Below, one piece after another: positions 1-64,000 of a stretch of DNA of 64,000 nucleotides. The notes under the pieces were generated by a model, which saw nothing but the letters and a program-made list of their open reading frames with translations, was not told where the DNA came from and did not search any database. The stretch comes from Candidatus Nitrosotalea okcheonensis. Its GTDB lineage: Archaea > Thermoproteota > Nitrososphaeria > Nitrososphaerales > Nitrosopumilaceae. The stretch covers positions 1,389,396 to 1,453,395 of the forward strand of contig NZ_LT841358.1 in assembly GCF_900177045.1 (NCBI RefSeq). Reading direction: 5' to 3'. Each line of letters starts with the position of its first letter. The stretch's first letter is position 1. The position numbers were made by a program, and so were the translations under genes.

Positions 1-159
1 AGGTTTCACCTCAGTCATTACGGATGTTAATGCAGACGGTGTATCGGCATTTGGAGTAAACATGTTTTTAAGAATTCCTGAGCTTGGCAGAATTACGATC
101 ACACCAAGTATTGCAACAATAACTACTGCTGCAATAACGACAAAGATTTTCTTCTCCAA
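1..159 (-). CDS. Partial membrane-anchored protein (N-terminus only)
   Basis: The open frame runs off the left edge. From a TTG at 159 it reads a short basic start (MEKK), one hydrophobic segment of about 22 residues rich in V, I and A, then a polar stretch. This suggests a signal anchor with the body outside the membrane. The frame stays open upstream to a stop near 210, but no ATG or GTG is available, so TTG is the best start. A TATA-like ACTATAAG on the minus strand near 208-214 fits a transcript starting just before it. Divergent from the next gene. Function unknown. Confidence 0.55.
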   Translation of the reverse strand, partial: MEKKIFVVIAAVVIVAILGVIVILPSSGILKNMFTPNADTPSALTSVMTEVKP

Positions 160-235
160 GGATGTCTTTACCAGTTGTTCAATTCTTAAATGTTGAGTTG
201 AAAACGCTTATAGTAAAAGTTTGAAAATATAATTC

Positions 236-553
236 ATGCAGTATCACAAGGCCATCAGAATAGGCCAAGAGAGATCAAGAAAGTCCCAGATGACGTTATT
301 CTCATATGCAGGCTTTGCTATGCTTACACTTACTGTAAAAAAATCTCAAGGTACATTTGTGCCAGTCGGGGAGAAAGAGTTTGTGGCAGTTATTGAAAAA
401 TCTGGCGAAGGATGGCTTGTTGTAATAGTTGATGAAGAGGGGTATGCAAAATCCCAATCCAATGTCCTTTCAGAAAATGATGCGAGAGAAATTTTGAATA
501 AAGCCACCAGTGCCAACATTCCAGAATATACAGGACAAGTCAGGCTAGTGTAA
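236..553 (+). CDS. Conserved hypothetical protein, 105 aa
   Basis: Small soluble protein with a basic N-terminus and a beta-rich middle (residues 30-70). I recognise no family motif. Coding is supported by normal codon use, an ATG start shortly after an A/T-rich TATA-like region, and exact packing: its 3' end overlaps the converging pyrH gene by 14 nt. Function cannot be inferred. Confidence 0.6.
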
Positions 554-1217
554 TTTCGGTACCCTCGGGACTTCCTTTAATTGCTTTTTCCAGTATCTTT
601 GTATCTGCTTTTAGTATTCTTGTCTTTAATCTGGAACGCTCTATCACCTTTAATGCAACAATATCCATCAAGTCATAACCCCCTGCTATAGAGTCTTGAT
701 GTACAAGCATTGAGCGCAGTTTCTTTATTGGTATTTTTTTGAACTTACTTGCATTCTTGTTTTTGTTTGGATCAGAATCGTATACTCCATCAACATCTGT
801 AGCATTGAAAAATGTGTCAGCCCGCACTTTTTCTGCAATTAGCGCAGCAGTAGCATTTGTGCTCTGTCCGGGATGAAGTCCACCTGTTACTATAATCAGT
901 CCGGTGTCAGCTGCATTTGCAACCTCTTTTAGATTGACTGGTGGATGCGGATATGCTTTTTCTTGTAACGCATAGATCAAAAGTTTTGCATTAAGTCTTG
1001 ATACCTCAATTCCAAGCTCGTCAAGTGTTGATTCATCTGCACCAGATGATCTTGCATGAGAGATATAATATCGTGCAATCTTTCCACCACCCGCAATTAT
1101 TATTGGTTGGCAGACCTTGCTCATCTTCACAAAAAACTCGGCATATTGTTTTAGTGTCTTCATATCTTCTAGACCAAACAAGCTTCCTGACAATTTTACT
1201 ACAATTCTTTTTTTCAT
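540..1217 (-). CDS. pyrH: UMP kinase, archaeal type
   Basis: Amino-acid-kinase fold enzyme that phosphorylates UMP to UDP in pyrimidine synthesis. The 225-aa length is normal. Seen: the N-terminal VKLSGSLFG phosphate-binding strand (residues 7-15), the AGGGKIAR glycine loop (42-49), a [10 protein letters not shown] substrate loop and the [13 protein letters not shown] motif near 138-150 that is typical of UMP kinases. Its start overlaps the stop of the upstream HD-domain gene by 4 nt, so the two are translationally coupled. The dTMP kinase further upstream makes this a nucleotide-metabolism group. Confidence 0.93.
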
Positions 1218-2461
1218 TGATTGTTTTCACCAAGAATGACGGCTGCGGCCATTTCAACCTTTTTTCTGAATTGTTTCCGTGTGTATACCCGTAGTATATC
1301 CATAAAACCTGAAATTGCAGAGACCAGCGGAATCTCAGATATGGGTAACTCGTAGGATTCCTTTGGTCCCTCTCCCTTTTTTGTTGTAAGAATGATTGAC
1401 TGGGATTCTTTTTTTGATGGAGCAAGCGGAATTGATGGTGTCTTTGATACATCGATAAAGACTTCAGACTCGTCTACCTTGGACATTTTGGCAATTTCGT
1501 TCTGTAGACTTGTTATGTTCATTTTCCTCATTCTGGGTCTAGTAAAGATCTTTTCATAAACGCACTTGAGCAGCTTTCTCTCTTGATATTCTATCGCGAG
1601 TTGTTTTGCCCTTCTCAGATCTGTATTTTTTGGCTCAAGTGAAACAAGTTTGGATATGACAAGCTCGTCAGTCATTTGGACATAGATTTCTATGTCATCA
1701 GTAGTGAGCCCAAGCTCGCTATCTGCAAGCGCCATAGCTTGTATTAACATGACTTCTGCAGAGCGCACAGTCTTGTGAAAATACACTGCTTTGAACATCT
1801 GGTATCTAGATATCATCATTGACTCAAAAGAGTGAAGAGCAGACTTGTCAAGTGAAAGTTTCTTGTCGTGAACATCAAGTGAGTGGATTATCCTCATAAA
1901 ATCCACTTTTGCATACTCTGCACCAGTGAAGTAACCATCACGTAGAAGATAGTCCATCATATCGGCACTCAGTCCGCCAGAGATTATTTCATTCATGAAC
2001 TGGTACTTTGAATTTCCAAATGCAAGCTTGGCAAGAAATGTCTTGTCAAATCCTGATTTTTTTATTATATCGCCAATCTCTGTTTCCAGTATGATTCTTT
2101 GTCCAATGTCCTCATGAGAATTTTTTTTCTTTTTTTGCAGGACCTCTTCGAATAAATGAGAGAATGGTCCGTGACCAACATCGTGCAGTAGTGCCGCCAT
2201 TCGTATGTTTTCAGAATCGTTTGCATCAAGATATCCTTTGTTTCTTAGCACATTTGCCGCCTGGCCTGCAATGTGCATTGTTCCAAGTGAATGTTCAAAC
2301 CTTGAATGTTGTGCACCAGGGTAGACAAGGTGTGCGCCTGCAAGCTGTCGTATCCTTCGAAGCCTTTGAAATACTGAGGAGTCTATCAGTTCTACCTCTT
2401 GTTGATATACGGTAATGAAATCATGAATCGGATCTACTATCTGGAGATATTTTTTGGTCAT
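1214..2461 (-). CDS. HD-domain phosphohydrolase (dGTPase-like, COG1078)
   Basis: A 415-aa metal-dependent phosphohydrolase. The HD ligands are visible: H57 in SRFEHSLG, the H93-D94 pair in [12 protein letters not shown], and the following H97. The family includes dNTP triphosphohydrolases. The substrate here is not known, but a role in dNTP or nucleotide clean-up fits its place between tmk (7 nt upstream) and pyrH (4-nt overlap). The C-terminal 100 residues are less conserved and carry no motif I recognise. Confidence 0.88.
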
Positions 2462-2468
2462 ATCTTTT

Positions 2469-3050
2469 TCATCGGATATGTTTTGATATGATATCCCTTA
2501 TTTGTTGGTGGACTATTGTTTTTTCTTGTGATGCATTTACTATGTTCCAATGATATCTTTTTGCAAGTTTTCTGTATGTGTTTGTAATCTTGAGCGCAAA
2601 TGTTTTATCTTTTTCAAATCTATCACGTTTCTGTTTTTTTCTGGAGAATGAATCTAGTACCTTGACATCAAGTAATATTACAATATTTTCTTTTGGAAGA
2701 CCCCTATCAAGATTTTCAAGCCACTTCAAGTCAAGTCCGTTTACTGTTCCATATACTAGATTAGACTGATAATAGCGATTCATAATAACGACATGATTTT
2801 TTGCAAGTGCATCTTTAATGTTCTTTGATCGTTCCCACCTGTTTGCTGCAAGAAGACAATGTATTACCTGTGGTGGAAATTTGCGCTTGCCACCAAGAAA
2901 GTTTTTTATCTCTTTTCCAACTGGCGTAGTATAATCCGGGAAACTAAATATAGTGGATTTTTTATTTCGGGTTTTTAAGAAATTGGACAATAATTTTGAC
3001 TGGGTTTTTTTTCCTGCCTGGTCAAAGCCCTCTATGACAATAATCATCAA
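2469..3050 (-). CDS. tmk: Thymidylate kinase
   Basis: P-loop kinase converting dTMP to dTDP. Seen: EGFDQAGKKTQ (P-loop, residues 7-17) and NRYYQSNLVYG (91-101), which replaces the usual DRY nucleoside-binding motif with NRY. At 193 aa the length is normal. Two adjacent Met codons start the frame, so the start may be one residue later. Probably first gene of the tmk-HD-pyrH run; the 124-bp gap to the divergent hsp20 gene holds the promoters of both. Confidence 0.9.
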   Translation of the reverse strand: MMIIVIEGFDQAGKKTQSKLLSNFLKTRNKKSTIFSFPDYTTPVGKEIKNFLGGKRKFPPQVIHCLLAANRWERSKNIKDALAKNHVVIMNRYYQSNLVYGTVNGLDLKWLENLDRGLPKENIVILLDVKVLDSFSRKKQKRDRFEKDKTFALKITNTYRKLAKRYHWNIVNASQEKTIVHQQIRDIISKHIR

Positions 3051-3174
3051 AGTCCTATTAAATAGGGCAGTAGATAAATTGTGAATTTGACGGACTCGGA
3101 TAAAACGTATTGGTAATATTGCATAGCAAATCGGACTAAGGTTTAATAATCAAAAAAGTACTAAATGATACTAC

Positions 3175-3558
3175 ATGGGCATTGGTTATTACATGGTAAA
3201 AGAAGTCATGAAAGAAATAGGCAACAAGTCACGTGAGTTCTATGAGTTTATTCTTCCCCCAGTAGACATGATATTGCAAAATGACAGCCTGGTGGTAGCA
3301 ATAGACATGCCAGGATTTGACAAAAAAGAGATTAAACTAAGACTCAATGGCAACATTCTCTCAATTGTAGCAACCAGAGAAGATGAGGTAGATGGTACAG
3401 TAATTTGGAGACAGAGGCCACGCTCAATTGATAAAAAGATAAAATTGCCAATCGAGGTAAAAGACGACGATAATCCAGCAGCATCTGCAAAATATCGTGA
3501 CGGCGTATTAACTTTAACAATACCTACAAAGACTGGTAAAAATATTGCAATAGAATAG
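3175..3558 (+). CDS. Small heat shock protein, Hsp20/alpha-crystallin family
   Basis: Holdase chaperone. The alpha-crystallin domain covers about residues 28-122: VDMILQNDSLVVAIDMPGFDKKEI opens it, and the strand KYRDGVLTLTIP near the end is the family hallmark. The C-terminal tail ends NIAIE, which resembles the I-x-I anchor used in oligomer assembly. Starts at 3175 or 3193 (second ATG) are both possible. Transcribed alone. Confidence 0.9.
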   Translation: MGIGYYMVKEVMKEIGNKSREFYEFILPPVDMILQNDSLVVAIDMPGFDKKEIKLRLNGNILSIVATREDEVDGTVIWRQRPRSIDKKIKLPIEVKDDDNPAASAKYRDGVLTLTIPTKTGKNIAIE

Positions 3559-3568
3559 TACTAGCTGG

Positions 3569-5119
3569 CTAGTGTTCCTTTAATGCAATAGCAAGAGCCA
3601 TTATGACAGCAGAGCTTATCATTCCAATTTCTCCCACCAGATTGTTTGTTGAATACAAAATAGTAGATCCAACAAAGACTGCAGCTGCAAGTATAGTACC
3701 TGAAAGCAGAACAGTTCGTGATTTTGGTTTACTTGCATGCATGTTTTTGTTTTGCTCAATGAATTGTCTGATCTCTGGCACCACTGCAATTGCAGCATCT
3801 ATTGATTTTACAAATTTTCCAAAAGAGATCTTGAGTTCTTCTACATATGCATCTCGTATAATATTTTCTTCTTCCATGATATTTTGTAGTACGTTGATGA
3901 ACCTGAAATTTACCTTGTGGGTAAGATACACTCCCTCAAGTATTGATGTCATTCTCATGTAAAGTGCAAGATGTTTTGGTAGCTTGAATGGGAATCTGCT
4001 CATTGTCTTGTTTGCAAGCTCCATGAGTGCCTTGACTTCCATCCTGTCCACTTTGGTTCCATGAAATGCCTGAATTGATAGCGCAAGACCCTTTTCTATT
4101 ATATTTCTGTCATATCCTGGCATAAGCATTCCAAGATCATCCATTGCAGATACTGTTCTTATTGGATCTCGTTCTATGAGCGAAAGATAAAGCCTGATTA
4201 GTTTCAGTCTTGTTTTGGTATCCAGCCTACCGACCATCCCAAAATCATACAGTATTAGGGAACCATCGTTTGTAACAGAAATGTTTCCAGGATGCGGATC
4301 TGCATGGAATAGATCGTGTCGTAACAACATGGTAAAAAAGATTCTATGGGCACGCACTACAAGTTGTTCCCTGTCAATTCCTGCCTCGTCAAGTGCCTTG
4401 ACGTTTGTTATTTTTATTCCAGGCAGATATTCCATAGTGAGTATATTTTTGCTAGATCGGTCGTCTATAACAGAGGGAATTATCAGTTTTGGGTAGCTCT
4501 GCATATTTTTCTTGATTGTCTTTAGGTTCTGGGACTCGATTCTATAGTCCATTTCTTCATTGATAGTTTCAATGAACTGTGAAAGCATTGCCTCTGCGGA
4601 ATAACGAAGGTTTGGGTCAACAAACTTCATTGTAAACGGAATTATTTTTTTTAGTACATGTATATCTTCTTCAACAACTTTTTCAATTCCTGGTCTCTTG
4701 ACTTTTATGATTACGTCTTGTCCCCTAAGTCTTGCCTTGTAGACCTGTCCAAGTGATGCTCCAGATATTACGTTGGTGTCAACGAAATCAAAATTTTTGT
4801 CCATTGGCCCAAGATCTTTTTCTATGATTGGCTTTACCTTGTCAAATGATTCTGCTGGAACCTCATCTTGGAGCTTGGCTAGTTCCTCAAGATATGGTTG
4901 TGGCAAAATATCTGCCCTTGATGAGAGCCACTGACCCAACTTGATGTATACTGGACCAAGAGAAAGAAATGTCTTGAGTGCTTTGCGTGCATTTTTTTGA
5001 TATCTCTTGAGATCAACATTTTTTCCTTGTTTTTTTACCCACTCTCTTCTGTCCTTTCGTAATGCAAGTACAAGTGGTATGAGCTTGATGAAGGTTTGAA
5101 TTGTTCTTCTTCGTGTAAT
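3569..5119 (-). CDS. ABC1/UbiB-family protein kinase-like protein with probable ATT start
   Basis: Atypical kinase of the ABC1/ADCK/UbiB family. Numbered from the proposed start: an N-terminal region with ARKALKTFLSLGPVYIKLGQ typical of the family, the A-rich loop SGASLGQVYKAR (near 120-130), the VKVKRPG lysine strand, the catalytic HADPHPGN (272-279), YDFG (291-294) and two hydrophobic C-terminal segments (about 470-515). The ATG/GTG/TTG frame begins only at TTG 4939, inside the conserved KLGQ motif. The family N-terminus continues 60 codons upstream with no standard start. GGGAGGAG lies 9 nt before ATT at 5117-5119, so ATT is the likely start. Substrate unknown. Confidence 0.85.
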   Translation of the reverse strand: MTRRRTIQTFIKLIPLVLALRKDRREWVKKQGKNVDLKRYQKNARKALKTFLSLGPVYIKLGQWLSSRADILPQPYLEELAKLQDEVPAESFDKVKPIIEKDLGPMDKNFDFVDTNVISGASLGQVYKARLRGQDVIIKVKRPGIEKVVEEDIHVLKKIIPFTMKFVDPNLRYSAEAMLSQFIETINEEMDYRIESQNLKTIKKNMQSYPKLIIPSVIDDRSSKNILTMEYLPGIKITNVKALDEAGIDREQLVVRAHRIFFTMLLRHDLFHADPHPGNISVTNDGSLILYDFGMVGRLDTKTRLKLIRLYLSLIERDPIRTVSAMDDLGMLMPGYDRNIIEKGLALSIQAFHGTKVDRMEVKALMELANKTMSRFPFKLPKHLALYMRMTSILEGVYLTHKVNFRFINVLQNIMEEENIIRDAYVEELKISFGKFVKSIDAAIAVVPEIRQFIEQNKNMHASKPKSRTVLLSGTILAAAVFVGSTILYSTNNLVGEIGMISSAVIMALAIALKEH

Positions 5120-5133
5120 TTGTCTTCTCCTCC

Positions 5134-5526
5134 CTAGAACTCTTTTAGCTTTTTTGTTATAGTATATCCTGCATAGCCTGCAAGTACTGATGCCACAAGT
5201 CCTGCAAGGAGAGATGTGCCTTTTACAAAAGGCATATTCTTTTGTAATTTATAAACACTTGATGAAACTTTTTTTGCTGCAACCAAGCCGCTTGTAATTC
5301 CAACAATAATTTCAGGAGCATCTTGTATAATATGGCCAAGAGGATCTTTTCTTGGATCTACTTTATCCATGTGGACTAGATACTTGTCGTCATATTCTCT
5401 GATGTGTAGATTACCATAACGGTACTGTTTTTTTGCACCATTTTTCTGACCCAGTACTGTCTCCTCTGCCTCTTCTAGCATAAAATGGCGAACTTCTTTT
5501 GGGATTTCAATCTCATCCCATATCAT
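5134..5526 (-). CDS. Conserved membrane protein, 130 aa
   Basis: Acidic soluble N-terminal half (residues 1-75) followed by two hydrophobic segments, IIVGITSGLVAA and LLAGLVASVLAGYAGYTI, and a basic tail (KKLKEF). This is a small membrane-anchored protein of unknown role. It ends 14 nt before the proposed ATT start of the UbiB-like gene and is probably cotranscribed with it, which may mean a shared membrane function. Confidence 0.7.
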   Translation of the reverse strand: MIWDEIEIPKEVRHFMLEEAEETVLGQKNGAKKQYRYGNLHIREYDDKYLVHMDKVDPRKDPLGHIIQDAPEIIVGITSGLVAAKKVSSSVYKLQKNMPFVKGTSLLAGLVASVLAGYAGYTITKKLKEF

Positions 5527-5559
5527 GACTGAAAAAATGCCTTTCGAGTAAATATACCC

Positions 5560-7212
5560 TTAGCTTGATTCTTCTATCTTCTTTTCAAGTACAATCTTTT
5601 TCTTTCGTATCTTGAACACTATACCACCTATTCCTGCTGCAATTGCCACAAGTATGACTATTTGTAGCTGGTTAATGCCATTGTCACTTGACTGGACTGG
5701 CGGGTTTCCAAATGATACAGTATCAACTTCTGTTATTGTATGCTGTTCCAATAATGTGTCCTTCCAGGTAAGTGTAACCTGGATTTTTTGATCACCTGTT
5801 GGTACAGTATCAGAATTTATTGGGATGTTGAATGGTACTGGTGCATCAATATCAATATCTCCAATGTATTGGCTTGATGGTTTGATTATCGTACTGTCTA
5901 CAGATGATACTGTCACCTGGCCAAATACAGCCTTTACATTTCCTTGGTTGAGTACATCACCAATTATCATTTTCTTGCCTGCAATATCTGATACACCTAT
6001 ATCATGAAGTGAGATGTCAATTACTCCCCTGATGTAGGTTGCAAAGTTTTGTTTTTCGATCACTGTTGCTCCATCTTTTGTATATTGGATATCAACTTCA
6101 TAGTTGACTGCTTGGCCTTCAATACTCTGGTCTGCAAATACTGGAATGATTAGGTCAGTCTTTTCAAGGGGGTTTATTTCTTGTATAAACCACTTGTTAT
6201 CTTGTAATATCTTTAGATTGCTAGAATTTGGCGTGATTGAAATTGAAATGTCAGATATCTTCGATGGCGACAAGTTTTCAATTCCTAGTGTTAGATTTTG
6301 CATCACTCCAGTCAATAGATACTGCGGAGATGATATTCTTATTATTGATACAGAACTTGTAGGCCCCACAATAAAATCGACTGTTCTTGTTGTAGTAACT
6401 TGGTTTCCTTGTCCATCAAAGTATGATACTGTAAATGGTGCATGAATAGTCTGTCCTGCAACATTTTGTGGAATGAATGCCTGCATTGAAAATGTATTAG
6501 ATGATCCTGGTTGGACTGTCCCCACTTTCCAGTGGTTCTGGTCAAGCACTATTCCTTGCAAGTTGTTTGTATCAGTTGTTGTACCAGTATTCTGATCTCT
6601 TTGTATGACAATATCGACGTCATTTAGTGGTGCTGTGCCTGCATCTGAGATTTGGATTGTAATGTTGTTATTTGATGCAGGGTCAAGAAATGGATTTCCT
6701 GCCTTGAGGTTTACCACACTCTTTCCTGTGACCTTGAAATTAAAGTCTAAAAATGTAGTGCGTTCTCCATTTTCTCGTACCCTTGAATATGTGATCTTGA
6801 CTGTTCCTGAATAGTCATGAATACTGGCGGTTTTGTCTACGTTGACAAAAAATGTGAGCGTAAAGGACTGACCTGCAGTAGCTGTTTGTGTATTATCAGC
6901 CTTGATTAGTCCATTATCTGCAAGAGATCCCGAGAATCCTGCTGGCAAGCTGAGCAGCCCGCTAATCCCTGTGATGTCCTCCGTGCCAACATCTGATAAT
7001 ACTATAGTAAGTGGAACATTCTTGTCCCCTGGTTCTACCTCAATTTTTTGTCCGGCAGGTCCAAAATATGCGTCAAGAAGTTTGATGTCATTAAATCCAT
7101 GCTCAAAGGGTGATGCACCTGGTGCCAGCTGTTCAGGCGCTTGTGCATAACTTGGAATTATCATCTGTCCTGCAAGCAAGATCACTAACAACATGATACT
7201 TTTGTAAATCAA
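5560..7212 (-). CDS. Secreted Ig-like protein of an ABC exporter operon (COG1361-like)
   Basis: 550 aa with an N-terminal signal peptide (MIYKSIMLLVILLAGQMIIPSYA), a long run of beta-sandwich repeats (GNPFLDPASNNNITIQISDAG and similar, resembling S-layer/COG1361 domains), a C-terminal transmembrane helix at about 518-535 and a basic cytoplasmic tail. The start overlaps the stop of the ABC ATPase gene, so the three genes form one operon. A plausible role is the extracellular partner of a MacB-type transporter. The substrate is unknown. Confidence 0.75.
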   Translation of the reverse strand: MIYKSIMLLVILLAGQMIIPSYAQAPEQLAPGASPFEHGFNDIKLLDAYFGPAGQKIEVEPGDKNVPLTIVLSDVGTEDITGISGLLSLPAGFSGSLADNGLIKADNTQTATAGQSFTLTFFVNVDKTASIHDYSGTVKITYSRVRENGERTTFLDFNFKVTGKSVVNLKAGNPFLDPASNNNITIQISDAGTAPLNDVDIVIQRDQNTGTTTDTNNLQGIVLDQNHWKVGTVQPGSSNTFSMQAFIPQNVAGQTIHAPFTVSYFDGQGNQVTTTRTVDFIVGPTSSVSIIRISSPQYLLTGVMQNLTLGIENLSPSKISDISISITPNSSNLKILQDNKWFIQEINPLEKTDLIIPVFADQSIEGQAVNYEVDIQYTKDGATVIEKQNFATYIRGVIDISLHDIGVSDIAGKKMIIGDVLNQGNVKAVFGQVTVSSVDSTIIKPSSQYIGDIDIDAPVPFNIPINSDTVPTGDQKIQVTLTWKDTLLEQHTITEVDTVSFGNPPVQSSDNGINQLQIVILVAIAAGIGGIVFKIRKKKIVLEKKIEESS

Positions 7213-7907
7213 GTTAGATTTGCCTCCATCTCTTCTTTGAGAATTCTACCATCTTTTATTGTTACCACTTTATCTACTTCACCAAACTGGTGTCTATCAT
7301 GTGTAACAATGATGAATGTCTGGTATAGTTTCCGGTTGAGTGACTTGAGCAGTTGCACTGTAGTTTCAGCCGATACCGAGTCGAGGTTTCCGGTAGGCTC
7401 ATCTGCAAGTACTACAGCTGGTTTGTTTATCAATGCCCTTGTTATTGCAACTCTTTGGGCCTGTCCACCAGAAATTTGGTTTGCAAACTTGTGAGATTGG
7501 GTTTCTAGCCCGACTGTTTTGAGTAATGTTCTTGCCTCGTCTGCAGAATTATCTATTGTGCCCTGGATCTTTCTTGGCAGTGTAACGTTTTCAAGAACAG
7601 TAAGATCTGATAAGAGGTTTGAGAACTGGAATATGAAACCAAGCTTTGAGTTTCTAAATGTAGAGAGTTGGTTATCACTTAATTCAGATGTATCTACTCC
7701 GTCAATTATCACCTTGCCCCTTGTTGGCCTGTCAAGCAATCCAATCATGTTAAGTAATGTAGACTTGCCAGAGCCTGAGCTTCCTACAATTAACATAAAC
7801 TCTCCACGCTTGACACTAAATGACAGGTTTTTGAGAGCATAGACCTCGGTTTCGCCCTGACCGTACACCTTATCGATGTTTTTTACCTCTAGTACATAAT
7901 CAGCCAA
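7209..7907 (-). CDS. ABC transporter ATP-binding protein (LolD/MacB type)
   Basis: 232-aa ATPase. Walker A GSSGSGKST is at residues 42-50, Q-loop FQFSNLLSDLTVLEN follows, then the signature ISGGQAQRVAI, Walker B VVLADEPTGNLDS and the H-loop VTHD. The sequence matches the LolD/MacB/FtsE class that works with FtsX-type permeases. It overlaps the permease gene upstream by 8 nt and the secreted-protein gene downstream by 4 nt, a tight three-gene transporter operon. Confidence 0.92.
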   Translation of the reverse strand: MADYVLEVKNIDKVYGQGETEVYALKNLSFSVKRGEFMLIVGSSGSGKSTLLNMIGLLDRPTRGKVIIDGVDTSELSDNQLSTFRNSKLGFIFQFSNLLSDLTVLENVTLPRKIQGTIDNSADEARTLLKTVGLETQSHKFANQISGGQAQRVAITRALINKPAVVLADEPTGNLDSVSAETTVQLLKSLNRKLYQTFIIVTHDRHQFGEVDKVVTIKDGRILKEEMEANLT

Positions 7908-9096
7908 CTCTCATTGCCTCCACTGGCTCTAATTTGGTAGCCTTGTATGCTGGATATATTGATGCAATGACTGCAAGCACAAATGCCATGATATCAGTCT
8001 GGATTATGCTTGTCCAGTTGTACTTTACCTCAAGCGGTAGGCTTCCTTGAAATGTCATGTGGGTTTCCTTCGCATATGTAGTATAAGATACACCCATCAC
8101 AGTACCAAGCCCTGCACCTATTGCACCAATCACCATTCCTTGAAATATAAAAACTAGTAGTACATCTTTTCTTTTTGCACCTATTGCCCTCATTACACCA
8201 ATGTCACGGGTCTTGCTTGTTACCTGCATCATTTGTATTGTGACAACTGCAAATGCAGACGACATCATACCAAAATACCCAACTAGATTAATCAGTGCAA
8301 TGCCTGACCTAAATCCGCTCAGTGTTTGCTCTGCAGATTCTTCAATTGTCTGGGCCTTGAATTTATCAGCACTGGATGGAAATGCAGCAAGAAATAGATC
8401 CTTAACATATGTATCCTTTGATGGATCATTTAGTCTAACAAGAATTGATTGTGTTTGGTGCGGTCTACCTAAAATTTCACGCAGAGTATCTATATTCATT
8501 ATAACACTATTGTCAAGACCCACTGAACCTGCAGTTGTAGTTATCCCAACGATAGTTAATCTTCTTAAAACATCATTACCAAATTGGTCTTTGAATTTTA
8601 ATTTTATAGTATCACCTACTTGCGGATAGCCAAGATCTCTGTCTACAATTGCTCCGAGTACAGCTGAATTTCTATATGAGACATACTGACCACCAGCTCC
8701 TACAGTTTGATACATTGTAGATGCTTCCTTATCCAAAACTGGATCAACCCCTATTACAGGAACTGAATAATCATGAATTAATTGTCCATTAATTGTTGCA
8801 TTGATTGAAGCTGAAGAATCAATTCTTGGAGCTGCAGCTTGAACATATGGAATTCTTTCTAGCCAATTTATGAGTACAAAATCAGATTTTGTAATATAAT
8901 CTTCCTGTCTTGTGATGTATACATGACCAAATCTGTAGTTGATTTGATCACGAACAATTGCATCGTACAACCCTTGGAATATGACAGAATTTACCTGTAC
9001 TACAAGTATTGCAATTGCCACCGCAAGACTTGCTGCAATAAGACTTCCCTTGCGTCTTGTAATGAATCTGATACCAATCTGGGCCCTGTAATCCAC
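7900..9096 (-). CDS. ABC transporter permease, FtsX/MacB family
   Basis: 398 aa. An N-terminal transmembrane segment (SLIAASLAVAIAILVVQVNSV) is followed by a large extracytoplasmic domain (about residues 45-255), then three C-terminal transmembrane helices with the FtsX-domain text MRAIGAKRKDVLLVFIFQG and a final PAYKATKLEPVEAMR. This is the MacB/LolC architecture. Starts at GTG 9096. A TATA-like TAAGTATATG on the minus strand near 9135-9147 fits promoter spacing. First gene of the operon with the ATPase and the secreted subunit. Confidence 0.9.
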   Translation of the reverse strand: MDYRAQIGIRFITRRKGSLIAASLAVAIAILVVQVNSVIFQGLYDAIVRDQINYRFGHVYITRQEDYITKSDFVLINWLERIPYVQAAAPRIDSSASINATINGQLIHDYSVPVIGVDPVLDKEASTMYQTVGAGGQYVSYRNSAVLGAIVDRDLGYPQVGDTIKLKFKDQFGNDVLRRLTIVGITTTAGSVGLDNSVIMNIDTLREILGRPHQTQSILVRLNDPSKDTYVKDLFLAAFPSSADKFKAQTIEESAEQTLSGFRSGIALINLVGYFGMMSSAFAVVTIQMMQVTSKTRDIGVMRAIGAKRKDVLLVFIFQGMVIGAIGAGLGTVMGVSYTTYAKETHMTFQGSLPLEVKYNWTSIIQTDIMAFVLAVIASIYPAYKATKLEPVEAMRVG

Positions 9097-9183
9097 AGTC
9101 GATCAAGAATTAGTCTGATATTTAATGTTTTATGGACATATACTTATCATAGTAGACAATAATATATAATACATGTTTGATTT

Positions 9184-9195
9184 GATATAATTAAT
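9184..9195 (+). promoter_or_regulatory. TATA box for the Lrp-family regulator
   Basis: GATATAATTAAT is centred about 26 nt before the ATG at 9214, the spacing expected for an archaeal TATA box on a leaderless or nearly leaderless transcript. Confidence 0.5.
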
Positions 9196-9213
9196 GAGGC
9201 AATACTGCAACAA

Positions 9214-10116
9214 ATGGACAAAATAGACATACGAATTCTCTCACATTTGCTCAATAATTGTAGAAAATCTGACAGGCAGATTGGCCAAGAGATTGGCATT
9301 TCAGGGGTTGCTGTCAAATCGAGAATTCAGAAAATGATTGAAAACAAAATAATTGAAAAATTTGCATTAAAAATTGAACCGCCTGTATTAGGGTATAGTG
9401 TTTTGTATTTTGTGGTTACTGGAAAAGAGATCAATGACATAATACAAAAGATAAGATTGGTAGGAGAGCCATTTTTTGTGGTACCATGTGTTGGCAGCAT
9501 CACTGTATGTAGCATAGTAGTAAAAGAAGATCCCGTGAAAAAAATGGATCTTGCAAAGAACTTGCTTCATGATGTTAGAGTTCTTAGTATCTTTGAAGCA
9601 AAAAATCCTGAAATAAGATCTGATCTGACAAAGACAGACATTGAAATTATTGATATTTTATTAAAAGATCCACGATTAAAAATTGAAGAGATTGCGAAAG
9701 AGTCTGGTTTCTCAACAAAGACTATCGCTCGCTCACTGGAAAAATTACAAAATGATGAAGCTATTCAATTTACATTAATTTATAATCCAAAAAACATGGA
9801 TAAGTTTATTCCCTTTGCAATTTTAGTTGGGGTGACAGATGTAAAAAGAACACTTACAAAACTTGCCAAAGTGTTTTCTGAGTCATTTTTACAAAATCCA
9901 TTTGTGCACATGAACCAGATTGTGCTGTTCATGTATACCGACAATATATACAAAATGGATGATCTTTCTGTCAAAATTCATGATATTGAAGGAATACATT
10001 CTGTGGATTTATTCATGCCAAAAAAGATTACATTTTTGAACAAGTGGGTAATAGAGGCAATCATACAAGCCAAGAAATCAAAGAAACTTCATCTCATGTC
10101 TGAGATACATTCATAA
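9214..10116 (+). CDS. Lrp/AsnC-type regulator with two helix-turn-helix domains
   Basis: 300-aa DNA-binding protein. HTH 1 lies at about residues 4-48 (DIRILSHLLNNCRKSDRQIGQEIGISGVAVKSRIQKM). HTH 2 lies at about 140-180 (DIEIIDILLKDPRLKIEEIAKESGFSTKTIARSLEKL). Each is followed by a region resembling a ligand-binding half, so the protein is like two Lrp units fused. This is a known architecture in this archaeal group. It is divergent from the ABC exporter operon and may regulate it, which is inference from position only. Confidence 0.85.
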   Translation: MDKIDIRILSHLLNNCRKSDRQIGQEIGISGVAVKSRIQKMIENKIIEKFALKIEPPVLGYSVLYFVVTGKEINDIIQKIRLVGEPFFVVPCVGSITVCSIVVKEDPVKKMDLAKNLLHDVRVLSIFEAKNPEIRSDLTKTDIEIIDILLKDPRLKIEEIAKESGFSTKTIARSLEKLQNDEAIQFTLIYNPKNMDKFIPFAILVGVTDVKRTLTKLAKVFSESFLQNPFVHMNQIVLFMYTDNIYKMDDLSVKIHDIEGIHSVDLFMPKKITFLNKWVIEAIIQAKKSKKLHLMSEIHS

Positions 10117-10141
10117 CATAATTGTGGTTTAATTTTTCTGA

Positions 10142-10654
10142 ATGAGGAAAAATGTCTTCAAGGGCAGAGTTCTCTCACTTAGTCTTTATACTTTATCTAT
10201 AAACAAACGAAAAGTTACACGGGAGGTAATTGAACACCCAGGTGCTGCCGCCATACTTGCAATAGAAGATGGTAAAATATTGCTAGTAAGACAGCACAGG
10301 TTTCCGCATGGATACGTGCTTGAAATCCCCGCTGGAACCCTAGAAAAGGGAGAAAAGCCTCTCAAGTGTGCCCACAGGGAACTGCGTGAAGAGACTGGAT
10401 ATACAGCAAAAAAGATGACTCCTTTGATCAAGTACTATCCTTCCATTGGATACAATACTGAAATTATTCATTGTTATGTTGCATCAGGAACAAAGAAAGT
10501 AGGAGGTTTACAGCTTGACCAAGATGAAATCATGTCTGTTGTAAAAATTGATTTCAAGAAAGTCCTCAAGATGATTACATCTGGAAAGATTACAGATTCC
10601 AAAACAATCTGCGCCGTCTTGACTTATGCTATCAACAAGAAACATCAGGTATAG
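10142..10654 (+). CDS. Nudix hydrolase, ADP-ribose pyrophosphatase-like
   Basis: 170 aa. The Nudix box is complete: G-TLEKG-E-KPLKCAH-REL-REET-GY, with all glutamates of REUxEExGU present. The preceding IPAGTLEKGE is characteristic of the ADP-ribose/NudF branch. The tail overlaps the converging phoU-like gene by 10 nt. Likely removes ADP-ribose or a related nucleotide diphosphate. Confidence 0.88.
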   Translation: MRKNVFKGRVLSLSLYTLSINKRKVTREVIEHPGAAAILAIEDGKILLVRQHRFPHGYVLEIPAGTLEKGEKPLKCAHRELREETGYTAKKMTPLIKYYPSIGYNTEIIHCYVASGTKKVGGLQLDQDEIMSVVKIDFKKVLKMITSGKITDSKTICAVLTYAINKKHQV

Positions 10655-11622
10655 ACTGGCTTTACCAAATCAGCAACATCTGCCCAACATCTAGATAGTT
10701 TTTCAAATGTAAATACCAAGTTTAACAACTGTATTGACCCCTGTTTCTTTGGATCAAGTGATGAACCTACGCCTGAGATCTTTTTTTGATAGTTCCTGTG
10801 AAGTGTGATTGCTTCAATTGCTAGCTTTCTATTATTTTCCGTAAATGAGGTGATTGATTTTTCATGTACATTTTCTATTTCTTGTGCAGTATCATATAGC
10901 TTTTTTGTATCAGTTTTTGATATTGGTAATTCTGAAATAGAATGTGCAAGATCTATTATGGTATCTCCTGCAGTCTCTAGCAAGTTTGCTGCTACCCTAT
11001 AGTCTAGGATGTCAATGTTTCCCAAGTTTAGTGCAGTTGCAAGTTTCTTGTCAACCATTGCACTTCGGATTAATCGTACAAGCAAGAAATATTGCCGGTC
11101 AATTTCATCATCTCGACTCGGCATTGTTTGTAATACTGACCTGTCGTCAGATGCAAGACATGATATTGTATCACGAAACATTCCAAGAACAATTGAGCTC
11201 ATTCTTTTTAGTATCTTATCTGGACTAAGTGTAGTAGCATCAAGTAAAAACTGCACATTTACATTTGATGCGTCCTCTTCAACAATTTCCATACCAACAA
11301 GCCTTCGCATCAGTCCACGGATCTTTTCTCTGTCTTCTACTGAAATTGTTGATTTTCCCTTGATCTTTATGATATCATATCCAAGCAGGTATGCACCTGT
11401 GATGTAGGCACTAATGTTTTCTTGTTTTGATACAGGATATGGTATCACGACTTCATTTGGCGGTTTGCTTCCACCAGTGGGAGTAATTGAAATACTGTTA
11501 GAGCCAGTCTCAATTTCTACTTCATCACTTTTTTCAAGCTTGTTTGCCTGAACCCATTCTATTGGAAGAGAAACTAGGATACTGCTCCCTATCCTTTGTA
11601 AGCGCCGAATGAATTTAGTCAA
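10645..11622 (-). CDS. AbrB-PhoU fusion, phosphate uptake regulator
   Basis: 325 aa. The N-terminal AbrB/SpoVT DNA-binding fold (residues 1-50: RRLQRIGSSILVSLPIEWVQANKLEKSDEVEIE) is joined to an all-helical PhoU domain (about 115-320) with two helical repeats. This fused architecture is common in archaea, where it is thought to control phosphate transport genes. No phosphate transporter lies nearby in this window. Confidence 0.88.
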   Translation of the reverse strand: MTKFIRRLQRIGSSILVSLPIEWVQANKLEKSDEVEIETGSNSISITPTGGSKPPNEVVIPYPVSKQENISAYITGAYLLGYDIIKIKGKSTISVEDREKIRGLMRRLVGMEIVEEDASNVNVQFLLDATTLSPDKILKRMSSIVLGMFRDTISCLASDDRSVLQTMPSRDDEIDRQYFLLVRLIRSAMVDKKLATALNLGNIDILDYRVAANLLETAGDTIIDLAHSISELPISKTDTKKLYDTAQEIENVHEKSITSFTENNRKLAIEAITLHRNYQKKISGVGSSLDPKKQGSIQLLNLVFTFEKLSRCWADVADLVKPVYT

Positions 11623-11684
11623 TTTATACTAATTTATATAATTTAATGATCATTTTTATATTTTCTCATAAATTTAAGCTAGTT

Positions 11685-12569
11685 ATGCAAGCAGTAGCTT
11701 TTGCACCAGGTCACATTACTGGTTTTTTCAAGGCAGAAGTAGAGCCAAAGGAGCCAGAACAAAAGGGGTCAATTGGTGCAGGATTTTGTATCAAGGAGGG
11801 AGTAACAACAAAGGTCAAGGTGACAAGCTCTGATAAACCAGGATTCAAGATTACCGTAACTGGTTACAAATCTGATAACACCCAGGTTTCAGAATTTGTT
11901 GTAAAGGAATTTTTTAAAATTGTAAATCAAAATTATTTTTTAGATATAGAACATAATACCACCATACCAGTTGGTTACGGTCTTGGTTCTAGCGGTGCTG
12001 TTGCATTGAGTTTGGCATTTGCGTTAAACAAGGCACTTGGAACAAATCTATCTAGGACTAGAATAGGACAGGTTGCTCACAATGCCGAAATTCACTGTAA
12101 GACAGGACTTGGAACAGTACTGTCATCATATCATGGCGGGTTTGAGATAAGGACAAAACAAGGTGCTCCCGGAATCGGAAGCCTGCAAAAGATCCATACA
12201 GATTATACTGCGATTGTAATTTGCTTTTCTCCAATATCAACAAAACAATTCATCAAGACTGAACTTTCAAAGATAAATGGCCTAGGTGGGAAGATGGTTA
12301 CAAAATTATTAAAATCAAGAGATCAGATGGAATTTTTGGACATGTCACTTGAATTTGCCAAGTATGTCCATGTCATTACAAGGCAGATGCAGTTGGTAAT
12401 TGATGATTTATCCCAAAATGGATTCAAGTCAGGTGTTGCAATGTTTGGGGAAACGGTATTTACACTTGTACCAAAGACAAAAGAATTTGAAGTTATGCAA
12501 ATTTTAAAAAAATATGATGGAGTGATAATTAAAACCGAGATAGACAAGAGTGGAGCTAGGGTCTCCTAG
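11685..12569 (+). CDS. Pantoate kinase (archaeal CoA pathway)
   Basis: GHMP-family kinase that phosphorylates pantoate, the archaeal replacement for pantothenate kinase. Seen: AFAPGHITGFF at the N-terminus and the GHMP loop PVGYGLGSSGAVALSLAFALN around 100-120. I start it at ATG 11685 (MQAVAFAPGH). An upstream ATG at 11646 adds 13 hydrophobic residues foreign to the family. First gene of a four-gene CoA operon; its TAG overlaps the GTG of the next gene. Confidence 0.9.
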   Translation: MQAVAFAPGHITGFFKAEVEPKEPEQKGSIGAGFCIKEGVTTKVKVTSSDKPGFKITVTGYKSDNTQVSEFVVKEFFKIVNQNYFLDIEHNTTIPVGYGLGSSGAVALSLAFALNKALGTNLSRTRIGQVAHNAEIHCKTGLGTVLSSYHGGFEIRTKQGAPGIGSLQKIHTDYTAIVICFSPISTKQFIKTELSKINGLGGKMVTKLLKSRDQMEFLDMSLEFAKYVHVITRQMQLVIDDLSQNGFKSGVAMFGETVFTLVPKTKEFEVMQILKKYDGVIIKTEIDKSGARVS

Positions 12570-13315
12570 TGTTGATTCCAAAGACACATCCAAGAGCCAC
12601 TTCTCTTTACATCCGGGAAAAACTTGTCCATGGGTTCAGAGAAGGTCTTGTTGTAGAGGAAGGTCTCTTGGCTCATGGTAGAGGTGAGATGTTTGATTAT
12701 CTCATAGGTGAAAAGACAACCAAGACATCTCGGAAGGCAATAAAAGCTGCCGCTAGGACGCTTCTGGCATCCAAATTACCTGTGATATCAGTAAATGGTA
12801 ATTTTGCAGCTCTTTGTGCAAAGGAAATTGTAGAGCTGTCAAAAATCACGGGGGCAAAAATTGAGGTAAATTTGTTTTATGCAAGCGAAAAGCGAAAAAA
12901 AACCATTGCGCAGATTCTAAGGAAAAACGGTGCAAAAGAAGTACTAGGAGTTGATCCCAAGTTTGCAAAGAGGATTCCCAATCTCGACAGTGCAAGAAGA
13001 GTTGTTGACAAGCGTGGAATATTTTCTGCAGATGTTGTACTAGTACCATTGGAAGATGGAGATAGAACAATTGCATTAAAGAAGTTTGGAAAAGACGTTA
13101 TTACGTTTGACCTGAATCCCATGTCGCGTACTGCACAGACTGCAGATATTACAATTGTTGACAATGTAATTCGTGGAATGAAGATACTGATTGATGTTTG
13201 TAAAAAATTATCAAAAGAAGATTTGAAAGAAAAATCAAAATTTGACAACAAGAAGAACCTGAAAAAATCCATCGGCGTCATAAGAAAAAATCTAAGGAGG
13301 ATGGCAAATGCCTAA
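12569..13315 (+). CDS. 4-phosphopantoate--beta-alanine ligase (phosphopantothenate synthetase)
   Basis: 248 aa, archaeal COG1701/DUF137 enzyme that joins 4-phosphopantoate and beta-alanine. Family text is visible: IPKTHPRATSLYIREKLVHGFREG at the start, SVNGNFAALCAKEIV in the middle, and DLNPMSRTAQTADITIVDNV near the C-terminus. GTG start shares a base with the pantoate kinase stop (TAGTG); 8-nt overlap with panB downstream. Confidence 0.92.
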   Translation: MLIPKTHPRATSLYIREKLVHGFREGLVVEEGLLAHGRGEMFDYLIGEKTTKTSRKAIKAAARTLLASKLPVISVNGNFAALCAKEIVELSKITGAKIEVNLFYASEKRKKTIAQILRKNGAKEVLGVDPKFAKRIPNLDSARRVVDKRGIFSADVVLVPLEDGDRTIALKKFGKDVITFDLNPMSRTAQTADITIVDNVIRGMKILIDVCKKLSKEDLKEKSKFDNKKNLKKSIGVIRKNLRRMANA

Positions 13316-14141
13316 GTCTGTCAGAGACATATTATTAATGAAAAATTCCAAGAAAATTACTGTGATTACTGCATATGATTATACTATATCACAGCTTTGT
13401 GACAAGGCTGGTGTAGACATATTGCTTGTAGGAGATAGTGCCGGAATGGTGATGCTTGGATATGACAATACCATACCTGTTACGATGGACCAGATGTGTC
13501 TTTTTACAGAGGCAGTTTCAAGGGGACGACAGAATGCTTTGGTTGTTGCAGACATGCCATTTATGTCATATCAAGCAAGCAAATCTCAGGCAATTGAAAA
13601 TGCTGGAAGACTGATAAAATCAGGTGCAGATGCAGTTAAACTAGAAGGTGGAATTGAGATTAAAGATACCATACATGCCATTGTAGAAATTGGTATACCA
13701 GTGATGGGACATATTGGGTTCCAGCCGCAGACTACTACTCTTCAGGAGGGCTACAAGGTCCAAGCAAAGACAAGAGATACTGCCATCAGATTGATTGATT
13801 CTGCCAAGGCATTAGAGGAAGCTGGTGTATTCAGTATTGCACTAGAAATGGTAACAAGAGAGGTCTCAAAAATTATTTCAGATACTATCAGTATACCTAC
13901 AATAGGAATTGGTTCTGGACCTGACTGCGATGGGCAGGTGCTTGTTGTGCATGATGCTTTGGGCCTGTATGAAAAGATAAAACCCAAGTTTGCAAAAAGA
14001 TATCTTGAATTATCTTCTGAAATTGTGCAAGCTATCGGGTCTTACAAAAGCGATGTAGTATCAGGTAAGTTTCCAGGACTAGAACACTCTTTCTCTATTG
14101 ATAAATCAGAACTTGAAAGGTTGAAAAAAGAACTTGAGTAA
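13308..14141 (+). CDS. panB: 3-methyl-2-oxobutanoate hydroxymethyltransferase
   Basis: Transfers a hydroxymethyl group to 2-oxoisovalerate to give ketopantoate. 277 aa, normal length. Seen: ITAYDYTISQLCDKAGVDILLVGDSAGMVMLGYD (residues 20-53, metal-binding D43/D82 region), VKLEGG, and GHIGFQPQT. Overlaps both neighbours by 8 nt within the CoA operon. Confidence 0.95.
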   Translation: MPKSVRDILLMKNSKKITVITAYDYTISQLCDKAGVDILLVGDSAGMVMLGYDNTIPVTMDQMCLFTEAVSRGRQNALVVADMPFMSYQASKSQAIENAGRLIKSGADAVKLEGGIEIKDTIHAIVEIGIPVMGHIGFQPQTTTLQEGYKVQAKTRDTAIRLIDSAKALEEAGVFSIALEMVTREVSKIISDTISIPTIGIGSGPDCDGQVLVVHDALGLYEKIKPKFAKRYLELSSEIVQAIGSYKSDVVSGKFPGLEHSFSIDKSELERLKKELE

Positions 14142-15366
14142 AAAACATCCTTCCCTTGACATAGTTAGCTCTGATGGCACTGGTCTTGCAGGAAAAAAAA
14201 TTATCTTGTGTATATCAGGAAGTGTTGCTGCATACAAATCAATTGAGCTCGCAAGATTGCTTATGCGACATGGTGCAGATGTAATATGTGTTGCAAGCAA
14301 GGCTGCAACTGATTTGATCAAACCAAGTTATTTCAAATGGGCTACTGGAAACCAAGTAATTACAAAACTAACAGGCGATCTAGAACACATAAAAGTTGCA
14401 GATTACAAACAGTCTGATCTTATCATTGTTTATCCATGCACTGCAAATACACTTGGCAAGCTTGCAAATGGAATTGACGACACTCCAATATCGACTGTGC
14501 TAAGTGTCGGTCTTGGCTCCAAGATTCCAATCATCATAGCACTTGCAATGCACCAAGCAATGTATGAAAATCCTGCAGTAATAAATAACGTTGAATTTCT
14601 CAAAAACAAAGTTGATTTTATTTCTCCAAAATTTATAGAGGGCAAGGCAAAGGCTGCCGAGCCCGAAGAAATACTTGATCTGATACTACAAAAGTTTGGC
14701 TTGTCACCTGTTCTCAAGGGGAAAAAAGTGCTCATTACTGCAGGTCCTACAATAGAGTATATCGACCCTGTTAGAGTGATTACAAATCAGAGCACAGGTA
14801 AGACTGGTGTCTTGCTTGCATCAGAATTTGTCTCAGCTGGTTGCCAAGTCACCTTGATTTATGGTCCTGGTACAGAGGCTCCTCCAAAGGGTGCCAAGTT
14901 GATACGAGTCCAGACAAGCGGGGAAATGGGCGGTGCGCTACGAAAAGAGATGAGGCAAAAATGGGATATCATAATACTTGCAGCTGCGATATCTGATTAT
15001 ACCCCAGAAAAGCCACATAGAGCCAAGATCAATAGTGATCTTCTTAGAATTTCTTTAAAGCTAAAAAGAGTACCCAAGATGATTAATGATGTAAAAAAGA
15101 TTCAGAGAGATGTTTTTCTCGTAGGATTCAAAGCAGAGGCCAACATACCCAAAAGAGATTTGATAAACAAGGCAAGGGAGAAAATCGTACAATCAGATTG
15201 TGATCTTGTCATTGCAAATGATATTGGTACCAAGAGATATAGAAAAAATCCTGACTACAATAATGTGATATCTGTTGATTCAAAAACTTTCAAGGAATCC
15301 GGATGGAAGAACAAGTCCAAGATTGTAAAATTTATCAGAAACGAAATTGAAAAAAGAATAGACTAG
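14134..15366 (+). CDS. coaBC: Bifunctional CoaBC (phosphopantothenoylcysteine synthetase/decarboxylase)
   Basis: 410 aa with two domains. The N-terminal FMN flavoprotein decarboxylase (about 20-195) has ISGSVAAYKSIELARLLM and PCTANTLGKLANGIDD. The C-terminal ligase (about 200-405) has ITAGPTIEYIDPVRVITNQSTGKTG and AAAISDYTPE. The TTG start at 14134 overlaps the panB stop by 8 nt. Completes the pantoate-to-phosphopantetheine route within one operon; dephospho-CoA steps must lie elsewhere. Confidence 0.94.
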   Translation: MSKKHPSLDIVSSDGTGLAGKKIILCISGSVAAYKSIELARLLMRHGADVICVASKAATDLIKPSYFKWATGNQVITKLTGDLEHIKVADYKQSDLIIVYPCTANTLGKLANGIDDTPISTVLSVGLGSKIPIIIALAMHQAMYENPAVINNVEFLKNKVDFISPKFIEGKAKAAEPEEILDLILQKFGLSPVLKGKKVLITAGPTIEYIDPVRVITNQSTGKTGVLLASEFVSAGCQVTLIYGPGTEAPPKGAKLIRVQTSGEMGGALRKEMRQKWDIIILAAAISDYTPEKPHRAKINSDLLRISLKLKRVPKMINDVKKIQRDVFLVGFKAEANIPKRDLINKAREKIVQSDCDLVIANDIGTKRYRKNPDYNNVISVDSKTFKESGWKNKSKIVKFIRNEIEKRID

Positions 15367-15411
15367 TTGTACTAGTTCTAGAGTTTATTTTCTTTCGAAT
15401 TAGTTCTTGTA

Positions 15412-16197
15412 TCACGATGTAATCTTTGTCTTTTTTTTTGTTGCAAAGACATACCCAAAAGAAATTGTAATTATCGATACTGCCAAGACAGGACCTATCC
15501 ATTCTGGAAGTACACTCGTACTAGCTAGTGTTGAATATGATTCAAATGAAGCTACCATTATGGCTAGACCACTTAATGCATATGCCATATATCTAAAATC
15601 CTTGGTATCAAATATTCTAGAGAATGCAGAGCGAAGAATAACACTGTCTAATGTGTCGATTGGGATCATCCCAAGGGCAAAGAACCCAGAGAGAATCAAT
15701 GCTGTTTGGATTCCTGCAGTAGCTGATGTCACTGCAGATATGGTTATTGCAGAAATTTGTGTAGCAGTATCAAAACCTAAACCAAATACTAACCCGGTAA
15801 CAAAAGAAGATCCAACAGGACCTAGTATTCCAACCCTGTTTAGAACCTTGCTTGCAAGTATTGCAGCCCCACTTTTTCCCCACTTTTTTATTGCATAGAT
15901 GTTGATGCCGCCTATTACAGCCAATGCTATTGCGCCCGCAATGCCGCCCCAAAATTGCAGGTTGCCTGTAGTAGTAAGGCTTCCAACTATGTATATGATG
16001 AAGATCATCTCGGCTAATACGGAGATCATGTGACCAGAGCTAAATCCTGCTCCTACCATTCTAGATTTTTTTGTAGCATGATGCAGTCTAATTAGATTAT
16101 CAATTACTGTAATATGGTCAACATCAAGTGCATGACGCATCCCAAATACTAGCATCACCGGTATTGATACTAGGATAAAAGACCAAGAGTCTGTCAC
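15412..16197 (-). CDS. Nickel/cobalt transporter, NicO/HoxN family
   Basis: 261-aa membrane protein with about seven transmembrane helices. The metal signature RHALDVDHITVIDN (residues 21-34, H-x4-DH) is intact, as are the second and third family motifs, GLGFDTATQI and GMIPIDTLD. Imports Ni2+ or Co2+. In an ammonia oxidizer this would feed urease or cobalamin synthesis; BluB and CobJ elsewhere in the window make cobalt plausible. Confidence 0.9.
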   Translation of the reverse strand: MTDSWSFILVSIPVMLVFGMRHALDVDHITVIDNLIRLHHATKKSRMVGAGFSSGHMISVLAEMIFIIYIVGSLTTTGNLQFWGGIAGAIALAVIGGINIYAIKKWGKSGAAILASKVLNRVGILGPVGSSFVTGLVFGLGFDTATQISAITISAVTSATAGIQTALILSGFFALGMIPIDTLDSVILRSAFSRIFDTKDFRYMAYALSGLAIMVASFESYSTLASTSVLPEWIGPVLAVSIITISFGYVFATKKKTKITS

Positions 16198-16316
16198 CTA
16201 GAAGATCTCCTTGTTATATGATATTACAGAATATTTGAAAAATAACATCTGATAAATCATGAATGTAATAAATTACATTTGTATAAGAAATTTGCCATGG
16301 TAAATTTCTATCCTAT

Positions 16317-17405
16317 CTATATGATGATCAATTCTTTTGTAAACTTGTGCATGACTTCAACTTTGTTTCCAACAATTACCGAGTCTTCAATTCTTACACC
16401 AAATTTTCGTGGAATGTATATTCCAGGTTCTACTGTAACTGCCATGTTTTTGGATAAAATTGCTGTACTTGATGGACCGAGGTTTGGCAATTCATGGACT
16501 TCAAGTCCAATTCCATGACCTGTAGAATGAATGAAATATTTTCCATACTGTTTCTTTTCAATTAATTTTCTACAAGCATCATCTACAGATTTGCAAGACA
16601 TATTTGGCTTGACAGCTTTGAGTCCTGCCTCTTGTGATTGTCGCACAATTTCATAGACTTTTTTTGCTTCCGCCGATACTGAACCAAGACCAAATGTCCT
16701 AGTTGCATCAGAGACGTATCCCTTGTATCGTAAAGTAAGATCAACTACAACCATGTCTCCATTTTTGAATTTTCGATCAGTTACCTGTGCATGAGGCAGT
16801 GAACCATTTGGACCACCTGCAATAATCAATGGGTTCAGTGTTGACTTGTATCCAGTTGCAAACATTTCTTGCTCCATTGCATATTGCATCAATATAGTCT
16901 GAAGCTGAGCTTCAGACTGGTCAATCATCATTTTGTCTACACATATTTCATACATCTCGTCAAGGATTGATGATGCTTTTTTTAATATTGTAATCTCCTG
17001 AGAGTCTTTTACTTCCCTTGCACGATAAAATGGGTCAGTTGAGGATTTTACTTCTGGAAGGGATCTCTTGAGGCTCTCTACTATGTTGTAACTATCGCTG
17101 TCTGTGCACACCTTGTTTTTCCTGAGCATTTTGATAAGAGTGGCAAGGGAGCCCTTTCCACGCTCTGACTTGACCACATCACAATCAGTGGATTCTTCCT
17201 TTGCCCTACCCGTTTCAAGTTCAGGAGATACAATCGTGCAGCCATTTTTATCCAGTATGCCAATTGCCTCGCCCCAAAATCCAGTCATGTAAAATAGATT
17301 TTCAGGTTCAAATGCAACCAGAGAATCATATCCTAAATCATTACAATATTTTAAAAGGTTTTTTCTGCGCTTTTGCATTAATCTTAAACTTGACTGTATC
17401 TTCAT
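16317..17405 (-). CDS. M24 family metallopeptidase (Xaa-Pro aminopeptidase-like)
   Basis: 362 aa with an N-terminal creatinase-like domain (1-130) and a C-terminal pita-bread domain. The five metal ligands are identifiable: D in VVVDLTLRYKG, D in VSDATRTF, H in HSTGHGIGLEVHE, E in VEPGIYIP, E in RIEDSVIV. Predicted cytosolic removal of N-terminal residues ahead of proline. Divergent from the PP-loop gene at 17466. Confidence 0.92.
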   Translation of the reverse strand: MKIQSSLRLMQKRRKNLLKYCNDLGYDSLVAFEPENLFYMTGFWGEAIGILDKNGCTIVSPELETGRAKEESTDCDVVKSERGKGSLATLIKMLRKNKVCTDSDSYNIVESLKRSLPEVKSSTDPFYRAREVKDSQEITILKKASSILDEMYEICVDKMMIDQSEAQLQTILMQYAMEQEMFATGYKSTLNPLIIAGGPNGSLPHAQVTDRKFKNGDMVVVDLTLRYKGYVSDATRTFGLGSVSAEAKKVYEIVRQSQEAGLKAVKPNMSCKSVDDACRKLIEKKQYGKYFIHSTGHGIGLEVHELPNLGPSSTAILSKNMAVTVEPGIYIPRKFGVRIEDSVIVGNKVEVMHKFTKELIII

Positions 17406-17465
17406 TTATGTTTGTTGTAATGATCATCTAAACCTTCTAAGATCGTACCGTAGGTTGTCTAGTCA

Positions 17466-18551
17466 ATGCCGCCAAGTCAAGTTATGAAATTATTTCTCAA
17501 TAACTTGACAGTACCTTTAGATATTGGAAAAAGACCTTCTGATTTTATGGAAGAGAAGAAGAAAGTTGTAGCATTATTGTCAGGTGGTCTTGATAGTAGA
17601 CTAGCGGTAAAAATGATGCAAAATCAGGGATTTGATGTTACTGCTGTTGCAATCAAGACTCCGTTTTGTGATTTTGATTGTGGTAGAGGTTGCGGATTTG
17701 AAATAAGGGAGACTGCAGATTCGTTAGGTGTTGATTTGAAAACTGTTTACTTGGGTGATGATTATATCGAGATGCTAAAGCATCCAAAACATGGTTTTGG
17801 TTCCGGAATGAATCCATGTATTGATTGTAGATCAATGATGTTCAAGGCAGGCAAAAAAGTAATGGATGACATTGGTGCAGAATTTATCATATCAGGTGAA
17901 GTTTTGGGACAAAGACCAATGAGCCAATTTGCTCCTGCATTAAGAACAATAGAAAAAGAGTCAGGACTTGAGGGAATTATTGTTAGACCACTTTCGGCAG
18001 CACTGTTACCACCAACAAAACCAGAAATTGATGGATTGATAAAAAGAGAAAATCTTGGAATGATCCGCGGACGCTCAAGAAAAGAACAGCTAAAAATGGC
18101 TCAAGAGTTTGGTTTTGACAATCCACCAAATGCAGGCGGCGGTTGTTTGCTTACTGATCCTGCATTTTCAATCAGAACAAAAGATCTTTTTCATTATGTT
18201 GAGACACCAAATACAAATGACATTGATCTTCTAAAGATTGGAAGACACTTCAGATTTGATGAAAAAACAAAATTCATTGTTGGAAGACATAAGGATGAGA
18301 ATGAAATGCTAAAGGCGCTTGCATTACCTGGCGATGTTTTATTTGAGACAAAAGATCATGTCGGTCCAGTATCAGTTTTGCGCGGAGATGATTCTGAAAA
18401 AAATCTGAAATTAGCTGCAGCTATCACATTACGATACTCTGATGCACCAAAGGATTTGTCGGGTATAATTATGACAGAAAAGAATGAAGTAAAATCAGAG
18501 ATTTGTACTGGCTCGATTTTAGAATCCGAGTATCTACAGTATAGAATTTAG
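17466..18551 (+). CDS. PP-loop tRNA thiolation-like protein (MnmA/ThiI-related)
   Basis: 361 aa. The ATP-pyrophosphatase PP-loop LLSGGLDSRLA starts near residue 35. Cysteine motifs FCDFDCGRGCGFE and MNPCIDCRSMMF follow, and GGGCLLTDPAF is near residue 225. These match archaeal homologues annotated as tRNA 2- or 4-thiouridine modification enzymes. The paired Cys motifs suggest sulfur transfer or an Fe-S site. The start could be 17466, 17487 or 17548; the last (MEEKKKVVALLSGG) fits the conserved N-terminus best, but upstream TATA spacing favours 17466/17487. Confidence 0.82.
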   Translation: MPPSQVMKLFLNNLTVPLDIGKRPSDFMEEKKKVVALLSGGLDSRLAVKMMQNQGFDVTAVAIKTPFCDFDCGRGCGFEIRETADSLGVDLKTVYLGDDYIEMLKHPKHGFGSGMNPCIDCRSMMFKAGKKVMDDIGAEFIISGEVLGQRPMSQFAPALRTIEKESGLEGIIVRPLSAALLPPTKPEIDGLIKRENLGMIRGRSRKEQLKMAQEFGFDNPPNAGGGCLLTDPAFSIRTKDLFHYVETPNTNDIDLLKIGRHFRFDEKTKFIVGRHKDENEMLKALALPGDVLFETKDHVGPVSVLRGDDSEKNLKLAAAITLRYSDAPKDLSGIIMTEKNEVKSEICTGSILESEYLQYRI

Positions 18552-18621
18552 CCGTGCAAGCTAATCTGTGAACTGCAATTGACTAGAAAGACTTTTTGAG
18601 GGAGTTGATCGCTAACAAGGT

Positions 18622-18900
18622 ATGCAGACGCAAAAGGCTCCCACCTACCTCAAGGCAATAACTTTGAGGGACTATAGTGATGTACATGGTGTAAAAGAGG
18701 ATATCAAAAAGGGAATGATTTTGGTCCTCAGGGTAACCCCACTTGCACAAAAAAACGTGGATGAGCTTAGAAAGGCGGTTGAAGAAATTTACAACATTGC
18801 GAAAAATGCAGATGCAGACATTGCAAGACTTGGTGAAGAAAGAATCATTGTAACTCCATCTGGCGTAAAGATCTGGAGAGCCGAGTACGATCTAAAGTAA
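18622..18900 (+). CDS. sepF: SepF-like cell division protein
   Basis: 92-aa protein matching archaeal SepF: YLKAITLRDYSDVHGVKEDIKKGMILVLRVTPLAQKNVDELRKAVEEIYNIAKNADADIARLGEERIIVTPSGVKIWR covers the whole SepF fold. It lacks the long N-terminal amphipathic helix plus linker seen in many bacterial SepF proteins. In archaea SepF anchors FtsZ to the membrane. Its 3' end overlaps the converging aCPSF1 gene by 9 nt. Confidence 0.85.
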   Translation: MQTQKAPTYLKAITLRDYSDVHGVKEDIKKGMILVLRVTPLAQKNVDELRKAVEEIYNIAKNADADIARLGEERIIVTPSGVKIWRAEYDLK

Positions 18901-20823
18901 TCTAATTCCTTCTTGTACTTGAGGACATGTTGTTGCAATTCTAAACATTCTGTGTACTGAGCTTGCCAAGTTTTCACACTTGCGTCGCTCACCGTGATTT
19001 ACAATTACTCTTCTTAGTTTTGGTCGCAGTCTGTGAATATATGACATCAATTGGTTGTAATCACTGTGACCACTGAACCCATCAAGTTTTTCAGTTGAAC
19101 AGTTGATGTTGATAACCTCGATCTTTCCATCTTTTCCAACAACAGAGACTTGCCTTGAACCATCAAGAACCCTTCTGCCCAGTGTACCATTCACTTGATA
19201 TGATACAAATAAGATCTTGTTTTTCTGGACTGGTGCAATATTTTTAAAGTATTCAAGCACTGGTCCCCCCTCTAGCATACCAGATGTTGCCATTATAATT
19301 GATGGACCTTCACGCAATGGTTCTTCTCTTGCATCAGAATGCTCTATGTTTGTGAAATATTCAGAATCAAATGGATTATCATCTGTCTCAAGGATCTTTT
19401 GTCTTAGTTCTCGTGCAAGATATTCTGGATAAGATTCATGTATTGCAGTTGCCTCAGAGATCATTCCCTCTGTAAATACTGGCGCTTCCATTAGTTGTCC
19501 TTGTTTCATGTATTGATCTATTACCATCATTAGTTCCTGTGCACGACCTACTGCAGGAATTGGGATCAGTACCTTTCCACCGTTTCGCAATGTTTCGTTT
19601 ACCGATTTTATGAAAGTGGCCTCGACCTCCTCTCTTGATGACTGGATGTCCTCTTTTGCACCATAGGTACTCTCAATCAATAACGTCTCTACCCTTGGAA
19701 AGTTCCAAGATGCACTCTCAAAGAGCATTGATTTTCCATACTTTAGATCACCTGTATAGACAAAGTTGTGATTACCATTTCCTATATGAAAGTGACAGCT
19801 TGCAGAACCCAGAATATGACCTGCATTTGAAAATACCAGTTTGATATCAGGTGAAATATCTGTAACTGTTCCATATGACAATGGAATGGTCTGTTTCATG
19901 ACTTGCTTGACATCACGCTCAGAATACATGGGAACTCGACCTTGTGCTGCTGCAACCTTGATAGCGTCAAGCTGGATTAGGTTCATCATTGGTAGGGTAG
20001 GTTCGGTACAGTAGATTGGACCCTTGTAGCCATACTTGAACAAGACAGGCAGGAATCCCGTGTGGTCTAGGTGAGCATGACTGATAACTACTGCGTCAAG
20101 CTCATCTAGTGTCATATTTGGCCAGTCAAGGCGTGGAAATGCCTCTATGGGGTTCTTTGCACCAGGATTTATGCCACAATCAATTAGGATCTTGCTTTCA
20201 TGAGTGGTAAGCAGCATACAAGATCTTCCTACTTGGCTAAATCCTCCAAGTGTCATCAGTGAAACCTCTGCATCTTCAGAGAGTTTTGGGCGAAATATTT
20301 GCTCGCCTATCTGTCTTAGATGTTTGCTTCGCTCAGTTGAGGAAATTTTAAGGTTATAGTTTATAGTTTGGATGGTAGAAGACTGGCTTGCAGTTGCCTT
20401 TCTAATTCGTATTCTCCAACCTGTCTTTGAGACAAGTTCTGGCATGTTAAAGGCATCAGGATTGTTAAGAAGCCATGGACGCTTTACATCAACGGTCATC
20501 TCGCCTGTTGCAGTATCAAAGAATGTTCCTCCAAGTTCTGCCTCTTTTGGAAGCATTTGAGTTAGAATTTGTCGTGACTCTTCCTCGTTCTTTCTGATTG
20601 ATTCTTCAGTTCTTACTACAATCCTTTTTTTGATTACATTTACCATGTTGGAGATTACTTCGTTGTGCTCCATTAGGTATTTTGGATTCTTTGTATAGAT
20701 TGCAATTCTTGGACCTTCATAATCTATTTTGGTTACATCAGCTTCTTTAGGAATACTTTGCAGTATTGTTGCCATTATGTTTTGGGCTGGAGATAGTTCA
20801 CGTTGTGCTTGTTTTCTTTGCAT
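18892..20823 (-). CDS. KH-domain beta-CASP ribonuclease aCPSF1 (FttA)
   Basis: 643 aa. Two N-terminal KH-type RNA-binding regions (about 1-140) are followed by the metallo-beta-lactamase domain with SHAHLDHTGFLP (HxHxDH) and TGDLKYG, then the beta-CASP domain ending GFSGHSDYNQL and VNHGERRK. This is the archaeal homologue of CPSF73. Established work on the family identifies it as the main 3'-end-forming transcription termination ribonuclease in archaea. Length and motifs are complete. Confidence 0.95.
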   Translation of the reverse strand: MQRKQAQRELSPAQNIMATILQSIPKEADVTKIDYEGPRIAIYTKNPKYLMEHNEVISNMVNVIKKRIVVRTEESIRKNEEESRQILTQMLPKEAELGGTFFDTATGEMTVDVKRPWLLNNPDAFNMPELVSKTGWRIRIRKATASQSSTIQTINYNLKISSTERSKHLRQIGEQIFRPKLSEDAEVSLMTLGGFSQVGRSCMLLTTHESKILIDCGINPGAKNPIEAFPRLDWPNMTLDELDAVVISHAHLDHTGFLPVLFKYGYKGPIYCTEPTLPMMNLIQLDAIKVAAAQGRVPMYSERDVKQVMKQTIPLSYGTVTDISPDIKLVFSNAGHILGSASCHFHIGNGNHNFVYTGDLKYGKSMLFESASWNFPRVETLLIESTYGAKEDIQSSREEVEATFIKSVNETLRNGGKVLIPIPAVGRAQELMMVIDQYMKQGQLMEAPVFTEGMISEATAIHESYPEYLARELRQKILETDDNPFDSEYFTNIEHSDAREEPLREGPSIIMATSGMLEGGPVLEYFKNIAPVQKNKILFVSYQVNGTLGRRVLDGSRQVSVVGKDGKIEVININCSTEKLDGFSGHSDYNQLMSYIHRLRPKLRRVIVNHGERRKCENLASSVHRMFRIATTCPQVQEGIRLL

Positions 20824-20830
20824 TAAATCA

Positions 20831-21463
20831 CTAAAGCGTAATTATGGCCTTTTTCTGTTCTTTTGTCAAGAGCCTGTATCCCTGCTGGTCGATTATTGCT
20901 ACATTGATTCCATCACCAGTTCCAATGTTTCTAGTGATTGCAGCTTTTACAGCTCTTAGAGCAATTGTTTTTCCCTCTTCTACTGTTAGGCCATCACGGT
21001 ACTCACTTTCCAAGAGACCATATGCCACTGGAGAGCCACTTCCTGTTGTTACGAATGTTTTTTTGTCAAGTGATCCAAACATATCGATGTTGTAAAGTGA
21101 TGGGCCTTGTTTGTCATATCCTCCAACGAGTATATCTGCAATAAATGGATAGTATCTATTCTGGAAAAATATCAATGATGCAAGTCTTGCAATTGACTTG
21201 ATCGGTAGATATTCTTGCTTGTCAATTCGGTGTATGTTTGAATGGTATCGCAGCATGTCTGTTACATTTTGTGCATCTGCAACACCACCTGCAATTGTCA
21301 TTCCTGCGTGATGATCAATCTTTTGGATCTTCATTGTATTGTTATTTGCTATGAAATATCCTGCGCTTGCTCTCATATCTGCGCATAAAACTACACCGTC
21401 GGTACAGCTTATCCCTACTGTAGTTGTTCCATGGTATGTGTGTTGTTCAATATAGTCTGACAA
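20831..21463 (-). CDS. psmB: Proteasome beta subunit
   Basis: Catalytic 20S subunit. The N-terminal nucleophile follows propeptide cleavage at YHG|TTTVGIS; the lysine (ADMRASAGY region) and GSGSPVAYG are in place. I choose TTG 21463: it has AGGAG 9 nt upstream and gives a 12-residue propeptide and 210 aa, the family size. The longer frame to 21595 adds 44 residues without homology and would run across the promoter (TTATTTAAG near 21508-21516) and the start of divergent egsA. Only 7 nt separate it from aCPSF1. Confidence 0.93.
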   Translation of the reverse strand: MSDYIEQHTYHGTTTVGISCTDGVVLCADMRASAGYFIANNNTMKIQKIDHHAGMTIAGGVADAQNVTDMLRYHSNIHRIDKQEYLPIKSIARLASLIFFQNRYYPFIADILVGGYDKQGPSLYNIDMFGSLDKKTFVTTGSGSPVAYGLLESEYRDGLTVEEGKTIALRAVKAAITRNIGTGDGINVAIIDQQGYRLLTKEQKKAIITL

Positions 21464-21567
21464 ATAACTTGCTCCTAACTTGAGATACCTCAGTTTGTAT
21501 ATCACCCGCTTAAATAACTTTGGATTATTCAGGATATCGATAAATAACCAAGTTCCAAGTGAAAACC

Positions 21568-22608
21568 ATGGCTTCTCACATAATGGAGCTACCAAGAAAG
21601 ATACTCATAGGTGAGAACAATATTTCCAATATAGGAGACTTTCTGGTAGACCTGTCAGACCCAAAGAAGGTTTCTCTAGTTTCAGGAGACAAGGTACGAA
21701 AGATAACTGACAAAAAGATTTCTGCCTCACTTTCGGATTCAAAGATCAAGTATGTATGGCACAAAAGTACAAGCAATGATGTAGAGGCTGCAAAAAAGAC
21801 ACTTGTTGAAATAAAAAAAGACAAAAGTGATTTGATAATTGGAATCGGAGGCGGTAGGTCTGTTGATATTGCAAAGATGATTGCATTTACATTAAAGAAA
21901 TCATTTGTTAGTATACCAACATCTGCTTCACATGACGGTATTGCCAGCCCCTTTGTTTCCATACGCGGAGACAAGCCCTATTCTATAATTGCTACAGCAC
22001 CTTTGGGGGTCTTTGTTGATATTGCAATTCTAAAAAAGGCTCCAAGGAGACTTTTAGCAAGCGGTTGCGGTGATCTTATGGCAAAAGTTACTGCAGTACG
22101 AGATTGGGAACTTGCAAGAGATAACACTGGAGAATATTTTGGAACATATGCGGCAAACTTGGCATCAATGAGTGCAAAGATAGTAATTGACAATTCAAAA
22201 GATTTTAGGAAAAATCCAGATGTTAGAATGATTGTAGAGGCCTTGATCAGTTCAGGTGTAGCTGCCTGCATTGCTGGAAGTAGCAGGCCATGTTCTGGTG
22301 CAGAACACTTGTTTTCTCATGCAGTTGATCATCTCAAGCCGGGGGTAGGCTTGCATGGAGAAAAATGTGGTATTGGTGCAATATTGATTGCAAAGCTACA
22401 GGGACAAGACTGGAAAAAAATAATCAAGATGTTAAAAAATGTAGGAGCACCAACCAAGGCAAAAGAGATCGGGCTTGATCATGAGATTCTTGCACGGGCC
22501 CTGACAATTGCACAATCACTAAGACCTGAGAGATATACAATTCTCAGCAAGATAAAAATGAACGAAGTAAAAGCTATAGAGCTTGCAAAAAGTACTGGTG
22601 TACTATAA
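21568..22608 (+). CDS. egsA: Glycerol-1-phosphate dehydrogenase
   Basis: NAD(P)H- and Zn-dependent enzyme that makes sn-glycerol-1-phosphate, the backbone of archaeal ether lipids. Seen: IGIGGGRSVDIAKMIAF (nucleotide-binding loop, about 92-108), SIPTSASHDGIASPF, and metal-site histidines in SGAEHLFSHAVDH and GLHGEKCGIG. Starts at 21559, 21568 and 21583 are possible. A TATA-like GATAAATAA near 21538-21546 places the transcript start near 21567, which favours 21568 or 21583. Confidence 0.93.
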   Translation: MASHIMELPRKILIGENNISNIGDFLVDLSDPKKVSLVSGDKVRKITDKKISASLSDSKIKYVWHKSTSNDVEAAKKTLVEIKKDKSDLIIGIGGGRSVDIAKMIAFTLKKSFVSIPTSASHDGIASPFVSIRGDKPYSIIATAPLGVFVDIAILKKAPRRLLASGCGDLMAKVTAVRDWELARDNTGEYFGTYAANLASMSAKIVIDNSKDFRKNPDVRMIVEALISSGVAACIAGSSRPCSGAEHLFSHAVDHLKPGVGLHGEKCGIGAILIAKLQGQDWKKIIKMLKNVGAPTKAKEIGLDHEILARALTIAQSLRPERYTILSKIKMNEVKAIELAKSTGVL

Positions 22609-22610
22609 TT

Positions 22611-23357
22611 CTAGGCTGTTTTTGGTTGTACAGGTTTTGGTTCAGCTGGTTTTTGTTCTGTTGGCTTGTCCTGTTTTGGTTTGTTGTAAGTGTCAACAAA
22701 GTTTACCTTGTCTAATTTTGGAACAAACTTAAAGATCTCGTTTGCAATTGCACGCTTTACTATCTGAAGACCTTCCATCATCATTGCTTCCTCTGGAATG
22801 GTAACATCTACTGCTGTTCCCTTGATCTCAAATGCAAGCTTTGATTCTTCAATTGGGAATCTTCGTTTGAGCAGTCCCAAGACTTTGTCTTGATCTGTGT
22901 CAAGGGATTTTATAACATTAAGATCATAAACAATTGTCTTTCCTGCAAATCTGTGATTGAAATCAACTTGGACTCGTCCTGAGCCAATGAATCTTACAAT
23001 TCCTGTTCTTTCGTCAATCTCTATTGTATCTCCAACTGTAACTTTTTCTGCATCTTCTCCAAGTTTTCGAAGTGGTATCATGCGAACTTTGCTTGTATCT
23101 CTTACTCCAAATCCTTTCTCTGGAGGAACTTCGATTGAAAGTTTGTCGCCAGTTTTTGTATTTGCTAGTGCATCATCGAGACCCTTTAGAACCCATGATT
23201 CTCCTACAGAAATGAGTCTTGGTTGATATTTGACATTCGCATCATGAATTGAACTTGATTTAGCGTCAGATTCTCGTGTTGTCTCAAAGACCTCGTTTGA
23301 ATCTTTAACCTTGGCAGTATAATCTACTAGAATTAAAGTTCCTTTTTGGAAAGTCAA
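22611..23357 (-). CDS. FKBP-type peptidyl-prolyl isomerase (SlyD-like)
   Basis: 248 aa. The FKBP fold with an inserted IF domain (residues 1-150) shows GTLILVDYTAKVKDSNEVFETT, EVPPEKGFGVRD and VQVDFNHRFAGKTIVYDLNV. A C-terminal extension (about 155-230) is followed by a low-complexity Pro/Lys tail (KPTEQKPAEPKPVQPK). Cytosolic folding catalyst. Ends 3 nt from the converging egsA stop. Confidence 0.9.
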   Translation of the reverse strand: MTFQKGTLILVDYTAKVKDSNEVFETTRESDAKSSSIHDANVKYQPRLISVGESWVLKGLDDALANTKTGDKLSIEVPPEKGFGVRDTSKVRMIPLRKLGEDAEKVTVGDTIEIDERTGIVRFIGSGRVQVDFNHRFAGKTIVYDLNVIKSLDTDQDKVLGLLKRRFPIEESKLAFEIKGTAVDVTIPEEAMMMEGLQIVKRAIANEIFKFVPKLDKVNFVDTYNKPKQDKPTEQKPAEPKPVQPKTA

Positions 23358-23399
23358 CGTGATCGATCCTTTGAATTCCTTATATTAAGTTAACACGAA

Positions 23400-24542
23400 T
23401 TATAATGACTTGAGTTTGTCTTCAGCAACTTTTAGTGCTTCAGGATTTGTCTTGTATCCCATCATATCAAGTGTAGATGCTATTGAAGAGATTGTTCTCA
23501 TTACATGATACTTGTTTACTTCTCCCATACATCCAACTCGAAATACTTTGCCTTTTAGTTCTCCAAATCCACCCGCAACTAAAACTCGGAATTTTTCAGA
23601 GAGTGTTCCTCTGAATGTCTTGTCATCTAGCCCTTGAAGATAATTCAATGCAATCACAACCGTGGAACGTGCATCCTCTTTAGCAAATGGAGACAGTCCA
23701 ATTGCGCTCAGTCCACTGTAAAGAGCATCAGAACAAACTCTGTGCCTTTTAATTCTGTTATCAATTCCTTCTTCTAGAATAATATCAAGTGCTTCCCTGT
23801 ATGCATATAACAATGGAATGGCAGGAGTAAACGGCGTCTCTTTAGAGTCATCATAATACTTGAAGTATCTTGCCATGTTAAAGTAGAATGTAGGAGGAGG
23901 GTTTGCAATCATGTATTTTTTTGCTTTTTGGCTAACTGCAATTGGTGAAATTCCTGGAGGAGCAGCAAGTGCTTTTTGTGCACCTGTTACGCATACATCT
24001 ACCCCCCATTTGTCCATATGGAATTCTTCCCCACCAAGTATTGATACTCCGTCTACTACATAGAAAGAATCGTTTCTTGCGGTAAGATCTTTTATTCTAT
24101 CAAGATATTTGACCATTGTACCAGTAGAAGTTTCATTCCAAACAACATAGAATGCCTTTACATCCTTGTTGTTATCAAATGCCTCTTTTACTTGATCAAA
24201 AGTTGCATTTTCTCCAAATGGTGTTGTCAGACGTATAACATTTGCACCAGCCCACTCTAACATTGTTGAGAGTCTGTTACTAAATTCACCGTTAACTGGA
24301 ATTATTACCTTGTCACCTTTCTTTACCATGTTTACAACAGAAGCTTCTACTGCACCTGTTCCAGATGCACTGAGAGCTACTACATCACTTGTTGTATCAA
24401 AGATTTTCTGACTCTTTTCAATAGTATCTACATACAACTTGACAAAATCTTTACTTCTGTGATTTATCATGTGGGTAAACATTGAACGTGTTACTCTTTC
24501 TGGAACATTCGTTGGTCCTGGTAACATGACTAGATATTCCAA
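23400..24542 (-). CDS. Class V aminotransferase (alanine/serine--glyoxylate type)
   Basis: PLP enzyme of the serine-pyruvate/alanine-glyoxylate family. MLPGPTNVPERVTRSM opens the fold, DGVSILGGEEFHMDKWGVDVCVTGAQKAL carries the aspartate and the Schiff-base lysine (GAQKAL), and FNMARYFKYYD lies in the substrate region. I choose TTG 24542 (MEYLVMLPG): GGAG lies 8 nt upstream, and a TATA-like TTATAAATA is correctly placed before it. ATG 24566 would lie upstream of the predicted transcript start. Confidence 0.9.
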   Translation of the reverse strand: MEYLVMLPGPTNVPERVTRSMFTHMINHRSKDFVKLYVDTIEKSQKIFDTTSDVVALSASGTGAVEASVVNMVKKGDKVIIPVNGEFSNRLSTMLEWAGANVIRLTTPFGENATFDQVKEAFDNNKDVKAFYVVWNETSTGTMVKYLDRIKDLTARNDSFYVVDGVSILGGEEFHMDKWGVDVCVTGAQKALAAPPGISPIAVSQKAKKYMIANPPPTFYFNMARYFKYYDDSKETPFTPAIPLLYAYREALDIILEEGIDNRIKRHRVCSDALYSGLSAIGLSPFAKEDARSTVVIALNYLQGLDDKTFRGTLSEKFRVLVAGGFGELKGKVFRVGCMGEVNKYHVMRTISSIASTLDMMGYKTNPEALKVAEDKLKSL

Positions 24543-24584
24543 ATAAATTCTCCAATTTGCAAGCAAGTTAACCGCTATTTATAA

Positions 24585-25082
24585 TTAAAGAATTTTGGCA
24601 AGTCTGCTTTTTGCGTCTATTTTTAAGAGCACCTGTTTGGTTCCTTCAGGAACAAGATCGGACCAATCTTTGCCACTTGTGATCATCTCCCGAATATTTG
24701 TTCCGGATATTGTATCTCTCTTCAAAAGAGGAACTTCAAAGACACTTTTTCCTCTTTTTTTGTATAATGTAATAGTAAATTCGTCATTTGAAAAGACAAT
24801 ATCATATGGAGGTACAATTGAATCAACATGATAAGTCCATCTCTCATGATCGCCAGTATCGGGTACAAAAAATATCTTGACACGTTCTAATATCTTAGAA
24901 TCAAGAGATGAAAGAATCATTTCCTTTCGTTCATCGGCTGTGAATGGATTTCTTTTTTCATAACTTCTGTTTGAGCTTCCAATTCCAATCCACAAATTGT
25001 CAACCTTTGACAATCCAATCTTTACAGCTTCGAGGTGTCCCTTGTGGAACGGTTGGAATCTACCAATTAGGAGACCATCCAT
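24585..25082 (-). CDS. nadM: Nicotinamide-nucleotide adenylyltransferase
   Basis: Archaeal NMN adenylyltransferase making NAD+. Nucleotidyltransferase signature GLLIGRFQPFHKGHLEAVK (H-x-G-H) at the N-terminus and SGTNIREMI near the C-terminus (ISTxxR-like). ATG 25082 (MDGLLIGRFQ) is preferred over 25103: a TTTTTTAAAC TATA-like box near 25106-25115 puts the transcript start at about 25084, leaderless. Confidence 0.9.
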   Translation of the reverse strand: MDGLLIGRFQPFHKGHLEAVKIGLSKVDNLWIGIGSSNRSYEKRNPFTADERKEMILSSLDSKILERVKIFFVPDTGDHERWTYHVDSIVPPYDIVFSNDEFTITLYKKRGKSVFEVPLLKRDTISGTNIREMITSGKDWSDLVPEGTKQVLLKIDAKSRLAKIL

Positions 25083-25151
25083 TGTCGGGATCTTGTTATA
25101 CATGTTTAAAAAACCATCATTAATTAGATTCCAAAATTAAACGAGTTAGTC

Positions 25152-26174
25152 ATGGAGCCAATAAAGATAGACGGTGGATGGGGTGAAGGTGGAGGACAGA
25201 TAATTCGAAGTGCAGTCACCTTGTCTGCAATTACAGGTAAACCTGTTGAGATAGAAAACATCAGAAAGAATCGAAAGGTTCCAGGTCTTAGGCCACAACA
25301 TTTGCTTGGAATAAAAATATTGTCAAAGATCTGCCAAGCTAGAGTAGAAGGACTTTATGTGAATTCAACTTCATTAAAGTTTTCTCCTTCTCAAGGACTA
25401 GATTTAGATCTGCAAGAAGACATTGGCACTGCAGGTAGCATTCCACTTGTTTTGCAAGTGTTGATCCCTGCTGTATCACTGATGAAAAATAATTTGAGAT
25501 TATCAATTGTTGGTGGCACAGATGTTCCTTGGAGTCCCACATCTGATTACACAAAACATGTTTTTTATGAAGCACTATCTAGAATTGGAATCAATTTTAC
25601 GTTGGATATCAAAAAACGTGGATACTATCCAAAAGGAGGTGGACTTGTTGAAACCCAGATACAACCTTGTAAGAGTATAAATCCAATATCACTTCTTGAA
25701 AGGAGTACCGCATCTGCAAAATTGTTGTGCTCTTACTCTCACATTCCAAAAGAAATTGTAGAAAAAGAAGTGTACGATGTAAAAGACATTCTTGCTGAGA
25801 ATGAATTTGATTGTGAAATTATGATAAAAGAAAATAATGCCATAGACAGAGGATGCTCAATGTTGATATTTTCATACGATGTAAATTCTATCACAGGTTC
25901 GGATAGTATTTACCAAAAAGGTCTACAAGGTCTTGGAGAATCAATTGCAAAAAGATTCGTTGAATCAAACCTTGGTGTTGATCTACATCTTTCTGACATG
26001 TTAGTAGTTCCACTTGCTCTTGTAAAAGAAACTTCGGCATACAGAGTAAAACAAATTACAAAACATTTGGAGACAAATCTTTTCGTTGCATCAAAGATGA
26101 CAGGATGCAGATATGGAATAGGAAAACTGGATAATGGTTTTGAGGTAAGAATTTCTGGAGTCTCATACACCTGA
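25152..26174 (+). CDS. rtcA: RNA 3'-terminal phosphate cyclase
   Basis: 340 aa. Converts RNA 3'-phosphate to 2',3'-cyclic phosphate using ATP. Seen: DGGWGEGGGQIIRSAVTLSAITG at the N-terminus, KNRKVPGLRPQH, GGTDVPWSPTSDY, RGYYPKGGG, and the region of the adenylylated histidine in QITKHLETN. Length is normal. Its end overlaps the converging membrane-protein gene by 12 nt. Confidence 0.93.
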   Translation: MEPIKIDGGWGEGGGQIIRSAVTLSAITGKPVEIENIRKNRKVPGLRPQHLLGIKILSKICQARVEGLYVNSTSLKFSPSQGLDLDLQEDIGTAGSIPLVLQVLIPAVSLMKNNLRLSIVGGTDVPWSPTSDYTKHVFYEALSRIGINFTLDIKKRGYYPKGGGLVETQIQPCKSINPISLLERSTASAKLLCSYSHIPKEIVEKEVYDVKDILAENEFDCEIMIKENNAIDRGCSMLIFSYDVNSITGSDSIYQKGLQGLGESIAKRFVESNLGVDLHLSDMLVVPLALVKETSAYRVKQITKHLETNLFVASKMTGCRYGIGKLDNGFEVRISGVSYT

Positions 26175-26657
26175 ATGAAGTAGTGCGGCCATCAAGAGTA
26201 TAACAATAGAAATTATTACTGTCAGTCTGCCAAGCATGATAATTTTTGAACGTAGTTTTTGTAAATGCTCCCCAGAAAGAGCTTTTGACTCTATCTTTCG
26301 TTCTACCTCAGAACGGATTAATCTCACATGTATTGCAAATATGATTATCAACATGACTACAAGAATTACTTTGATGAGTAGAACCATTCCATAATTTGTG
26401 GAAAATATCAATGATGGTCTTTCAATAAATCCAATAGAATTGTAGATTCCAGTTATTATCAATACAATAAGAGATGGGACACCAATTGTGTTGAATCTGC
26501 GTCCTACACGAATCATTATTGACAGTCTTCCATCTACAGAATCTGAAAATGTCTTAAGAAGTGGAGCAAGAACTATTCCAATGAATATGGAACCTCCTAC
26601 CCAAATGGATGCTGCAACAAGGTGTGCCCACATAATTAGTGCATCAACAAGTGTCAT
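26163..26657 (-). CDS. CopD-like integral membrane protein
   Basis: 164 aa, four predicted transmembrane helices: LIMWAHLVAASIWVGGSIFIGIVLAPLL, IGVPSLIVLIITGIYNSIG, GMVLLIKVILVVMLIIIFAIHVRLI and LTVIISIVILLMAALLHSGV. The histidine in the first helix and the general layout resemble CopD/DUF2269 membrane domains, possibly binding haem or copper. ATG 26657 is preferred over 26696 because a TATA-like GATAATAGATATTA on the minus strand near 26683-26696 would put the transcript start at about 26664. Confidence 0.7.
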   Translation of the reverse strand: MTLVDALIMWAHLVAASIWVGGSIFIGIVLAPLLKTFSDSVDGRLSIMIRVGRRFNTIGVPSLIVLIITGIYNSIGFIERPSLIFSTNYGMVLLIKVILVVMLIIIFAIHVRLIRSEVERKIESKALSGEHLQKLRSKIIMLGRLTVIISIVILLMAALLHSGV

Positions 26658-26750
26658 TATCCTACTGCAGAGTTGACGAATAATATCTATTATCATCTAA
26701 AACCATTTGACGAAGGTTTTTTAATTGAACAGATCACGTAGCTTTTAGAT

Positions 26751-27248
26751 TTGGTTAATACTGGAAGGTTAGTAATACTAGCCTGTTTTGCTGGTCTCGG
26801 TGCAATGATGTTATTCTTTTTTGTCTATGCAAATTCTTTTCAGGTTGATCTTAACAAAGTAACAGTAAAAATTGATAGCATCAAAATTCTTGATGAGAAC
26901 AAACTGGACAAACGTACACATCTTGATGTAAGATTTAATCTTCAAAATCCTACTTCAATCGTACTGACTATTGCTACAATAAATTATCAACTATATGCAA
27001 ATGGGAAAGTTCTTGGAGATGGGCATTTTACAACAAATGATATTCCAGAAGCTGGAAGACCTGCGCTTTTTGCCAATAGTAATGTTACCATACCTACAAC
27101 ATTTGATCTTGTGAATAGTGATGAAATTGCAAAGGAATATTCAGACATAACAACCAACCAACCAGTAACATATGAGATAAAAGGACAAGTAACTATAGAG
27201 TCATTTTTGACATCAGTTATCAAAGACTTTGATTTGACTTTTAGCTAA
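26751..27248 (+). CDS. Membrane-anchored LEA14-like protein
   Basis: 165 aa: one N-terminal transmembrane anchor (RLVILACFAGLGAMMLFFFVYA) and an extracytoplasmic beta-sandwich resembling the LEA-2 fold (DVRFNLQNPTSIVLTIATINYQLYANGK; NVTIPTTFDL). TTG start at 26751, with TTTTTTAATT about 27 nt upstream, looks leaderless. A second protein of this design sits at 43424. Function unknown. Confidence 0.7.
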   Translation: MVNTGRLVILACFAGLGAMMLFFFVYANSFQVDLNKVTVKIDSIKILDENKLDKRTHLDVRFNLQNPTSIVLTIATINYQLYANGKVLGDGHFTTNDIPEAGRPALFANSNVTIPTTFDLVNSDEIAKEYSDITTNQPVTYEIKGQVTIESFLTSVIKDFDLTFS

Positions 27249-27643
27249 CCCAGACCCCAACTTGTTTTAGTTTTCGGAGTAATTTTTACAAATGGCGCTT
27301 CTTCTTCTTTCCAAGGATCTTCTCTTACCCAAGCAAACTTTTTGAAAAATATTTCATATAGCTGTTTGAATTGCGGGCCCTTTTCGATAAAAGTGGTTGA
27401 GCCTTGGACAACAACAGCTTTGTGTTGACTAGGTAGGTAAATGTCCACAGAAATTGCGATTTTGTTATTTTTTTTTAGGTTTGCATACTTTTTTGTGTTA
27501 TAGTCTGTTGCAAAATAAAAAAAACCATCTTCAAAATAATATGTGACAGGAGCAATATGTGGTACATCACTTACACATGTAGCTATTCTACACCCCTCAT
27601 TTTCCTTTAGAAATTCTGATTCTTTTATGGTAAATTTCATCAT
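27245..27643 (-). CDS. Pyridoxamine 5'-phosphate oxidase-family protein
   Basis: 132 aa, split-barrel flavin-binding fold: ATCVSDVPHIAPVTYYFEDGFFYFATDYNTKKYANLKKNNKIAISVDI is typical of this family, with LVQGS-like VVVQGSTTFIEKG following. Probably binds FMN or F420, substrate unknown. The last core gene before the mobile element; its start is about 30 bp from the left att repeat. Confidence 0.82.
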   Translation of the reverse strand: MMKFTIKESEFLKENEGCRIATCVSDVPHIAPVTYYFEDGFFYFATDYNTKKYANLKKNNKIAISVDIYLPSQHKAVVVQGSTTFIEKGPQFKQLYEIFFKKFAWVREDPWKEEEAPFVKITPKTKTSWGLG

Positions 27644-27673
27644 AAATTGTAACTGACGGTATTGAATAAAAAG

Positions 27674-27689
27674 AAATGGGCCGAGAGAG
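27674..27689. repeat. Left att-like repeat
   Basis: 16-bp exact copy of the tRNA-Val 3' end and flank at 38200-38215. After it the similarity drops at once (one mismatch, then two matching bases), so only the acceptor end of the tRNA is duplicated. Confidence 0.6.
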
Positions 27690-27768
27690 GTTCACTGAGG
27701 CAGAGTGTATGAACACGGCAGTAAACCTACTGGGACGGTTACTTAGTCCCTACCTTCTTTTATTTTTG

Positions 27769-28022
27769 TTCGTACCACCACGTAGTTTGTATAATTTAGA
27801 CTTTATAGACATCAATAGTTGTACTACTGAATGTGTACGAATACAATTTTGTGCTATACTAAATATTTCGTATTTGTACGCGGGTTTGTATCATAACTTT
27901 GTATACACAAAATGTACTAGTACATTTTTGAAAAATATCATATATTGGATAATTTTATTCGTACACTGGTCAATATTTGTACGAATACACAAAAGTGTGT
28001 GTATTGCATACATTTGTACAAA
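27769..28022. repeat. Cluster of GTACGAA motifs and palindromes (possible origin or control region)
   Basis: Within about 250 bp of very AT-rich DNA, GTACGAA or its complement TTCGTAC occurs at 27769-27775, 27835-27841, 27958-27964 and 27979-27985. GTACGAATAC is exact at 27835 and 27979. A variant TTCGTA-N3-GTACG is at 27867-27880. A perfect 20-bp palindrome, AAAATGTACTAGTACATTTT, is at 27909-27928, and TTTGTACAAA at 28013-28022. This looks like binding sites for an element-encoded protein. An open frame (27676-28146) crosses it but is not convincing as a gene. The rest of the 27644-28067 gap shows nothing else. Confidence 0.55.
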
Positions 28023-28067
28023 ATGTATATTCTTTTATTTTTTAACATTTTTAGTTCCAAGATCTAA

Positions 28068-28390
28068 CAAATCTGGAATTTTCTTGGATTATGTGAAAAA
28101 AGGGAAAGTTTCAAGTATCTGTTTGGTGATTCTGTTGAAGAGATAAGCAAAACATACGATTTGTTATCTTCAATATTTGGAGAAATTTACCGATTGGCTG
28201 GAATAAAGGAAGAATATTTCTATATCATGCAGGTTCATGCGTTGGAGCTCATTACTGGCTGAACAGGACAAAGTACAATCATGCTATAGTGGCAAGAATT
28301 GGAGGCTGGAAGTCTGTCCAAACTTTGATTGATTGTTATGGACAGCCTGATGAGGATTATATCGTAAATTTCCTAACAAAAGATCATTAA
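28068..28390 (+). pseudogene. Tyrosine recombinase relic, frameshifted
   Basis: Two frames together read as the C-terminal half of a tyrosine recombinase. The first (28068 to about 28240) reads IWNFLGLCEKRESFKYLF, then DLLSSIFGEIYRLAGIKEEYFYIMQVHAL. The second continues GAHYWLNRTKYNHAIVARIGGWKSV, then QTLIDCYGQPDEDYI to a TAA at 28388. The box with H...GGW and the nucleophile Y in DCYGQ is present. The N-terminus and box I arginine are missing, and a single-base slip lies near 28230-28240. It is unlike the intact recombinase at 36764, so it came from a different element. Confidence 0.65.
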
Positions 28391-28405
28391 AAAATAATTA
28401 TCTAA

Positions 28406-28714
28406 AGACAATGTTTTAGACACAAAAAGGGATCAGTTCACATAAAACATATCCGTATGCAAAGCGATATGAATAACAACAAAATGGAACGAATGAATGA
28501 TGAGTTTAGAGACCGTGAGAAGGTAGCTATAGATCTACAGAAAAATAATTCTCCTTTGATTAACAGTTATCAAATTTATCATAATTACATTAGACCATAC
28601 ATGGAACTAGATGGTAAGACTCCTGCGAAGAAATGTGGAATAGAAGTGAGAGGCGATAATAAATGGTCAACATTGATTCAAAACACTTCCAAGGTGAGTA
28701 GAAATTCAACCTAA
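28406..28714 (+). pseudogene. DDE transposase C-terminal fragment
   Basis: The frame opens after a stop at 28403 and reads HIKHIRMQSDMNNNKMERMN then YQIYHNYIRPYMELDGKTPA to a stop at 28714. NNKMERMN carries the catalytic glutamate region, and NYIRPHMGLDGKTPAE-like text is the usual C-terminus of IS6/rve-type transposases common in this archaeal group. The first two thirds of the gene are missing, so it is a dead insertion-sequence remnant. The internal ATG at 28457 is not a real start. Confidence 0.65.
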
Positions 28715-28750
28715 GCTTACAATAGGGTGTACTTGTAATGCCATACTGAT

Positions 28751-29335
28751 ATGGGTGAAAATTATACTATGTTGAAATATGGAAATAAAAAATCTGATCT
28801 GATGCAGTTTTCTAAAAAAACTGCATTTTTCATAGTGGCATTTATTCCATTATGGATAATTGTGATAGTTAATTATGCCCTTACAAAAGGTAGCAATGCC
28901 AATTGGTATTTGATAGTAGGCTCATCAGCTTTCATTGTTGCTGTATGGATTGGTGTTTCATCATATTTAGAAAAATTACGTAACGATAGTGAAGGATCAC
29001 AAACTTTCAAGATAGTTCAAAAAGCAAATATCACACATGACGTTATTTTTTATGTATTAGGTTACATTCCGTCAATTCTTTTAACTAATTTTCATTTAAA
29101 AGAAATCATAACGTTTGCTATTGTTATTTCCATAGTATACATATTGTATATCAAAACAAACATGATGCACATTAATCCAATATTGGCATTGATGAAGTAT
29201 AACATGTATAAAGTAACAGATGATCATGACAATACTGTTGTTTTATTATCTAAACTTAATGTAAAAACAGGAATTGATGTTTCGTGTAATGAAATAACCG
29301 ATAATATCAATATTGTACTGGACTCTGACGGATAG
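28751..29335 (+). CDS. kwaA: Kiwa-like membrane protein KwaA
   Basis: 194 aa with four hydrophobic segments: TAFFIVAFIPLWIIVIVNYAL, WYLIVGSSAFIVAVWIGVSS, DVIFYVLGYIPSILLTNF and IITFAIVISIVYILYIKTN. A cytoplasmic tail NPILALMKYNMYKV...TVVLLSKLN follows. Four helices followed by an NP-hLxLhxYxhYxV tail is how I know KwaA proteins of the Kiwa anti-phage system. The next gene overlaps by 23 nt and resembles KwaB. Assigned from recall of the family pattern without a database search. Alternative: an unrelated membrane toxin or sensor. Confidence 0.6.
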   Translation: MGENYTMLKYGNKKSDLMQFSKKTAFFIVAFIPLWIIVIVNYALTKGSNANWYLIVGSSAFIVAVWIGVSSYLEKLRNDSEGSQTFKIVQKANITHDVIFYVLGYIPSILLTNFHLKEIITFAIVISIVYILYIKTNMMHINPILALMKYNMYKVTDDHDNTVVLLSKLNVKTGIDVSCNEITDNINIVLDSDG

Positions 29336-30374
29336 TCTTATTACATCCTATAACTTTCTATTTTCAACTTTGGCTAAAAAGGGAAACTATGATTGGATAT
29401 TCGACTCAATATCAAATTTAGAAAATATAACACCTAAGGGGTTTCTATTAAAAAAATCTACACATGGTAGGTACCTTGACGCTTTCAAACTTAAGCCAAT
29501 CAAAACTGTCTATTTTAGAAAAAAAATAATATCAGAATTAAAGCGAATTAAAGAGGCATATGATAAGGAACAAATCAAAATAGTTAGTTTTGATAAACAA
29601 GACACAGAAGATAACGCTCTTAGTGTATTAGATATTGATAAATTTTCATCAATCAAAAGTACAATTGATCAAATATCTCAATCTGCAGAAGCTAATTCTA
29701 TAGATAGCTTGAAGTCAATGGAACGTGCTAAGTTTTCCGCTATGTTATTTGACATAGCTGATGAAAAATCAGTTATAGCAATAGACACTGTTTCCATATT
29801 TAGTAAGGCATTTGAAAAAGGGGGTTTAGTGGCTACATATGATGAAATTGGATTACATGAATTAACCCAAGACTCTGCATTAGTATTCAAATTTGGGTTA
29901 CCATGTATTTACTTTGAAGAAAAGAAAAAATTGTTAGTAATAGATAGAGAATCTACGGAGAGTATATTCAATTTACTAGAACATTATCAAAAGAAAGCCT
30001 CAGTTCAATTCTCAGAAACATTAGTAGATATAATTAAACTGGATGATGGTGTATTTCAATCAGAAATTAAAAACATAACAGTAGCACGAAGAATAAACAA
30101 TATGATTGAGGGAGGATTATTTACTACTGATATTGAATTATATAAAAAACATGAAACCATAATTAAGAGTCATCCTGAATGGGATGATGAATTAACTCAA
30201 CTCGTTATAGAAGATAATAAGGTAAAACTTGACAGTAGTGACAGATTCAAATCTTTCTTACATCTAACTAGCTTAGATTTAATGAATCCAGCTATAGATC
30301 CAACTCAACATTTCATATCGTTCAAAAAACGTAAAGTAAGAGTGAACACCACAAAAATTATTCCAAATAAATGA
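29313..30374 (+). CDS. kwaB: Kiwa-like DUF4868 protein KwaB
   Basis: 353-aa soluble protein. The C-terminal two thirds (about residues 150-270) read FEKGGLVATYDEIGLHELTQ, then ALVFKFGLPCIYFEEKKKLLVIDRE and ESIFNLLEHYQKK, which matches my memory of the DUF4868 core (strand, hydrophobic FD-I, 'iyI.n...fe.iF.y'). KwaB is the DNA-binding effector partner of KwaA. The TTG start at 29313 lies inside kwaA, so the pair is coupled. No catalytic motif is evident. The family call needs a profile search. Confidence 0.55.
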   Translation: MYWTLTDSLITSYNFLFSTLAKKGNYDWIFDSISNLENITPKGFLLKKSTHGRYLDAFKLKPIKTVYFRKKIISELKRIKEAYDKEQIKIVSFDKQDTEDNALSVLDIDKFSSIKSTIDQISQSAEANSIDSLKSMERAKFSAMLFDIADEKSVIAIDTVSIFSKAFEKGGLVATYDEIGLHELTQDSALVFKFGLPCIYFEEKKKLLVIDRESTESIFNLLEHYQKKASVQFSETLVDIIKLDDGVFQSEIKNITVARRINNMIEGGLFTTDIELYKKHETIIKSHPEWDDELTQLVIEDNKVKLDSSDRFKSFLHLTSLDLMNPAIDPTQHFISFKKRKVRVNTTKIIPNK

Positions 30375-30540
30375 TTAATCTCTTATTGTTTCAATAAAAT
30401 AGATCTGTATCAAACACAAATATTCTAAAACTATTCCTAATTTTTTGATCCATAGAATTACAGAGGATCAAATGATCAGAGCTTTTTGTTAATACAATAT
30501 CAAACATATTCATTAAATGCTAAGGTGAGTGATTACAATA

Positions 30541-31527
30541 GTGCAAATTGAAGTAAAAAATGTGGGCTATGACGTTTACGAATCTCTGCATAATTTGATC
30601 GGTGTTAACGCTGTTGCTGCAACAATTGCACATCATGAATTAAAATTCCCTTTGGTTTCAGCTCATCAAAGTGAATTATTAAAATCAAACAAGGCAAAAA
30701 TCTCACTGAAAACTCCCTTAATGCAATTTGTTTACGTACCTAAAAAAGGCTGTAAAATAAATGAAAAATTAATCAAAGATGCAATTACAAAAAATTATAA
30801 AAATATAGTAGAAAAACATCCAGAATTAATTACAGATTTTTACTATCAATATTATCCCAATTATCCACCAAATGATATGGAAAGAGATGCTATTTTGGAT
30901 ATACAACGTGACTCAGGTGCTTTCATTCTTTCCGACTATGAAACAAATCCTGAGCAATCTGTTGATCAATTTGAATCTCAGATACTTGATCTTCGCAATA
31001 ATAATTCAAAGTATCTAGTATCCCCAACATTAGACATTGGTATGCAACCTATTGGATTATTTGCTAAAAAGATAGACAAACTGATAGAACATCAATTTCA
31101 AAGATTTAATGTAATTTACAGATCAATCTTCATACGCCAAGTCAATTGGATTGAACTCTCACAGAAAATCTTTGAAAAAGACATTTGGTGTAATGTAGTT
31201 GGTGTACCACAACGTTATCTTAGTCAAGCAAACCCATTTTCATTATTATCAACAGTCTTACTCTATGGGATACATAGTGCATCACTTGGATATCCTATAA
31301 TAAGAAGTACAAAAAAGATTCCAAACTCAAAATACAATTTCAATAAAGCAACACATGGTTTTGACAAAGTATCTGACATGTCAGAATCTGCAAGTAGAAC
31401 AGTTTCTATCAATGATCAGACAGATGAGCTGGCAGTTGCCAGAGAGCACATAATGAAAAAAACGTTTTTTGCAGAATATGTTCAAACTAAAACTGGATTA
31501 CTAGAAGCCTTAAAGATGATTCCGTAA
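30541..31527 (+). CDS. Unrecognised cargo protein with DSGAF motif
   Basis: About 328 aa. GTG 30541 has AAGGTGAG 11 nt upstream; GTG 30529 is an alternative start. The segment QRDSGAFILSDYE, followed by strand-helix alternation (SKYLVSPTLDIGM; DIWCNVVGVPQRYL; SLLSTVLLYGIHSASLGYPI), looks like a TIM barrel. DSGAF resembles the DSGGF of tRNA-guanine transglycosylases and their DNA-modifying relatives, but the other active-site motifs are not evident. Placed after the Kiwa-like pair with a 155-bp gap, so it probably has its own promoter. Function unknown. Confidence 0.55.
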   Translation: MQIEVKNVGYDVYESLHNLIGVNAVAATIAHHELKFPLVSAHQSELLKSNKAKISLKTPLMQFVYVPKKGCKINEKLIKDAITKNYKNIVEKHPELITDFYYQYYPNYPPNDMERDAILDIQRDSGAFILSDYETNPEQSVDQFESQILDLRNNNSKYLVSPTLDIGMQPIGLFAKKIDKLIEHQFQRFNVIYRSIFIRQVNWIELSQKIFEKDIWCNVVGVPQRYLSQANPFSLLSTVLLYGIHSASLGYPIIRSTKKIPNSKYNFNKATHGFDKVSDMSESASRTVSINDQTDELAVAREHIMKKTFFAEYVQTKTGLLEALKMIP

Positions 31528-31788
31528 TGGATGGAAATTAATAAAATTCACCATGGTTTTCCTATATTTCTGAGTTCTTGCCTTGTCCATTTTTCCACAA
31601 TGTGTTTCCTGAATTCCATCTTGAAAATTATCCACACTAAAGCATCTTAGTTTTTGTCTAGTCTCTAGAGAACATTTTAAACAAATTTTTTTCCTATATC
31701 CCCAATCATAATCTAATAAGAGTTTTTTAATGTGATTGCTTTCCTCGTGCCAATCTATGGTTCTTGCCTGTATATTCTCATTTTGCAA
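31510..31788 (-). CDS. Small Cys-containing protein, 92 aa
   Basis: Short frame from a TTG at 31788. It contains CLKC, then RCFS and THC, so four or five cysteines could bind zinc. Its 3' end overlaps the converging gene by 18 nt. No family recognised, and the start codon is weak. It could be spurious, but nothing else fills 31528-31870. Confidence 0.35.
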   Translation of the reverse strand: MQNENIQARTIDWHEESNHIKKLLLDYDWGYRKKICLKCSLETRQKLRCFSVDNFQDGIQETHCGKMDKARTQKYRKTMVNFINFHPLRNHL

Positions 31789-31870
31789 GGATCCTTAACG
31801 AAGATCTAAACTAGTTTATAGATCTGTTGGTCTGTTTTGAATTTCTTCTTGGGATAAGATGAGATTTAAT

Positions 31871-33274
31871 TTATTTACCAAACCGAAAATGCTTGAATTT
31901 ATCTACAATAGAATCTCCCTTGGTTTTTTCTTTTAATTCTGCTGATGCATGGTCTTTACAATAACATTGATCCTTCTCATCCACAAGTATGTCTTTTTCA
32001 CACTTGGCTATGCCACACACCTCACATACTGCAAAAGTATGTCTTTTTTGTAAACCTAGTTTGTGGTGACAGTCTGCAATATCATCTTCTATTATCACAT
32101 CAGATGCAGGCAGAATGATTCTGGAGTAATTATTTTCTTTAGATTCGAACTCAATCTCCATCTTAGGAACATAAACTAGTCGTGGTCTTGTTGTTATTGT
32201 GTTAATATCTGGTGCATGATGATATTCTTTGACTTCCGTTTTCTCTCGTGATATTTTTACCTCGTAGTGGATAATTGTCTTATTATCTCTAACTATCTCA
32301 GTTTTGACTTTAAACTCGATATCTTTCTTGTTTAAGCTTGGATCTAACTTGGATACTGCAGAATTAGGTTCTTGAGTAACTTCTATTGTAGTAGGGCTTA
32401 GATCTTCCAAATCTCTCACAATTTGTTTTTGCATGTTATCCAAATCATAAGGACTATGGCCCTTGTCATCTATACTGTAAAGTATTTCTCCGGATAATCC
32501 GTCTACAAAATATTTTCCTGAATTTTGTTGTGTGTGGATTTGTCTATCGGGAGTTTTGAATTGTTCACGCAAATTAAATTCCACTATATAGTATGGATGA
32601 AAGATCAATTCTCGTCTCTTTATGACTACTCTGTCTTTATTTTTTAATGTCAAAATAGAATAATCATCAAAAGTACCTTTTAACAGTAGACTGTTTTCTA
32701 TGACAGATAATTTGCTATCAGTACGACCTAGCATTACTCTCTTGTATTGTTCCATGAAGGTAGAACCATCCCAAAGATCTAATTGTTTTGAACTTGGATT
32801 ATTTGAAGCCCATCCCATTGCATCTGATGAGAAATCAGAAGATGTTACAAACAATCCTTTGTTAATGTTCAAATCATCCAATTTTGCTACAAAATCCCGA
32901 ATTTCTTTTATTCCGACTTTTCTATCTTCTGTATAATTTTTACATTCTATTGCAAGTGCAATGCTTCCACGTTTGGCTATGACATCAATTTCATTAAATT
33001 GACCCGATTGTCCTCGAATTTTTTGACCTCTCGTAGTTTGATATCCTCTATCTTTGAATATTCTTTCAACAGATTCTTCTAATCTAGTTCCAAGATCGCG
33101 TGTTGTTTTTTGAATTATCGGTTTTTCACTATCGGAAATTGGCTCATAGTCTTCTGTTTTAATCTCTTGTTGTGGAATATTTTCTTGGGATAAGTTATTT
33201 AGATTAATGCCACATTCGGGACAGAATTTTGTACTTCCATTCAGATCCTTCCCACATTCAGGACAGAATTTCAT
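31871..33274 (-). CDS. Zinc-ribbon Mrr-type restriction endonuclease-like protein
   Basis: 467 aa in three parts. Residues 1-25 form a double-CPxCG zinc ribbon (C4, C7, C18, C21). Residues 60-180 are a PD-(D/E)xK nuclease domain of the Mrr_cat type: D97 in NEIDVIA and E110-x-K112 in AIECKNY, followed by GLFVTSSDFSSDA. Residues 415-455 hold a second Cys/His cluster (CHHK...CEVCGIAKC...CYCKDH). The middle region is unknown. Nuclease residues are intact. No methylase lies nearby, so it may act on modified or foreign DNA. Its partner, if any, is unknown. Confidence 0.7.
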   Translation of the reverse strand: MKFCPECGKDLNGSTKFCPECGINLNNLSQENIPQQEIKTEDYEPISDSEKPIIQKTTRDLGTRLEESVERIFKDRGYQTTRGQKIRGQSGQFNEIDVIAKRGSIALAIECKNYTEDRKVGIKEIRDFVAKLDDLNINKGLFVTSSDFSSDAMGWASNNPSSKQLDLWDGSTFMEQYKRVMLGRTDSKLSVIENSLLLKGTFDDYSILTLKNKDRVVIKRRELIFHPYYIVEFNLREQFKTPDRQIHTQQNSGKYFVDGLSGEILYSIDDKGHSPYDLDNMQKQIVRDLEDLSPTTIEVTQEPNSAVSKLDPSLNKKDIEFKVKTEIVRDNKTIIHYEVKISREKTEVKEYHHAPDINTITTRPRLVYVPKMEIEFESKENNYSRIILPASDVIIEDDIADCHHKLGLQKRHTFAVCEVCGIAKCEKDILVDEKDQCYCKDHASAELKEKTKGDSIVDKFKHFRFGK

Positions 33275-33454
33275 ATATCAGGTAATTATTTAATGAATAA
33301 AAATAGATCCATTAAGCAAATTTACAAATTTCCAGTATTTAGCACAAAAATCACCATTGGTACTTTTTTTCCTAATTTCATGAATAGTTAACAAAGGTAC
33401 ATGCTAAATCTACACCACTTTTTTAAATCATAAACAGTACAGTACATCTCAGAC

Positions 33455-34528
33455 GTGAAAACTCTGCATTATTCCATAATTGCAATTCTATCTGTGGTTA
33501 TATTTTCCAGTTCCAGCATAGCACTTGCCCAACATGTGCCATTTACTCTTATCCAAGCTCCACTAAAACAATTCAAAGACGGAACTATAGCTCATGATGT
33601 ACACTGTAATTCAGGTCTTCAATTAGTCCTCAAGGCAGAATACTATACTCCCGCATGCGTCAAACCTGAAACTGCAAGCAAACTTGTTCAAAGAGGTTGG
33701 GCTTTGGATACAACTTTACCAGAACCTTTTGTCAACAAAATTGCAATAAATGGATTACAACAAAATTATACAATCGGTCAGCCAATTAGTGCCACAGTAA
33801 CTTATTCTGGATATTATTGGTATACTGAACCTGATGTAAAAATCTTGGATGCAAACGGTACTCAAATTTGGTTCAATTGTGCATATTGTTATGCACGTAC
33901 AGAGCCGATACCGTCTCCTGCACTTGAGCCATTTACTTACATTGTAAGAGATTATAGCAGTAACAAGCTCCCAGCGATCAACAAGACAGGCACTTACACA
34001 ATGATTGCATCACTTGAAAATAAAACAGCAAGTGCAGAGTTCACAATAGTAAAACCATTGACGCCGCTTGCATCATTTGAGCCATGTGACACTCCTTATC
34101 CGCAACCAGATACAGGGGTTGCAGTATTGTACATGCCTGTAAACTCTGTTGGAAAAGTTTGTGTGAGATATTATAATCCTAATGATACTCCTACACGGAT
34201 ATTTGGAATTAGATTCTTTGATCCAAATAATTCCAATCAAAATGCAACAGGTATTACAACATGGAATGATATAGGAAATAATTATACAATACCAAAAGGC
34301 GGCTCTACTGTAGTTTATTGGATAAAAACAGGAAATCAAACAGGATTTTATGGAATGGATCTCTTTTGTGGAGAAACACCTTTTGCAGTAGGATATGATA
34401 ATAATTCTAGAATAGTTTCAAGTGATTTCTCGTGGCTTGGTGGAACCTATAATTGCCCAATGCAAACATATCAATTTCATATTGACAGTATGGCTGGAAT
34501 TGGTGTCAGACACATCCAGTATCCTTGA
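33455..34528 (+). CDS. Secreted protein, 357 aa
   Basis: GTG start, signal peptide (LHYSIIAILSVVIFSSSSIALAQ), then a domain around DGTIAHDVHCNSGLQLVLKAEYYTPACVKPETASKLVQRGWA. I have seen this motif at the N-terminus of many secreted proteins of ammonia-oxidizing archaea. Two beta-sandwich regions follow, with frequent NxT/S sites and several cysteines. No membrane anchor at the C-terminus. Probably a host-type exoprotein carried by, or captured into, the element. Function unknown. Confidence 0.65.
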   Translation: MKTLHYSIIAILSVVIFSSSSIALAQHVPFTLIQAPLKQFKDGTIAHDVHCNSGLQLVLKAEYYTPACVKPETASKLVQRGWALDTTLPEPFVNKIAINGLQQNYTIGQPISATVTYSGYYWYTEPDVKILDANGTQIWFNCAYCYARTEPIPSPALEPFTYIVRDYSSNKLPAINKTGTYTMIASLENKTASAEFTIVKPLTPLASFEPCDTPYPQPDTGVAVLYMPVNSVGKVCVRYYNPNDTPTRIFGIRFFDPNNSNQNATGITTWNDIGNNYTIPKGGSTVVYWIKTGNQTGFYGMDLFCGETPFAVGYDNNSRIVSSDFSWLGGTYNCPMQTYQFHIDSMAGIGVRHIQYP

Positions 34529-34653
34529 GTGATAAAATGAAAATTACGCATATTTCCATGAACAAGTAGAGGAATCCATTACACGTATCTCAAATAAAAA
34601 TATTTAATTCAAAATTAAAAAATACTAAAAAACTAGATTGATGAAATTGAGTT

Positions 34654-34773
34654 ATGCGTTACAAAATAACATGGTATGAGACTATTACTGGGATACCAGA
34701 AACGGTTGAAATCGATGTTCCAGAAGTGAAAATTGGTACTGTCATCATACCATTTGACATAATCAAAAATTAA
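34654..34773 (+). CDS. Small protein, 39 aa
   Basis: ATG at 34654 to TAA at 34773, reading MRYKITWYETITGIPETVEI and PEVKIGTVIIPFDIIKN. Alternating beta-like pattern and an AT-rich upstream region support it only weakly. Too short for a family call. Confidence 0.35.
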   Translation: MRYKITWYETITGIPETVEIDVPEVKIGTVIIPFDIIKN

Positions 34774-34852
34774 TACAAATATGATTGCCAAAAAGCAATC
34801 CTTCTTTTTATTTTAGAAATACAATAGAACCGATATAATCCATAGTTACAGA

Positions 34853-35698
34853 TTATGGATATCTATCACATAATACACGACTAGAGTCATTTACCATAGA
34901 TATGTGAGTAATTGCTAGTACCGCATGATAAATTGCTTCTAATTTGTAATAATTCTCTCCTAACTGATCATATGTGTAATCGATCGTATTATAATTGCCA
35001 GTCTTCCTATCATAATTTTCATAAGTCATTTGTTGTTTTACATTATCATATTTGAAAGAAGAATGACCCACTGAATTTCTAACTGTTCTATCCCAACCAT
35101 CGAAATATGATAAATTAATTTTCTCTTGTAAAAAATGATTGTAAATTTCAGCAGGACTAGAATCTAAAATATTTTTCATGTGTATGGGTTCATTCTTGGC
35201 AATTTTATGCCATACATAACATTCTTGCAATGATAATTTGTATAAACCATCAACGATTCCTAGATATGCATAGCTTAAACCAACAAATTTTTCTTCAATT
35301 GAAGGGTTATTTCGCATTACTGCAGAACGGAGAATTTCAAGATTTCTGTAGATATTAATTCGTCTCTCTAATTTATCTACTTTGTTATTCATATTGAATA
35401 CCTGATTTACTACTTGTGGGTAGATCTTCAATGAAATTCTATAATCTGATTGTAGTAAACAAAAAATATTTTTATGATGAGTAGATATCTTACAAAATTC
35501 TACATCTATTGAATCCTGTAAATCATGAAATAATGCAGTAATTTTAGTCCGGTCTATTTTTGGGATTTGATTTTGCATAGTGTGAACAATTTCGTTAACA
35601 GTTATAGCAGAAAGTTTCAGACCTAATTTTGTAAACATTTTACTGGAGTTTTCTAAGAAACCAAAGAATTGTTGATCGGTATATTGTGTTATACTCAT
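34853..35698 (-). CDS. HEPN-domain-like protein A of a two-gene module
   Basis: 281-aa mostly helical protein. Residues 202-216 read WDRTVRNSVGHSSFK, containing R207-N208-x3-H212, the RN-x3-H (R-x4-H) catalytic motif of HEPN ribonucleases, in the usual place after two long helices. The region after it (MTYENYDRKT...YTYDQL) fits the beta-hairpin and helix seen in defence-linked HEPN proteins. Follows gene B (35709-36341) by only 10 nt, so it is second in the operon. No transmembrane segment. RNase activity is inferred, not shown. Confidence 0.6.
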   Translation of the reverse strand: MSITQYTDQQFFGFLENSSKMFTKLGLKLSAITVNEIVHTMQNQIPKIDRTKITALFHDLQDSIDVEFCKISTHHKNIFCLLQSDYRISLKIYPQVVNQVFNMNNKVDKLERRINIYRNLEILRSAVMRNNPSIEEKFVGLSYAYLGIVDGLYKLSLQECYVWHKIAKNEPIHMKNILDSSPAEIYNHFLQEKINLSYFDGWDRTVRNSVGHSSFKYDNVKQQMTYENYDRKTGNYNTIDYTYDQLGENYYKLEAIYHAVLAITHISMVNDSSRVLCDRYP

Positions 35699-35708
35699 GA
35701 TGTATGTT

Positions 35709-36341
35709 TTACCTCGATCTATGATTATTCATATAATTTACAGTGAAATATCCTATGGTTAAATCCACAATTTTTCCTTCCTTCATAAATTCACTAAAGC
35801 CATAACTAATGAGTGTTGAATTTTTTCTGAAACAAAATTTATTGTCTTTAACCCACCACCCATCATGTGCTAATGCATTTCGTAGATCATTATTGAATAT
35901 TGATTCAAAATCCGGTGTCACTAGTATCTGGGTTAATTTATCAATTAATTTACCAAATGTATCTTCTTTACATATTTGCCAAGTTCGTGTTTGATTATTT
36001 CTGGTTGTATATTCAAATTGTTTTTCTTTATTCAGTATGCTTAGAAGAAATCTCTTTAGTGTTTCATATTTTGCTAAAGTTATTTGGCACAATATGAGAA
36101 AGTAATTATGAATTATATCATTTTCAGTAAAACCATGTTTACTCATATCAGATTTGAATTCTGAGAATTTTGCAGGATGTATAACATCACTTAATTTATT
36201 GACTAATATTCTGGTGAGTTCATTTCTTTCAAGAATCTGAGAGTATACTTCATCATGTGGATCTTCTTTTAACCAGCCTTTATTTTTTAATTCAAGAAGT
36301 GATAATGAAGTAATCCTTTGAATATCTTCTTCTGAAACCAA
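35709..36341 (-). CDS. HEPN-domain-like protein B of a two-gene module
   Basis: 210-aa helical protein. NDLRNALAHDGWWV holds R154-N155-x3-H159, again the HEPN RN-x3-H motif. The N-terminal 100 residues include a long helix pair (IIHNYFLILCQITLAKYETLKRFLLSIL). TTG start at 36341. First gene of the operon, 10 nt before protein A. Two adjacent HEPN proteins without a recognisable nucleotidyltransferase (MNT) antitoxin are unusual. They could form a hetero-oligomeric RNase or include one inactive regulator. Confidence 0.6.
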   Translation of the reverse strand: MVSEEDIQRITSLSLLELKNKGWLKEDPHDEVYSQILERNELTRILVNKLSDVIHPAKFSEFKSDMSKHGFTENDIIHNYFLILCQITLAKYETLKRFLLSILNKEKQFEYTTRNNQTRTWQICKEDTFGKLIDKLTQILVTPDFESIFNNDLRNALAHDGWWVKDNKFCFRKNSTLISYGFSEFMKEGKIVDLTIGYFTVNYMNNHRSR

Positions 36342-36763
36342 CTTTATTATCTAAACATCACATGTAATTAGGAATTTAGATCTTAGATTATTGCCATGAA
36401 TTCCGATTCCGTACAATCTGCTGGACGTAATTCTGCTATTTTTTCATAGACATATGATCATGCTAAAATCGAATAATGTAACTATGTGATAGATGCCTAA
36501 GCAAATCTACATCTTGAAACTTTACTCTGAAAGTGCACAAAATTATTAAAATCTAAAATGTTGCATAAGGATTTATTTCGTTCCTGCTATGAAACGTTTC
36601 ACTAAAATCTAGAATTAAATTATTTAAAATAAAATAGATGTGTTTTCTTTCCCACCGCAAAAATCATCCCAAAAAACAAGACTCGTAGAATCCCTGCCTA
36701 AATATAAAAAGAATGCCTGTAACCCTTACTGATATAGTATTCTAGTAGAGTATTGTTAGAAAA
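36342..36763. other. Gene-poor AT-rich spacer with promoter-like elements
   Basis: 422 bp between the divergent HEPN operon and the recombinase. No open frame over 20 codons looks real. AAATATAAAAAG near 36700-36711 is a strong TATA-like box facing the recombinase. The left part presumably holds the HEPN operon promoter. Otherwise nothing recognised. Confidence 0.4.
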
Positions 36764-38059
36764 TTGTATTATATTGATACCGTAAAAAAGCTAAATAGCA
36801 ACATTGTTGCTAAAGTTCCTGATGAGGACTGCTTGCGTAAAGCAAGTGGGCAGTCTGATATGGGAAACACAATAGACAAAACAACTTCAACAACAACTGC
36901 CAAAAAAAGAGAAAACAAGGTAAGAAAACTGCTTGCAAATACCGAGGTAAAGAGATGGTATGACAATCTTGCAAGAGGAAGCCCAATAACGGCAGAGTCC
37001 AGAACTCGCAGGCTAGTCAAGTTTTGTGAAGAACATAACACGACTCCTATGGAGCTTGCAGAACTTGGAATCAAGGATCTTAAAGCAGTAACAGATCTGT
37101 TACAAGATCACATAACTTGGATGGAGCTTAAACACTATGCTCCACAATACATAGAGGCCACAATGACGGCCCTCAAGTCATGGCTAAGACACTTTGATAT
37201 CCTAATAGTTCGAAGACTCAAGATAACAGATGCCGATAGTACGCCAACACTGGAAAATGAGCGTGTTCCAAACGGTAAGGAAATGGCTGAGATACTATTC
37301 AGGGCTCCTCTTAGGGAAGGCGCAGTAATTTCACTGATGGCAAAGTCAGGACTCAGACCCGAAGTTTTGGGAAATCATAACGGAACAGACGGTCTGATGA
37401 TAAAGGATCTTCCTGACTTGGAGATCATCAATGGAGTTACAAGATTTTTGCATACACCTCCCAAAGTAATTGTCCGCAGAACTCTCTCCAAAGCAAGACA
37501 TCAGTACTTTACTTTTCTGTCCAATGTAGGATCAGAAAGGTTGCTTGCATATCTAAACGACAGAATGGCAAAAGGCGAGATACTAAATTCCGAGTCGGCC
37601 GTAATTGCTCCAAACAGGGATTACAAATACGGAAGACAAGGTAAAGAAGGAAACAAGTTTCTTCTTACAGTCCGTATCTCAAACATTGTCAGAAATACAT
37701 TCAGGCCACGATTCACATGGAGACCCTATGTACTTCGCTCGTACTTTGACACACAGCTCTTGCTTGCAGAAGCAAGAGGAAAGATTGCACATGACTTTCG
37801 TGTCTTTTTCATGGGTCACAAGGGATCCATTGAAGCCAAGTACACAACAAACAAGGGAATCTTGTCAGAAGAGTTGGTAAAGGAGATGCAAGATGCTTTC
37901 AAGAGAAGCGAGGAATTGCTAGATATGGAATCTCAAGTAAAAGCACCGCAACAAAAAGAAGATCTTCAAAGCATGATTGCAAATGCTGATCCTCAAATGT
38001 TGCAGGAGATACTAGTGATGCTGATATCTGCAATCAAGTCAAAGAGTTCTGTCAAGTGA
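36764..38059 (+). CDS. Tyrosine recombinase/integrase of the element
   Basis: 431 aa. An N-terminal SAM-like DNA-binding domain (about 60-150: VKRWYDNLARGSPITAESRTRRLVKFCEEHNTTPMEL) is followed by the catalytic domain: R198 in SGLRPEVLG, R325 in RPYVLRSYFDTQL, H352 in GHKG and the nucleophile Y360 in EAKYTTNKG. Box II begins RPYVLR instead of the usual HxLR. The gene is intact and points at tRNA-Val, as expected for a tRNA-targeting integrase. The start is uncertain: TTG 36764 or later, for example ATG 36860. Confidence 0.85.
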   Translation: MYYIDTVKKLNSNIVAKVPDEDCLRKASGQSDMGNTIDKTTSTTTAKKRENKVRKLLANTEVKRWYDNLARGSPITAESRTRRLVKFCEEHNTTPMELAELGIKDLKAVTDLLQDHITWMELKHYAPQYIEATMTALKSWLRHFDILIVRRLKITDADSTPTLENERVPNGKEMAEILFRAPLREGAVISLMAKSGLRPEVLGNHNGTDGLMIKDLPDLEIINGVTRFLHTPPKVIVRRTLSKARHQYFTFLSNVGSERLLAYLNDRMAKGEILNSESAVIAPNRDYKYGRQGKEGNKFLLTVRISNIVRNTFRPRFTWRPYVLRSYFDTQLLLAEARGKIAHDFRVFFMGHKGSIEAKYTTNKGILSEELVKEMQDAFKRSEELLDMESQVKAPQQKEDLQSMIANADPQMLQEILVMLISAIKSKSSVK

Positions 38060-38199
38060 AAAGTCAACCTTGTTGAAAATTGTACTGCAAAATCCATAGC
38101 TAGTACAAAAAAATAACATCAAAACATACAGAGTTCAGACATCGACGATGTCTAATTCATCTATCAGTTTAGACCTTACGATGCCCGTAAAGTCAGATA

Positions 38200-38215
38200 A
38201 AATGGGCCGAGAGAG
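38200..38215. repeat. Right att-like repeat within tRNA-Val 3' end
   Basis: AAATGGGCCGAGAGAG, the acceptor and discriminator end of tRNA-Val plus three flanking bases, identical to 27674-27689. The intact tRNA is kept at this end, as usual for tRNA-integrating elements. Confidence 0.6.
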
Positions 38216-38277
38216 ATTTGAACTCTCGACCACCTCCGTGTCAGGGAGGTATCCTAACCAGACTAGACTACCGGCCC
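38203..38277 (-). tRNA. tRNA-Val(GAC)
   Basis: Full 75-nt cloverleaf without intron. Acceptor GGGCCGG/TCGGCCC with a G-T pair at the bottom and discriminator A; D-arm GTCT/GGAT; anticodon stem CCTCC/GGAGG with loop CTGACAC (anticodon GAC); T-stem GAGAG/CTCTC with loop TTCAAAT. CCA is not encoded. Its 3' end is the likely integration site of the element to its left. Confidence 0.95.
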
Positions 38278-38561
38278 AATAGAATTCGGCCTCACTCTAG
38301 ACGTTATTAACGTTAGTTCCATGAGTTCTGTTCAGGATATGAGGGTTTGACTAAATGAAACTCTTGGTGTTCAATTTTATGGTTTGAAAGTTATTTACAA
38401 TATTTCTATTCAGAATTAGAAAGAAACTATATTCCAACAACTCTATACCCCACATACGGAAAGAGACTCCACGATACAGTCAATCTCCAAATGATAATCA
38501 TGTCAAGATGTAAAAGTACCAGAAAACAAGAATAATATGCAATGCATCAAGTGACTATCAT

Positions 38562-39272
38562 ATGATTGGTGATTTTTCACCAGAGGAAAAGGACGGGTTT
38601 TACAAGGCAGTATTTTCTAGACGCGATGTTAGATCTCATTTTACTTCAGAACCAATTGATGAAAAAATACTCACACGGATATTGAATGCGGCACACCATG
38701 CCCCGTCTGTAGGGTTCTCTCAGCCATGGAACTTTATTTTGGTTAAAAATAAAGATGTGAGAAAACAGGTTAGAGATTCGTTTGATAGGGAACGGCTTCG
38801 CTCTTCTACTCTTGTTGAGGACCCAAAAAGATCAAAGTATTTGTCATTAAGACTTGAAGGAATTTTGGACTGTGCTGTAAACATATGCATTACGTATGAT
38901 CCTACAAAGTTTGGCCCGTTTGTCATAGGAAGATCAAGTATTCCGGAGACAGGGATCTATAGTGTCTGTTGTGCGATACAGAATCTTTGGCTTGCAGCAA
39001 GAGCAGAGGGAATTGGTGTTGGTTGGGTCAGCATACTTTCAAACAGTGATCTTAAAAAAATTCTGGAGATTCCAGATCATGTAGTTCCTGTAGCTTATCT
39101 TTGTCTTGGGCATGTATCAAATTTTGCAGACAAGCCAGATCTAGAGAGTGCCGGTTGGTTACCACGCCTTGGTCTCAAAGATGTTGTATTTTATGAAAAG
39201 TGGAATAATGACAACGATCCTGATTGGCAACAGGTTCATCAGATGATCATCTCAAATCTTGATTACGCTTAA
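38562..39272 (+). CDS. bluB: 5,6-dimethylbenzimidazole synthase
   Basis: 236-aa flavin enzyme of the nitroreductase fold that converts FMNH2 into the lower ligand of cobalamin. Characteristic text: FYKAVFSRRDVRSHFTSEPID, NAAHHAPSVGFSQPWNFIL, GRSSIPETGIYSVCCAIQNLWLAARAEGIGVGWVSI, and LESAGWLPR. The SVGFSQPW motif and GWVS separate BluB from ordinary nitroreductases. This fits the known ability of ammonia-oxidizing archaea to make true cobalamin. Confidence 0.92.
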   Translation: MIGDFSPEEKDGFYKAVFSRRDVRSHFTSEPIDEKILTRILNAAHHAPSVGFSQPWNFILVKNKDVRKQVRDSFDRERLRSSTLVEDPKRSKYLSLRLEGILDCAVNICITYDPTKFGPFVIGRSSIPETGIYSVCCAIQNLWLAARAEGIGVGWVSILSNSDLKKILEIPDHVVPVAYLCLGHVSNFADKPDLESAGWLPRLGLKDVVFYEKWNNDNDPDWQQVHQMIISNLDYA

Positions 39273-39296
39273 ATGCTTACCCAGTGTGGTTTTTTT

Positions 39297-39389
39297 GGGC
39301 TCGTGGCGCAGAGTCTAATTGACGCGAAACATGGATAGCGCGGTAGCCTCCTAAGTTACAGGTCGAGGGATCGAAGCCCTCCGAGCCCG
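39297..39389 (+). tRNA. tRNA-Arg(CCT) with apparent D-loop intron
   Basis: Acceptor GGGCTCG/CGAGCCC with discriminator G; D-stem GCGC/GCGC; anticodon stem GTAGC/GTTAC with loop CTCCTAA (anticodon CCT); T-stem GAGGG/CCCTC. The D-loop carries 17-18 extra nt. The T-loop is ATCGAAG: position 54, normally T, is A, which is unusual. All stems pair without the insert. Confidence 0.9.
39312..39329 (+). other. Putative non-canonical intron in the tRNA-Arg D-loop
   Basis: AGTCTAATTGACGCGAAA, or the first 17 nt of it, splits the D-loop after A14-G15. The precursor can fold as a relaxed bulge-helix-bulge: outer GUG/CAU, central CGC/GCG, inner GUC/GAC with loop UAAUU, and 3-nt bulges AGA and AAA. This is the substrate type of the archaeal tRNA-splicing endonuclease. 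Removal leaves a normal 10- or 11-nt D-loop. Confidence 0.65.
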
Positions 39390-39409
39390 TCTTATTTTAA
39401 ATTAAAAAT

Positions 39410-39832
39410 TTAGGTTAAAGTTGTGCCAGGTGTATTTTGTACAACAGTTTTGAAGATGTCTACTGTATAATTCCCTTCAAAGATGTGAATAACCTTGTTG
39501 CCTTCTACAGACTTTACTCTGAAATAGTGTTCATAGGAACCGTCACTTTTTACATTGGTTTGTGCAACATAAACTGGTTTTCCATTTTGATATATCTGAA
39601 TTATAACAGGATAACCTGGTGCAGCATTTTGTACTGTTCCCCAAACGCAGCCAAATGGTAATTTGCTATCTCCTGGGATATACATAGAAACAACACTTTT
39701 TTCCGTCACAACATTTCCCTCAGGTGCTACTACTAGATTCTGGTTCCATTCTGCACCCTGAGATGTGGGTAGTGTGATACTTGGAAGTAAAAGTATGAAG
39801 AGTCCAAAGATCGCACCTATTAGTAACTTCAT
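39410..39832 (-). CDS. Secreted protein, 140 aa
   Basis: Signal peptide (LLIGAIFGLFILLLPSITLPTSQGA) and one beta-sandwich domain of about 100 residues (GCVWGTVQNAAPGYPVIIQIYQNGKPVYVAQTNVKSDGSYEHYF), like the carboxypeptidase-regulatory/Ig-type domains common on archaeal exoproteins. No anchor. Function unknown. Confidence 0.7.
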   Translation of the reverse strand: MKLLIGAIFGLFILLLPSITLPTSQGAEWNQNLVVAPEGNVVTEKSVVSMYIPGDSKLPFGCVWGTVQNAAPGYPVIIQIYQNGKPVYVAQTNVKSDGSYEHYFRVKSVEGNKVIHIFEGNYTVDIFKTVVQNTPGTTLT

Positions 39833-39887
39833 GCCAACAATTCAGTATTGATAAATATTAAGTTGACGTATTTATTGTTCATATCAC

Positions 39888-40007
39888 TTGATATCAGAAG
39901 AGAAACTAAACGATGGATGCAAATGTAACTGCCATTATGGTGGAGCAATAAGCTGTCCTTCATGTAAAGAAAATCATGGTAAGCACTTTTGTGCACATTG
40001 CAAGTAG
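39888..40007 (+). CDS. Cys-rich microprotein, 39 aa
   Basis: TTG start to TAG. It reads NDGCKCNCHYGGAISCPSC and later HFCAHCK: seven cysteines and several histidines in about 30 residues, arranged as C-x-C-x2-C, C-x2-C and C-x2-C, a good zinc-binding pattern. A TATA-like GATAAATATT lies near 39850. Its stop abuts the converging gene. Too short for standard gene callers. Confidence 0.5.
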   Translation: MISEEKLNDGCKCNCHYGGAISCPSCKENHGKHFCAHCK

Positions 40008-40466
40008 CTATTTTTTCTTTTTACTGCTTTCCTTTGCAGCCAAAGTCTTCAGATTGGCAAGATCTACTTTTAGTTTCTCAATCTCAACGAGTGTGTTAAG
40101 ATTTGATATCTCAGATTTTAGACTTTCAATCTCTTCATCTTTATTCTTAAGTGAACTTCGAAGTGAGTCCAATTCAGCGTTTAATTCAGATTTTGCTTGA
40201 CTAATCTGATTTGATGTCATTTGAAGGGTTTGACCGCTGCTATGACTAGTTAGCTTTTTTTTTTCTTCGTGCTCGTGGGCTTCAAATCTGTGCATATATT
40301 GGGTACTTTTCAGAGCCAGCCAGCATATGGCTACCAAGAACCATGAGATGGCTGAAAAAACCACAAATATTTGATTCGTAGCTGCAGGCATGATAAAATA
40401 CATTATGGTCATTGCTATTGCAAGACAACTTGTCACGATTGTAGGTGTATCATATTGGCGTCCCAT
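40008..40466 (-). CDS. Membrane protein with C-terminal coiled coil
   Basis: 152 aa. Two transmembrane helices (TIVTSCLAIAMTIMYFIMPA and QIFVVFSAISWFLVAICWLAL) are followed by a long coiled coil (about 80-145, SELNAELDSLRSSLKNKDEE, then IESLKSEISNLNTLVEIEKL) and a poly-Lys end. Probable membrane-tethered structural or scaffold protein; no family recognised. Confidence 0.7.
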   Translation of the reverse strand: MGRQYDTPTIVTSCLAIAMTIMYFIMPAATNQIFVVFSAISWFLVAICWLALKSTQYMHRFEAHEHEEKKKLTSHSSGQTLQMTSNQISQAKSELNAELDSLRSSLKNKDEEIESLKSEISNLNTLVEIEKLKVDLANLKTLAAKESSKKKK

Positions 40467-40550
40467 GAATTTACCTTTTGGAAGCCTGAATATAAATAGT
40501 AATGCAGATTTTCAGAATAAAAAAGGACTTTGTAAAAATGAAAAAGGGGT

Positions 40551-40799
40551 TTATGCTAATTTGGTGCTTTGAGTAGTCTTCCCTTGTACGATCTCCATTT
40601 CTGGAACTTCAGACTGTAAAATCTTTATCTTTTGTAGAAGTTCGTTTCGAAGATCTCTAGCTACTCGTCTGACGGTTGGTCTTGGAACCCCAAGTTCTTC
40701 TACTACTTTGGAGTAGATATCTTGTTTATCTGTAAGGCCTTTGTCAAGCAATTCATTGATTGCTTGTTTGATGCTTGTGCTTTGAGTAGTACGATTCAC
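40551..40799 (-). CDS. Small helix-turn-helix DNA-binding protein, 82 aa
   Basis: IKQAINELLDKGLTDKQDIYSKVVEELGVPRPTVRRVARDLRNEL (residues 10-54) is a clear winged or simple HTH with recognition helix RPTVRRVARDLR. The short tail is charged. Target unknown. The 277-bp gap upstream, to the cyclophilin gene, shows no other gene. Confidence 0.75.
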   Translation of the reverse strand: MNRTTQSTSIKQAINELLDKGLTDKQDIYSKVVEELGVPRPTVRRVARDLRNELLQKIKILQSEVPEMEIVQGKTTQSTKLA

Positions 40800-41076
40800 G
40801 AATTTTAATTTCCAGATGTTCTATATAAGACTGTTACTATGTTTTTGGTAATAATTTTTGATACTTGAAAGTTTGACTTTGACATAAAAATAGAATTGTG
40901 TGTTTGTATCACAGAATCATGTTTTTGAAGAAATTTTACAAACAGAAGTTTGTTATCTAAAATGTTTTTATTTTACGATTTTATTATGACCATGTAGAAC
41001 CAGCAACATCTTCATCTATTCCACCATGGAAACAAGTGGAGAAAAGTTCTTATGATTAAAAATCAGTTGTTAAGAG

Positions 41077-41556
41077 GTGCCCAAGGCAACTATTGAAACA
41101 AATTTTGGCAACATAGTCTTTGAGTTATTTCCAAATATTGCCCCAGAAACTGTGAGAAATTTTACCAAATTAGCAAAAAGTAACTTTTACGATGGAACAC
41201 TGTTTCATCGTGTAATTCCGGGTTTCATGATTCAGGGAGGAGATCCAAATACAAAGAAGTCAGACAAGAGTAATTGGGGTATGGGTGGACCAGGATATAC
41301 AATAAAGGCGGAATTTAGCTCCAGATCTCACCTTAGGGGCATAGTATCAATGGCAAGAGCTATGGATCCAAATAGTGCAGGCTCTCAGTTTTTCATCGTA
41401 ACTACAGATAGTACCTTCCTAGACAAGCAGTATACTGTCTTTGGACAAGTCCTGCAGGGAATGGATGTGGCAGATAAGATTGTCAAGATTCCAAGAGATA
41501 AAAACGATTGTCCTCAGCAGGAAGCAAAGATCGTTCGCATAAGTGTATCAGAATAG
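41077..41556 (+). CDS. Cyclophilin-type peptidyl-prolyl isomerase
   Basis: 159 aa. FHRVIPGFMIQGGDPN, GSQFFIVTT and FLDKQYTVFGQV are the classic cyclophilin segments, and the catalytic arginine is in FHRVI. GTG start at 41077 after AAGAG. Cytosolic: no signal peptide. A secreted protein gene follows within 10 nt. Confidence 0.95.
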   Translation: MPKATIETNFGNIVFELFPNIAPETVRNFTKLAKSNFYDGTLFHRVIPGFMIQGGDPNTKKSDKSNWGMGGPGYTIKAEFSSRSHLRGIVSMARAMDPNSAGSQFFIVTTDSTFLDKQYTVFGQVLQGMDVADKIVKIPRDKNDCPQQEAKIVRISVSE

Positions 41557-41566
41557 GAAGTTAGAG

Positions 41567-42580
41567 TTGAAAATTCTCCCTAGTCTTCTTCTCATATCAA
41601 TACTAGTTCTTTCAGGCTCCCAAGCATTTGGCCAGTTGTCCATGGGTGATTTGCCTCATGAAGTTCTCAAGGTTACCATTGATGAAAAGGGTACCGCGCA
41701 TGTAACGCATGAGGTCAACTCTACTGCTGCAAATTTGAAACCAATTCAAATTGATACAGTAAATGGCAACATGAATAATCTTACTGTTACAGATGCCAAA
41801 GGTAATCCTGTTGAATATGCCAAGATCCAAAAGATACCATTATCCATAATCATTAACGCTTCACAACGAAATATGACTTTGGTCAAGTATGATCTAGTAA
41901 ATGCTGTAACAAATACTGATGGAGTATGGAGATGGAATTATTATGAACCACAAGATACTAGCTATACTGCATTTCATTTTCCCAAAGGAGTTGACATGGT
42001 CTGGGCAAATAGCAGGCCTGTATATCTTGGAAATCTGGGTCTAGGTCAACATGGAAATGGATTCAGTTTAGAGTATATCATAAATGAACCTATGAATATT
42101 CAGACTGTTCAAATGGCAGGAAAGAACTTTTCAGTAGGAGTAAGAACTGTATCAGGACTTGGAAACTATGCTTTTGATGAATCACTAAAAACATATTCAT
42201 TTAATATTGACAAGGCAAATGTGCCAATCACTGTGATAATGCCGCAGGCTCTTTTAGCTGGTCCATATGTTGTGACATTAAATGGTAATGCAACCTTACA
42301 CCAAGAATTCCACAATAATGCAACACATGCATGGATTGGATTTGAACCAGCCAAAAATGGTACCATTCAGATAACAGGAGGAGCAATTGGTCAAGGACAA
42401 CAAACAGGTATACCTAGTTCACCTAATAGTGCTACAATAGGAGTTACCACACCTACAAATCAATCAGATAATACGTCAACCTACCTTTTGATTGGAGGCA
42501 TTATTATAGCAGGAGTAGCAGGAATCATAATAGTGAAAAAGACTAGATCAAAGGCATCGTCCAAGCCAGAAAAGGCTTGA
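41567..42580 (+). CDS. Secreted protein with C-terminal membrane anchor
   Basis: 337 aa from TTG 41567, which follows AGGAAG and gives a proper signal peptide (KILPSLLLISILVLSGSQAFG). The GTG 41543 alternative overlaps cyclophilin and adds charged residues before it. The beta-rich ectodomain is followed by a Ser/Thr/Asn linker and a transmembrane helix (TYLLIGGIIIAGVAGIIIV) with a basic tail. Surface protein of unknown function. Confidence 0.78.
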   Translation: MKILPSLLLISILVLSGSQAFGQLSMGDLPHEVLKVTIDEKGTAHVTHEVNSTAANLKPIQIDTVNGNMNNLTVTDAKGNPVEYAKIQKIPLSIIINASQRNMTLVKYDLVNAVTNTDGVWRWNYYEPQDTSYTAFHFPKGVDMVWANSRPVYLGNLGLGQHGNGFSLEYIINEPMNIQTVQMAGKNFSVGVRTVSGLGNYAFDESLKTYSFNIDKANVPITVIMPQALLAGPYVVTLNGNATLHQEFHNNATHAWIGFEPAKNGTIQITGGAIGQGQQTGIPSSPNSATIGVTTPTNQSDNTSTYLLIGGIIIAGVAGIIIVKKTRSKASSKPEKA

Positions 42581-42628
42581 GATAAAATTTCAACTTAGAT
42601 TATTAATAGTAAAATATCAACGAGTCAC

Positions 42629-42811
42629 ATGCAATGTGGGTGTCATTGTATAAAATGCGGCAGCATGGAATTATCATCCAAGCAAGTTGGGGAGATTGAA
42701 AAAGACGGATATTATGATATGCATCATACATGCCTTAAATGCAAAGCACACTTTGACCATCTGGAGGGTGATGTGTTTGATTCGTGTGAAAAGTGTGGAT
42801 TTAATGTCTAA
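42629..42811 (+). CDS. Small zinc-ribbon protein, 60 aa
   Basis: MQCGCHCIKCGSMELSSKQV followed by HTCLKCKAHFDHLEGDVFDSCEKCGFNV gives three CxxC knuckles plus CGC. A two-zinc ribbon is likely. ATG 42629 suits the TATA-like TTAATAGTAAAATATC upstream. Function unknown; possibly a nucleic-acid or protein adaptor. Confidence 0.65.
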   Translation: MQCGCHCIKCGSMELSSKQVGEIEKDGYYDMHHTCLKCKAHFDHLEGDVFDSCEKCGFNV

Positions 42812-43284
42812 TTAACTTCAAGTAGTTTTACCCTAGAATAATAGCTGCGTTTTTCTCTCAAGTCCTTTTGAAGTTCATGGGCAAAAGCCATGGTTGCAAG
42901 TGTTTTTGATACGTCTAGTGGAACTGTAGACCAGCCATATTCTCGTAGTTGTGCTACTACCTCAGAGACAGTTCTTGGCTGATCAAAAAAAGTACCCTCG
43001 ATTAGTACCTGCATTTTGCTTCTAATCTGGTCTTTGTTGATAAATGTGGGTGTAGCAAATTCAGGTTCGTGAACCTCAGCATCATCAAGTGAATGTAACA
43101 ATCCGGTTGTTTGTGGAAGAGATTGATTATAGGAATAATCGTATTGAATATTGTTATTTGTAGAATCTTTGACAAATGACGCTAGATTACATATGACTTG
43201 TTCTGCACTTTCGTTGTCTATATAGAAGTCCTTTGATTCTATTTCAATTTCATTTTGACCGTATTTTATCTTAATTCTTGCCAT
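42808..43284 (-). CDS. Conserved hypothetical protein, 158 aa
   Basis: The N-terminal beta strand pair (RIKIKYGQNEIEIESKDFYID) and the C-terminal helical domain (RTVSEVVAQLREYGWSTVPLDVSKTLATMAFAHELQKDLREKRSYYSRV) look like a winged-helix module similar to those found in thaumarchaeal small regulators. Overlaps the zinc-ribbon gene by 4 nt at the 3' ends. Role unknown. Confidence 0.65.
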   Translation of the reverse strand: MARIKIKYGQNEIEIESKDFYIDNESAEQVICNLASFVKDSTNNNIQYDYSYNQSLPQTTGLLHSLDDAEVHEPEFATPTFINKDQIRSKMQVLIEGTFFDQPRTVSEVVAQLREYGWSTVPLDVSKTLATMAFAHELQKDLREKRSYYSRVKLLEVN

Positions 43285-43423
43285 TTTATAACTTTCAATT
43301 CTGATTTACTTGATTTATTTTGTTAGCTCTAAGTAGCTTAGAAAACTGATCAAAATATTTACACAACTTATCTGGATTTTTTTTCTGTATAGTCCTAAAA
43401 GGGAATATTCAATTTATTATATC

Positions 43424-43894
43424 GTGGAAAGACGCTCAAAGATAATCATCATAGTTTGTGTTATTGTTGCAATAGGCATATTTGGATATTCTCAGTATCT
43501 ATCTGCCACTAATCTCAGTATTTCAATACTTGAGAGCAAGATAATACAGAGAGGTGAAAATAATTCACTGTATAATATGACGCTACAGTTCCAGAATCCT
43601 TCATTGCTTCCCATTAACATAGGACAGACAGACTTTGTCATATCAATTAACAATGAGAATCTTGGTACAGGCACACTGCAGCCACTCGTAATACCACCCA
43701 TGGCCAAGATTTCGTCTCAGACGCCATTTACTGCAGATAATACAATTCTCGACAAGTATAACAAAAGTAGTAATGTTCCAAATATCAAGTTGACTGGAAC
43801 AAGTAAGTATAGAATCTCAATAATATCTGTAAATGTTCCATTCACATATTATCCAACAGAACGAGAAGCCAGAGAATTTATACACGGTTCCTAA
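43424..43894 (+). CDS. Membrane-anchored LEA14-like protein
   Basis: 156 aa with an N-terminal transmembrane anchor (IIIIVCVIVAIGIFGYSQYL) and a beta-sandwich (NMTLQFQNPSLLPINIGQTDFVISINNENLGTG) of the LEA-2 type, the same architecture as the 26751 protein. GTG start. The stop is 16 nt before the PfkB kinase gene, so they may be cotranscribed. Confidence 0.68.
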   Translation: MERRSKIIIIVCVIVAIGIFGYSQYLSATNLSISILESKIIQRGENNSLYNMTLQFQNPSLLPINIGQTDFVISINNENLGTGTLQPLVIPPMAKISSQTPFTADNTILDKYNKSSNVPNIKLTGTSKYRISIISVNVPFTYYPTEREAREFIHGS

Positions 43895-43909
43895 AATCAG
43901 CTGTAGTGT

Positions 43910-44803
43910 ATGCTGACCATATTTGGATCAATAGCTTATGATACGATAAGGACCCCCGCAAAAATTGTTAAAAATGCATTAGGAGGAGCAGCAACATATG
44001 CCGCAATCTCTGCAAGTTTTTTTGTAAAGCCTGGCTTGATTGGAGTCATAGGTCAGGATTTCCCAAAAAATTATCAGAATATACTAAATAGGTTTGTCGA
44101 CACACGCGGTGTAGTTCATGCAAAAGGCAAGACATTCAGATACGATGGAAGCTATGATTCAACTTTGAGTATGCGTACAACCAACAAGACAGAACTTAAC
44201 GTTTTGAAGGATTTCAAACCTGTTGTACCAGAAGAATACCGCAAGTCAGAGTTTGTATATCTTGCAAATAATGATCCTGCCCAAAATACTAGAATTCTAA
44301 AGGAATTTGATAGAGTCAAGTTTTCAATGTGTGATACCATAGAATTTTGGATATCAAGTAAAAGAAATGATGTTATCAAGATGATGGGTTCTGTTGATTC
44401 AGTTGTAATTAATGATGAAGAAGCGAAATTGCTTACAAAAAACCACAATTTGATCAAGGCTGCAAAAAAGATCATGGGGTGGGGAACAAAGTATGTCATA
44501 ATAAAAAAAGGCGAACATGGCTCTTTGTTGTTTTATGAAGACATGATATTTCCATCACCTGCCTTTTCAATGGAAGATATTGTAGACCCTACAGGTGCAG
44601 GTGATTCTTTTGCAGGTGGAATGATAGGATATCTCTCAAACAAAAATAACACAAAAATCTCAACCATCAGAGAGGCTGCAGTATATGGAAACGTCATGGG
44701 TTCTTTTGCAGTGGAAAAATATGGGGTATATGGGATAACGGGATTGAAAAGATCGGATATTAAGAAGAGATTTGACAGATACAAGAAGATGGTACGTTTC
44801 TAA
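43910..44803 (+). CDS. PfkB-family carbohydrate/nucleoside kinase
   Basis: 297-aa ribokinase-fold enzyme. GGAATYAAISASFF at the N-terminus and DPTGAGDSFAGGMIGYL near residue 225 (anion hole with catalytic D) are intact; VINDEEAKLL is also typical. The substrate (sugar, nucleoside or other) cannot be set from sequence. It overlaps a longer frame of the next gene, but not from my chosen start there. Confidence 0.88.
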   Translation: MLTIFGSIAYDTIRTPAKIVKNALGGAATYAAISASFFVKPGLIGVIGQDFPKNYQNILNRFVDTRGVVHAKGKTFRYDGSYDSTLSMRTTNKTELNVLKDFKPVVPEEYRKSEFVYLANNDPAQNTRILKEFDRVKFSMCDTIEFWISSKRNDVIKMMGSVDSVVINDEEAKLLTKNHNLIKAAKKIMGWGTKYVIIKKGEHGSLLFYEDMIFPSPAFSMEDIVDPTGAGDSFAGGMIGYLSNKNNTKISTIREAAVYGNVMGSFAVEKYGVYGITGLKRSDIKKRFDRYKKMVRF

Positions 44804-44840
44804 CAAAGGTTATAGATATCCCAAATTAAAAAATAGAATA

Positions 44841-45173
44841 ATGGTTGACAAACTGGATACAATTTTCAGTCTTCAAAAAAATCTTGAAAAAATGATGAAT
44901 CTTGATCGCTATCCAAAAGACACCCAGGGAAAGATTTCTGCACTTTGTACAGCAATAATTCATGAAGCAGTTGAGCTTCAAAGAAACACAGATTGGAAGT
45001 GGTGGAAAAAACCTACGCCATTTGATGAAGCTGCAGCTCGCGAAGAGCTAATAGACATTTGGCATTTTGTAATTCAAGCTTCACTTGAGCTTAACATGAC
45101 TCCAGACGATATTCTAAAAGAGTATCAAAAAAAGAATCAGATAAACAGACAAAGACAGATAGATGGTTACTGA
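44841..45173 (+). CDS. dUTPase-like/MazG-fold nucleotide pyrophosphohydrolase
   Basis: 110 aa from ATG 44841. All-alpha NTP pyrophosphatase fold: IIHEAVELQRNTDWKWWKKP, then AAAREELIDIWHFVIQASLELNMTPDDI. The E-x-x-E and E-x-x-D metal-binding pairs (HEAVEL; EELIDI) match the dUTPase-2/MazG superfamily. Likely hydrolyses dUTP or another dNTP. The longer frame from 44772 runs into pfkB and is not needed. Confidence 0.8.
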   Translation: MVDKLDTIFSLQKNLEKMMNLDRYPKDTQGKISALCTAIIHEAVELQRNTDWKWWKKPTPFDEAAAREELIDIWHFVIQASLELNMTPDDILKEYQKKNQINRQRQIDGY

Positions 45174-45175
45174 GT

Positions 45176-45655
45176 TTATCTCATAGTCTCAATCATGGTT
45201 TTTAGTTGTGAGATACTAGTTTCTCCTACTTTGTTTATTATTTTTACTTGTACTTGAAATTTTGATACTTGTTTTTTTGTAACTGTCAATATAGGATGCG
45301 GGCTTGAGGAACCAATAATTTTCTGGTCTGCATTAATTCCATTTTTATATAAACAGAGTAAAGAATCGCCTGGTTTGTGTCCAAGTGTATCTTTTCCACA
45401 TAGTATGATCGTGTCAATTTTCTCGTTTAATATTACAGATCTTACAAGAGAATCAATTCCTTTGTTTTCAGATAACAATCTTCCAGCTATTGCAACCTCT
45501 TTGATAATAGATGATTTTGAAATGTCTTTTAGTAGACTCATACTTGATAGGGTACAAATTGCTATGTTCGATTTTGGATTCCCAAAAAACATCTCATCCT
45601 CTATTGGAAGAAGAATCCTGCACAATTCTCCTGCAATATTTTCAATCAGATTCAT
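45176..45655 (-). CDS. MtrA-like corrinoid methyltransferase domain protein
   Basis: 159 aa resembling subunit A of tetrahydromethanopterin S-methyltransferase: AICTLSSMSLLKDI, EVAIAGRLLSENKGIDSLVRSVI, TIILCGKDTLGHKPGDSLLCLYKNGI. The cobamide-binding subunit appears alone here, with no other Mtr genes and no C-terminal anchor, so it is not a methanogenic complex. A role as a corrinoid protein in C1 transfer is inferred. Overlaps the DegT gene by 4 nt. Confidence 0.75.
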   Translation of the reverse strand: MNLIENIAGELCRILLPIEDEMFFGNPKSNIAICTLSSMSLLKDISKSSIIKEVAIAGRLLSENKGIDSLVRSVILNEKIDTIILCGKDTLGHKPGDSLLCLYKNGINADQKIIGSSSPHPILTVTKKQVSKFQVQVKIINKVGETSISQLKTMIETMR

Positions 45656-46737
45656 GCAATCAATTTGTGTAATGTCTTTGAAATGTAATGCAAGTCATTT
45701 TCTGTGACCAATGGATTCACTGGAAGACTGAGTACAGAGTTGGCAGCCCAGTCAGTAAGAGGAAGTTTGAGAGGTTTTTTATAAAACGGAGTTTTATGTA
45801 CTGGGATGGAATAGTATGCAGTTGCGCCTATTCCTTGTGAATTTAGCTGTTTCATTAGTTTATTACGATTTTTGGTGGCAATCGTATAAAGATACCAGTT
45901 TACATGTACATCATTTCTCTCTTGAGGCAATATGACGTCAAGATCAGACAAGAGTTCACTAAGAATCATCGCATTCTTTTTTCTCTTTTCCAAAAATTTT
46001 GTAAGTTTTCTCATCTGGACTTTGGCTAGTGCGGCACAAATTTCTGGGAGTCTTAGATTCAGTCCAAGTATTCGGGTGTCATATCCATGAAGCATTCCAT
46101 GATTTCTGATCTTGCGTAGTTTCTCAAAGAGATTTTTATCATCCGTAACTATAGCACCACCCTCTCCAGCAGTTATGACTTTAGCAGCATACATGCTAAA
46201 GCAGCCCATTTTTGAAAATGTTCCAGATTGTTTTTTCTTGTATGTAGTTCCTAGTGATTGACATGCGTCTTCAATTATCTCAAGATTATGCATGTTAGCA
46301 ATCTCAGAAATTTCATCCATGTATGCAAAATTTCCATATAGATGGACTGGCATTATTGCCTTGGATTTTTTTGTTATTTTCTTTTTAAGATCACTTGGAT
46401 CCATTGTATAATTTTCAGGACGTATATCAACAAACACCGGCTTTGCACCAACTGACAGAATGGAATTGGCAGTTGCTACAAATGTAAAAGATGGTATCAA
46501 AACCTCATCGCCTTGTTTTATGTCAAGAGCATAAAGTGCAGCTTGTAGAGCAGCTGTTCCAGAATTTACTGCTATTGCATATTTTGATTTTGTATATGAG
46601 GCTAAAAGTTGTTCAAACTCTTGTACTCTCCTTCCACCAGCATTTGCTGCAGTTGTTAGAGATTTCTCTGTTAATACAGAACATACTTCATTTATTTCGT
46701 CTTTTTCAATAATTGGTATATTTATTGGAATTTTCAA
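45652..46737 (-). CDS. DegT/DnrJ/EryC1-family sugar aminotransferase
   Basis: 361-aa PLP aminotransferase. NSGTAALQAALYAL (cofactor phosphate site, 59-72), VHLYGNFAYMDEI, EDACQSLG, and K186 in SMYAAKVITAGEGGAIVT as the Schiff-base lysine. Family members make amino-sugars for surface glycans. Usually linked to sugar nucleotide genes; none is close here. Confidence 0.9.
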   Translation of the reverse strand: MKIPINIPIIEKDEINEVCSVLTEKSLTTAANAGGRRVQEFEQLLASYTKSKYAIAVNSGTAALQAALYALDIKQGDEVLIPSFTFVATANSILSVGAKPVFVDIRPENYTMDPSDLKKKITKKSKAIMPVHLYGNFAYMDEISEIANMHNLEIIEDACQSLGTTYKKKQSGTFSKMGCFSMYAAKVITAGEGGAIVTDDKNLFEKLRKIRNHGMLHGYDTRILGLNLRLPEICAALAKVQMRKLTKFLEKRKKNAMILSELLSDLDVILPQERNDVHVNWYLYTIATKNRNKLMKQLNSQGIGATAYYSIPVHKTPFYKKPLKLPLTDWAANSVLSLPVNPLVTENDLHYISKTLHKLIA

Positions 46738-46806
46738 TAATACAATAGAAAATTTTCGCCATAATTAAACTTCCTAAATTAAAACCAATTTTTATATTTT
46801 GGAGAT

Positions 46807-47385
46807 ATGCATTGGAATCAAATGAAGGTACACCTGCAAGAAAATGATCCGAGTTACAAGATCTTCTTGTATGTTTTCTATGTTAGCGCGTTCATAATGT
46901 GTTCTATCACCATATTTGGATTCTATGCTATGATACAGGAATGGTCTACCAAGGGCACATATGTGATGGGTGAGGTACTTGTCAAGACAGAATTTCCAGC
47001 CCCACACTTTGCTAAATTACTAACATGGTTATTTTTTACATCAATTATTAGTTGGTATTGTGTTTCGCGAATAGGTTGGAAAAGAACAGTCACTGTTTCA
47101 AAATGGAAACTTGCAACGGTACAACTGATGCTCTTGGGGTTAGCAGTAATTACACTCTATGAAACAATTTACAACTTTATTCTATTGAGTTCCCAAATCA
47201 CTGCAGGAATGATAAATGGTGTTACTCCTAACATTGATTCTCTCACAGTAGCATATCCGGATCCAAATAGACCGTGGAATCTCATCTTTGCAACAAAGAT
47301 GTTTCTTGCAGCATTTCTGATAAGCACACATGCATTTTATCTCAGTACACGTCCTAGAAAGTCAGTTCAAGAACTTGATGCTTAA
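46807..47385 (+). CDS. Conserved membrane protein, four helices
   Basis: 192 aa with four hydrophobic segments (FLYVFYVSAFIMCSITIFGFYAM, LLTWLFFTSIISWYCVSRI, LATVQLMLLGLAVITLYETIYNFILL, IFATKMFLAAFLISTHAFYL). An external loop lies between helices 3 and 4 (TPNIDSLTVAYPDPNRPW). ATG preceded by TTTTTATATTTTGG. No family name known to me. Confidence 0.7.
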   Translation: MHWNQMKVHLQENDPSYKIFLYVFYVSAFIMCSITIFGFYAMIQEWSTKGTYVMGEVLVKTEFPAPHFAKLLTWLFFTSIISWYCVSRIGWKRTVTVSKWKLATVQLMLLGLAVITLYETIYNFILLSSQITAGMINGVTPNIDSLTVAYPDPNRPWNLIFATKMFLAAFLISTHAFYLSTRPRKSVQELDA

Positions 47386-47418
47386 ATTTATAGGAATACA
47401 TGTTGGAATCTGGCTGGA

Positions 47419-48474
47419 ATGGATGTAACAGAAAAAATCAAGCTTGTGAAAAGAGAGCCCACAGAAGAAGTGGTAACTGAAGAAGAGCTATTAAATCTGT
47501 TTAACACAAATTCACAACCCAAACACTACATTGGTCTTGAGATATCTGGTTTCATGCATTTGGGTAGTTTGATACTAACGGGATTCAAGATAAATGACTT
47601 TATCAAAGCTGGAGTAAAGTGTACGGTATTTTTGGCAGATTGGCACACTTATCTGAACAACAAACTTGACGGAGACTGGGATAAGATACGAATGGTATCA
47701 AAATACTATGCTGATGCATTCAAGATGTTTTGCCCTGGAGTTGAGATTGTGGAAGGCTCACAACTTTATGAATCAAGAAGAGGATATTGGTTAGACCTTG
47801 TCAAATTTTCAAAGAACATGTCTCTTGAGCGCACCATGCGTTCGATGACAATAATGGGAAGAAGTGCAGAGAAAGATAAGATTGACCTTGGTCAGCTTTT
47901 CTATCCCCCAATGCAAGCTGTAGACATCCATACAATGGATTTGGATATTGTACATGCTGGAATGGATCAAAGAAAAATACACATGCTTGTAAGAGAAATC
48001 TTCCCGAAAATGAAGTGGAAGGTACCAGTTGCAGTTCATCATCATATTCTTGCAGGACTTGGAGAGCCAGAGCCTATCTCAAATTCTGACTCAGATTTTG
48101 TGTCAAGCAAGATGAGCAAATCAAAATCTGCATCAGGAATATTTGTTCATGATACAGATGAAGAAATTAATTCAAAATTCAAAAAAGCGTGGTGCCCGGA
48201 GGGAATTGTAGATAAGAATCCAGTACTTGAGATCTCAAAACATATTATTTTTCATGAATTCGATGAAGTTATTGTAGAACGCCCTGCTAAATTTGGCGGC
48301 AACGTTACATATACAAATTATCAAGATTTAGAAACAGATTTTGCACAAAAAAAATTACATCCATCGGATCTAAAGGCTACAGTCTCCAAATATGTAACCA
48401 ATATAATCAAGCCGATAAGGGAAAAAATTGTCTTGACTGAAGAACTTTCAGAAGCAATAAAGAAAACTACTTGA
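47419..48474 (+). CDS. tyrS: Tyrosyl-tRNA synthetase, archaeal type
   Basis: 351 aa. Class I signatures: GFMHLGS (HIGH) and KMSKSKSASGI (KMSKS), plus AGMDQRKIHMLVRE for tyrosine recognition. Archaeal/eukaryotic form without a C-terminal S4 domain. The 3' end overlaps the converging oxidoreductase by 8 nt. Confidence 0.95.
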   Translation: MDVTEKIKLVKREPTEEVVTEEELLNLFNTNSQPKHYIGLEISGFMHLGSLILTGFKINDFIKAGVKCTVFLADWHTYLNNKLDGDWDKIRMVSKYYADAFKMFCPGVEIVEGSQLYESRRGYWLDLVKFSKNMSLERTMRSMTIMGRSAEKDKIDLGQLFYPPMQAVDIHTMDLDIVHAGMDQRKIHMLVREIFPKMKWKVPVAVHHHILAGLGEPEPISNSDSDFVSSKMSKSKSASGIFVHDTDEEINSKFKKAWCPEGIVDKNPVLEISKHIIFHEFDEVIVERPAKFGGNVTYTNYQDLETDFAQKKLHPSDLKATVSKYVTNIIKPIREKIVLTEELSEAIKKTT

Positions 48475-49447
48475 GAGTAGGTCTTACTTTTCTTGAAAAT
48501 AGTGACATCATCTCAAGTGATTTTGATAGCCCTATGAAATTAACAATAAAGTAATTTATTCCAATTTTCTGATATTGTTGCAAGTAATTACTTACCTCGT
48601 CTGGAGTACCTACTGCAATACTATCGGTTGAACGTATGATAAATTCTGCAATTGATTCGTTTTTCTTTTTTAGTTTTGATATAATATTTTTTACATCATC
48701 ACTATCTTTTCCAACCAAAATTCGTAACAATACAGAATTTTCTATTTCATCATAATTTCTTTTGACTAGTTTACAGTTCTCTTTTAATAGTTTTATTTTT
48801 TCTTCTAAAATTTCAGGTGTCCCAAATGGATGATTATACCTAGTAGCATGTCTTGCTGCAACCTTCATGAGACTTTTTCCTGCTCCACCTATCATAATTG
48901 GCGGGTGAGGTCGCTGAATGGGTTTTGGATCACAGATGGCATTTTTAATAGAATAATGTTTTCCTTTGAAGTTGGATTTTTGATTTTGCCACATCTTTTT
49001 GATTATTTTGATGGATTCATCAAGTTGTTCTACTCGTGTTACTAGATCATCAAACTTGTATCCATAGGAATCATACTCATATCCAAACCAGCCTGCTCCT
49101 ATACCAAACTCCAGCCTTCCATTGCTTATTGCATCAAGTGTTGATGTCATTTTTGCCAAAAGAGATGGATGCCTAAAGGAATTGGATGTTACTATCTGCC
49201 CTATTCGAAGTTTTGATGTTATTGAAGAAATTGCAGAAAGAAGTGTATAGGCTTCAAAAAAAGTCTTGGTACTATTATTTGATGGATGAGAAACAAAATG
49301 ATCATAGACATATCCTGCATCAAAGCCAAGATGTTCTGCAGCTAGTGCAATATTTTTTGAAAACAAAAATTGTTCATAAGGATTATCAGTGTGAAACTCA
49401 TCTAGCCATCCTTGTGGTATGGTTAGTCCAATCTGGACTGATGTCAT
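48467..49447 (-). CDS. LLM-class flavin/F420-dependent oxidoreductase
   Basis: 326-aa TIM barrel of the luciferase-like monooxygenase family: GYVYDHFVSHPS, RLEFGIGAGWFGYEYDSYGYKFDD, PHPPIMIGGAGKSLMKVAARHA. F420 is the likely cofactor in this lineage. Its start lies 2 nt from the cobJ stop, so the two are probably one transcript. Substrate unknown. Confidence 0.88.
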   Translation of the reverse strand: MTSVQIGLTIPQGWLDEFHTDNPYEQFLFSKNIALAAEHLGFDAGYVYDHFVSHPSNNSTKTFFEAYTLLSAISSITSKLRIGQIVTSNSFRHPSLLAKMTSTLDAISNGRLEFGIGAGWFGYEYDSYGYKFDDLVTRVEQLDESIKIIKKMWQNQKSNFKGKHYSIKNAICDPKPIQRPHPPIMIGGAGKSLMKVAARHATRYNHPFGTPEILEEKIKLLKENCKLVKRNYDEIENSVLLRILVGKDSDDVKNIISKLKKKNESIAEFIIRSTDSIAVGTPDEVSNYLQQYQKIGINYFIVNFIGLSKSLEMMSLFSRKVRPTLK

Positions 49448-49448
49448 G

Positions 49449-50237
49449 TTATTTTCGGGTCTGCTGCGGCTCTACAATATTATATTTTGATGTATAACCA
49501 CGGGGATTTATCATCAAATCTTTGTACATAAAAGTCGAAGAATTACCAATTATCACAGTAGTGATCATGCCAAGCTTGTCATTGTGTTTTTCCATGCTTT
49601 CCAAATCGGTTAGAACGATTTCTTCTGATTCACGAAATGCACCCTTTACAATTGCTACTGGTGTATTTGGCGATCTGTATTTTAGAAGAAGTTTTCGAGT
49701 ATCTTGCAATTGATGAATCCTTTTTTTGCTTGCAGGATTGTATATTACAATAACAAAATCACCCTGCGCTGCTGCTTCTACTCTCTTTGTTATAATCTCC
49801 CAAGGTACAAGCAGATCACTCATGCTTACTACAGCAAAATCTGTCATGAGAGGAGAACCAACTAGTGCAGCACAAGAATTGAGCGATGAAACTCCCGGAA
49901 CTATTTCAACATGAAGACCAATTTTTCTGTCCCATCCCTCTTCTGCCAAAATTTCATAGATCAGGCCTGCCATACCATATATTCCCGGATCTCCACTTGA
50001 TACAAGCGATACTATCTTTCCAGATTTTGCAAGATCGATACACTGGTGTGCCCTTTCAACTTCTTGTGTCATTGCATATCTGTGAACTTCTTTTCCTTCT
50101 ATCAGATCCGCAACCAAGTTAACATATGTTTCATAGCCAACAATTGTGTTACTTTCTTCAATTGCTTGCTTTGCGCGAAAAGTCATATGGTCATGATGAC
50201 CAGGACCTACACCTACAATAAACAGCTTGCCGGTCAT
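49449..50237 (-). CDS. cobJ: Precorrin-3B C17-methyltransferase
   Basis: 262 aa, SAM-dependent tetrapyrrole methylase. FIVGVGPGHHDHMTFRAKQAI (SAM-binding start), SSGDPGIYGMAGLIYE and VPGVSSLNSCAALVGSPLMTDFAVVSMSD are diagnostic for CobJ/CbiH. Acts in corrin ring contraction. With bluB and nicO it points to complete cobalamin synthesis in this organism. Confidence 0.92.
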   Translation of the reverse strand: MTGKLFIVGVGPGHHDHMTFRAKQAIEESNTIVGYETYVNLVADLIEGKEVHRYAMTQEVERAHQCIDLAKSGKIVSLVSSGDPGIYGMAGLIYEILAEEGWDRKIGLHVEIVPGVSSLNSCAALVGSPLMTDFAVVSMSDLLVPWEIITKRVEAAAQGDFVIVIYNPASKKRIHQLQDTRKLLLKYRSPNTPVAIVKGAFRESEEIVLTDLESMEKHNDKLGMITTVIIGNSSTFMYKDLMINPRGYTSKYNIVEPQQTRK

Positions 50238-50281
50238 GTATAGTAGAGATTTTCAAAGTAAATTTATCCCTTTTGATGTTT

Positions 50282-51730
50282 TCATTGAGTTATGATTGGG
50301 CAATCAAGAATGTAACTGTTGCCAAGAGTTGTTGCTTCCCGTACTGTGATATTTCCTGCGGATCGTTCATATTCAATATCATTTTTATTTTCTAAAACTT
50401 TTGCATTGCTTGGATCGTTCCAATTTATTATTGAAATTTTACAGATAGGACTGTAAGTAGAATCCCCTGGTTGTGCACTAGAAATTCCTTCTTGATAACC
50501 AAATGGTCCTGCACCTTGCAAACCATTAGTAAAGTGATAGACATCTCTTGCTGACAAGCCAAGAAGTGAAAGTGAAGGAATGTATTGAATTCCCATAGTC
50601 TGTGCAGGTCCTTTAGGAGTTCCCGCAGTAATGATATAGTATATTGTCTTTCCATCTGGTCCCCATCCTCTATGTCCAACAAAGGTTGCAGTCATACTAT
50701 TTACATTGATATCAAGTACTTGTCCATTCAAATACGATGTCTGATCTGACAATATCTTATTGGCTCTTACATTCAATGTACCTCCATTCCAGATTACTTG
50801 GGGAGTATTCAAGATTGTATCAGTGACAGTCAGTTTTATTTTTCCAGTCATGTTTGCATCAAGAATCGCTTGTGTAGAATTAAGAAGAAATGGTCCTCGT
50901 CCTATATTCCACGATACCTGAATTACCTTGCTTAATGGACTATATTGATTGTCAGAGGGGGTAAACGATAACACATCATTTTGATATCCTTGTGTTCCAT
51001 TCCCAGTGATACCGTTTGTAAAGATGAAGATGTTATCAAATGATGTAATTGGAGCATGAGCCAATACTGGCGATAGTTGAACCTTCCAGTTTTGTTTGTC
51101 CGATATTGTATTTGCTACAAGATTATTGCTTGAATCTGTTATGATATAATAAACAGCCCTTCCATTGACCAGTCCCTCATGCATAGGTATCTGTACTGGA
51201 ATTGTGCTTTCTGCTAGTTTGAGTGTATAATTTTCCGTTAATGGTGTAATGGTAGCTTGAATAACATCAGGAGTTGTTACCCTTATCCATCCGTCTACAC
51301 TCACGGTAGCAGTAAACTGGCTAGAATTTGTTGAATAAAGGCCTATTGCAGATCCTGCAAAATCCATACTGCCACCAGTTGAATTTGTGTCAATTGTTGT
51401 CTGGGCATAAAGTGTATTGCCATCCACTGTCCAAATTGGTTGTCCCTTTGAATCATTCTTGTTAATTTGATGTAGAATAACAATTTGAACAGGCTGACTT
51501 GAACTGTATGTAATTGTTCCATGGTAAATGGAACCGCTGTTTGGCGGCAACACTATTGCTATCTGTTCATTACTGTGACCAATTCCAGGATCTTGTATGG
51601 ATGTGATTGTTTTGGTGAATTGGATTTTCTTTATTGAACCAGCATTAGCGAGTTGATCATTGAATAATGATAATGAAGCTACAAGGCCTCCAATTATGAT
51701 AATAATTGCTAAAAGTAAAAATCTGTTCAT
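50282..51730 (-). CDS. Large secreted protein with beta-sandwich repeats
   Basis: 482 aa with a signal sequence (FLLLAIIIIIGGLVASLSLFNDQLANA) and repeated segments: two related blocks contain FTNGITGNGTQGYQNDVLSFTPSDNQYSPLSKVIQVSWNIGR and HFTNGLQGAGPFGYQEGISSAQPGDSTYSPICKISIINWND. The duplication suggests two copies of one domain. No C-terminal anchor. Function unknown; archaeal exoprotein. Confidence 0.75.
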   Translation of the reverse strand: MNRFLLLAIIIIIGGLVASLSLFNDQLANAGSIKKIQFTKTITSIQDPGIGHSNEQIAIVLPPNSGSIYHGTITYSSSQPVQIVILHQINKNDSKGQPIWTVDGNTLYAQTTIDTNSTGGSMDFAGSAIGLYSTNSSQFTATVSVDGWIRVTTPDVIQATITPLTENYTLKLAESTIPVQIPMHEGLVNGRAVYYIITDSSNNLVANTISDKQNWKVQLSPVLAHAPITSFDNIFIFTNGITGNGTQGYQNDVLSFTPSDNQYSPLSKVIQVSWNIGRGPFLLNSTQAILDANMTGKIKLTVTDTILNTPQVIWNGGTLNVRANKILSDQTSYLNGQVLDINVNSMTATFVGHRGWGPDGKTIYYIITAGTPKGPAQTMGIQYIPSLSLLGLSARDVYHFTNGLQGAGPFGYQEGISSAQPGDSTYSPICKISIINWNDPSNAKVLENKNDIEYERSAGNITVREATTLGNSYILDCPIITQ

Positions 51731-51780
51731 GTTCTATGAACATCTAATTTACATAAATATGCTTTTAGAAAGAAGTTGGA

Positions 51781-53178
51781 TCACTTGCCAAGATTAAACT
51801 CGTCATGCAATGCCTGTACTGCTGCATTACAATCAGAGTCTTTGACTACAAATGCAAGATTAAGCTCAGACGAACCTTGGGCTATCATTATTACATTTAC
51901 ACCTTTTTTTGCTACAGCTGTGAATACTTTGGAGGCAACACCTGTAATTCCCCTCATCCCAGAACCAATGAGAGCCAAGATGGAGACATCTACTGTAACA
52001 TCTACTTTTTTAATGACTTTACCAAGCAAGTTCATTTCAAGTGCATTTACGGCCTTGTCCAAATCATTCTTCTTCACTATAATTGATATGGATGACTCGG
52101 ATGGACTTTGAGATATCATCATTATGTTAATACCTTCTTTTGCAAGTATTGAAAATATTGTAGCTGCAGTACCAGGTGCACCAACCATACTTCCACCCCT
52201 AACATCGATTAGTCCGGTATGCCTTATTGTGCTGACACATTTTACAGTCTTTTGTGTATCAGCTTGAGGGGTAGCAGTAACCAGCGTACCTAGATTACCA
52301 ATGTTAAACGTATTTCTTATACGCAACGGAATTTTTTTTGCGACAAGCGGCTCAAGTGCTCTTGGATGAATGTATTTTGCACCAAACAATGCCATTTCCA
52401 TTGCTTCAATGTATGATACCTCCTTGATCAGTTTAGCATCTTTTACAATCTTTGGATCAGTTGTCATCAAACCGTCTACATCGCTCATTAACCAGACTTC
52501 GTCTGCTTTTATGCTTGATGCAATAATAGTTGCAGTATAATCAGACCCACCTCTTCCAAATGTAGTTATGTTGCCATGCTGATCGGCTCCAGCAAATCCT
52601 CCAATTATTGGCATGGCTTTCTTTTGTAAAAGATCTTCTACAGTATGAGATACATGCAAGCGTGTTGTATCCATGAGTGGCTTTGCCCCTCCAAAATTAG
52701 AATCAGTAACTATTCCTACATCTTTTCCTGTAAGTGGTACCGCCTTTACACCCATCTCATTTAATGTAAATGCAACCAAGTTTATGGATAATCTTTCACC
52801 AAATGAGATCATGTAATCAGAAGACCGCGGTGTGACCTCTCCAAGTAACAACATTCCATGCAACAGATCCTCAAATTCATCAAGATCTGCCTTCATTTTG
52901 CTGATCAAGTCTTTTTTTATTTTTGCGTTCTTTACACATTGTTCTGCAATATCAGTATGCATCTTGATGATTTTCTTTGCAAGCGAACTTGCAGCTTCCT
53001 TGTTTCTATTTTGAATCAGATGTGTTATTCTGATTAAATCATCTGTAACTCCGCTTATGGCAGAAAACACTGGAATGATTTTGTGTTCTTTTGTTAGTTT
53101 TTTTATCAGAGTTGAAACATTTTGTATATTTTGCGGGGAGGAGACAGAAGTTCCACCGAATTTTAGAACAAGTTTCAA
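51781..53178 (-). CDS. lysC: Aspartate kinase
   Basis: 465 aa. LVLKFGGTSVSSPQNI at the N-terminus, FGRGGSDYTATIIAS and EVWLMSDVDGLMTTDPK in the kinase domain, and two ACT domains (about 310-465: GAPGTAATIFSILAKEGINIMMISQSPSES; MRGITGVASKVFTAVAKKGVNVIMIAQGSSELN) for amino acid feedback. First step from aspartate to Thr, Met and Lys. Downstream of pcna on the same strand, 36-nt gap. Confidence 0.95.
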   Translation of the reverse strand: MKLVLKFGGTSVSSPQNIQNVSTLIKKLTKEHKIIPVFSAISGVTDDLIRITHLIQNRNKEAASSLAKKIIKMHTDIAEQCVKNAKIKKDLISKMKADLDEFEDLLHGMLLLGEVTPRSSDYMISFGERLSINLVAFTLNEMGVKAVPLTGKDVGIVTDSNFGGAKPLMDTTRLHVSHTVEDLLQKKAMPIIGGFAGADQHGNITTFGRGGSDYTATIIASSIKADEVWLMSDVDGLMTTDPKIVKDAKLIKEVSYIEAMEMALFGAKYIHPRALEPLVAKKIPLRIRNTFNIGNLGTLVTATPQADTQKTVKCVSTIRHTGLIDVRGGSMVGAPGTAATIFSILAKEGINIMMISQSPSESSISIIVKKNDLDKAVNALEMNLLGKVIKKVDVTVDVSILALIGSGMRGITGVASKVFTAVAKKGVNVIMIAQGSSELNLAFVVKDSDCNAAVQALHDEFNLGK

Positions 53179-53214
53179 ATCAGTTTAACCTCGTCCCATT
53201 ATCCTTAAAATCTT

Positions 53215-53961
53215 TTAACTCTCAACTCTAGGAGCAAGGTAAAAGTGAATTCTTCCTATGTTTGCTACCTTAAATTCTAATCTAAGCGGCATTTTACTCG
53301 AAAATTCGCAAATCACTGTGCCTGCTACAGTACCTATTGCTTTCACTATACTATTGAGATATTCCAAGCTGTAGGTTGCATTACTATCTTCTTTTACCTC
53401 AATTTCTGGCATTTCAGGCATTCCTTTTTCTAGTGTTATGATTGCCTCGCCAGAATCACCACGTCCTGAAAATTCTGCTTTTGTGGAATTAGCATTAATG
53501 GACAAGTATTCTGAAACTACTTGTATATCACCAAGTATTTTGTCAAATTCTGTAGATAGTACACCAACTTTTGCATTGTAGGTAATTTTCGGAAGTGGTG
53601 TATCAGTTGCTGAACTTTCAATCAATCGCATTTTGTATTTCTTATTTTTACCTATTGTAACAAGTAAAAGCTTGTCTTCAGAAATATTGATTTCTATATT
53701 GTCTTTTTTATCAGCTCTTTTGATCAGTTTTGAGAACTCGTCTATTCGTACTCCAAACTTGACATCTTCGTCACAAACATATTTTTCAAATGCAGAATTA
53801 GGCCAAGCAATATCGATTAATGCTACGTGTGATGGATCCATTCCGCGGAAGGCAATTCCTTCACCAGTAGCTTCGAATGTAGCTTCTTCAACTAGGGTTG
53901 ATATGGCAGAGATGACTGCTTTCCATTCTTCAGAACCCCCAGTCTTTGCAGAAAATACCAA
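53215..53961 (-). CDS. pcn: DNA polymerase sliding clamp (PCNA)
   Basis: 248 aa, two-domain clamp fold: FRGMDPSHVALIDIAWPNSAFEKYVCDEDVKFGVRIDEFSKLIKRA, the interdomain loop near LVTIGKNKKYKMRLIE, and MPLRLEFKVANIGRIHFYLAPR at the C-terminus. TTG start at 53961. The tnpB stop is only 7 bp upstream on the same strand. A TATA-like GGTTTAAC at 53990-53997 lies in the last codons of tnpB and could be the pcn promoter. Confidence 0.95.
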   Translation of the reverse strand: MVFSAKTGGSEEWKAVISAISTLVEEATFEATGEGIAFRGMDPSHVALIDIAWPNSAFEKYVCDEDVKFGVRIDEFSKLIKRADKKDNIEINISEDKLLLVTIGKNKKYKMRLIESSATDTPLPKITYNAKVGVLSTEFDKILGDIQVVSEYLSINANSTKAEFSGRGDSGEAIITLEKGMPEMPEIEVKEDSNATYSLEYLNSIVKAIGTVAGTVICEFSSKMPLRLEFKVANIGRIHFYLAPRVES

Positions 53962-53967
53962 ACTTAC

Positions 53968-55191
53968 TCACATCTCCAGAATGTTCAAGTTAAACCTTAT
54001 GCGGGTTCTGTCAAGTTTACAGCTCGCGTCTTTAAACTCGACTTGCTTCCATCTACTTGCAGGATTAATGGCCGTAAGTTTTCCATCTTCTCCCTTCATC
54101 GCTTCTTCTGGAAGCCCTCTAGGATGGCAAAACCTACTCCACCCCTTGTAAGATATGTTCATGGATGCAACAACATCGCGGTCCATTGATCTCTTACAAT
54201 TATTGCACAACAATTTACGAAGTTGTAACCTGTCCTCTTGGATTCTATCTCTGCACATTGGACAGAGTTGGCTGGTGCGTTTTGGATCTACAAATTTTAC
54301 TGGAATCCCTTCCCATGATGCCTTATACTGGATCTGCCGTTGCAACTCATAGAACGACCATGAGTTTAATCTTCTTCGATACTTGTTTCCCTGACCATTT
54401 CCCTTTCTGTATAATTTTCTTATTCCCTTTAGATCCTCCAAAACTATCATTGACTTTGATTCTACTGCCTTTTTGACAATGTCTTTTGAGATTATGTGTA
54501 GATGTTGCTGGATTCTCCTTGTTCTCCTGTTTCCAAGCCTTTTTTAGAAATGCCTCTTTACTCTTACATCAAATCTTTTAAAAGACGATATCACGTGAGA
54601 TGTGTTTTCCTTTATTGATAATAACTTGCTAGTCTTGTACATTACAGTTTGATTTGGAGTTGATATTGTTATGTTTCTCAAGTTCCTGTCTATCCCAATC
54701 ACGTTTTCTGGAATGATTTGCTCTACTTGTTTTCTTACTGAGATTGATACTGAACCAGGTGTTATCACAAATGACCTTGGTTCTGCATTTTCCAGTTGTG
54801 ACATGGTGTACTCATTTAGTTTGACCAAGAACTTGTCACCATTTGAGGTTGGAAATGAAAGCAACATTCCATTTATTTTGAATCCATAGCATGATACAAG
54901 ATACAATTTTTTGACATAGGGTGATTTTGGATTTCTGCCTTTCTTGATGTCTCTTTTTCTCTGAGCTAGTCTGCCCATAGCCTGTGACATTGCAATAAGT
55001 TTGTATTTTGATTGTATTTGGTATTTGTCTAAATCTCTGTAATGTAAAGATGAAAACTTACCTAATGTTGAGATATTATCCTCAAGACCGATTCTTATAC
55101 ATTCATTCACCATTTGTTGAAATGTTTTCATCATATTACCAAGTTCTGTGGTTGGTGTGAACTGTTGTCTTACTGCTTTGTATGCTAACAA
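53968..55191 (-). pseudogene. tnpB: IS200/IS605-family TnpB interrupted by one in-frame stop
   Basis: One frame of 408 codons with a single TAA at codon 216 (54544-54546); both sides are in register. All RuvC residues are present: D168 in GIDRNLRN, E252 in VLEDLKG, D339 in MDRDVVASMN. The zinc knuckle C310/C313/C329/C332 is intact. No TnpA and no clear terminal hairpins were found. TTG start at 55191. TnpB is an RNA-guided nuclease. The stop splits it into a 215-aa N-terminal and a 160-aa C-terminal frame with its own ATG (54450). It interrupts a likely rpoL-tfs-pcn cluster. Confidence 0.85.
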
Positions 55192-55282
55192 GTAGTAGTT
55201 CTATTAACATCGCCTAGTAAATCAGAAGGTTGTTTCATAATAACTGCGATCTATTTGATGATTATAAGAAATCGAATGATAC

Positions 55283-55597
55283 CTATGCGTAGTTTCGCCA
55301 AGTATAGCTGCATTTTATACATCGATAAAACTGAGTGGTTGGTTCATCTGCGCTTCTTGTTTGGAGCATCCACCACACTGCTTCATTATTTCCACATTTT
55401 TCGCAATCGATTTTGATTGTTGGCAACGCTTCTTTCATTTCTTTATCGTCTAATGCAATAATGGTAGGAACAACTTCATTTTTTACTTCTTTTGTTACCT
55501 TGTTTCCTTTTTCGCTGTATCCACACTTGGGACATACAAATTCAGAGTCAGAGCTATCTATCTTTAATCGTGCCTGACATTTGGGACAGAATTTCAT
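55283..55597 (-). CDS. tfs: Transcription factor S (RNA polymerase cleavage factor)
   Basis: 104 aa, two zinc ribbons. The N-terminal ribbon has C4-x2-C7 and CPKCGYSE. The C-terminal ribbon has CEKCGNNEAVWWMLQTRSADEPTTQFYRCIKC with the acidic DE tip (SADEP) that enters the polymerase funnel to stimulate transcript cleavage. Begins immediately after the rpoL stop (0 nt gap). Confidence 0.93.
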   Translation of the reverse strand: MKFCPKCQARLKIDSSDSEFVCPKCGYSEKGNKVTKEVKNEVVPTIIALDDKEMKEALPTIKIDCEKCGNNEAVWWMLQTRSADEPTTQFYRCIKCSYTWRNYA

Positions 55598-55879
55598 TTA
55601 GTCACCTTTAATTTTAGAGAAAATTATTTTTTTTAGCTCAGCAGTGTATTCCAAGGCTGTCTTTGTTGCCTTTTCTATTTCCTTTACTGGATTGCCTTTT
55701 GAAGTGTTTACTCGCATCGCAAGTTGTCTAGTAAGTGGGTGTCTCAAGACCACACCTGCAAACTCTACAGTAGGATCCTTGAGCATCTCATACTGTACTA
55801 TATAGAGAGTGCTAATGTCGGATTTGCTTATGTCCAATTGAACCTCTTTTGGAGAAGACTTTTTCAGTTGAACATCCAT
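55598..55879 (-). CDS. rpoL: DNA-directed RNA polymerase subunit L (Rpo11)
   Basis: 93 aa from ATG 55879 (MDVQLKKSSPKEVQLDISKS). The longer frame to 55975 crosses the promoter. The Rpo11 core is seen in TLYIVQYEMLKDPTVEFAGVVLRHPLTRQLAMRV; it pairs with subunit D during polymerase assembly. A TATA-like TTTATATCC on the minus strand (55904-55912) places the transcript start at the ATG, so it is leaderless. Confidence 0.9.
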   Translation of the reverse strand: MDVQLKKSSPKEVQLDISKSDISTLYIVQYEMLKDPTVEFAGVVLRHPLTRQLAMRVNTSKGNPVKEIEKATKTALEYTAELKKIIFSKIKGD

Positions 55880-55903
55880 GTAAGTCAAAAAAATACTTAT
55901 TGA

Positions 55904-55913
55904 GGATATAAAC
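55904..55913. promoter_or_regulatory. TATA element shared by divergent rpoL and 55927 gene
   Basis: GGATATAAAC reads as a TATA-like box on both strands. Its centre is about 27 nt before the leaderless rpoL ATG (55879). For the rightward gene it gives a transcript start near 55935, which favours GTG 55966; AATACTTATTG near 55892 would instead serve TTG 55927. Confidence 0.4.
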
Positions 55914-55926
55914 CATCCCCAATTAG

Positions 55927-56469
55927 TTGACCAGTGATAAAAATACAATAAGTGGAGTTTCTCTGGTGAAAGCATCAGACAAGCCAGGAACAGAAGACAA
56001 TATTACAATAAACGTGAAATTTTCTGTAATAGGCGCATTAAGAGAAGCTTTCACTGAGAGAAATTGGGAAAAAGCTTACAATAATCATGACAACACCTTC
56101 AAGCTAAGATATGGAGTAAAGCTCCACACAGGTGGCCTCCGAAAGAAGGAAATTGGTAAGCCCTTAGATACGTACAAAAAAGTTGCCCTTTTTTGGACAC
56201 GAAATCCAAAGCTGACACAGATGGGAGAGAAAAAGATTTGGGTACAGATATCCAAGAACTTTGAGCCAATTATTCCAAATAGCCAATCTGAAGCTCAACA
56301 GATATTTCTTGACTTTGATGAAAAAATGCAATTTAATGCATCAGAGCTTGGAGTGGGTAAACACAAGATAGAAGCAGAAGTTTATGTCTCGTGGTTCAAA
56401 CATGATTATGCAGAACCATTTGATGAAACTGTACACTCTAAAGAAATTGAGATCGAAGTCACCAAATAG
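55927..56469 (+). CDS. Conserved hypothetical protein, 180 aa
   Basis: Soluble protein with mixed alpha/beta pattern; segments KLRYGVKLHTGGLRKKEIGK and FDEKMQFNASELGVGKHKIEAEVYVSWFKHDYAEPFDE suggest a beta-sandwich C-terminal half. No family recognised. Start TTG 55927, or GTG 55966 which has GGAG 8 nt before it. Confidence 0.65.
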   Translation: MTSDKNTISGVSLVKASDKPGTEDNITINVKFSVIGALREAFTERNWEKAYNNHDNTFKLRYGVKLHTGGLRKKEIGKPLDTYKKVALFWTRNPKLTQMGEKKIWVQISKNFEPIIPNSQSEAQQIFLDFDEKMQFNASELGVGKHKIEAEVYVSWFKHDYAEPFDETVHSKEIEIEVTK

Positions 56470-56582
56470 TGGGGTATATTGTGATAACTGCAAATGCCTA
56501 CAGATTTCTTTGTTAGAGATTAAACGAAAATTAGTTATCTCTACTTTTTAACACTCATAAATGGAATTATTGGTGGATCAGT

Positions 56583-56729
56583 ATGACAAAATTCGATGGA
56601 CTTAGAGGACAAGAACTGCTTGAAGTAGAAGAAAAAAACGGTGAAATAACTTTGATCTTCAAGGATAACAGATTTTTGTTTATCAAACTTGAAAACGGCA
56701 AGATGGTAACTACATCCATACCAGAGTAA
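56583..56729 (+). CDS. Small conserved-looking protein, 48 aa
   Basis: ATG 56583 preceded by TTGGTGGATC. It reads MTKFDGLRGQELLEVEEKNG then EITLIFKDNRFLFIKLENGK, a four-strand pattern of alternating hydrophobic residues with no Cys. Clean codon use; it ends 1 nt before the converging phosphatase stop. Missed by usual length cut-offs. Confidence 0.55.
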   Translation: MTKFDGLRGQELLEVEEKNGEITLIFKDNRFLFIKLENGKMVTTSIPE

Positions 56730-56730
56730 A

Positions 56731-57225
56731 TTACTTGTTTATGGATTTGTAGTATAGGCCAATTGCTATTTCTTGGGATTCAGACTGGATAGAACCCGGT
56801 CTCTCTTTTCGTACTTTTTGTATAGCATCCTTTGCTGAAACCTTTTGGTATTTGACAAGATAGCAAGCAAGAATAGTACCTGCTCTTCCCATACCTGCAG
56901 CACAGTGTACCATTACAGGTTCATTATTTTCAATTCTTTTTTGAATAAACTCTACTGCTTCATCAATTTGTTCCACGTCAGGTGCAGAGAAGTCTTCTGT
57001 TGGAACATGAAGATATTTTACATTTTTTATCCATGATTCAGGGAGTGAGTTCTCGGTCATTGTAACAATGGATTTTACTCCTTGCTTTAATATCCAATCT
57101 ATTTCAGAAACAGAGGTTGGCATTCCACTGCCAGCTAACTTGTCACTGATTAGCCAGCTAAAATTTGTGGGCTTTTTTGCTATTTTTCCATGCATTTTTC
57201 GCCAGAGATTTCCGGGTTTGCTCAT
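56731..57225 (-). CDS. Dual-specificity protein phosphatase
   Basis: 164 aa. The signature VMVHCAAGMGRAGT (HCx5R) near residue 108 is complete, and the general-acid aspartate is in TEDFSAPDVEQ. Dephosphorylates Ser/Thr/Tyr or another phosphoester. N-terminal NFSWLISDKLAGSGMP is typical of archaeal members. Monocistronic. Confidence 0.9.
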   Translation of the reverse strand: MSKPGNLWRKMHGKIAKKPTNFSWLISDKLAGSGMPTSVSEIDWILKQGVKSIVTMTENSLPESWIKNVKYLHVPTEDFSAPDVEQIDEAVEFIQKRIENNEPVMVHCAAGMGRAGTILACYLVKYQKVSAKDAIQKVRKERPGSIQSESQEIAIGLYYKSINK

Positions 57226-57306
57226 GGTATATTATAAAACTGTACCATATATGTAGAAAACGAAGTTTAGAAATAAAAATAAGAAAAAGAGAAATTTTAT
57301 GCGGAC

Positions 57307-57606
57307 TTAATCTATTAGTTCAGTCCAACCCTTTACGAACACAGAGTTTCTGTAGAGTGGTACTGGTTGACCTGGAGTAAAGTCCATTGGTCTCATCCAG
57401 AAGATTGCCTTTGTTGGGCATACACCTATGCATGCACCATCTGAAATGCATCTTTCTGGATAAAATACAAATGCTTTACCTCTCTTCCAGCCTTCTACTG
57501 GTTTTACTCTTAATACGTCTGGGCCTAGTGATGTACAAATCTCTACGCAGAGTGCACATCCTATGCACATTTGTTCGCCTATATCTGGAATAATTCCAAC
57601 TGGCAT
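57307..57606 (-). CDS. Ferredoxin-type 4Fe-4S protein
   Basis: 99 aa from ATG 57606. Two 4Fe-4S motifs: CIGCALCVEIC (residues about 14-24) and CISDGACIGVC followed by P. TATA-like AGTTATATTAAG near 57625-57636 on the minus strand fits a leaderless start at 57606; the frame to 57708 runs upstream of it. Electron carrier, partner unknown. Confidence 0.88.
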   Translation of the reverse strand: MPVGIIPDIGEQMCIGCALCVEICTSLGPDVLRVKPVEGWKRGKAFVFYPERCISDGACIGVCPTKAIFWMRPMDFTPGQPVPLYRNSVFVKGWTELID

Positions 57607-57776
57607 GGAAGTACTTTTAGAAATGATCTTAATATAACTTGCTGAAAAATGGCATGTTATAACGGCGTTTGAGAATTTTATAACACCGTTAATTTGAGAA
57701 TGTCTCATTCCAAATCTTTAGAATGATAATTGTTTGGACCGACGTTTTTTTATAATTTATTGCTAATCAAATAGAC

Positions 57777-58052
57777 ATGGGAAATAAAATTCACTGCGCA
57801 CATATTTTGGTTGAAAAACTAAGTGTTGCACAAGATCTTAAGACAAGAATTTCAAAAGGTGAAAGCTTTGCAAATCTTGCCAAAGAATATTCAATGGATG
57901 TCTCAAAAAAGAGGGGTGGAGATCTCGGATTTTTTTCAAGAGGAGCCATGGTATCAGAATTTGAAAAAGCGGCTTTTGCATTAGAGAAGGGGCAAGTTTC
58001 TGATATTGTGAAAACCCAGTTTGGATATCACATAATAAAAAGGCTAGACTAG
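57777..58052 (+). CDS. Parvulin-type peptidyl-prolyl isomerase
   Basis: 91-aa single-domain parvulin: HCAHILVEKLS at the start, the core KEYSMDVSKKRGGDLGFFSRG, and FGYHIIKRLD at the end. Cytosolic, no signal peptide. Third PPIase in the window with the FKBP and cyclophilin. Confidence 0.92.
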   Translation: MGNKIHCAHILVEKLSVAQDLKTRISKGESFANLAKEYSMDVSKKRGGDLGFFSRGAMVSEFEKAAFALEKGQVSDIVKTQFGYHIIKRLD

Positions 58053-58658
58053 TGGAATTAAGTTTAAGGGAATAACAAGCTTGCAAGAGTCACTAGGCAT
58101 GCTTAACACAATACCTTCTTTTTCAGGTTCAAGTAGAATTTTTTTGCTATTTTTGGTTTCAACGAGTCGTTTACCCGTGGGGGATAATATCCAACCCTCT
58201 TCTTTTTTGTACCTAACCATGCTGGCAACAACAAGATATGATTTTGTCATCTTTACCATGCTTGCAAACAACATGATGATAGACATGACAGTCTTACCAA
58301 TATTCTTTTTTCGATTTAGAATGTTAAAGAGTCCATTGAGTGAATCTACAATAATTATGGTTTGAGACAGACTTGTTTTTACTAGGATCTCTTTGATCAT
58401 GGGATACAAAGTTTCAATGGTAGGCTGGAATAGAGTCACATTTTTTTCTACTTGAGTTATTCCCGAGACCGCGTATCCACTGTATAACAAATCAAGATCT
58501 AGGTAGAGAACTTGAAGTTTTGTATCTTGAACTAATTTTGAGATAAATCCAGCCTTCAAAAATGGATCAGAATAGAATATGGAATTGATAAGATTTTGCT
58601 CCAGTATTGTTTGCAAATTTAACTTGGATTGAGATTCATCACTAGGATTTTTAAACAA
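58044..58658 (-). CDS. RecA-superfamily-like protein lacking a P-loop
   Basis: 204 aa from TTG 58658; a TATA-like TATATTAC near 58677-58684 fits, and the longer frame to 58784 runs across it and into the divergent gene. The alternating pattern LQVLYLDLDLLYSGYAVSG and QTIIIVDSLNGLFNIL resembles the central beta-sheet and Walker B of RecA/KaiC ATPases, but no GxxxxGK[ST] is found. Likely a degenerate, regulatory paralogue. Function unknown. Confidence 0.6.
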   Translation of the reverse strand: MFKNPSDESQSKLNLQTILEQNLINSIFYSDPFLKAGFISKLVQDTKLQVLYLDLDLLYSGYAVSGITQVEKNVTLFQPTIETLYPMIKEILVKTSLSQTIIIVDSLNGLFNILNRKKNIGKTVMSIIMLFASMVKMTKSYLVVASMVRYKKEEGWILSPTGKRLVETKNSKKILLEPEKEGIVLSMPSDSCKLVIPLNLIPLV

Positions 58659-58687
58659 TACAAATACTACTAAATTGTAATATAATA

Positions 58688-59830
58688 ATGAATTTAGATT
58701 ATTCCCAAGACTTTCCATACAAAGAAAGAATCTACCTAAATAATGCTTCCACTTCCAGAATGCCAAGATCAAGCATAGCAGCAATGAGTGATTTCCTTGT
58801 CAAGTACAATGAACTAGGTCCGGATTCAGAGGCTTCCGATAATTACGTAAAAGAAAGGCTTGGAAACCTACGAAAAGAAATTTCAGGGCTAATCAAGTGC
58901 AGACCAGAAGAGATAGTACTAACTCAAAGTGTAACCGATGGAATAAACTTTGTAGCAAATGGATTGAAATTAAATCCAAATTCTAATATTGTAACACGTG
59001 GCTCAACTCATGAACATCCAGCCAATCATTATCCGTGGGTCAGAGTAGGTCAAAGGGTTGAATTAAGAAGTTTACCCATCAATGAAACGGGTTATTTTGA
59101 ACCAGATACTTTTACAAGTACAATTGATAAAAACACTGGACTTGTTGTGCTCAGTCATGCATTGTTTAACACAGGTGCAATAATTCCAGTAGAAGAAATC
59201 GGTAAAATACTTTCAGAAAAGAACATACCATATTTTGTAGATACTGCACAAACTATTGGTTGCATTAGTGATGTTGATGTAAACAAGATTAATTGCAATT
59301 TCATGTCTTTTAATGGTTCAAAGTGGTTATGTGGCCCAATGGGCATGGGTATTTTCTTTTGCAGAAGAGATTCAAGTGATCTAATTGAACCGCTTCAGGT
59401 TGGTGGAGAATCTGCCATATTCCATGAAGACAAGATATCTCATAAGGAAATGCCTGCAAGGTTTCAGGCAGGTTTCCGAAACTGGTCAGGCGTTGCAGGC
59501 CTCGAGGCATCAGTAATTTATCTGAAAAAAATAGGGATTTCAACCATCAGAGAGAAAAACATCAAGCTTGCAAATCTATTACGACAAGAAATTTCAAAAA
59601 TCGATGGCGCGATTCTGTATGGTCCAGAGGAGGAAGAACGACGAACCAGTATAGTCTCTTTTTCAGTTAAAGATAAGGATTCAAAGACTTTGGTTGCAAG
59701 ATTGGAGAAAAATAACATAATACTAGCGGTAAGAGACATTTTTTCTAAAAAGATTGTAAGGGCTTCTCCACACTTTTATAATACAGAATCAGAAATTCAT
59801 GCGGTTATAGATTTAGTAAAAAAAGGCTAA
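58688..59830 (+). CDS. Class V aminotransferase/cysteine desulfurase-like enzyme
   Basis: 380-aa PLP enzyme. IYLNNASTSRMP, TQSVTDGINFVANGL, THEHPANHYPW (H stacking on PLP), VDTAQTIGC and the lysine in FNGSKWLCGPMGMGIFF. This resembles SufS/CsdA or isopenicillin-epimerase-like enzymes. The loop cysteine typical of desulfurases is not obvious, so desulfurase activity is uncertain. Confidence 0.85.
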   Translation: MNLDYSQDFPYKERIYLNNASTSRMPRSSIAAMSDFLVKYNELGPDSEASDNYVKERLGNLRKEISGLIKCRPEEIVLTQSVTDGINFVANGLKLNPNSNIVTRGSTHEHPANHYPWVRVGQRVELRSLPINETGYFEPDTFTSTIDKNTGLVVLSHALFNTGAIIPVEEIGKILSEKNIPYFVDTAQTIGCISDVDVNKINCNFMSFNGSKWLCGPMGMGIFFCRRDSSDLIEPLQVGGESAIFHEDKISHKEMPARFQAGFRNWSGVAGLEASVIYLKKIGISTIREKNIKLANLLRQEISKIDGAILYGPEEEERRTSIVSFSVKDKDSKTLVARLEKNNIILAVRDIFSKKIVRASPHFYNTESEIHAVIDLVKKG

Positions 59831-59831
59831 G

Positions 59832-60089
59832 TTACTTTTCTTGTTCTTCAATTACCATCATGGTCAAAGTAGAGTAAACCTTGTCTATTTTTCTAATCTT
59901 ATTTGTAATTATGCTCCTTAGAAGATCCATAGAATCTGCTGTTATCTTGACTATGATATCATATACACCATACACGCCCTGAATCTCATACTTGATGCCG
60001 CTCTCACCTCCAAGTATTTGCTTTATCTTTTGAATTATTTCAACATCTGAGCCTAGATCTGAGTTGATCAGGATGTAAGTTGTTGGCAT
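59832..60089 (-). CDS. Stand-alone Lrp/AsnC ligand-binding (RAM) domain protein
   Basis: 85 aa: TYILINSDLGSDVEIIQKIKQI and YEIQGVYGVYDIIVKITADSMDLLRSIITNKIRKIDKVYSTLTMMVI is a complete RAM domain with no helix-turn-helix. Such proteins bind amino acids or join Lrp oligomers. Confidence 0.85.
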   Translation of the reverse strand: MPTTYILINSDLGSDVEIIQKIKQILGGESGIKYEIQGVYGVYDIIVKITADSMDLLRSIITNKIRKIDKVYSTLTMMVIEEQEK

Positions 60090-60159
60090 GACTTAATTCG
60101 AGTTGCACGATATTTAACCTTTGATTAGAATTCAAAAATAGATTATGATCTTAGAAATG

Positions 60160-62280
60160 TCAGAGTACAAACTGGAATCTGCTTTGTTTATAGTTTTTAG
60201 AAAGTTTACCATCAATTGCTATCTTAGTACCACAAAAATTACAATTGTTATTATCGTCAAGATACCATCCCTGGATGTCAAAGCCATATCTTTTGACAAC
60301 AATTTTCTTGCATTGTGGGCAGTGTGTATTTTCAAGAGGGTGACCTGAGACATTTCCTAAATAAGCATAATTGAGTCCAATCTGCTTTGCAATCGTATGA
60401 TGTTTTTCAAGAGTAGATATTGGCGTTGGTTCGAAATCCATCATTTTGTAATCTGGATGAAATCTAAGAAAATGTATTGGCATGTCAGGCCCAAATTCAT
60501 CATAGATGAATTGGCATAATTTTTTGGCAGATTCTAGATTATCACCAACTTGTGGTACTACCAAGTCAGTTATCTCCACGTGAATCTTTGTTTTGCGGTG
60601 TATTTCTTTGAGGGTATCAAATATAGGTTGAGGATCAGGGATTCCGATATATTTCCGTGAAAATTGTGGTTCGGCATTTCCCTTAAAATCTACTGTAATA
60701 CAATCAAGAAATTCATTCATCATGTTGACTGTTTCTGGAGTGTCATAACCATTTGATACAAAAATATTAAACAATCCATTTTTTCTTGCAATTACTCCGC
60801 AGTCACGTGCAAATTCGATAAATATGGACGGCTGATTGTATGTATATGCAATCCCCTCAGAGCCTGACTTGATTGCCAAGTCAACTACTTCTTGAGGTGT
60901 CATATCAGTTCCTTCTATTTTTCGTCGCTGGCTGATGTCATAATTTTGGCAATATTGACAATTATGTAACAATATACCATCTCCTACATAATTATGATTT
61001 GGGATACATTCAAAACTGAATACTTGAGTGGTTTTGCCTGTGTATTTTACTTGTTTAACATCCATCCAAGTTTTTTTGTTTTTTCTTACTAAAGGTGAAA
61101 CATATTCTAGAATAAGAGCCTCAACTTCATCAGGATGACTGTATATTTGTCTGCCAGAAATCCGTATGGTTTTCCATCCATTTGCAGCCAAAGTTTTGTC
61201 TCTAATTTTATCAGTTTGTTGAGTTTTTTCAGAATTATAGTGCCACCATCCATCAATTTCAATATCGATTTTGGCTTCTATTATAGCCGCATCTGCAATG
61301 TAGAAACTTTTCGAGCCCTCAACATATTCTTCTATTTTAACTCGATATTCTTTTTCATATTTTATACTCATTTGATCAAGAAGATCATAAAGTAATTTTT
61401 GAGACTCTGATGGATGTGTATGAAGCCATTTTCGCAATCTTTCAGCATTTTTGTGCCAACCATGAGAAGAATCTTTCATGAATTTAGCTTTGCTTGTTTC
61501 ATGTGCTTTTTTTGCTATAATAGGATCGTGCATCGGATTATTAGCCTTCATTCTAATACTATACTTCATTCGTATTTCTTTTGGTATTTCATATTCCTTC
61601 AAATAACAAACTCCTCTATGCCTGTTCCATTCATCAATACCTACAATTACTTGATCACAATTCTTGCATGAGAATTTAGATTTTTGAATCAAGTTCAATC
61701 TTTTTTCCCTCCAAACTTTGGTATTTTGATACCAGACTTTGATGATTTTATCGCCTGCTTCTAGTGTTTCTGCTGTTTTCCATCCATTAGTTGTAAATAC
61801 AGGATGTTCTCGTGTAAGGTATAACTTTCCATGTCCTCTACTTCCATACCTTACTTCCAAAAGTTCTGCAAATCTCGAACCAGCATGTGTAACAACATTA
61901 GGAACTATTTCAAAATTACCTTCAACATTATACGACCACACCTTATCACCACGGGTTATTTTTTCAATAGATTTCTTGGAACCGTTGGCCATCAAGATTT
62001 TCGTTCCTTTTGGTTGACAAAGCCAATTACAGCCAGTCGTAGCAATAGAAAATATGTTGGTGCCTGGCCTATAGTGAGTTACGGGTTTTTTCTCAATTGG
62101 GTCTACATGTCCAGTGATTACTTTGCCATATGCAAGAAGATCAAGCTTGCCGCTGTTGTTTGCTCTTATTCCACATAGACCGATCTGATCTTTTCCAATT
62201 TCACAATATCTAGCGCATGCTGTGCATTTGACCTTGTCATTAGGTAACTTTTGATAGAGAATTGCTTCCTTTGCCGTCAC
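60160..62280 (-). CDS. AmmeMemoRadiSam-type radical SAM enzyme with intein
   Basis: 706 aa precursor, 353 aa after removal of a 353-aa intein. The extein is a radical SAM protein linked to AMMECR1/Memo in the AmmeMemoRadiSam system: N-terminal Cys cluster CTACARYC...LCGIR, spliced motif TTGCNWL+CQYCQNYDIS (CxxxCxxC), EGIAYTYNQPSIFIEFA, and a C-terminal zinc site CPQCK...CNFCGTK. The intein sits between the first and second Fe-S cysteines, so the enzyme is inactive until splicing. GTG start. Confidence 0.9.
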   Translation of the reverse strand: MTAKEAILYQKLPNDKVKCTACARYCEIGKDQIGLCGIRANNSGKLDLLAYGKVITGHVDPIEKKPVTHYRPGTNIFSIATTGCNWLCQPKGTKILMANGSKKSIEKITRGDKVWSYNVEGNFEIVPNVVTHAGSRFAELLEVRYGSRGHGKLYLTREHPVFTTNGWKTAETLEAGDKIIKVWYQNTKVWREKRLNLIQKSKFSCKNCDQVIVGIDEWNRHRGVCYLKEYEIPKEIRMKYSIRMKANNPMHDPIIAKKAHETSKAKFMKDSSHGWHKNAERLRKWLHTHPSESQKLLYDLLDQMSIKYEKEYRVKIEEYVEGSKSFYIADAAIIEAKIDIEIDGWWHYNSEKTQQTDKIRDKTLAANGWKTIRISGRQIYSHPDEVEALILEYVSPLVRKNKKTWMDVKQVKYTGKTTQVFSFECIPNHNYVGDGILLHNCQYCQNYDISQRRKIEGTDMTPQEVVDLAIKSGSEGIAYTYNQPSIFIEFARDCGVIARKNGLFNIFVSNGYDTPETVNMMNEFLDCITVDFKGNAEPQFSRKYIGIPDPQPIFDTLKEIHRKTKIHVEITDLVVPQVGDNLESAKKLCQFIYDEFGPDMPIHFLRFHPDYKMMDFEPTPISTLEKHHTIAKQIGLNYAYLGNVSGHPLENTHCPQCKKIVVKRYGFDIQGWYLDDNNNCNFCGTKIAIDGKLSKNYKQSRFQFVL
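60961..62019 (-). other. Intein with Vsr/DUF559-like endonuclease domain
   Basis: Precursor residues 88-440. It begins at C88 in CQPKGTKILMANGSKK and ends NHNYVGDGILLHN before C441. Splicing blocks: block A at the start, block B LTREHPVFTTNGW (159-167), block F VFSFECIPNHNYVGDG and block G LLHN|C. The middle has a zinc finger (CKNCDQ...HRGVC, 205-225) and a nuclease-like region: SESQKLLYDLLDQ, ADAAIIEAKIDIEIDGWWHY, AANGWKTIRISGRQI. This resembles Vsr/DUF559 PD-(D/E)xK enzymes. No LAGLIDADG motif seen. Confidence 0.88.
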
Positions 62281-62298
62281 GTGATATCAACTAATTTA

Positions 62299-64000
62299 TC
62301 ATATAATTGCTGGTGTTATCACTTGTTTTGGTTTTGCAATAGGTGGTCTCATCTTCTGTATTGCGGTCTCAAAATCTTCCTGAGTTATCTTGATTGTTTT
62401 TACATTTTTTTCTTTTTTATCTACATAGCGTCGTATGGAGCTCATTGCTGATCTATTGCAAACTCCTTCTATTTCTGCGCCGCTAAAGCCATCAGTCAAC
62501 TGCACTAGTTTTGCAAAGTCAATATTCTCCGCAAGTGGTTTCTTTCTTGTGTGTATTTTGAATATGTTTTCGCGTCCCTTTGTGTCTGGTAGTGGTACCT
62601 CAATGATTCTATCAAATCTTCCAGGTCGTAGTAATGCACTGTCTATGAGATCGACTCTGTTAGTAGCACCTATTATTAGCACATCCTGTAATTCCTCAAG
62701 ACCATCTATCTCAGTCAATAGTTGAGATACTACCCTTTCTGTAACGCCAGAATCAGAACTACCTGAGCTTCTACTTGGAGCCAATGAATCAAGCTCATCA
62801 AGAAATATGATACATGGAGAAGCTTGGCGTGCCTTTCTGAATATTTCACGGACCCCTTTTTCAGACTCTCCAACCCATTTTGAGAGCAATTCGGGACCCT
62901 TTATGCTAATGAAATTAGATTCTGATGTGTGCGCAACTGCTTTTGCAATCAATGTTTTTCCTGTTCCAGGAGGTCCGTAAAGTAAGATTCCTTTTGGTGC
63001 TGCAACATCAGCGTGTTCAAAGGCCTCTCTGTGTTTGAGTGGCCATTCTACTGACTCATAAAGCTCCTCTTTTAGAGATTCCAATCCACCAACGTCATCC
63101 CATGTTACATTTGGTACCTGAACCAAAACTTCTCGTAATGCAGACGGTCTTACATCTTTTAGTGCATCCTTGAAATCATTATCTGTAATGATAATTTTTT
63201 GAAGAATTTCTACTGGAATTTTTTCAGCTTCTAGATCCAAATCAGGTAAAATTCTTCTAAGAGATCTCATGGCAGCTTCCTTTGCAAGTATTTCCAAATC
63301 AGCGCCTACAAATCCATGAGTCACTTTTGCAAATTGATCCAAGTTGACTTTTTCTTCAATTGGCATTCCTCTAGTGTGGATGTTTAGTATCTCGGTTCTT
63401 CCTTGTTGATCTGGAATTCCAATCTCTATTTCACGATCAAATCTTCCAGGTCTACGCAATGCAGGATCTATCGAATCAGGTCTGTTGGTTGCTGCAATTA
63501 CAACTACCTTGCCTCTTGATTTCATTCCATCCATCAAAGTGAGAAGTTGGGAGACAATCCTCTTTTCCACCTCACCTGTTACTTCTTCCCTCTTTGGAGC
63601 AATAGAGTCAATTTCATCTATGAATATTATACTTGGAGAATTTTCCTCGGCTTGCTTGAATATCTCTCGTAATCTCTCTTCACTTTCTCCATAGAATTTT
63701 CCAATAATTTCAGGACCACTAATAGAAGTAAAGTGAGAATTGGTTTCTCCTGCAACAGCTTTTGCCAGTAGTGTTTTTCCTGTGCCAGGAGGTCCATAAA
63801 GCAATACTCCTTTTGGTGCCTCAACTCCCAGTTTTTCAAATAATTCGGGATGTCGCATAGGAAGTTCCACCATTTCTCGTATCTTTTGAACCTCGTTTCG
63901 TAGTCCGCCAAGATCATCATATGTTATTCTAGGAATAGAATTGTCAATGGCTTTGGTCATAGACCCTAGTTTGAACTCGGTTTGTTCTGATACTATAACC
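62299..64000 (-). CDS. cdc48: CDC48/VAT-family AAA+ ATPase (partial, N-domain off the edge)
   Basis: Two AAA domains. D1: [19 protein letters not shown] (Walker A), [14 protein letters not shown] (Walker B), [17 protein letters not shown]2: [49 protein letters not shown]. The frame continues through ATG 63960 to the edge ([17 protein letters not shown]), so the substrate-binding N-domain lies beyond the window. The C-terminal HbYX-like tail that contacts the proteasome is not evident (ends VITPAII). Unfoldase working with the 20S proteasome. Confidence 0.95.

Follow-up and report, generated by a model that had tools for sequence, protein, structure and literature searches.

A probable mobile intein with an in-frame EDxHD homing endonuclease in the AmmeMemoRadiSam gene of a Nitrosotalea-genus archaeon

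Introduction

The window analysed in this study is a 64,000-nucleotide stretch from the chromosome of a soil archaeon that oxidises ammonia. Near its end lies a radical-SAM gene of the AmmeMemoRadiSam type (60160..62280, minus strand), called as a single open reading frame of 706 aa with a GTG start. Its iron-sulphur cluster motif is interrupted by a long insertion. We wanted to establish what this insertion is, whether the nuclease within it is of the usual LAGLIDADG kind, and whether its position in the cluster motif reflects the habits of a selfish element or a function in the control of the enzyme.

Inteins and EDxHD nucleases are each already known. The family presented by Dassa et al. 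in 2009 reportedly came from split-intein 'fractured' genes. The type example of EDxHD homing endonucleases is I-Bth0305I (PMC3943268). The family is also named EDxHD/Vsr (PMC12350094), and its members have been described from introns and free-standing genes (PMC3943268, PMC12350094).

The intein interrupts the cluster motif of a single-copy gene

The host gene was assigned to AmmeMemoSam_rS (TIGR04337, NCBIfam) with 296 bits against a cut-off of 220, and the Radical_SAM domain of the 706-aa frame scored above the curated Pfam cut-off. The gene is present once in the genome, and genes of the Memo and AMMECR1 families are found elsewhere in it. The genome is a closed single contig of 1.97 Mb, and the chromosomal archaeal location given in the initial annotation is supported.

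The limits of the exteins were taken from the sequence and from intein-free orthologues, and for the C-extein from NCBIfam as well. The N-extein (62020..62280, minus strand) ends with CNWL, and the codon of its first cluster cysteine is at 62031-62029. The C-extein (60160..60960, minus strand) begins with Cys+1 of the intein (CQYC, codon 60960-60958), which doubles as the second cysteine of the radical-SAM motif CxxxCxxC; the third is encoded at 60951-60949. With the intein removed, the extein reads TTGCNWL^CQYCQNYDISQ, that is, the CxxxCxxC motif is restored. Intein-free orthologues from the same genus show CNWLCKYC exactly at this junction, and 18 empty alleles with the exact junction were read directly. 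The initial annotation had placed an intein within the CxxxCxxC motif of an AmmeMemoRadiSam enzyme and had proposed comparison with intein-free orthologues; this comparison confirmed its coordinates to the base.

The intein occupies 60961..62019 (minus strand) and is 353 aa long, from C1 (TGT, 62019-62017) to a terminal HN (N353, AAT, 60963-60961). These boundaries come from the empty alleles and from an alignment of 18 same-site inteins. Pfam detected Intein_splicing (PF14890, E 1.7e-12) and DUF559 (E 2.8e-8), both above curated cut-offs; the NCBIfam intein models gave a weak N-terminal match and a C-terminal match above cut-off. The residue set of class-1 inteins is complete (C1, T69-R-E-H72, H352-N353 and Cys+1). 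The N-terminal Hint half (residues 1-98, 61726..62019, minus strand) holds C1 in block A and T69-R-E-H72 in block B, with T69 and H72 invariant, and it is matched by mini-inteins in Foldseek. The C-terminal half (60961..61077, minus strand, TIGR01443) holds blocks F and G (NHNYVGDGILLHN), in which H342, Y344, V345, H352 and N353 are invariant.

The inserted nuclease is predicted to be of the EDxHD type

Between the two Hint halves we found three elements, all on the minus strand. The first is a C2HC zinc-finger-like element at 61603..61674, with C118, C121, H134 and C138 invariant in 18 homologues, so that the zinc finger of the initial annotation stands. The second is the motif NNPM (residues 160-163, 61531..61542), by resemblance a NUMOD3-like DNA-binding linker, with N161 and M163 invariant in the 18; this region is common to the phage nucleases. 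The third is the EDxHD/DUF559 nuclease domain (residues 200-312, 61084..61422), and DUF559 (PF04480) was matched by all 18 aligned nuclease domains. The putative catalytic residues are D243 (IADAA, 61291..61293) and E254-x-D256 (IEIDG, 61252..61260), and H260 of the nuclease motif is encoded at 61240..61242. D243, E254, D256, H260 and D270 are invariant in 18/18 inteins of the same-site alignment. Since these elements are conserved in 18 homologues at an identical site, we exclude a chance origin. No Pfam match to LAGLIDADG was obtained at E up to 1; the Vsr/DUF559-like nuclease that had been read from the sequence in place of LAGLIDADG was thus correctly recognised.

Further, we modelled the domain with AlphaFold2. 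Modelled alone, the nuclease reached pLDDT 89 and pTM 0.82. Its best match in the PDB by Foldseek was I-Bth0305I (3r3p, E 7.5e-5, TM 0.80 by target); a Neisseria endonuclease-like protein (3hrl) ranked third and E. coli Vsr (1vsr) ninth. A profile search agreed, placing 3r3p first (E 0.004). The model of the whole intein, for which the 18 sequences served as input, had a mean pLDDT of 81 and a pTM of 0.44; due to the latter value the packing of the domains is uncertain. In Foldseek this model matched Hint mini-inteins and again 3r3p (TM 0.80 by target). The nuclease is therefore predicted to belong to the EDxHD (Vsr-type, DUF559) class, with a Vsr/PD-(D/E)xK-like fold. Structure prediction and the state of the catalytic residues across homologues had been named as possible grounds for refutation, and neither applies: the fold was predicted with confidence, the putative catalytic residues are intact in 18 homologues, and the sole natural allele in which they are broken appears to be the expected stage of decay, as described below.

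Occupied, empty and decayed alleles

We surveyed 37 Nitrosotalea genomes, of which approximately 31 could be scored. An intact intein was present in 5/37, namely G000, which is the genome of the window, G006, G016, G020 and G022. One more genome, G009, carries a decayed intein (allele L011), and in G019 the intein is interrupted by a contig end. The site is empty in approximately 24 genomes, including the 18 read directly. G029, where the junction falls into an assembly gap, and the fragment G036 were left unscored, and four genomes gave no match. Beyond the genus, G045, G049, G052 and G057 also carry an insertion at this site, and same-site inteins with 42-56% identity occur in Nitrososphaeria and in MAGs labelled as Bathyarchaeota. 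All 18 archaeal loci of the full family found in the genome scan (L032-L049) sit in the orthologous radical-SAM gene; L032 belongs to the congener Candidatus Nitrosotalea sp. TS, and in L045 the N-extein is missing, as the contig starts within the intein. A search of a plasmid collection turned up Hint-domain toxin-type proteins alone.

The allele of G009 has lost approximately 50 aa, including NNPM, and carries D243G, D256E and G257E, while its splicing residues are intact. Judged by these residues, it is the expected stage in which the nuclease decays and the splicing residues are kept. Among the Bathyarchaeota-labelled alleles, L040/L062 has an in-frame TAA within the zinc finger of the intein and L038 a frameshift in the C-extein, reflecting either real decay or assembly error.

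The position of the intein admits another reading, proposed in the initial annotation, in which it serves as a post-translational switch and redox- or metal-sensitive splicing gates [4Fe-4S] assembly. The geometry speaks for it: C1 takes the position of the second cluster cysteine in the precursor, and judged from this arrangement splicing is likely to be required before the cluster forms. As the enzyme is single-copy in its host, its activity depends on splicing. There is also a weak match (28 of 700 bits, from C84 to C441) to NF038136, the NCBIfam model of intein-containing Rv2578c-family radical-SAM proteins, over the same pair of cysteines. We nevertheless regard a regulatory gate as improbable, because approximately 24 of roughly 31 scorable congeners do without the intein and their enzyme is apparently intact. 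Patchy presence, horizontal history and decay fit a selfish element. A combined form, in which the mobile intein is also a maturation checkpoint, with Fe-S loading or thiol oxidation blocking the splicing that cluster assembly needs, seems to us a long shot; if true, it would couple maturation of a radical-SAM enzyme to redox or iron state. We conclude that the intein is a well-documented selfish element whose kind is familiar but whose combination is unusual, and not evidence for a regulatory switch.

The intein has apparently moved between hosts

We compared synonymous divergence (pS) of exteins and inteins. In nearly all pairs from different clades it was 0.71-0.82 for the extein and 0.25-0.45 for the intein (Hint and nuclease parts), a difference of which part could stem from differing synonymous-site constraint, though in the close pair G000/G006 intein and extein pS were alike. 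For the closer pair G016/G020 the values were 0.47 and 0.29-0.31, respectively. Bootstrap intervals of extein minus intein pS excluded zero in all pairs except G000/G006. As intein pS is far below extein pS between clades, we infer that the intein moved after its hosts had diverged. The dN/dS of the nuclease was 0.13-0.24, with upper limits of 0.41 or less; such low values indicate purifying selection, by which the nuclease has been kept working.

These data bear on the possibility that the nuclease no longer homes and is kept for another role, such as defence or support of the Hint domain, the intein being inherited mostly vertically with many losses. The nuclease is indeed conserved across deep archaeal distances, and the Nitrosotalea inteins form a single clade in the intein tree. 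Vertical inheritance is, however, at odds with the low synonymous divergence of the intein between clades. It also does not agree with the near-identical pair of occupied G006 and empty G003, the exteins of which differ at 22/1044 bases, or with the trees: the intein tree pairs G057 with G052 (support 95/84), whereas the extein tree puts G057 beside Nitrosotalea and G052 elsewhere. We consider this explanation very unlikely. The TAA of L040/L062 and the frameshift of L038 could be quoted in favour of a pseudogene or of an error in assembly or annotation. We rejected this reading as having practically no chance, given the single closed contig, the frame intact in many independent assemblies and the purifying selection on the nuclease.

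Between the allele of the window and its nearest relative we observed a tract dense in SNPs (13.6%, compared with 5.2%) that spans positions -106 to +107 relative to the insertion, and 6/200 codon shuffles were equally extreme. A tract centred on the insertion is what co-conversion during homing would leave. The signal is modest, and since the relatives compared yielded no donor for this segment, we treat co-conversion as suggestive. Taken by its sequence distribution, the intein behaves as a mobile element, which its nuclease, a DNA-cutting domain of an uncommon type, has apparently enabled to jump between species.

A proposed homing cycle in the radical-SAM gene

Our preferred reading, which we hold to be very probable, is that a mobile full-length intein, predicted to be splicing-competent and carrying an in-frame EDxHD homing endonuclease, parasitises the single-copy AmmeMemoRadiSam gene of this Nitrosotalea-genus archaeon. 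Insertion site, full splicing residues, intact nuclease residues, transfer and decay are all documented at the level of sequence, and the cycle that joins them may be pictured as follows. After translation of the precursor, the Hint domain would excise itself through C1, N353 and Cys+1, rejoining CNWL and CQYC, as the intact state of both motifs and extein suggests. The freed intein would bind the intein-less allele through the zinc finger, the NNPM region and the nuclease, and the nuclease would cut close to the CxxxCxxC codons of this empty allele; both steps are predicted from the fold and the conserved residues. Double-strand-break repair templated by the intein-bearing allele would then copy the intein together with some flanking DNA, a step to which patchy presence, horizontal transfer and the divergent tract point indirectly. 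Later the nuclease may decay while splicing residues are retained, as in the one allele from G009.

The choice of the Fe-S motif as target follows the reasoning generally applied to inteins of conserved motifs: the residues of CxxxCxxC hardly vary from host to host, and an enzyme from which the intein was lost imprecisely would no longer work.

The nuclease shares its predicted catalytic fold with I-Bth0305I and other EDxHD/Vsr-like homing endonucleases, and like the phage members of the family it has DNA-binding modules appended to it. Unlike I-Bth0305I, which is phage-derived and intron-encoded, it is fused in frame within an intein, and the host of this intein is an archaeal enzyme encoded on the chromosome. 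The arrangement of an endonuclease between Hint halves is that of the bifunctional LAGLIDADG inteins PI-SceI and PI-PfuI (Foldseek matches 1dq3 and 7qss), from which the intein of the window differs in its nuclease superfamily, EDxHD and not LAGLIDADG. The match to NF038136, as it spans C84-C441, implies the same CxxxC^xxC site as far as a weak model match can tell; the host of the window intein belongs to a different radical-SAM family, and in the control genomes no NF038136 match was above cut-off. Judged by the titles and abstracts of the papers retrieved, we found no report of radical-SAM inteins of this kind.

An intein and DUF559 are likewise combined in frame in a UvrD/REP helicase from the wider group (L071), where PF14890 and PF04480 are both over cut-off in one reading frame; the intein of the window has another host gene and another insertion site, and sequence similarity is low. 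Hence, of the notability claimed in the initial annotation, the chromosomal archaeal location holds and the rarity has to be toned down, considering EDxHD nucleases in introns and free-standing genes, the UvrD intein with DUF559, and NF038136. In-frame EDxHD inteins nevertheless appear to have been little studied so far. The helicase frame lies at 202-2880 of a contig that may have entered the MAG as bacterial contamination.

Within a single genus of non-model archaea, the locus provides a natural homing series that includes empty, occupied and decayed alleles. The host gene serves as a yardstick for transfer, and there is a candidate tract of co-conversion. Because the intein sits in the [4Fe-4S] motif of a radical-SAM enzyme, cluster spectroscopy offers a direct assay of precursor activity and splicing.

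Out-of-frame nucleases in helicase inteins and other observations

With the window nuclease as the starting point we traced inteins of DExx-box helicases (DE^C...HN^CHH) in Vibrio phages, Ktedonobacter racemifer and IMG/VR contigs. These inteins enclose a whole homologous zinc-finger/NNPM/DUF559 (EDxHD) nuclease ORF, 165-224 aa as measured, in a frame different from that of the intein and always at the same offset. Intein end motifs were found in the overlapping frame at 13/15 loci, two of which are identical in the measures of the scan; of the remaining two nucleases, one stands free and the other is overlapped by a frame in which no motifs were recognised. In 55/55 pairs (11 loci) the nuclease frame showed stronger conservation than the intein linker that it overlaps, and the phage helicase-intein nuclease matched that of the window in a profile comparison (97% probability). 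Examples are L081 (1630-4227, nested ORF 2318-2947) and L050 (2512-4824, nested ORF approximately 3260-3889), with further loci at L086-L093, L095, L096 and L098. The nearest precedent that we could find is 'ShiLan', an insertion with an out-of-frame HNH and no splicing domain (PMC11855218). These out-of-frame nucleases are possibly stranger than the intein of the window and merit a separate study.

In two archaeal SF2 helicase frames (L076 and L078, minus strand) the inteins are overlapped by out-of-frame ORFs of 224 and 200 aa, respectively, which resemble a putative LAGLIDADG-type nuclease by their GDGYL motifs. Nucleases of more than one type may thus have come to be hidden in this way.

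Within the window, two adjacent minus-strand ORFs of 160 and 215 aa (53968-55191) resemble a transposon protein of the TnpB/IS200-IS605 type that has been split or has decayed. The genome of the window contains a second intein-like insertion (L083, G000:C1 at approximately 280146), in an SNF2-type helicase (CLKGDTLIST...HNYVANGIITHN^T); its linker is short, and no nuclease was recognised in frame. A Vsr-like protein of 135 aa is also encoded in this genome, next to a DNA methyltransferase and a restriction-like gene (L085, G000:C1 at approximately 1912170), and thus a cellular cousin of the intein nuclease fold coexists with the intein in G000.
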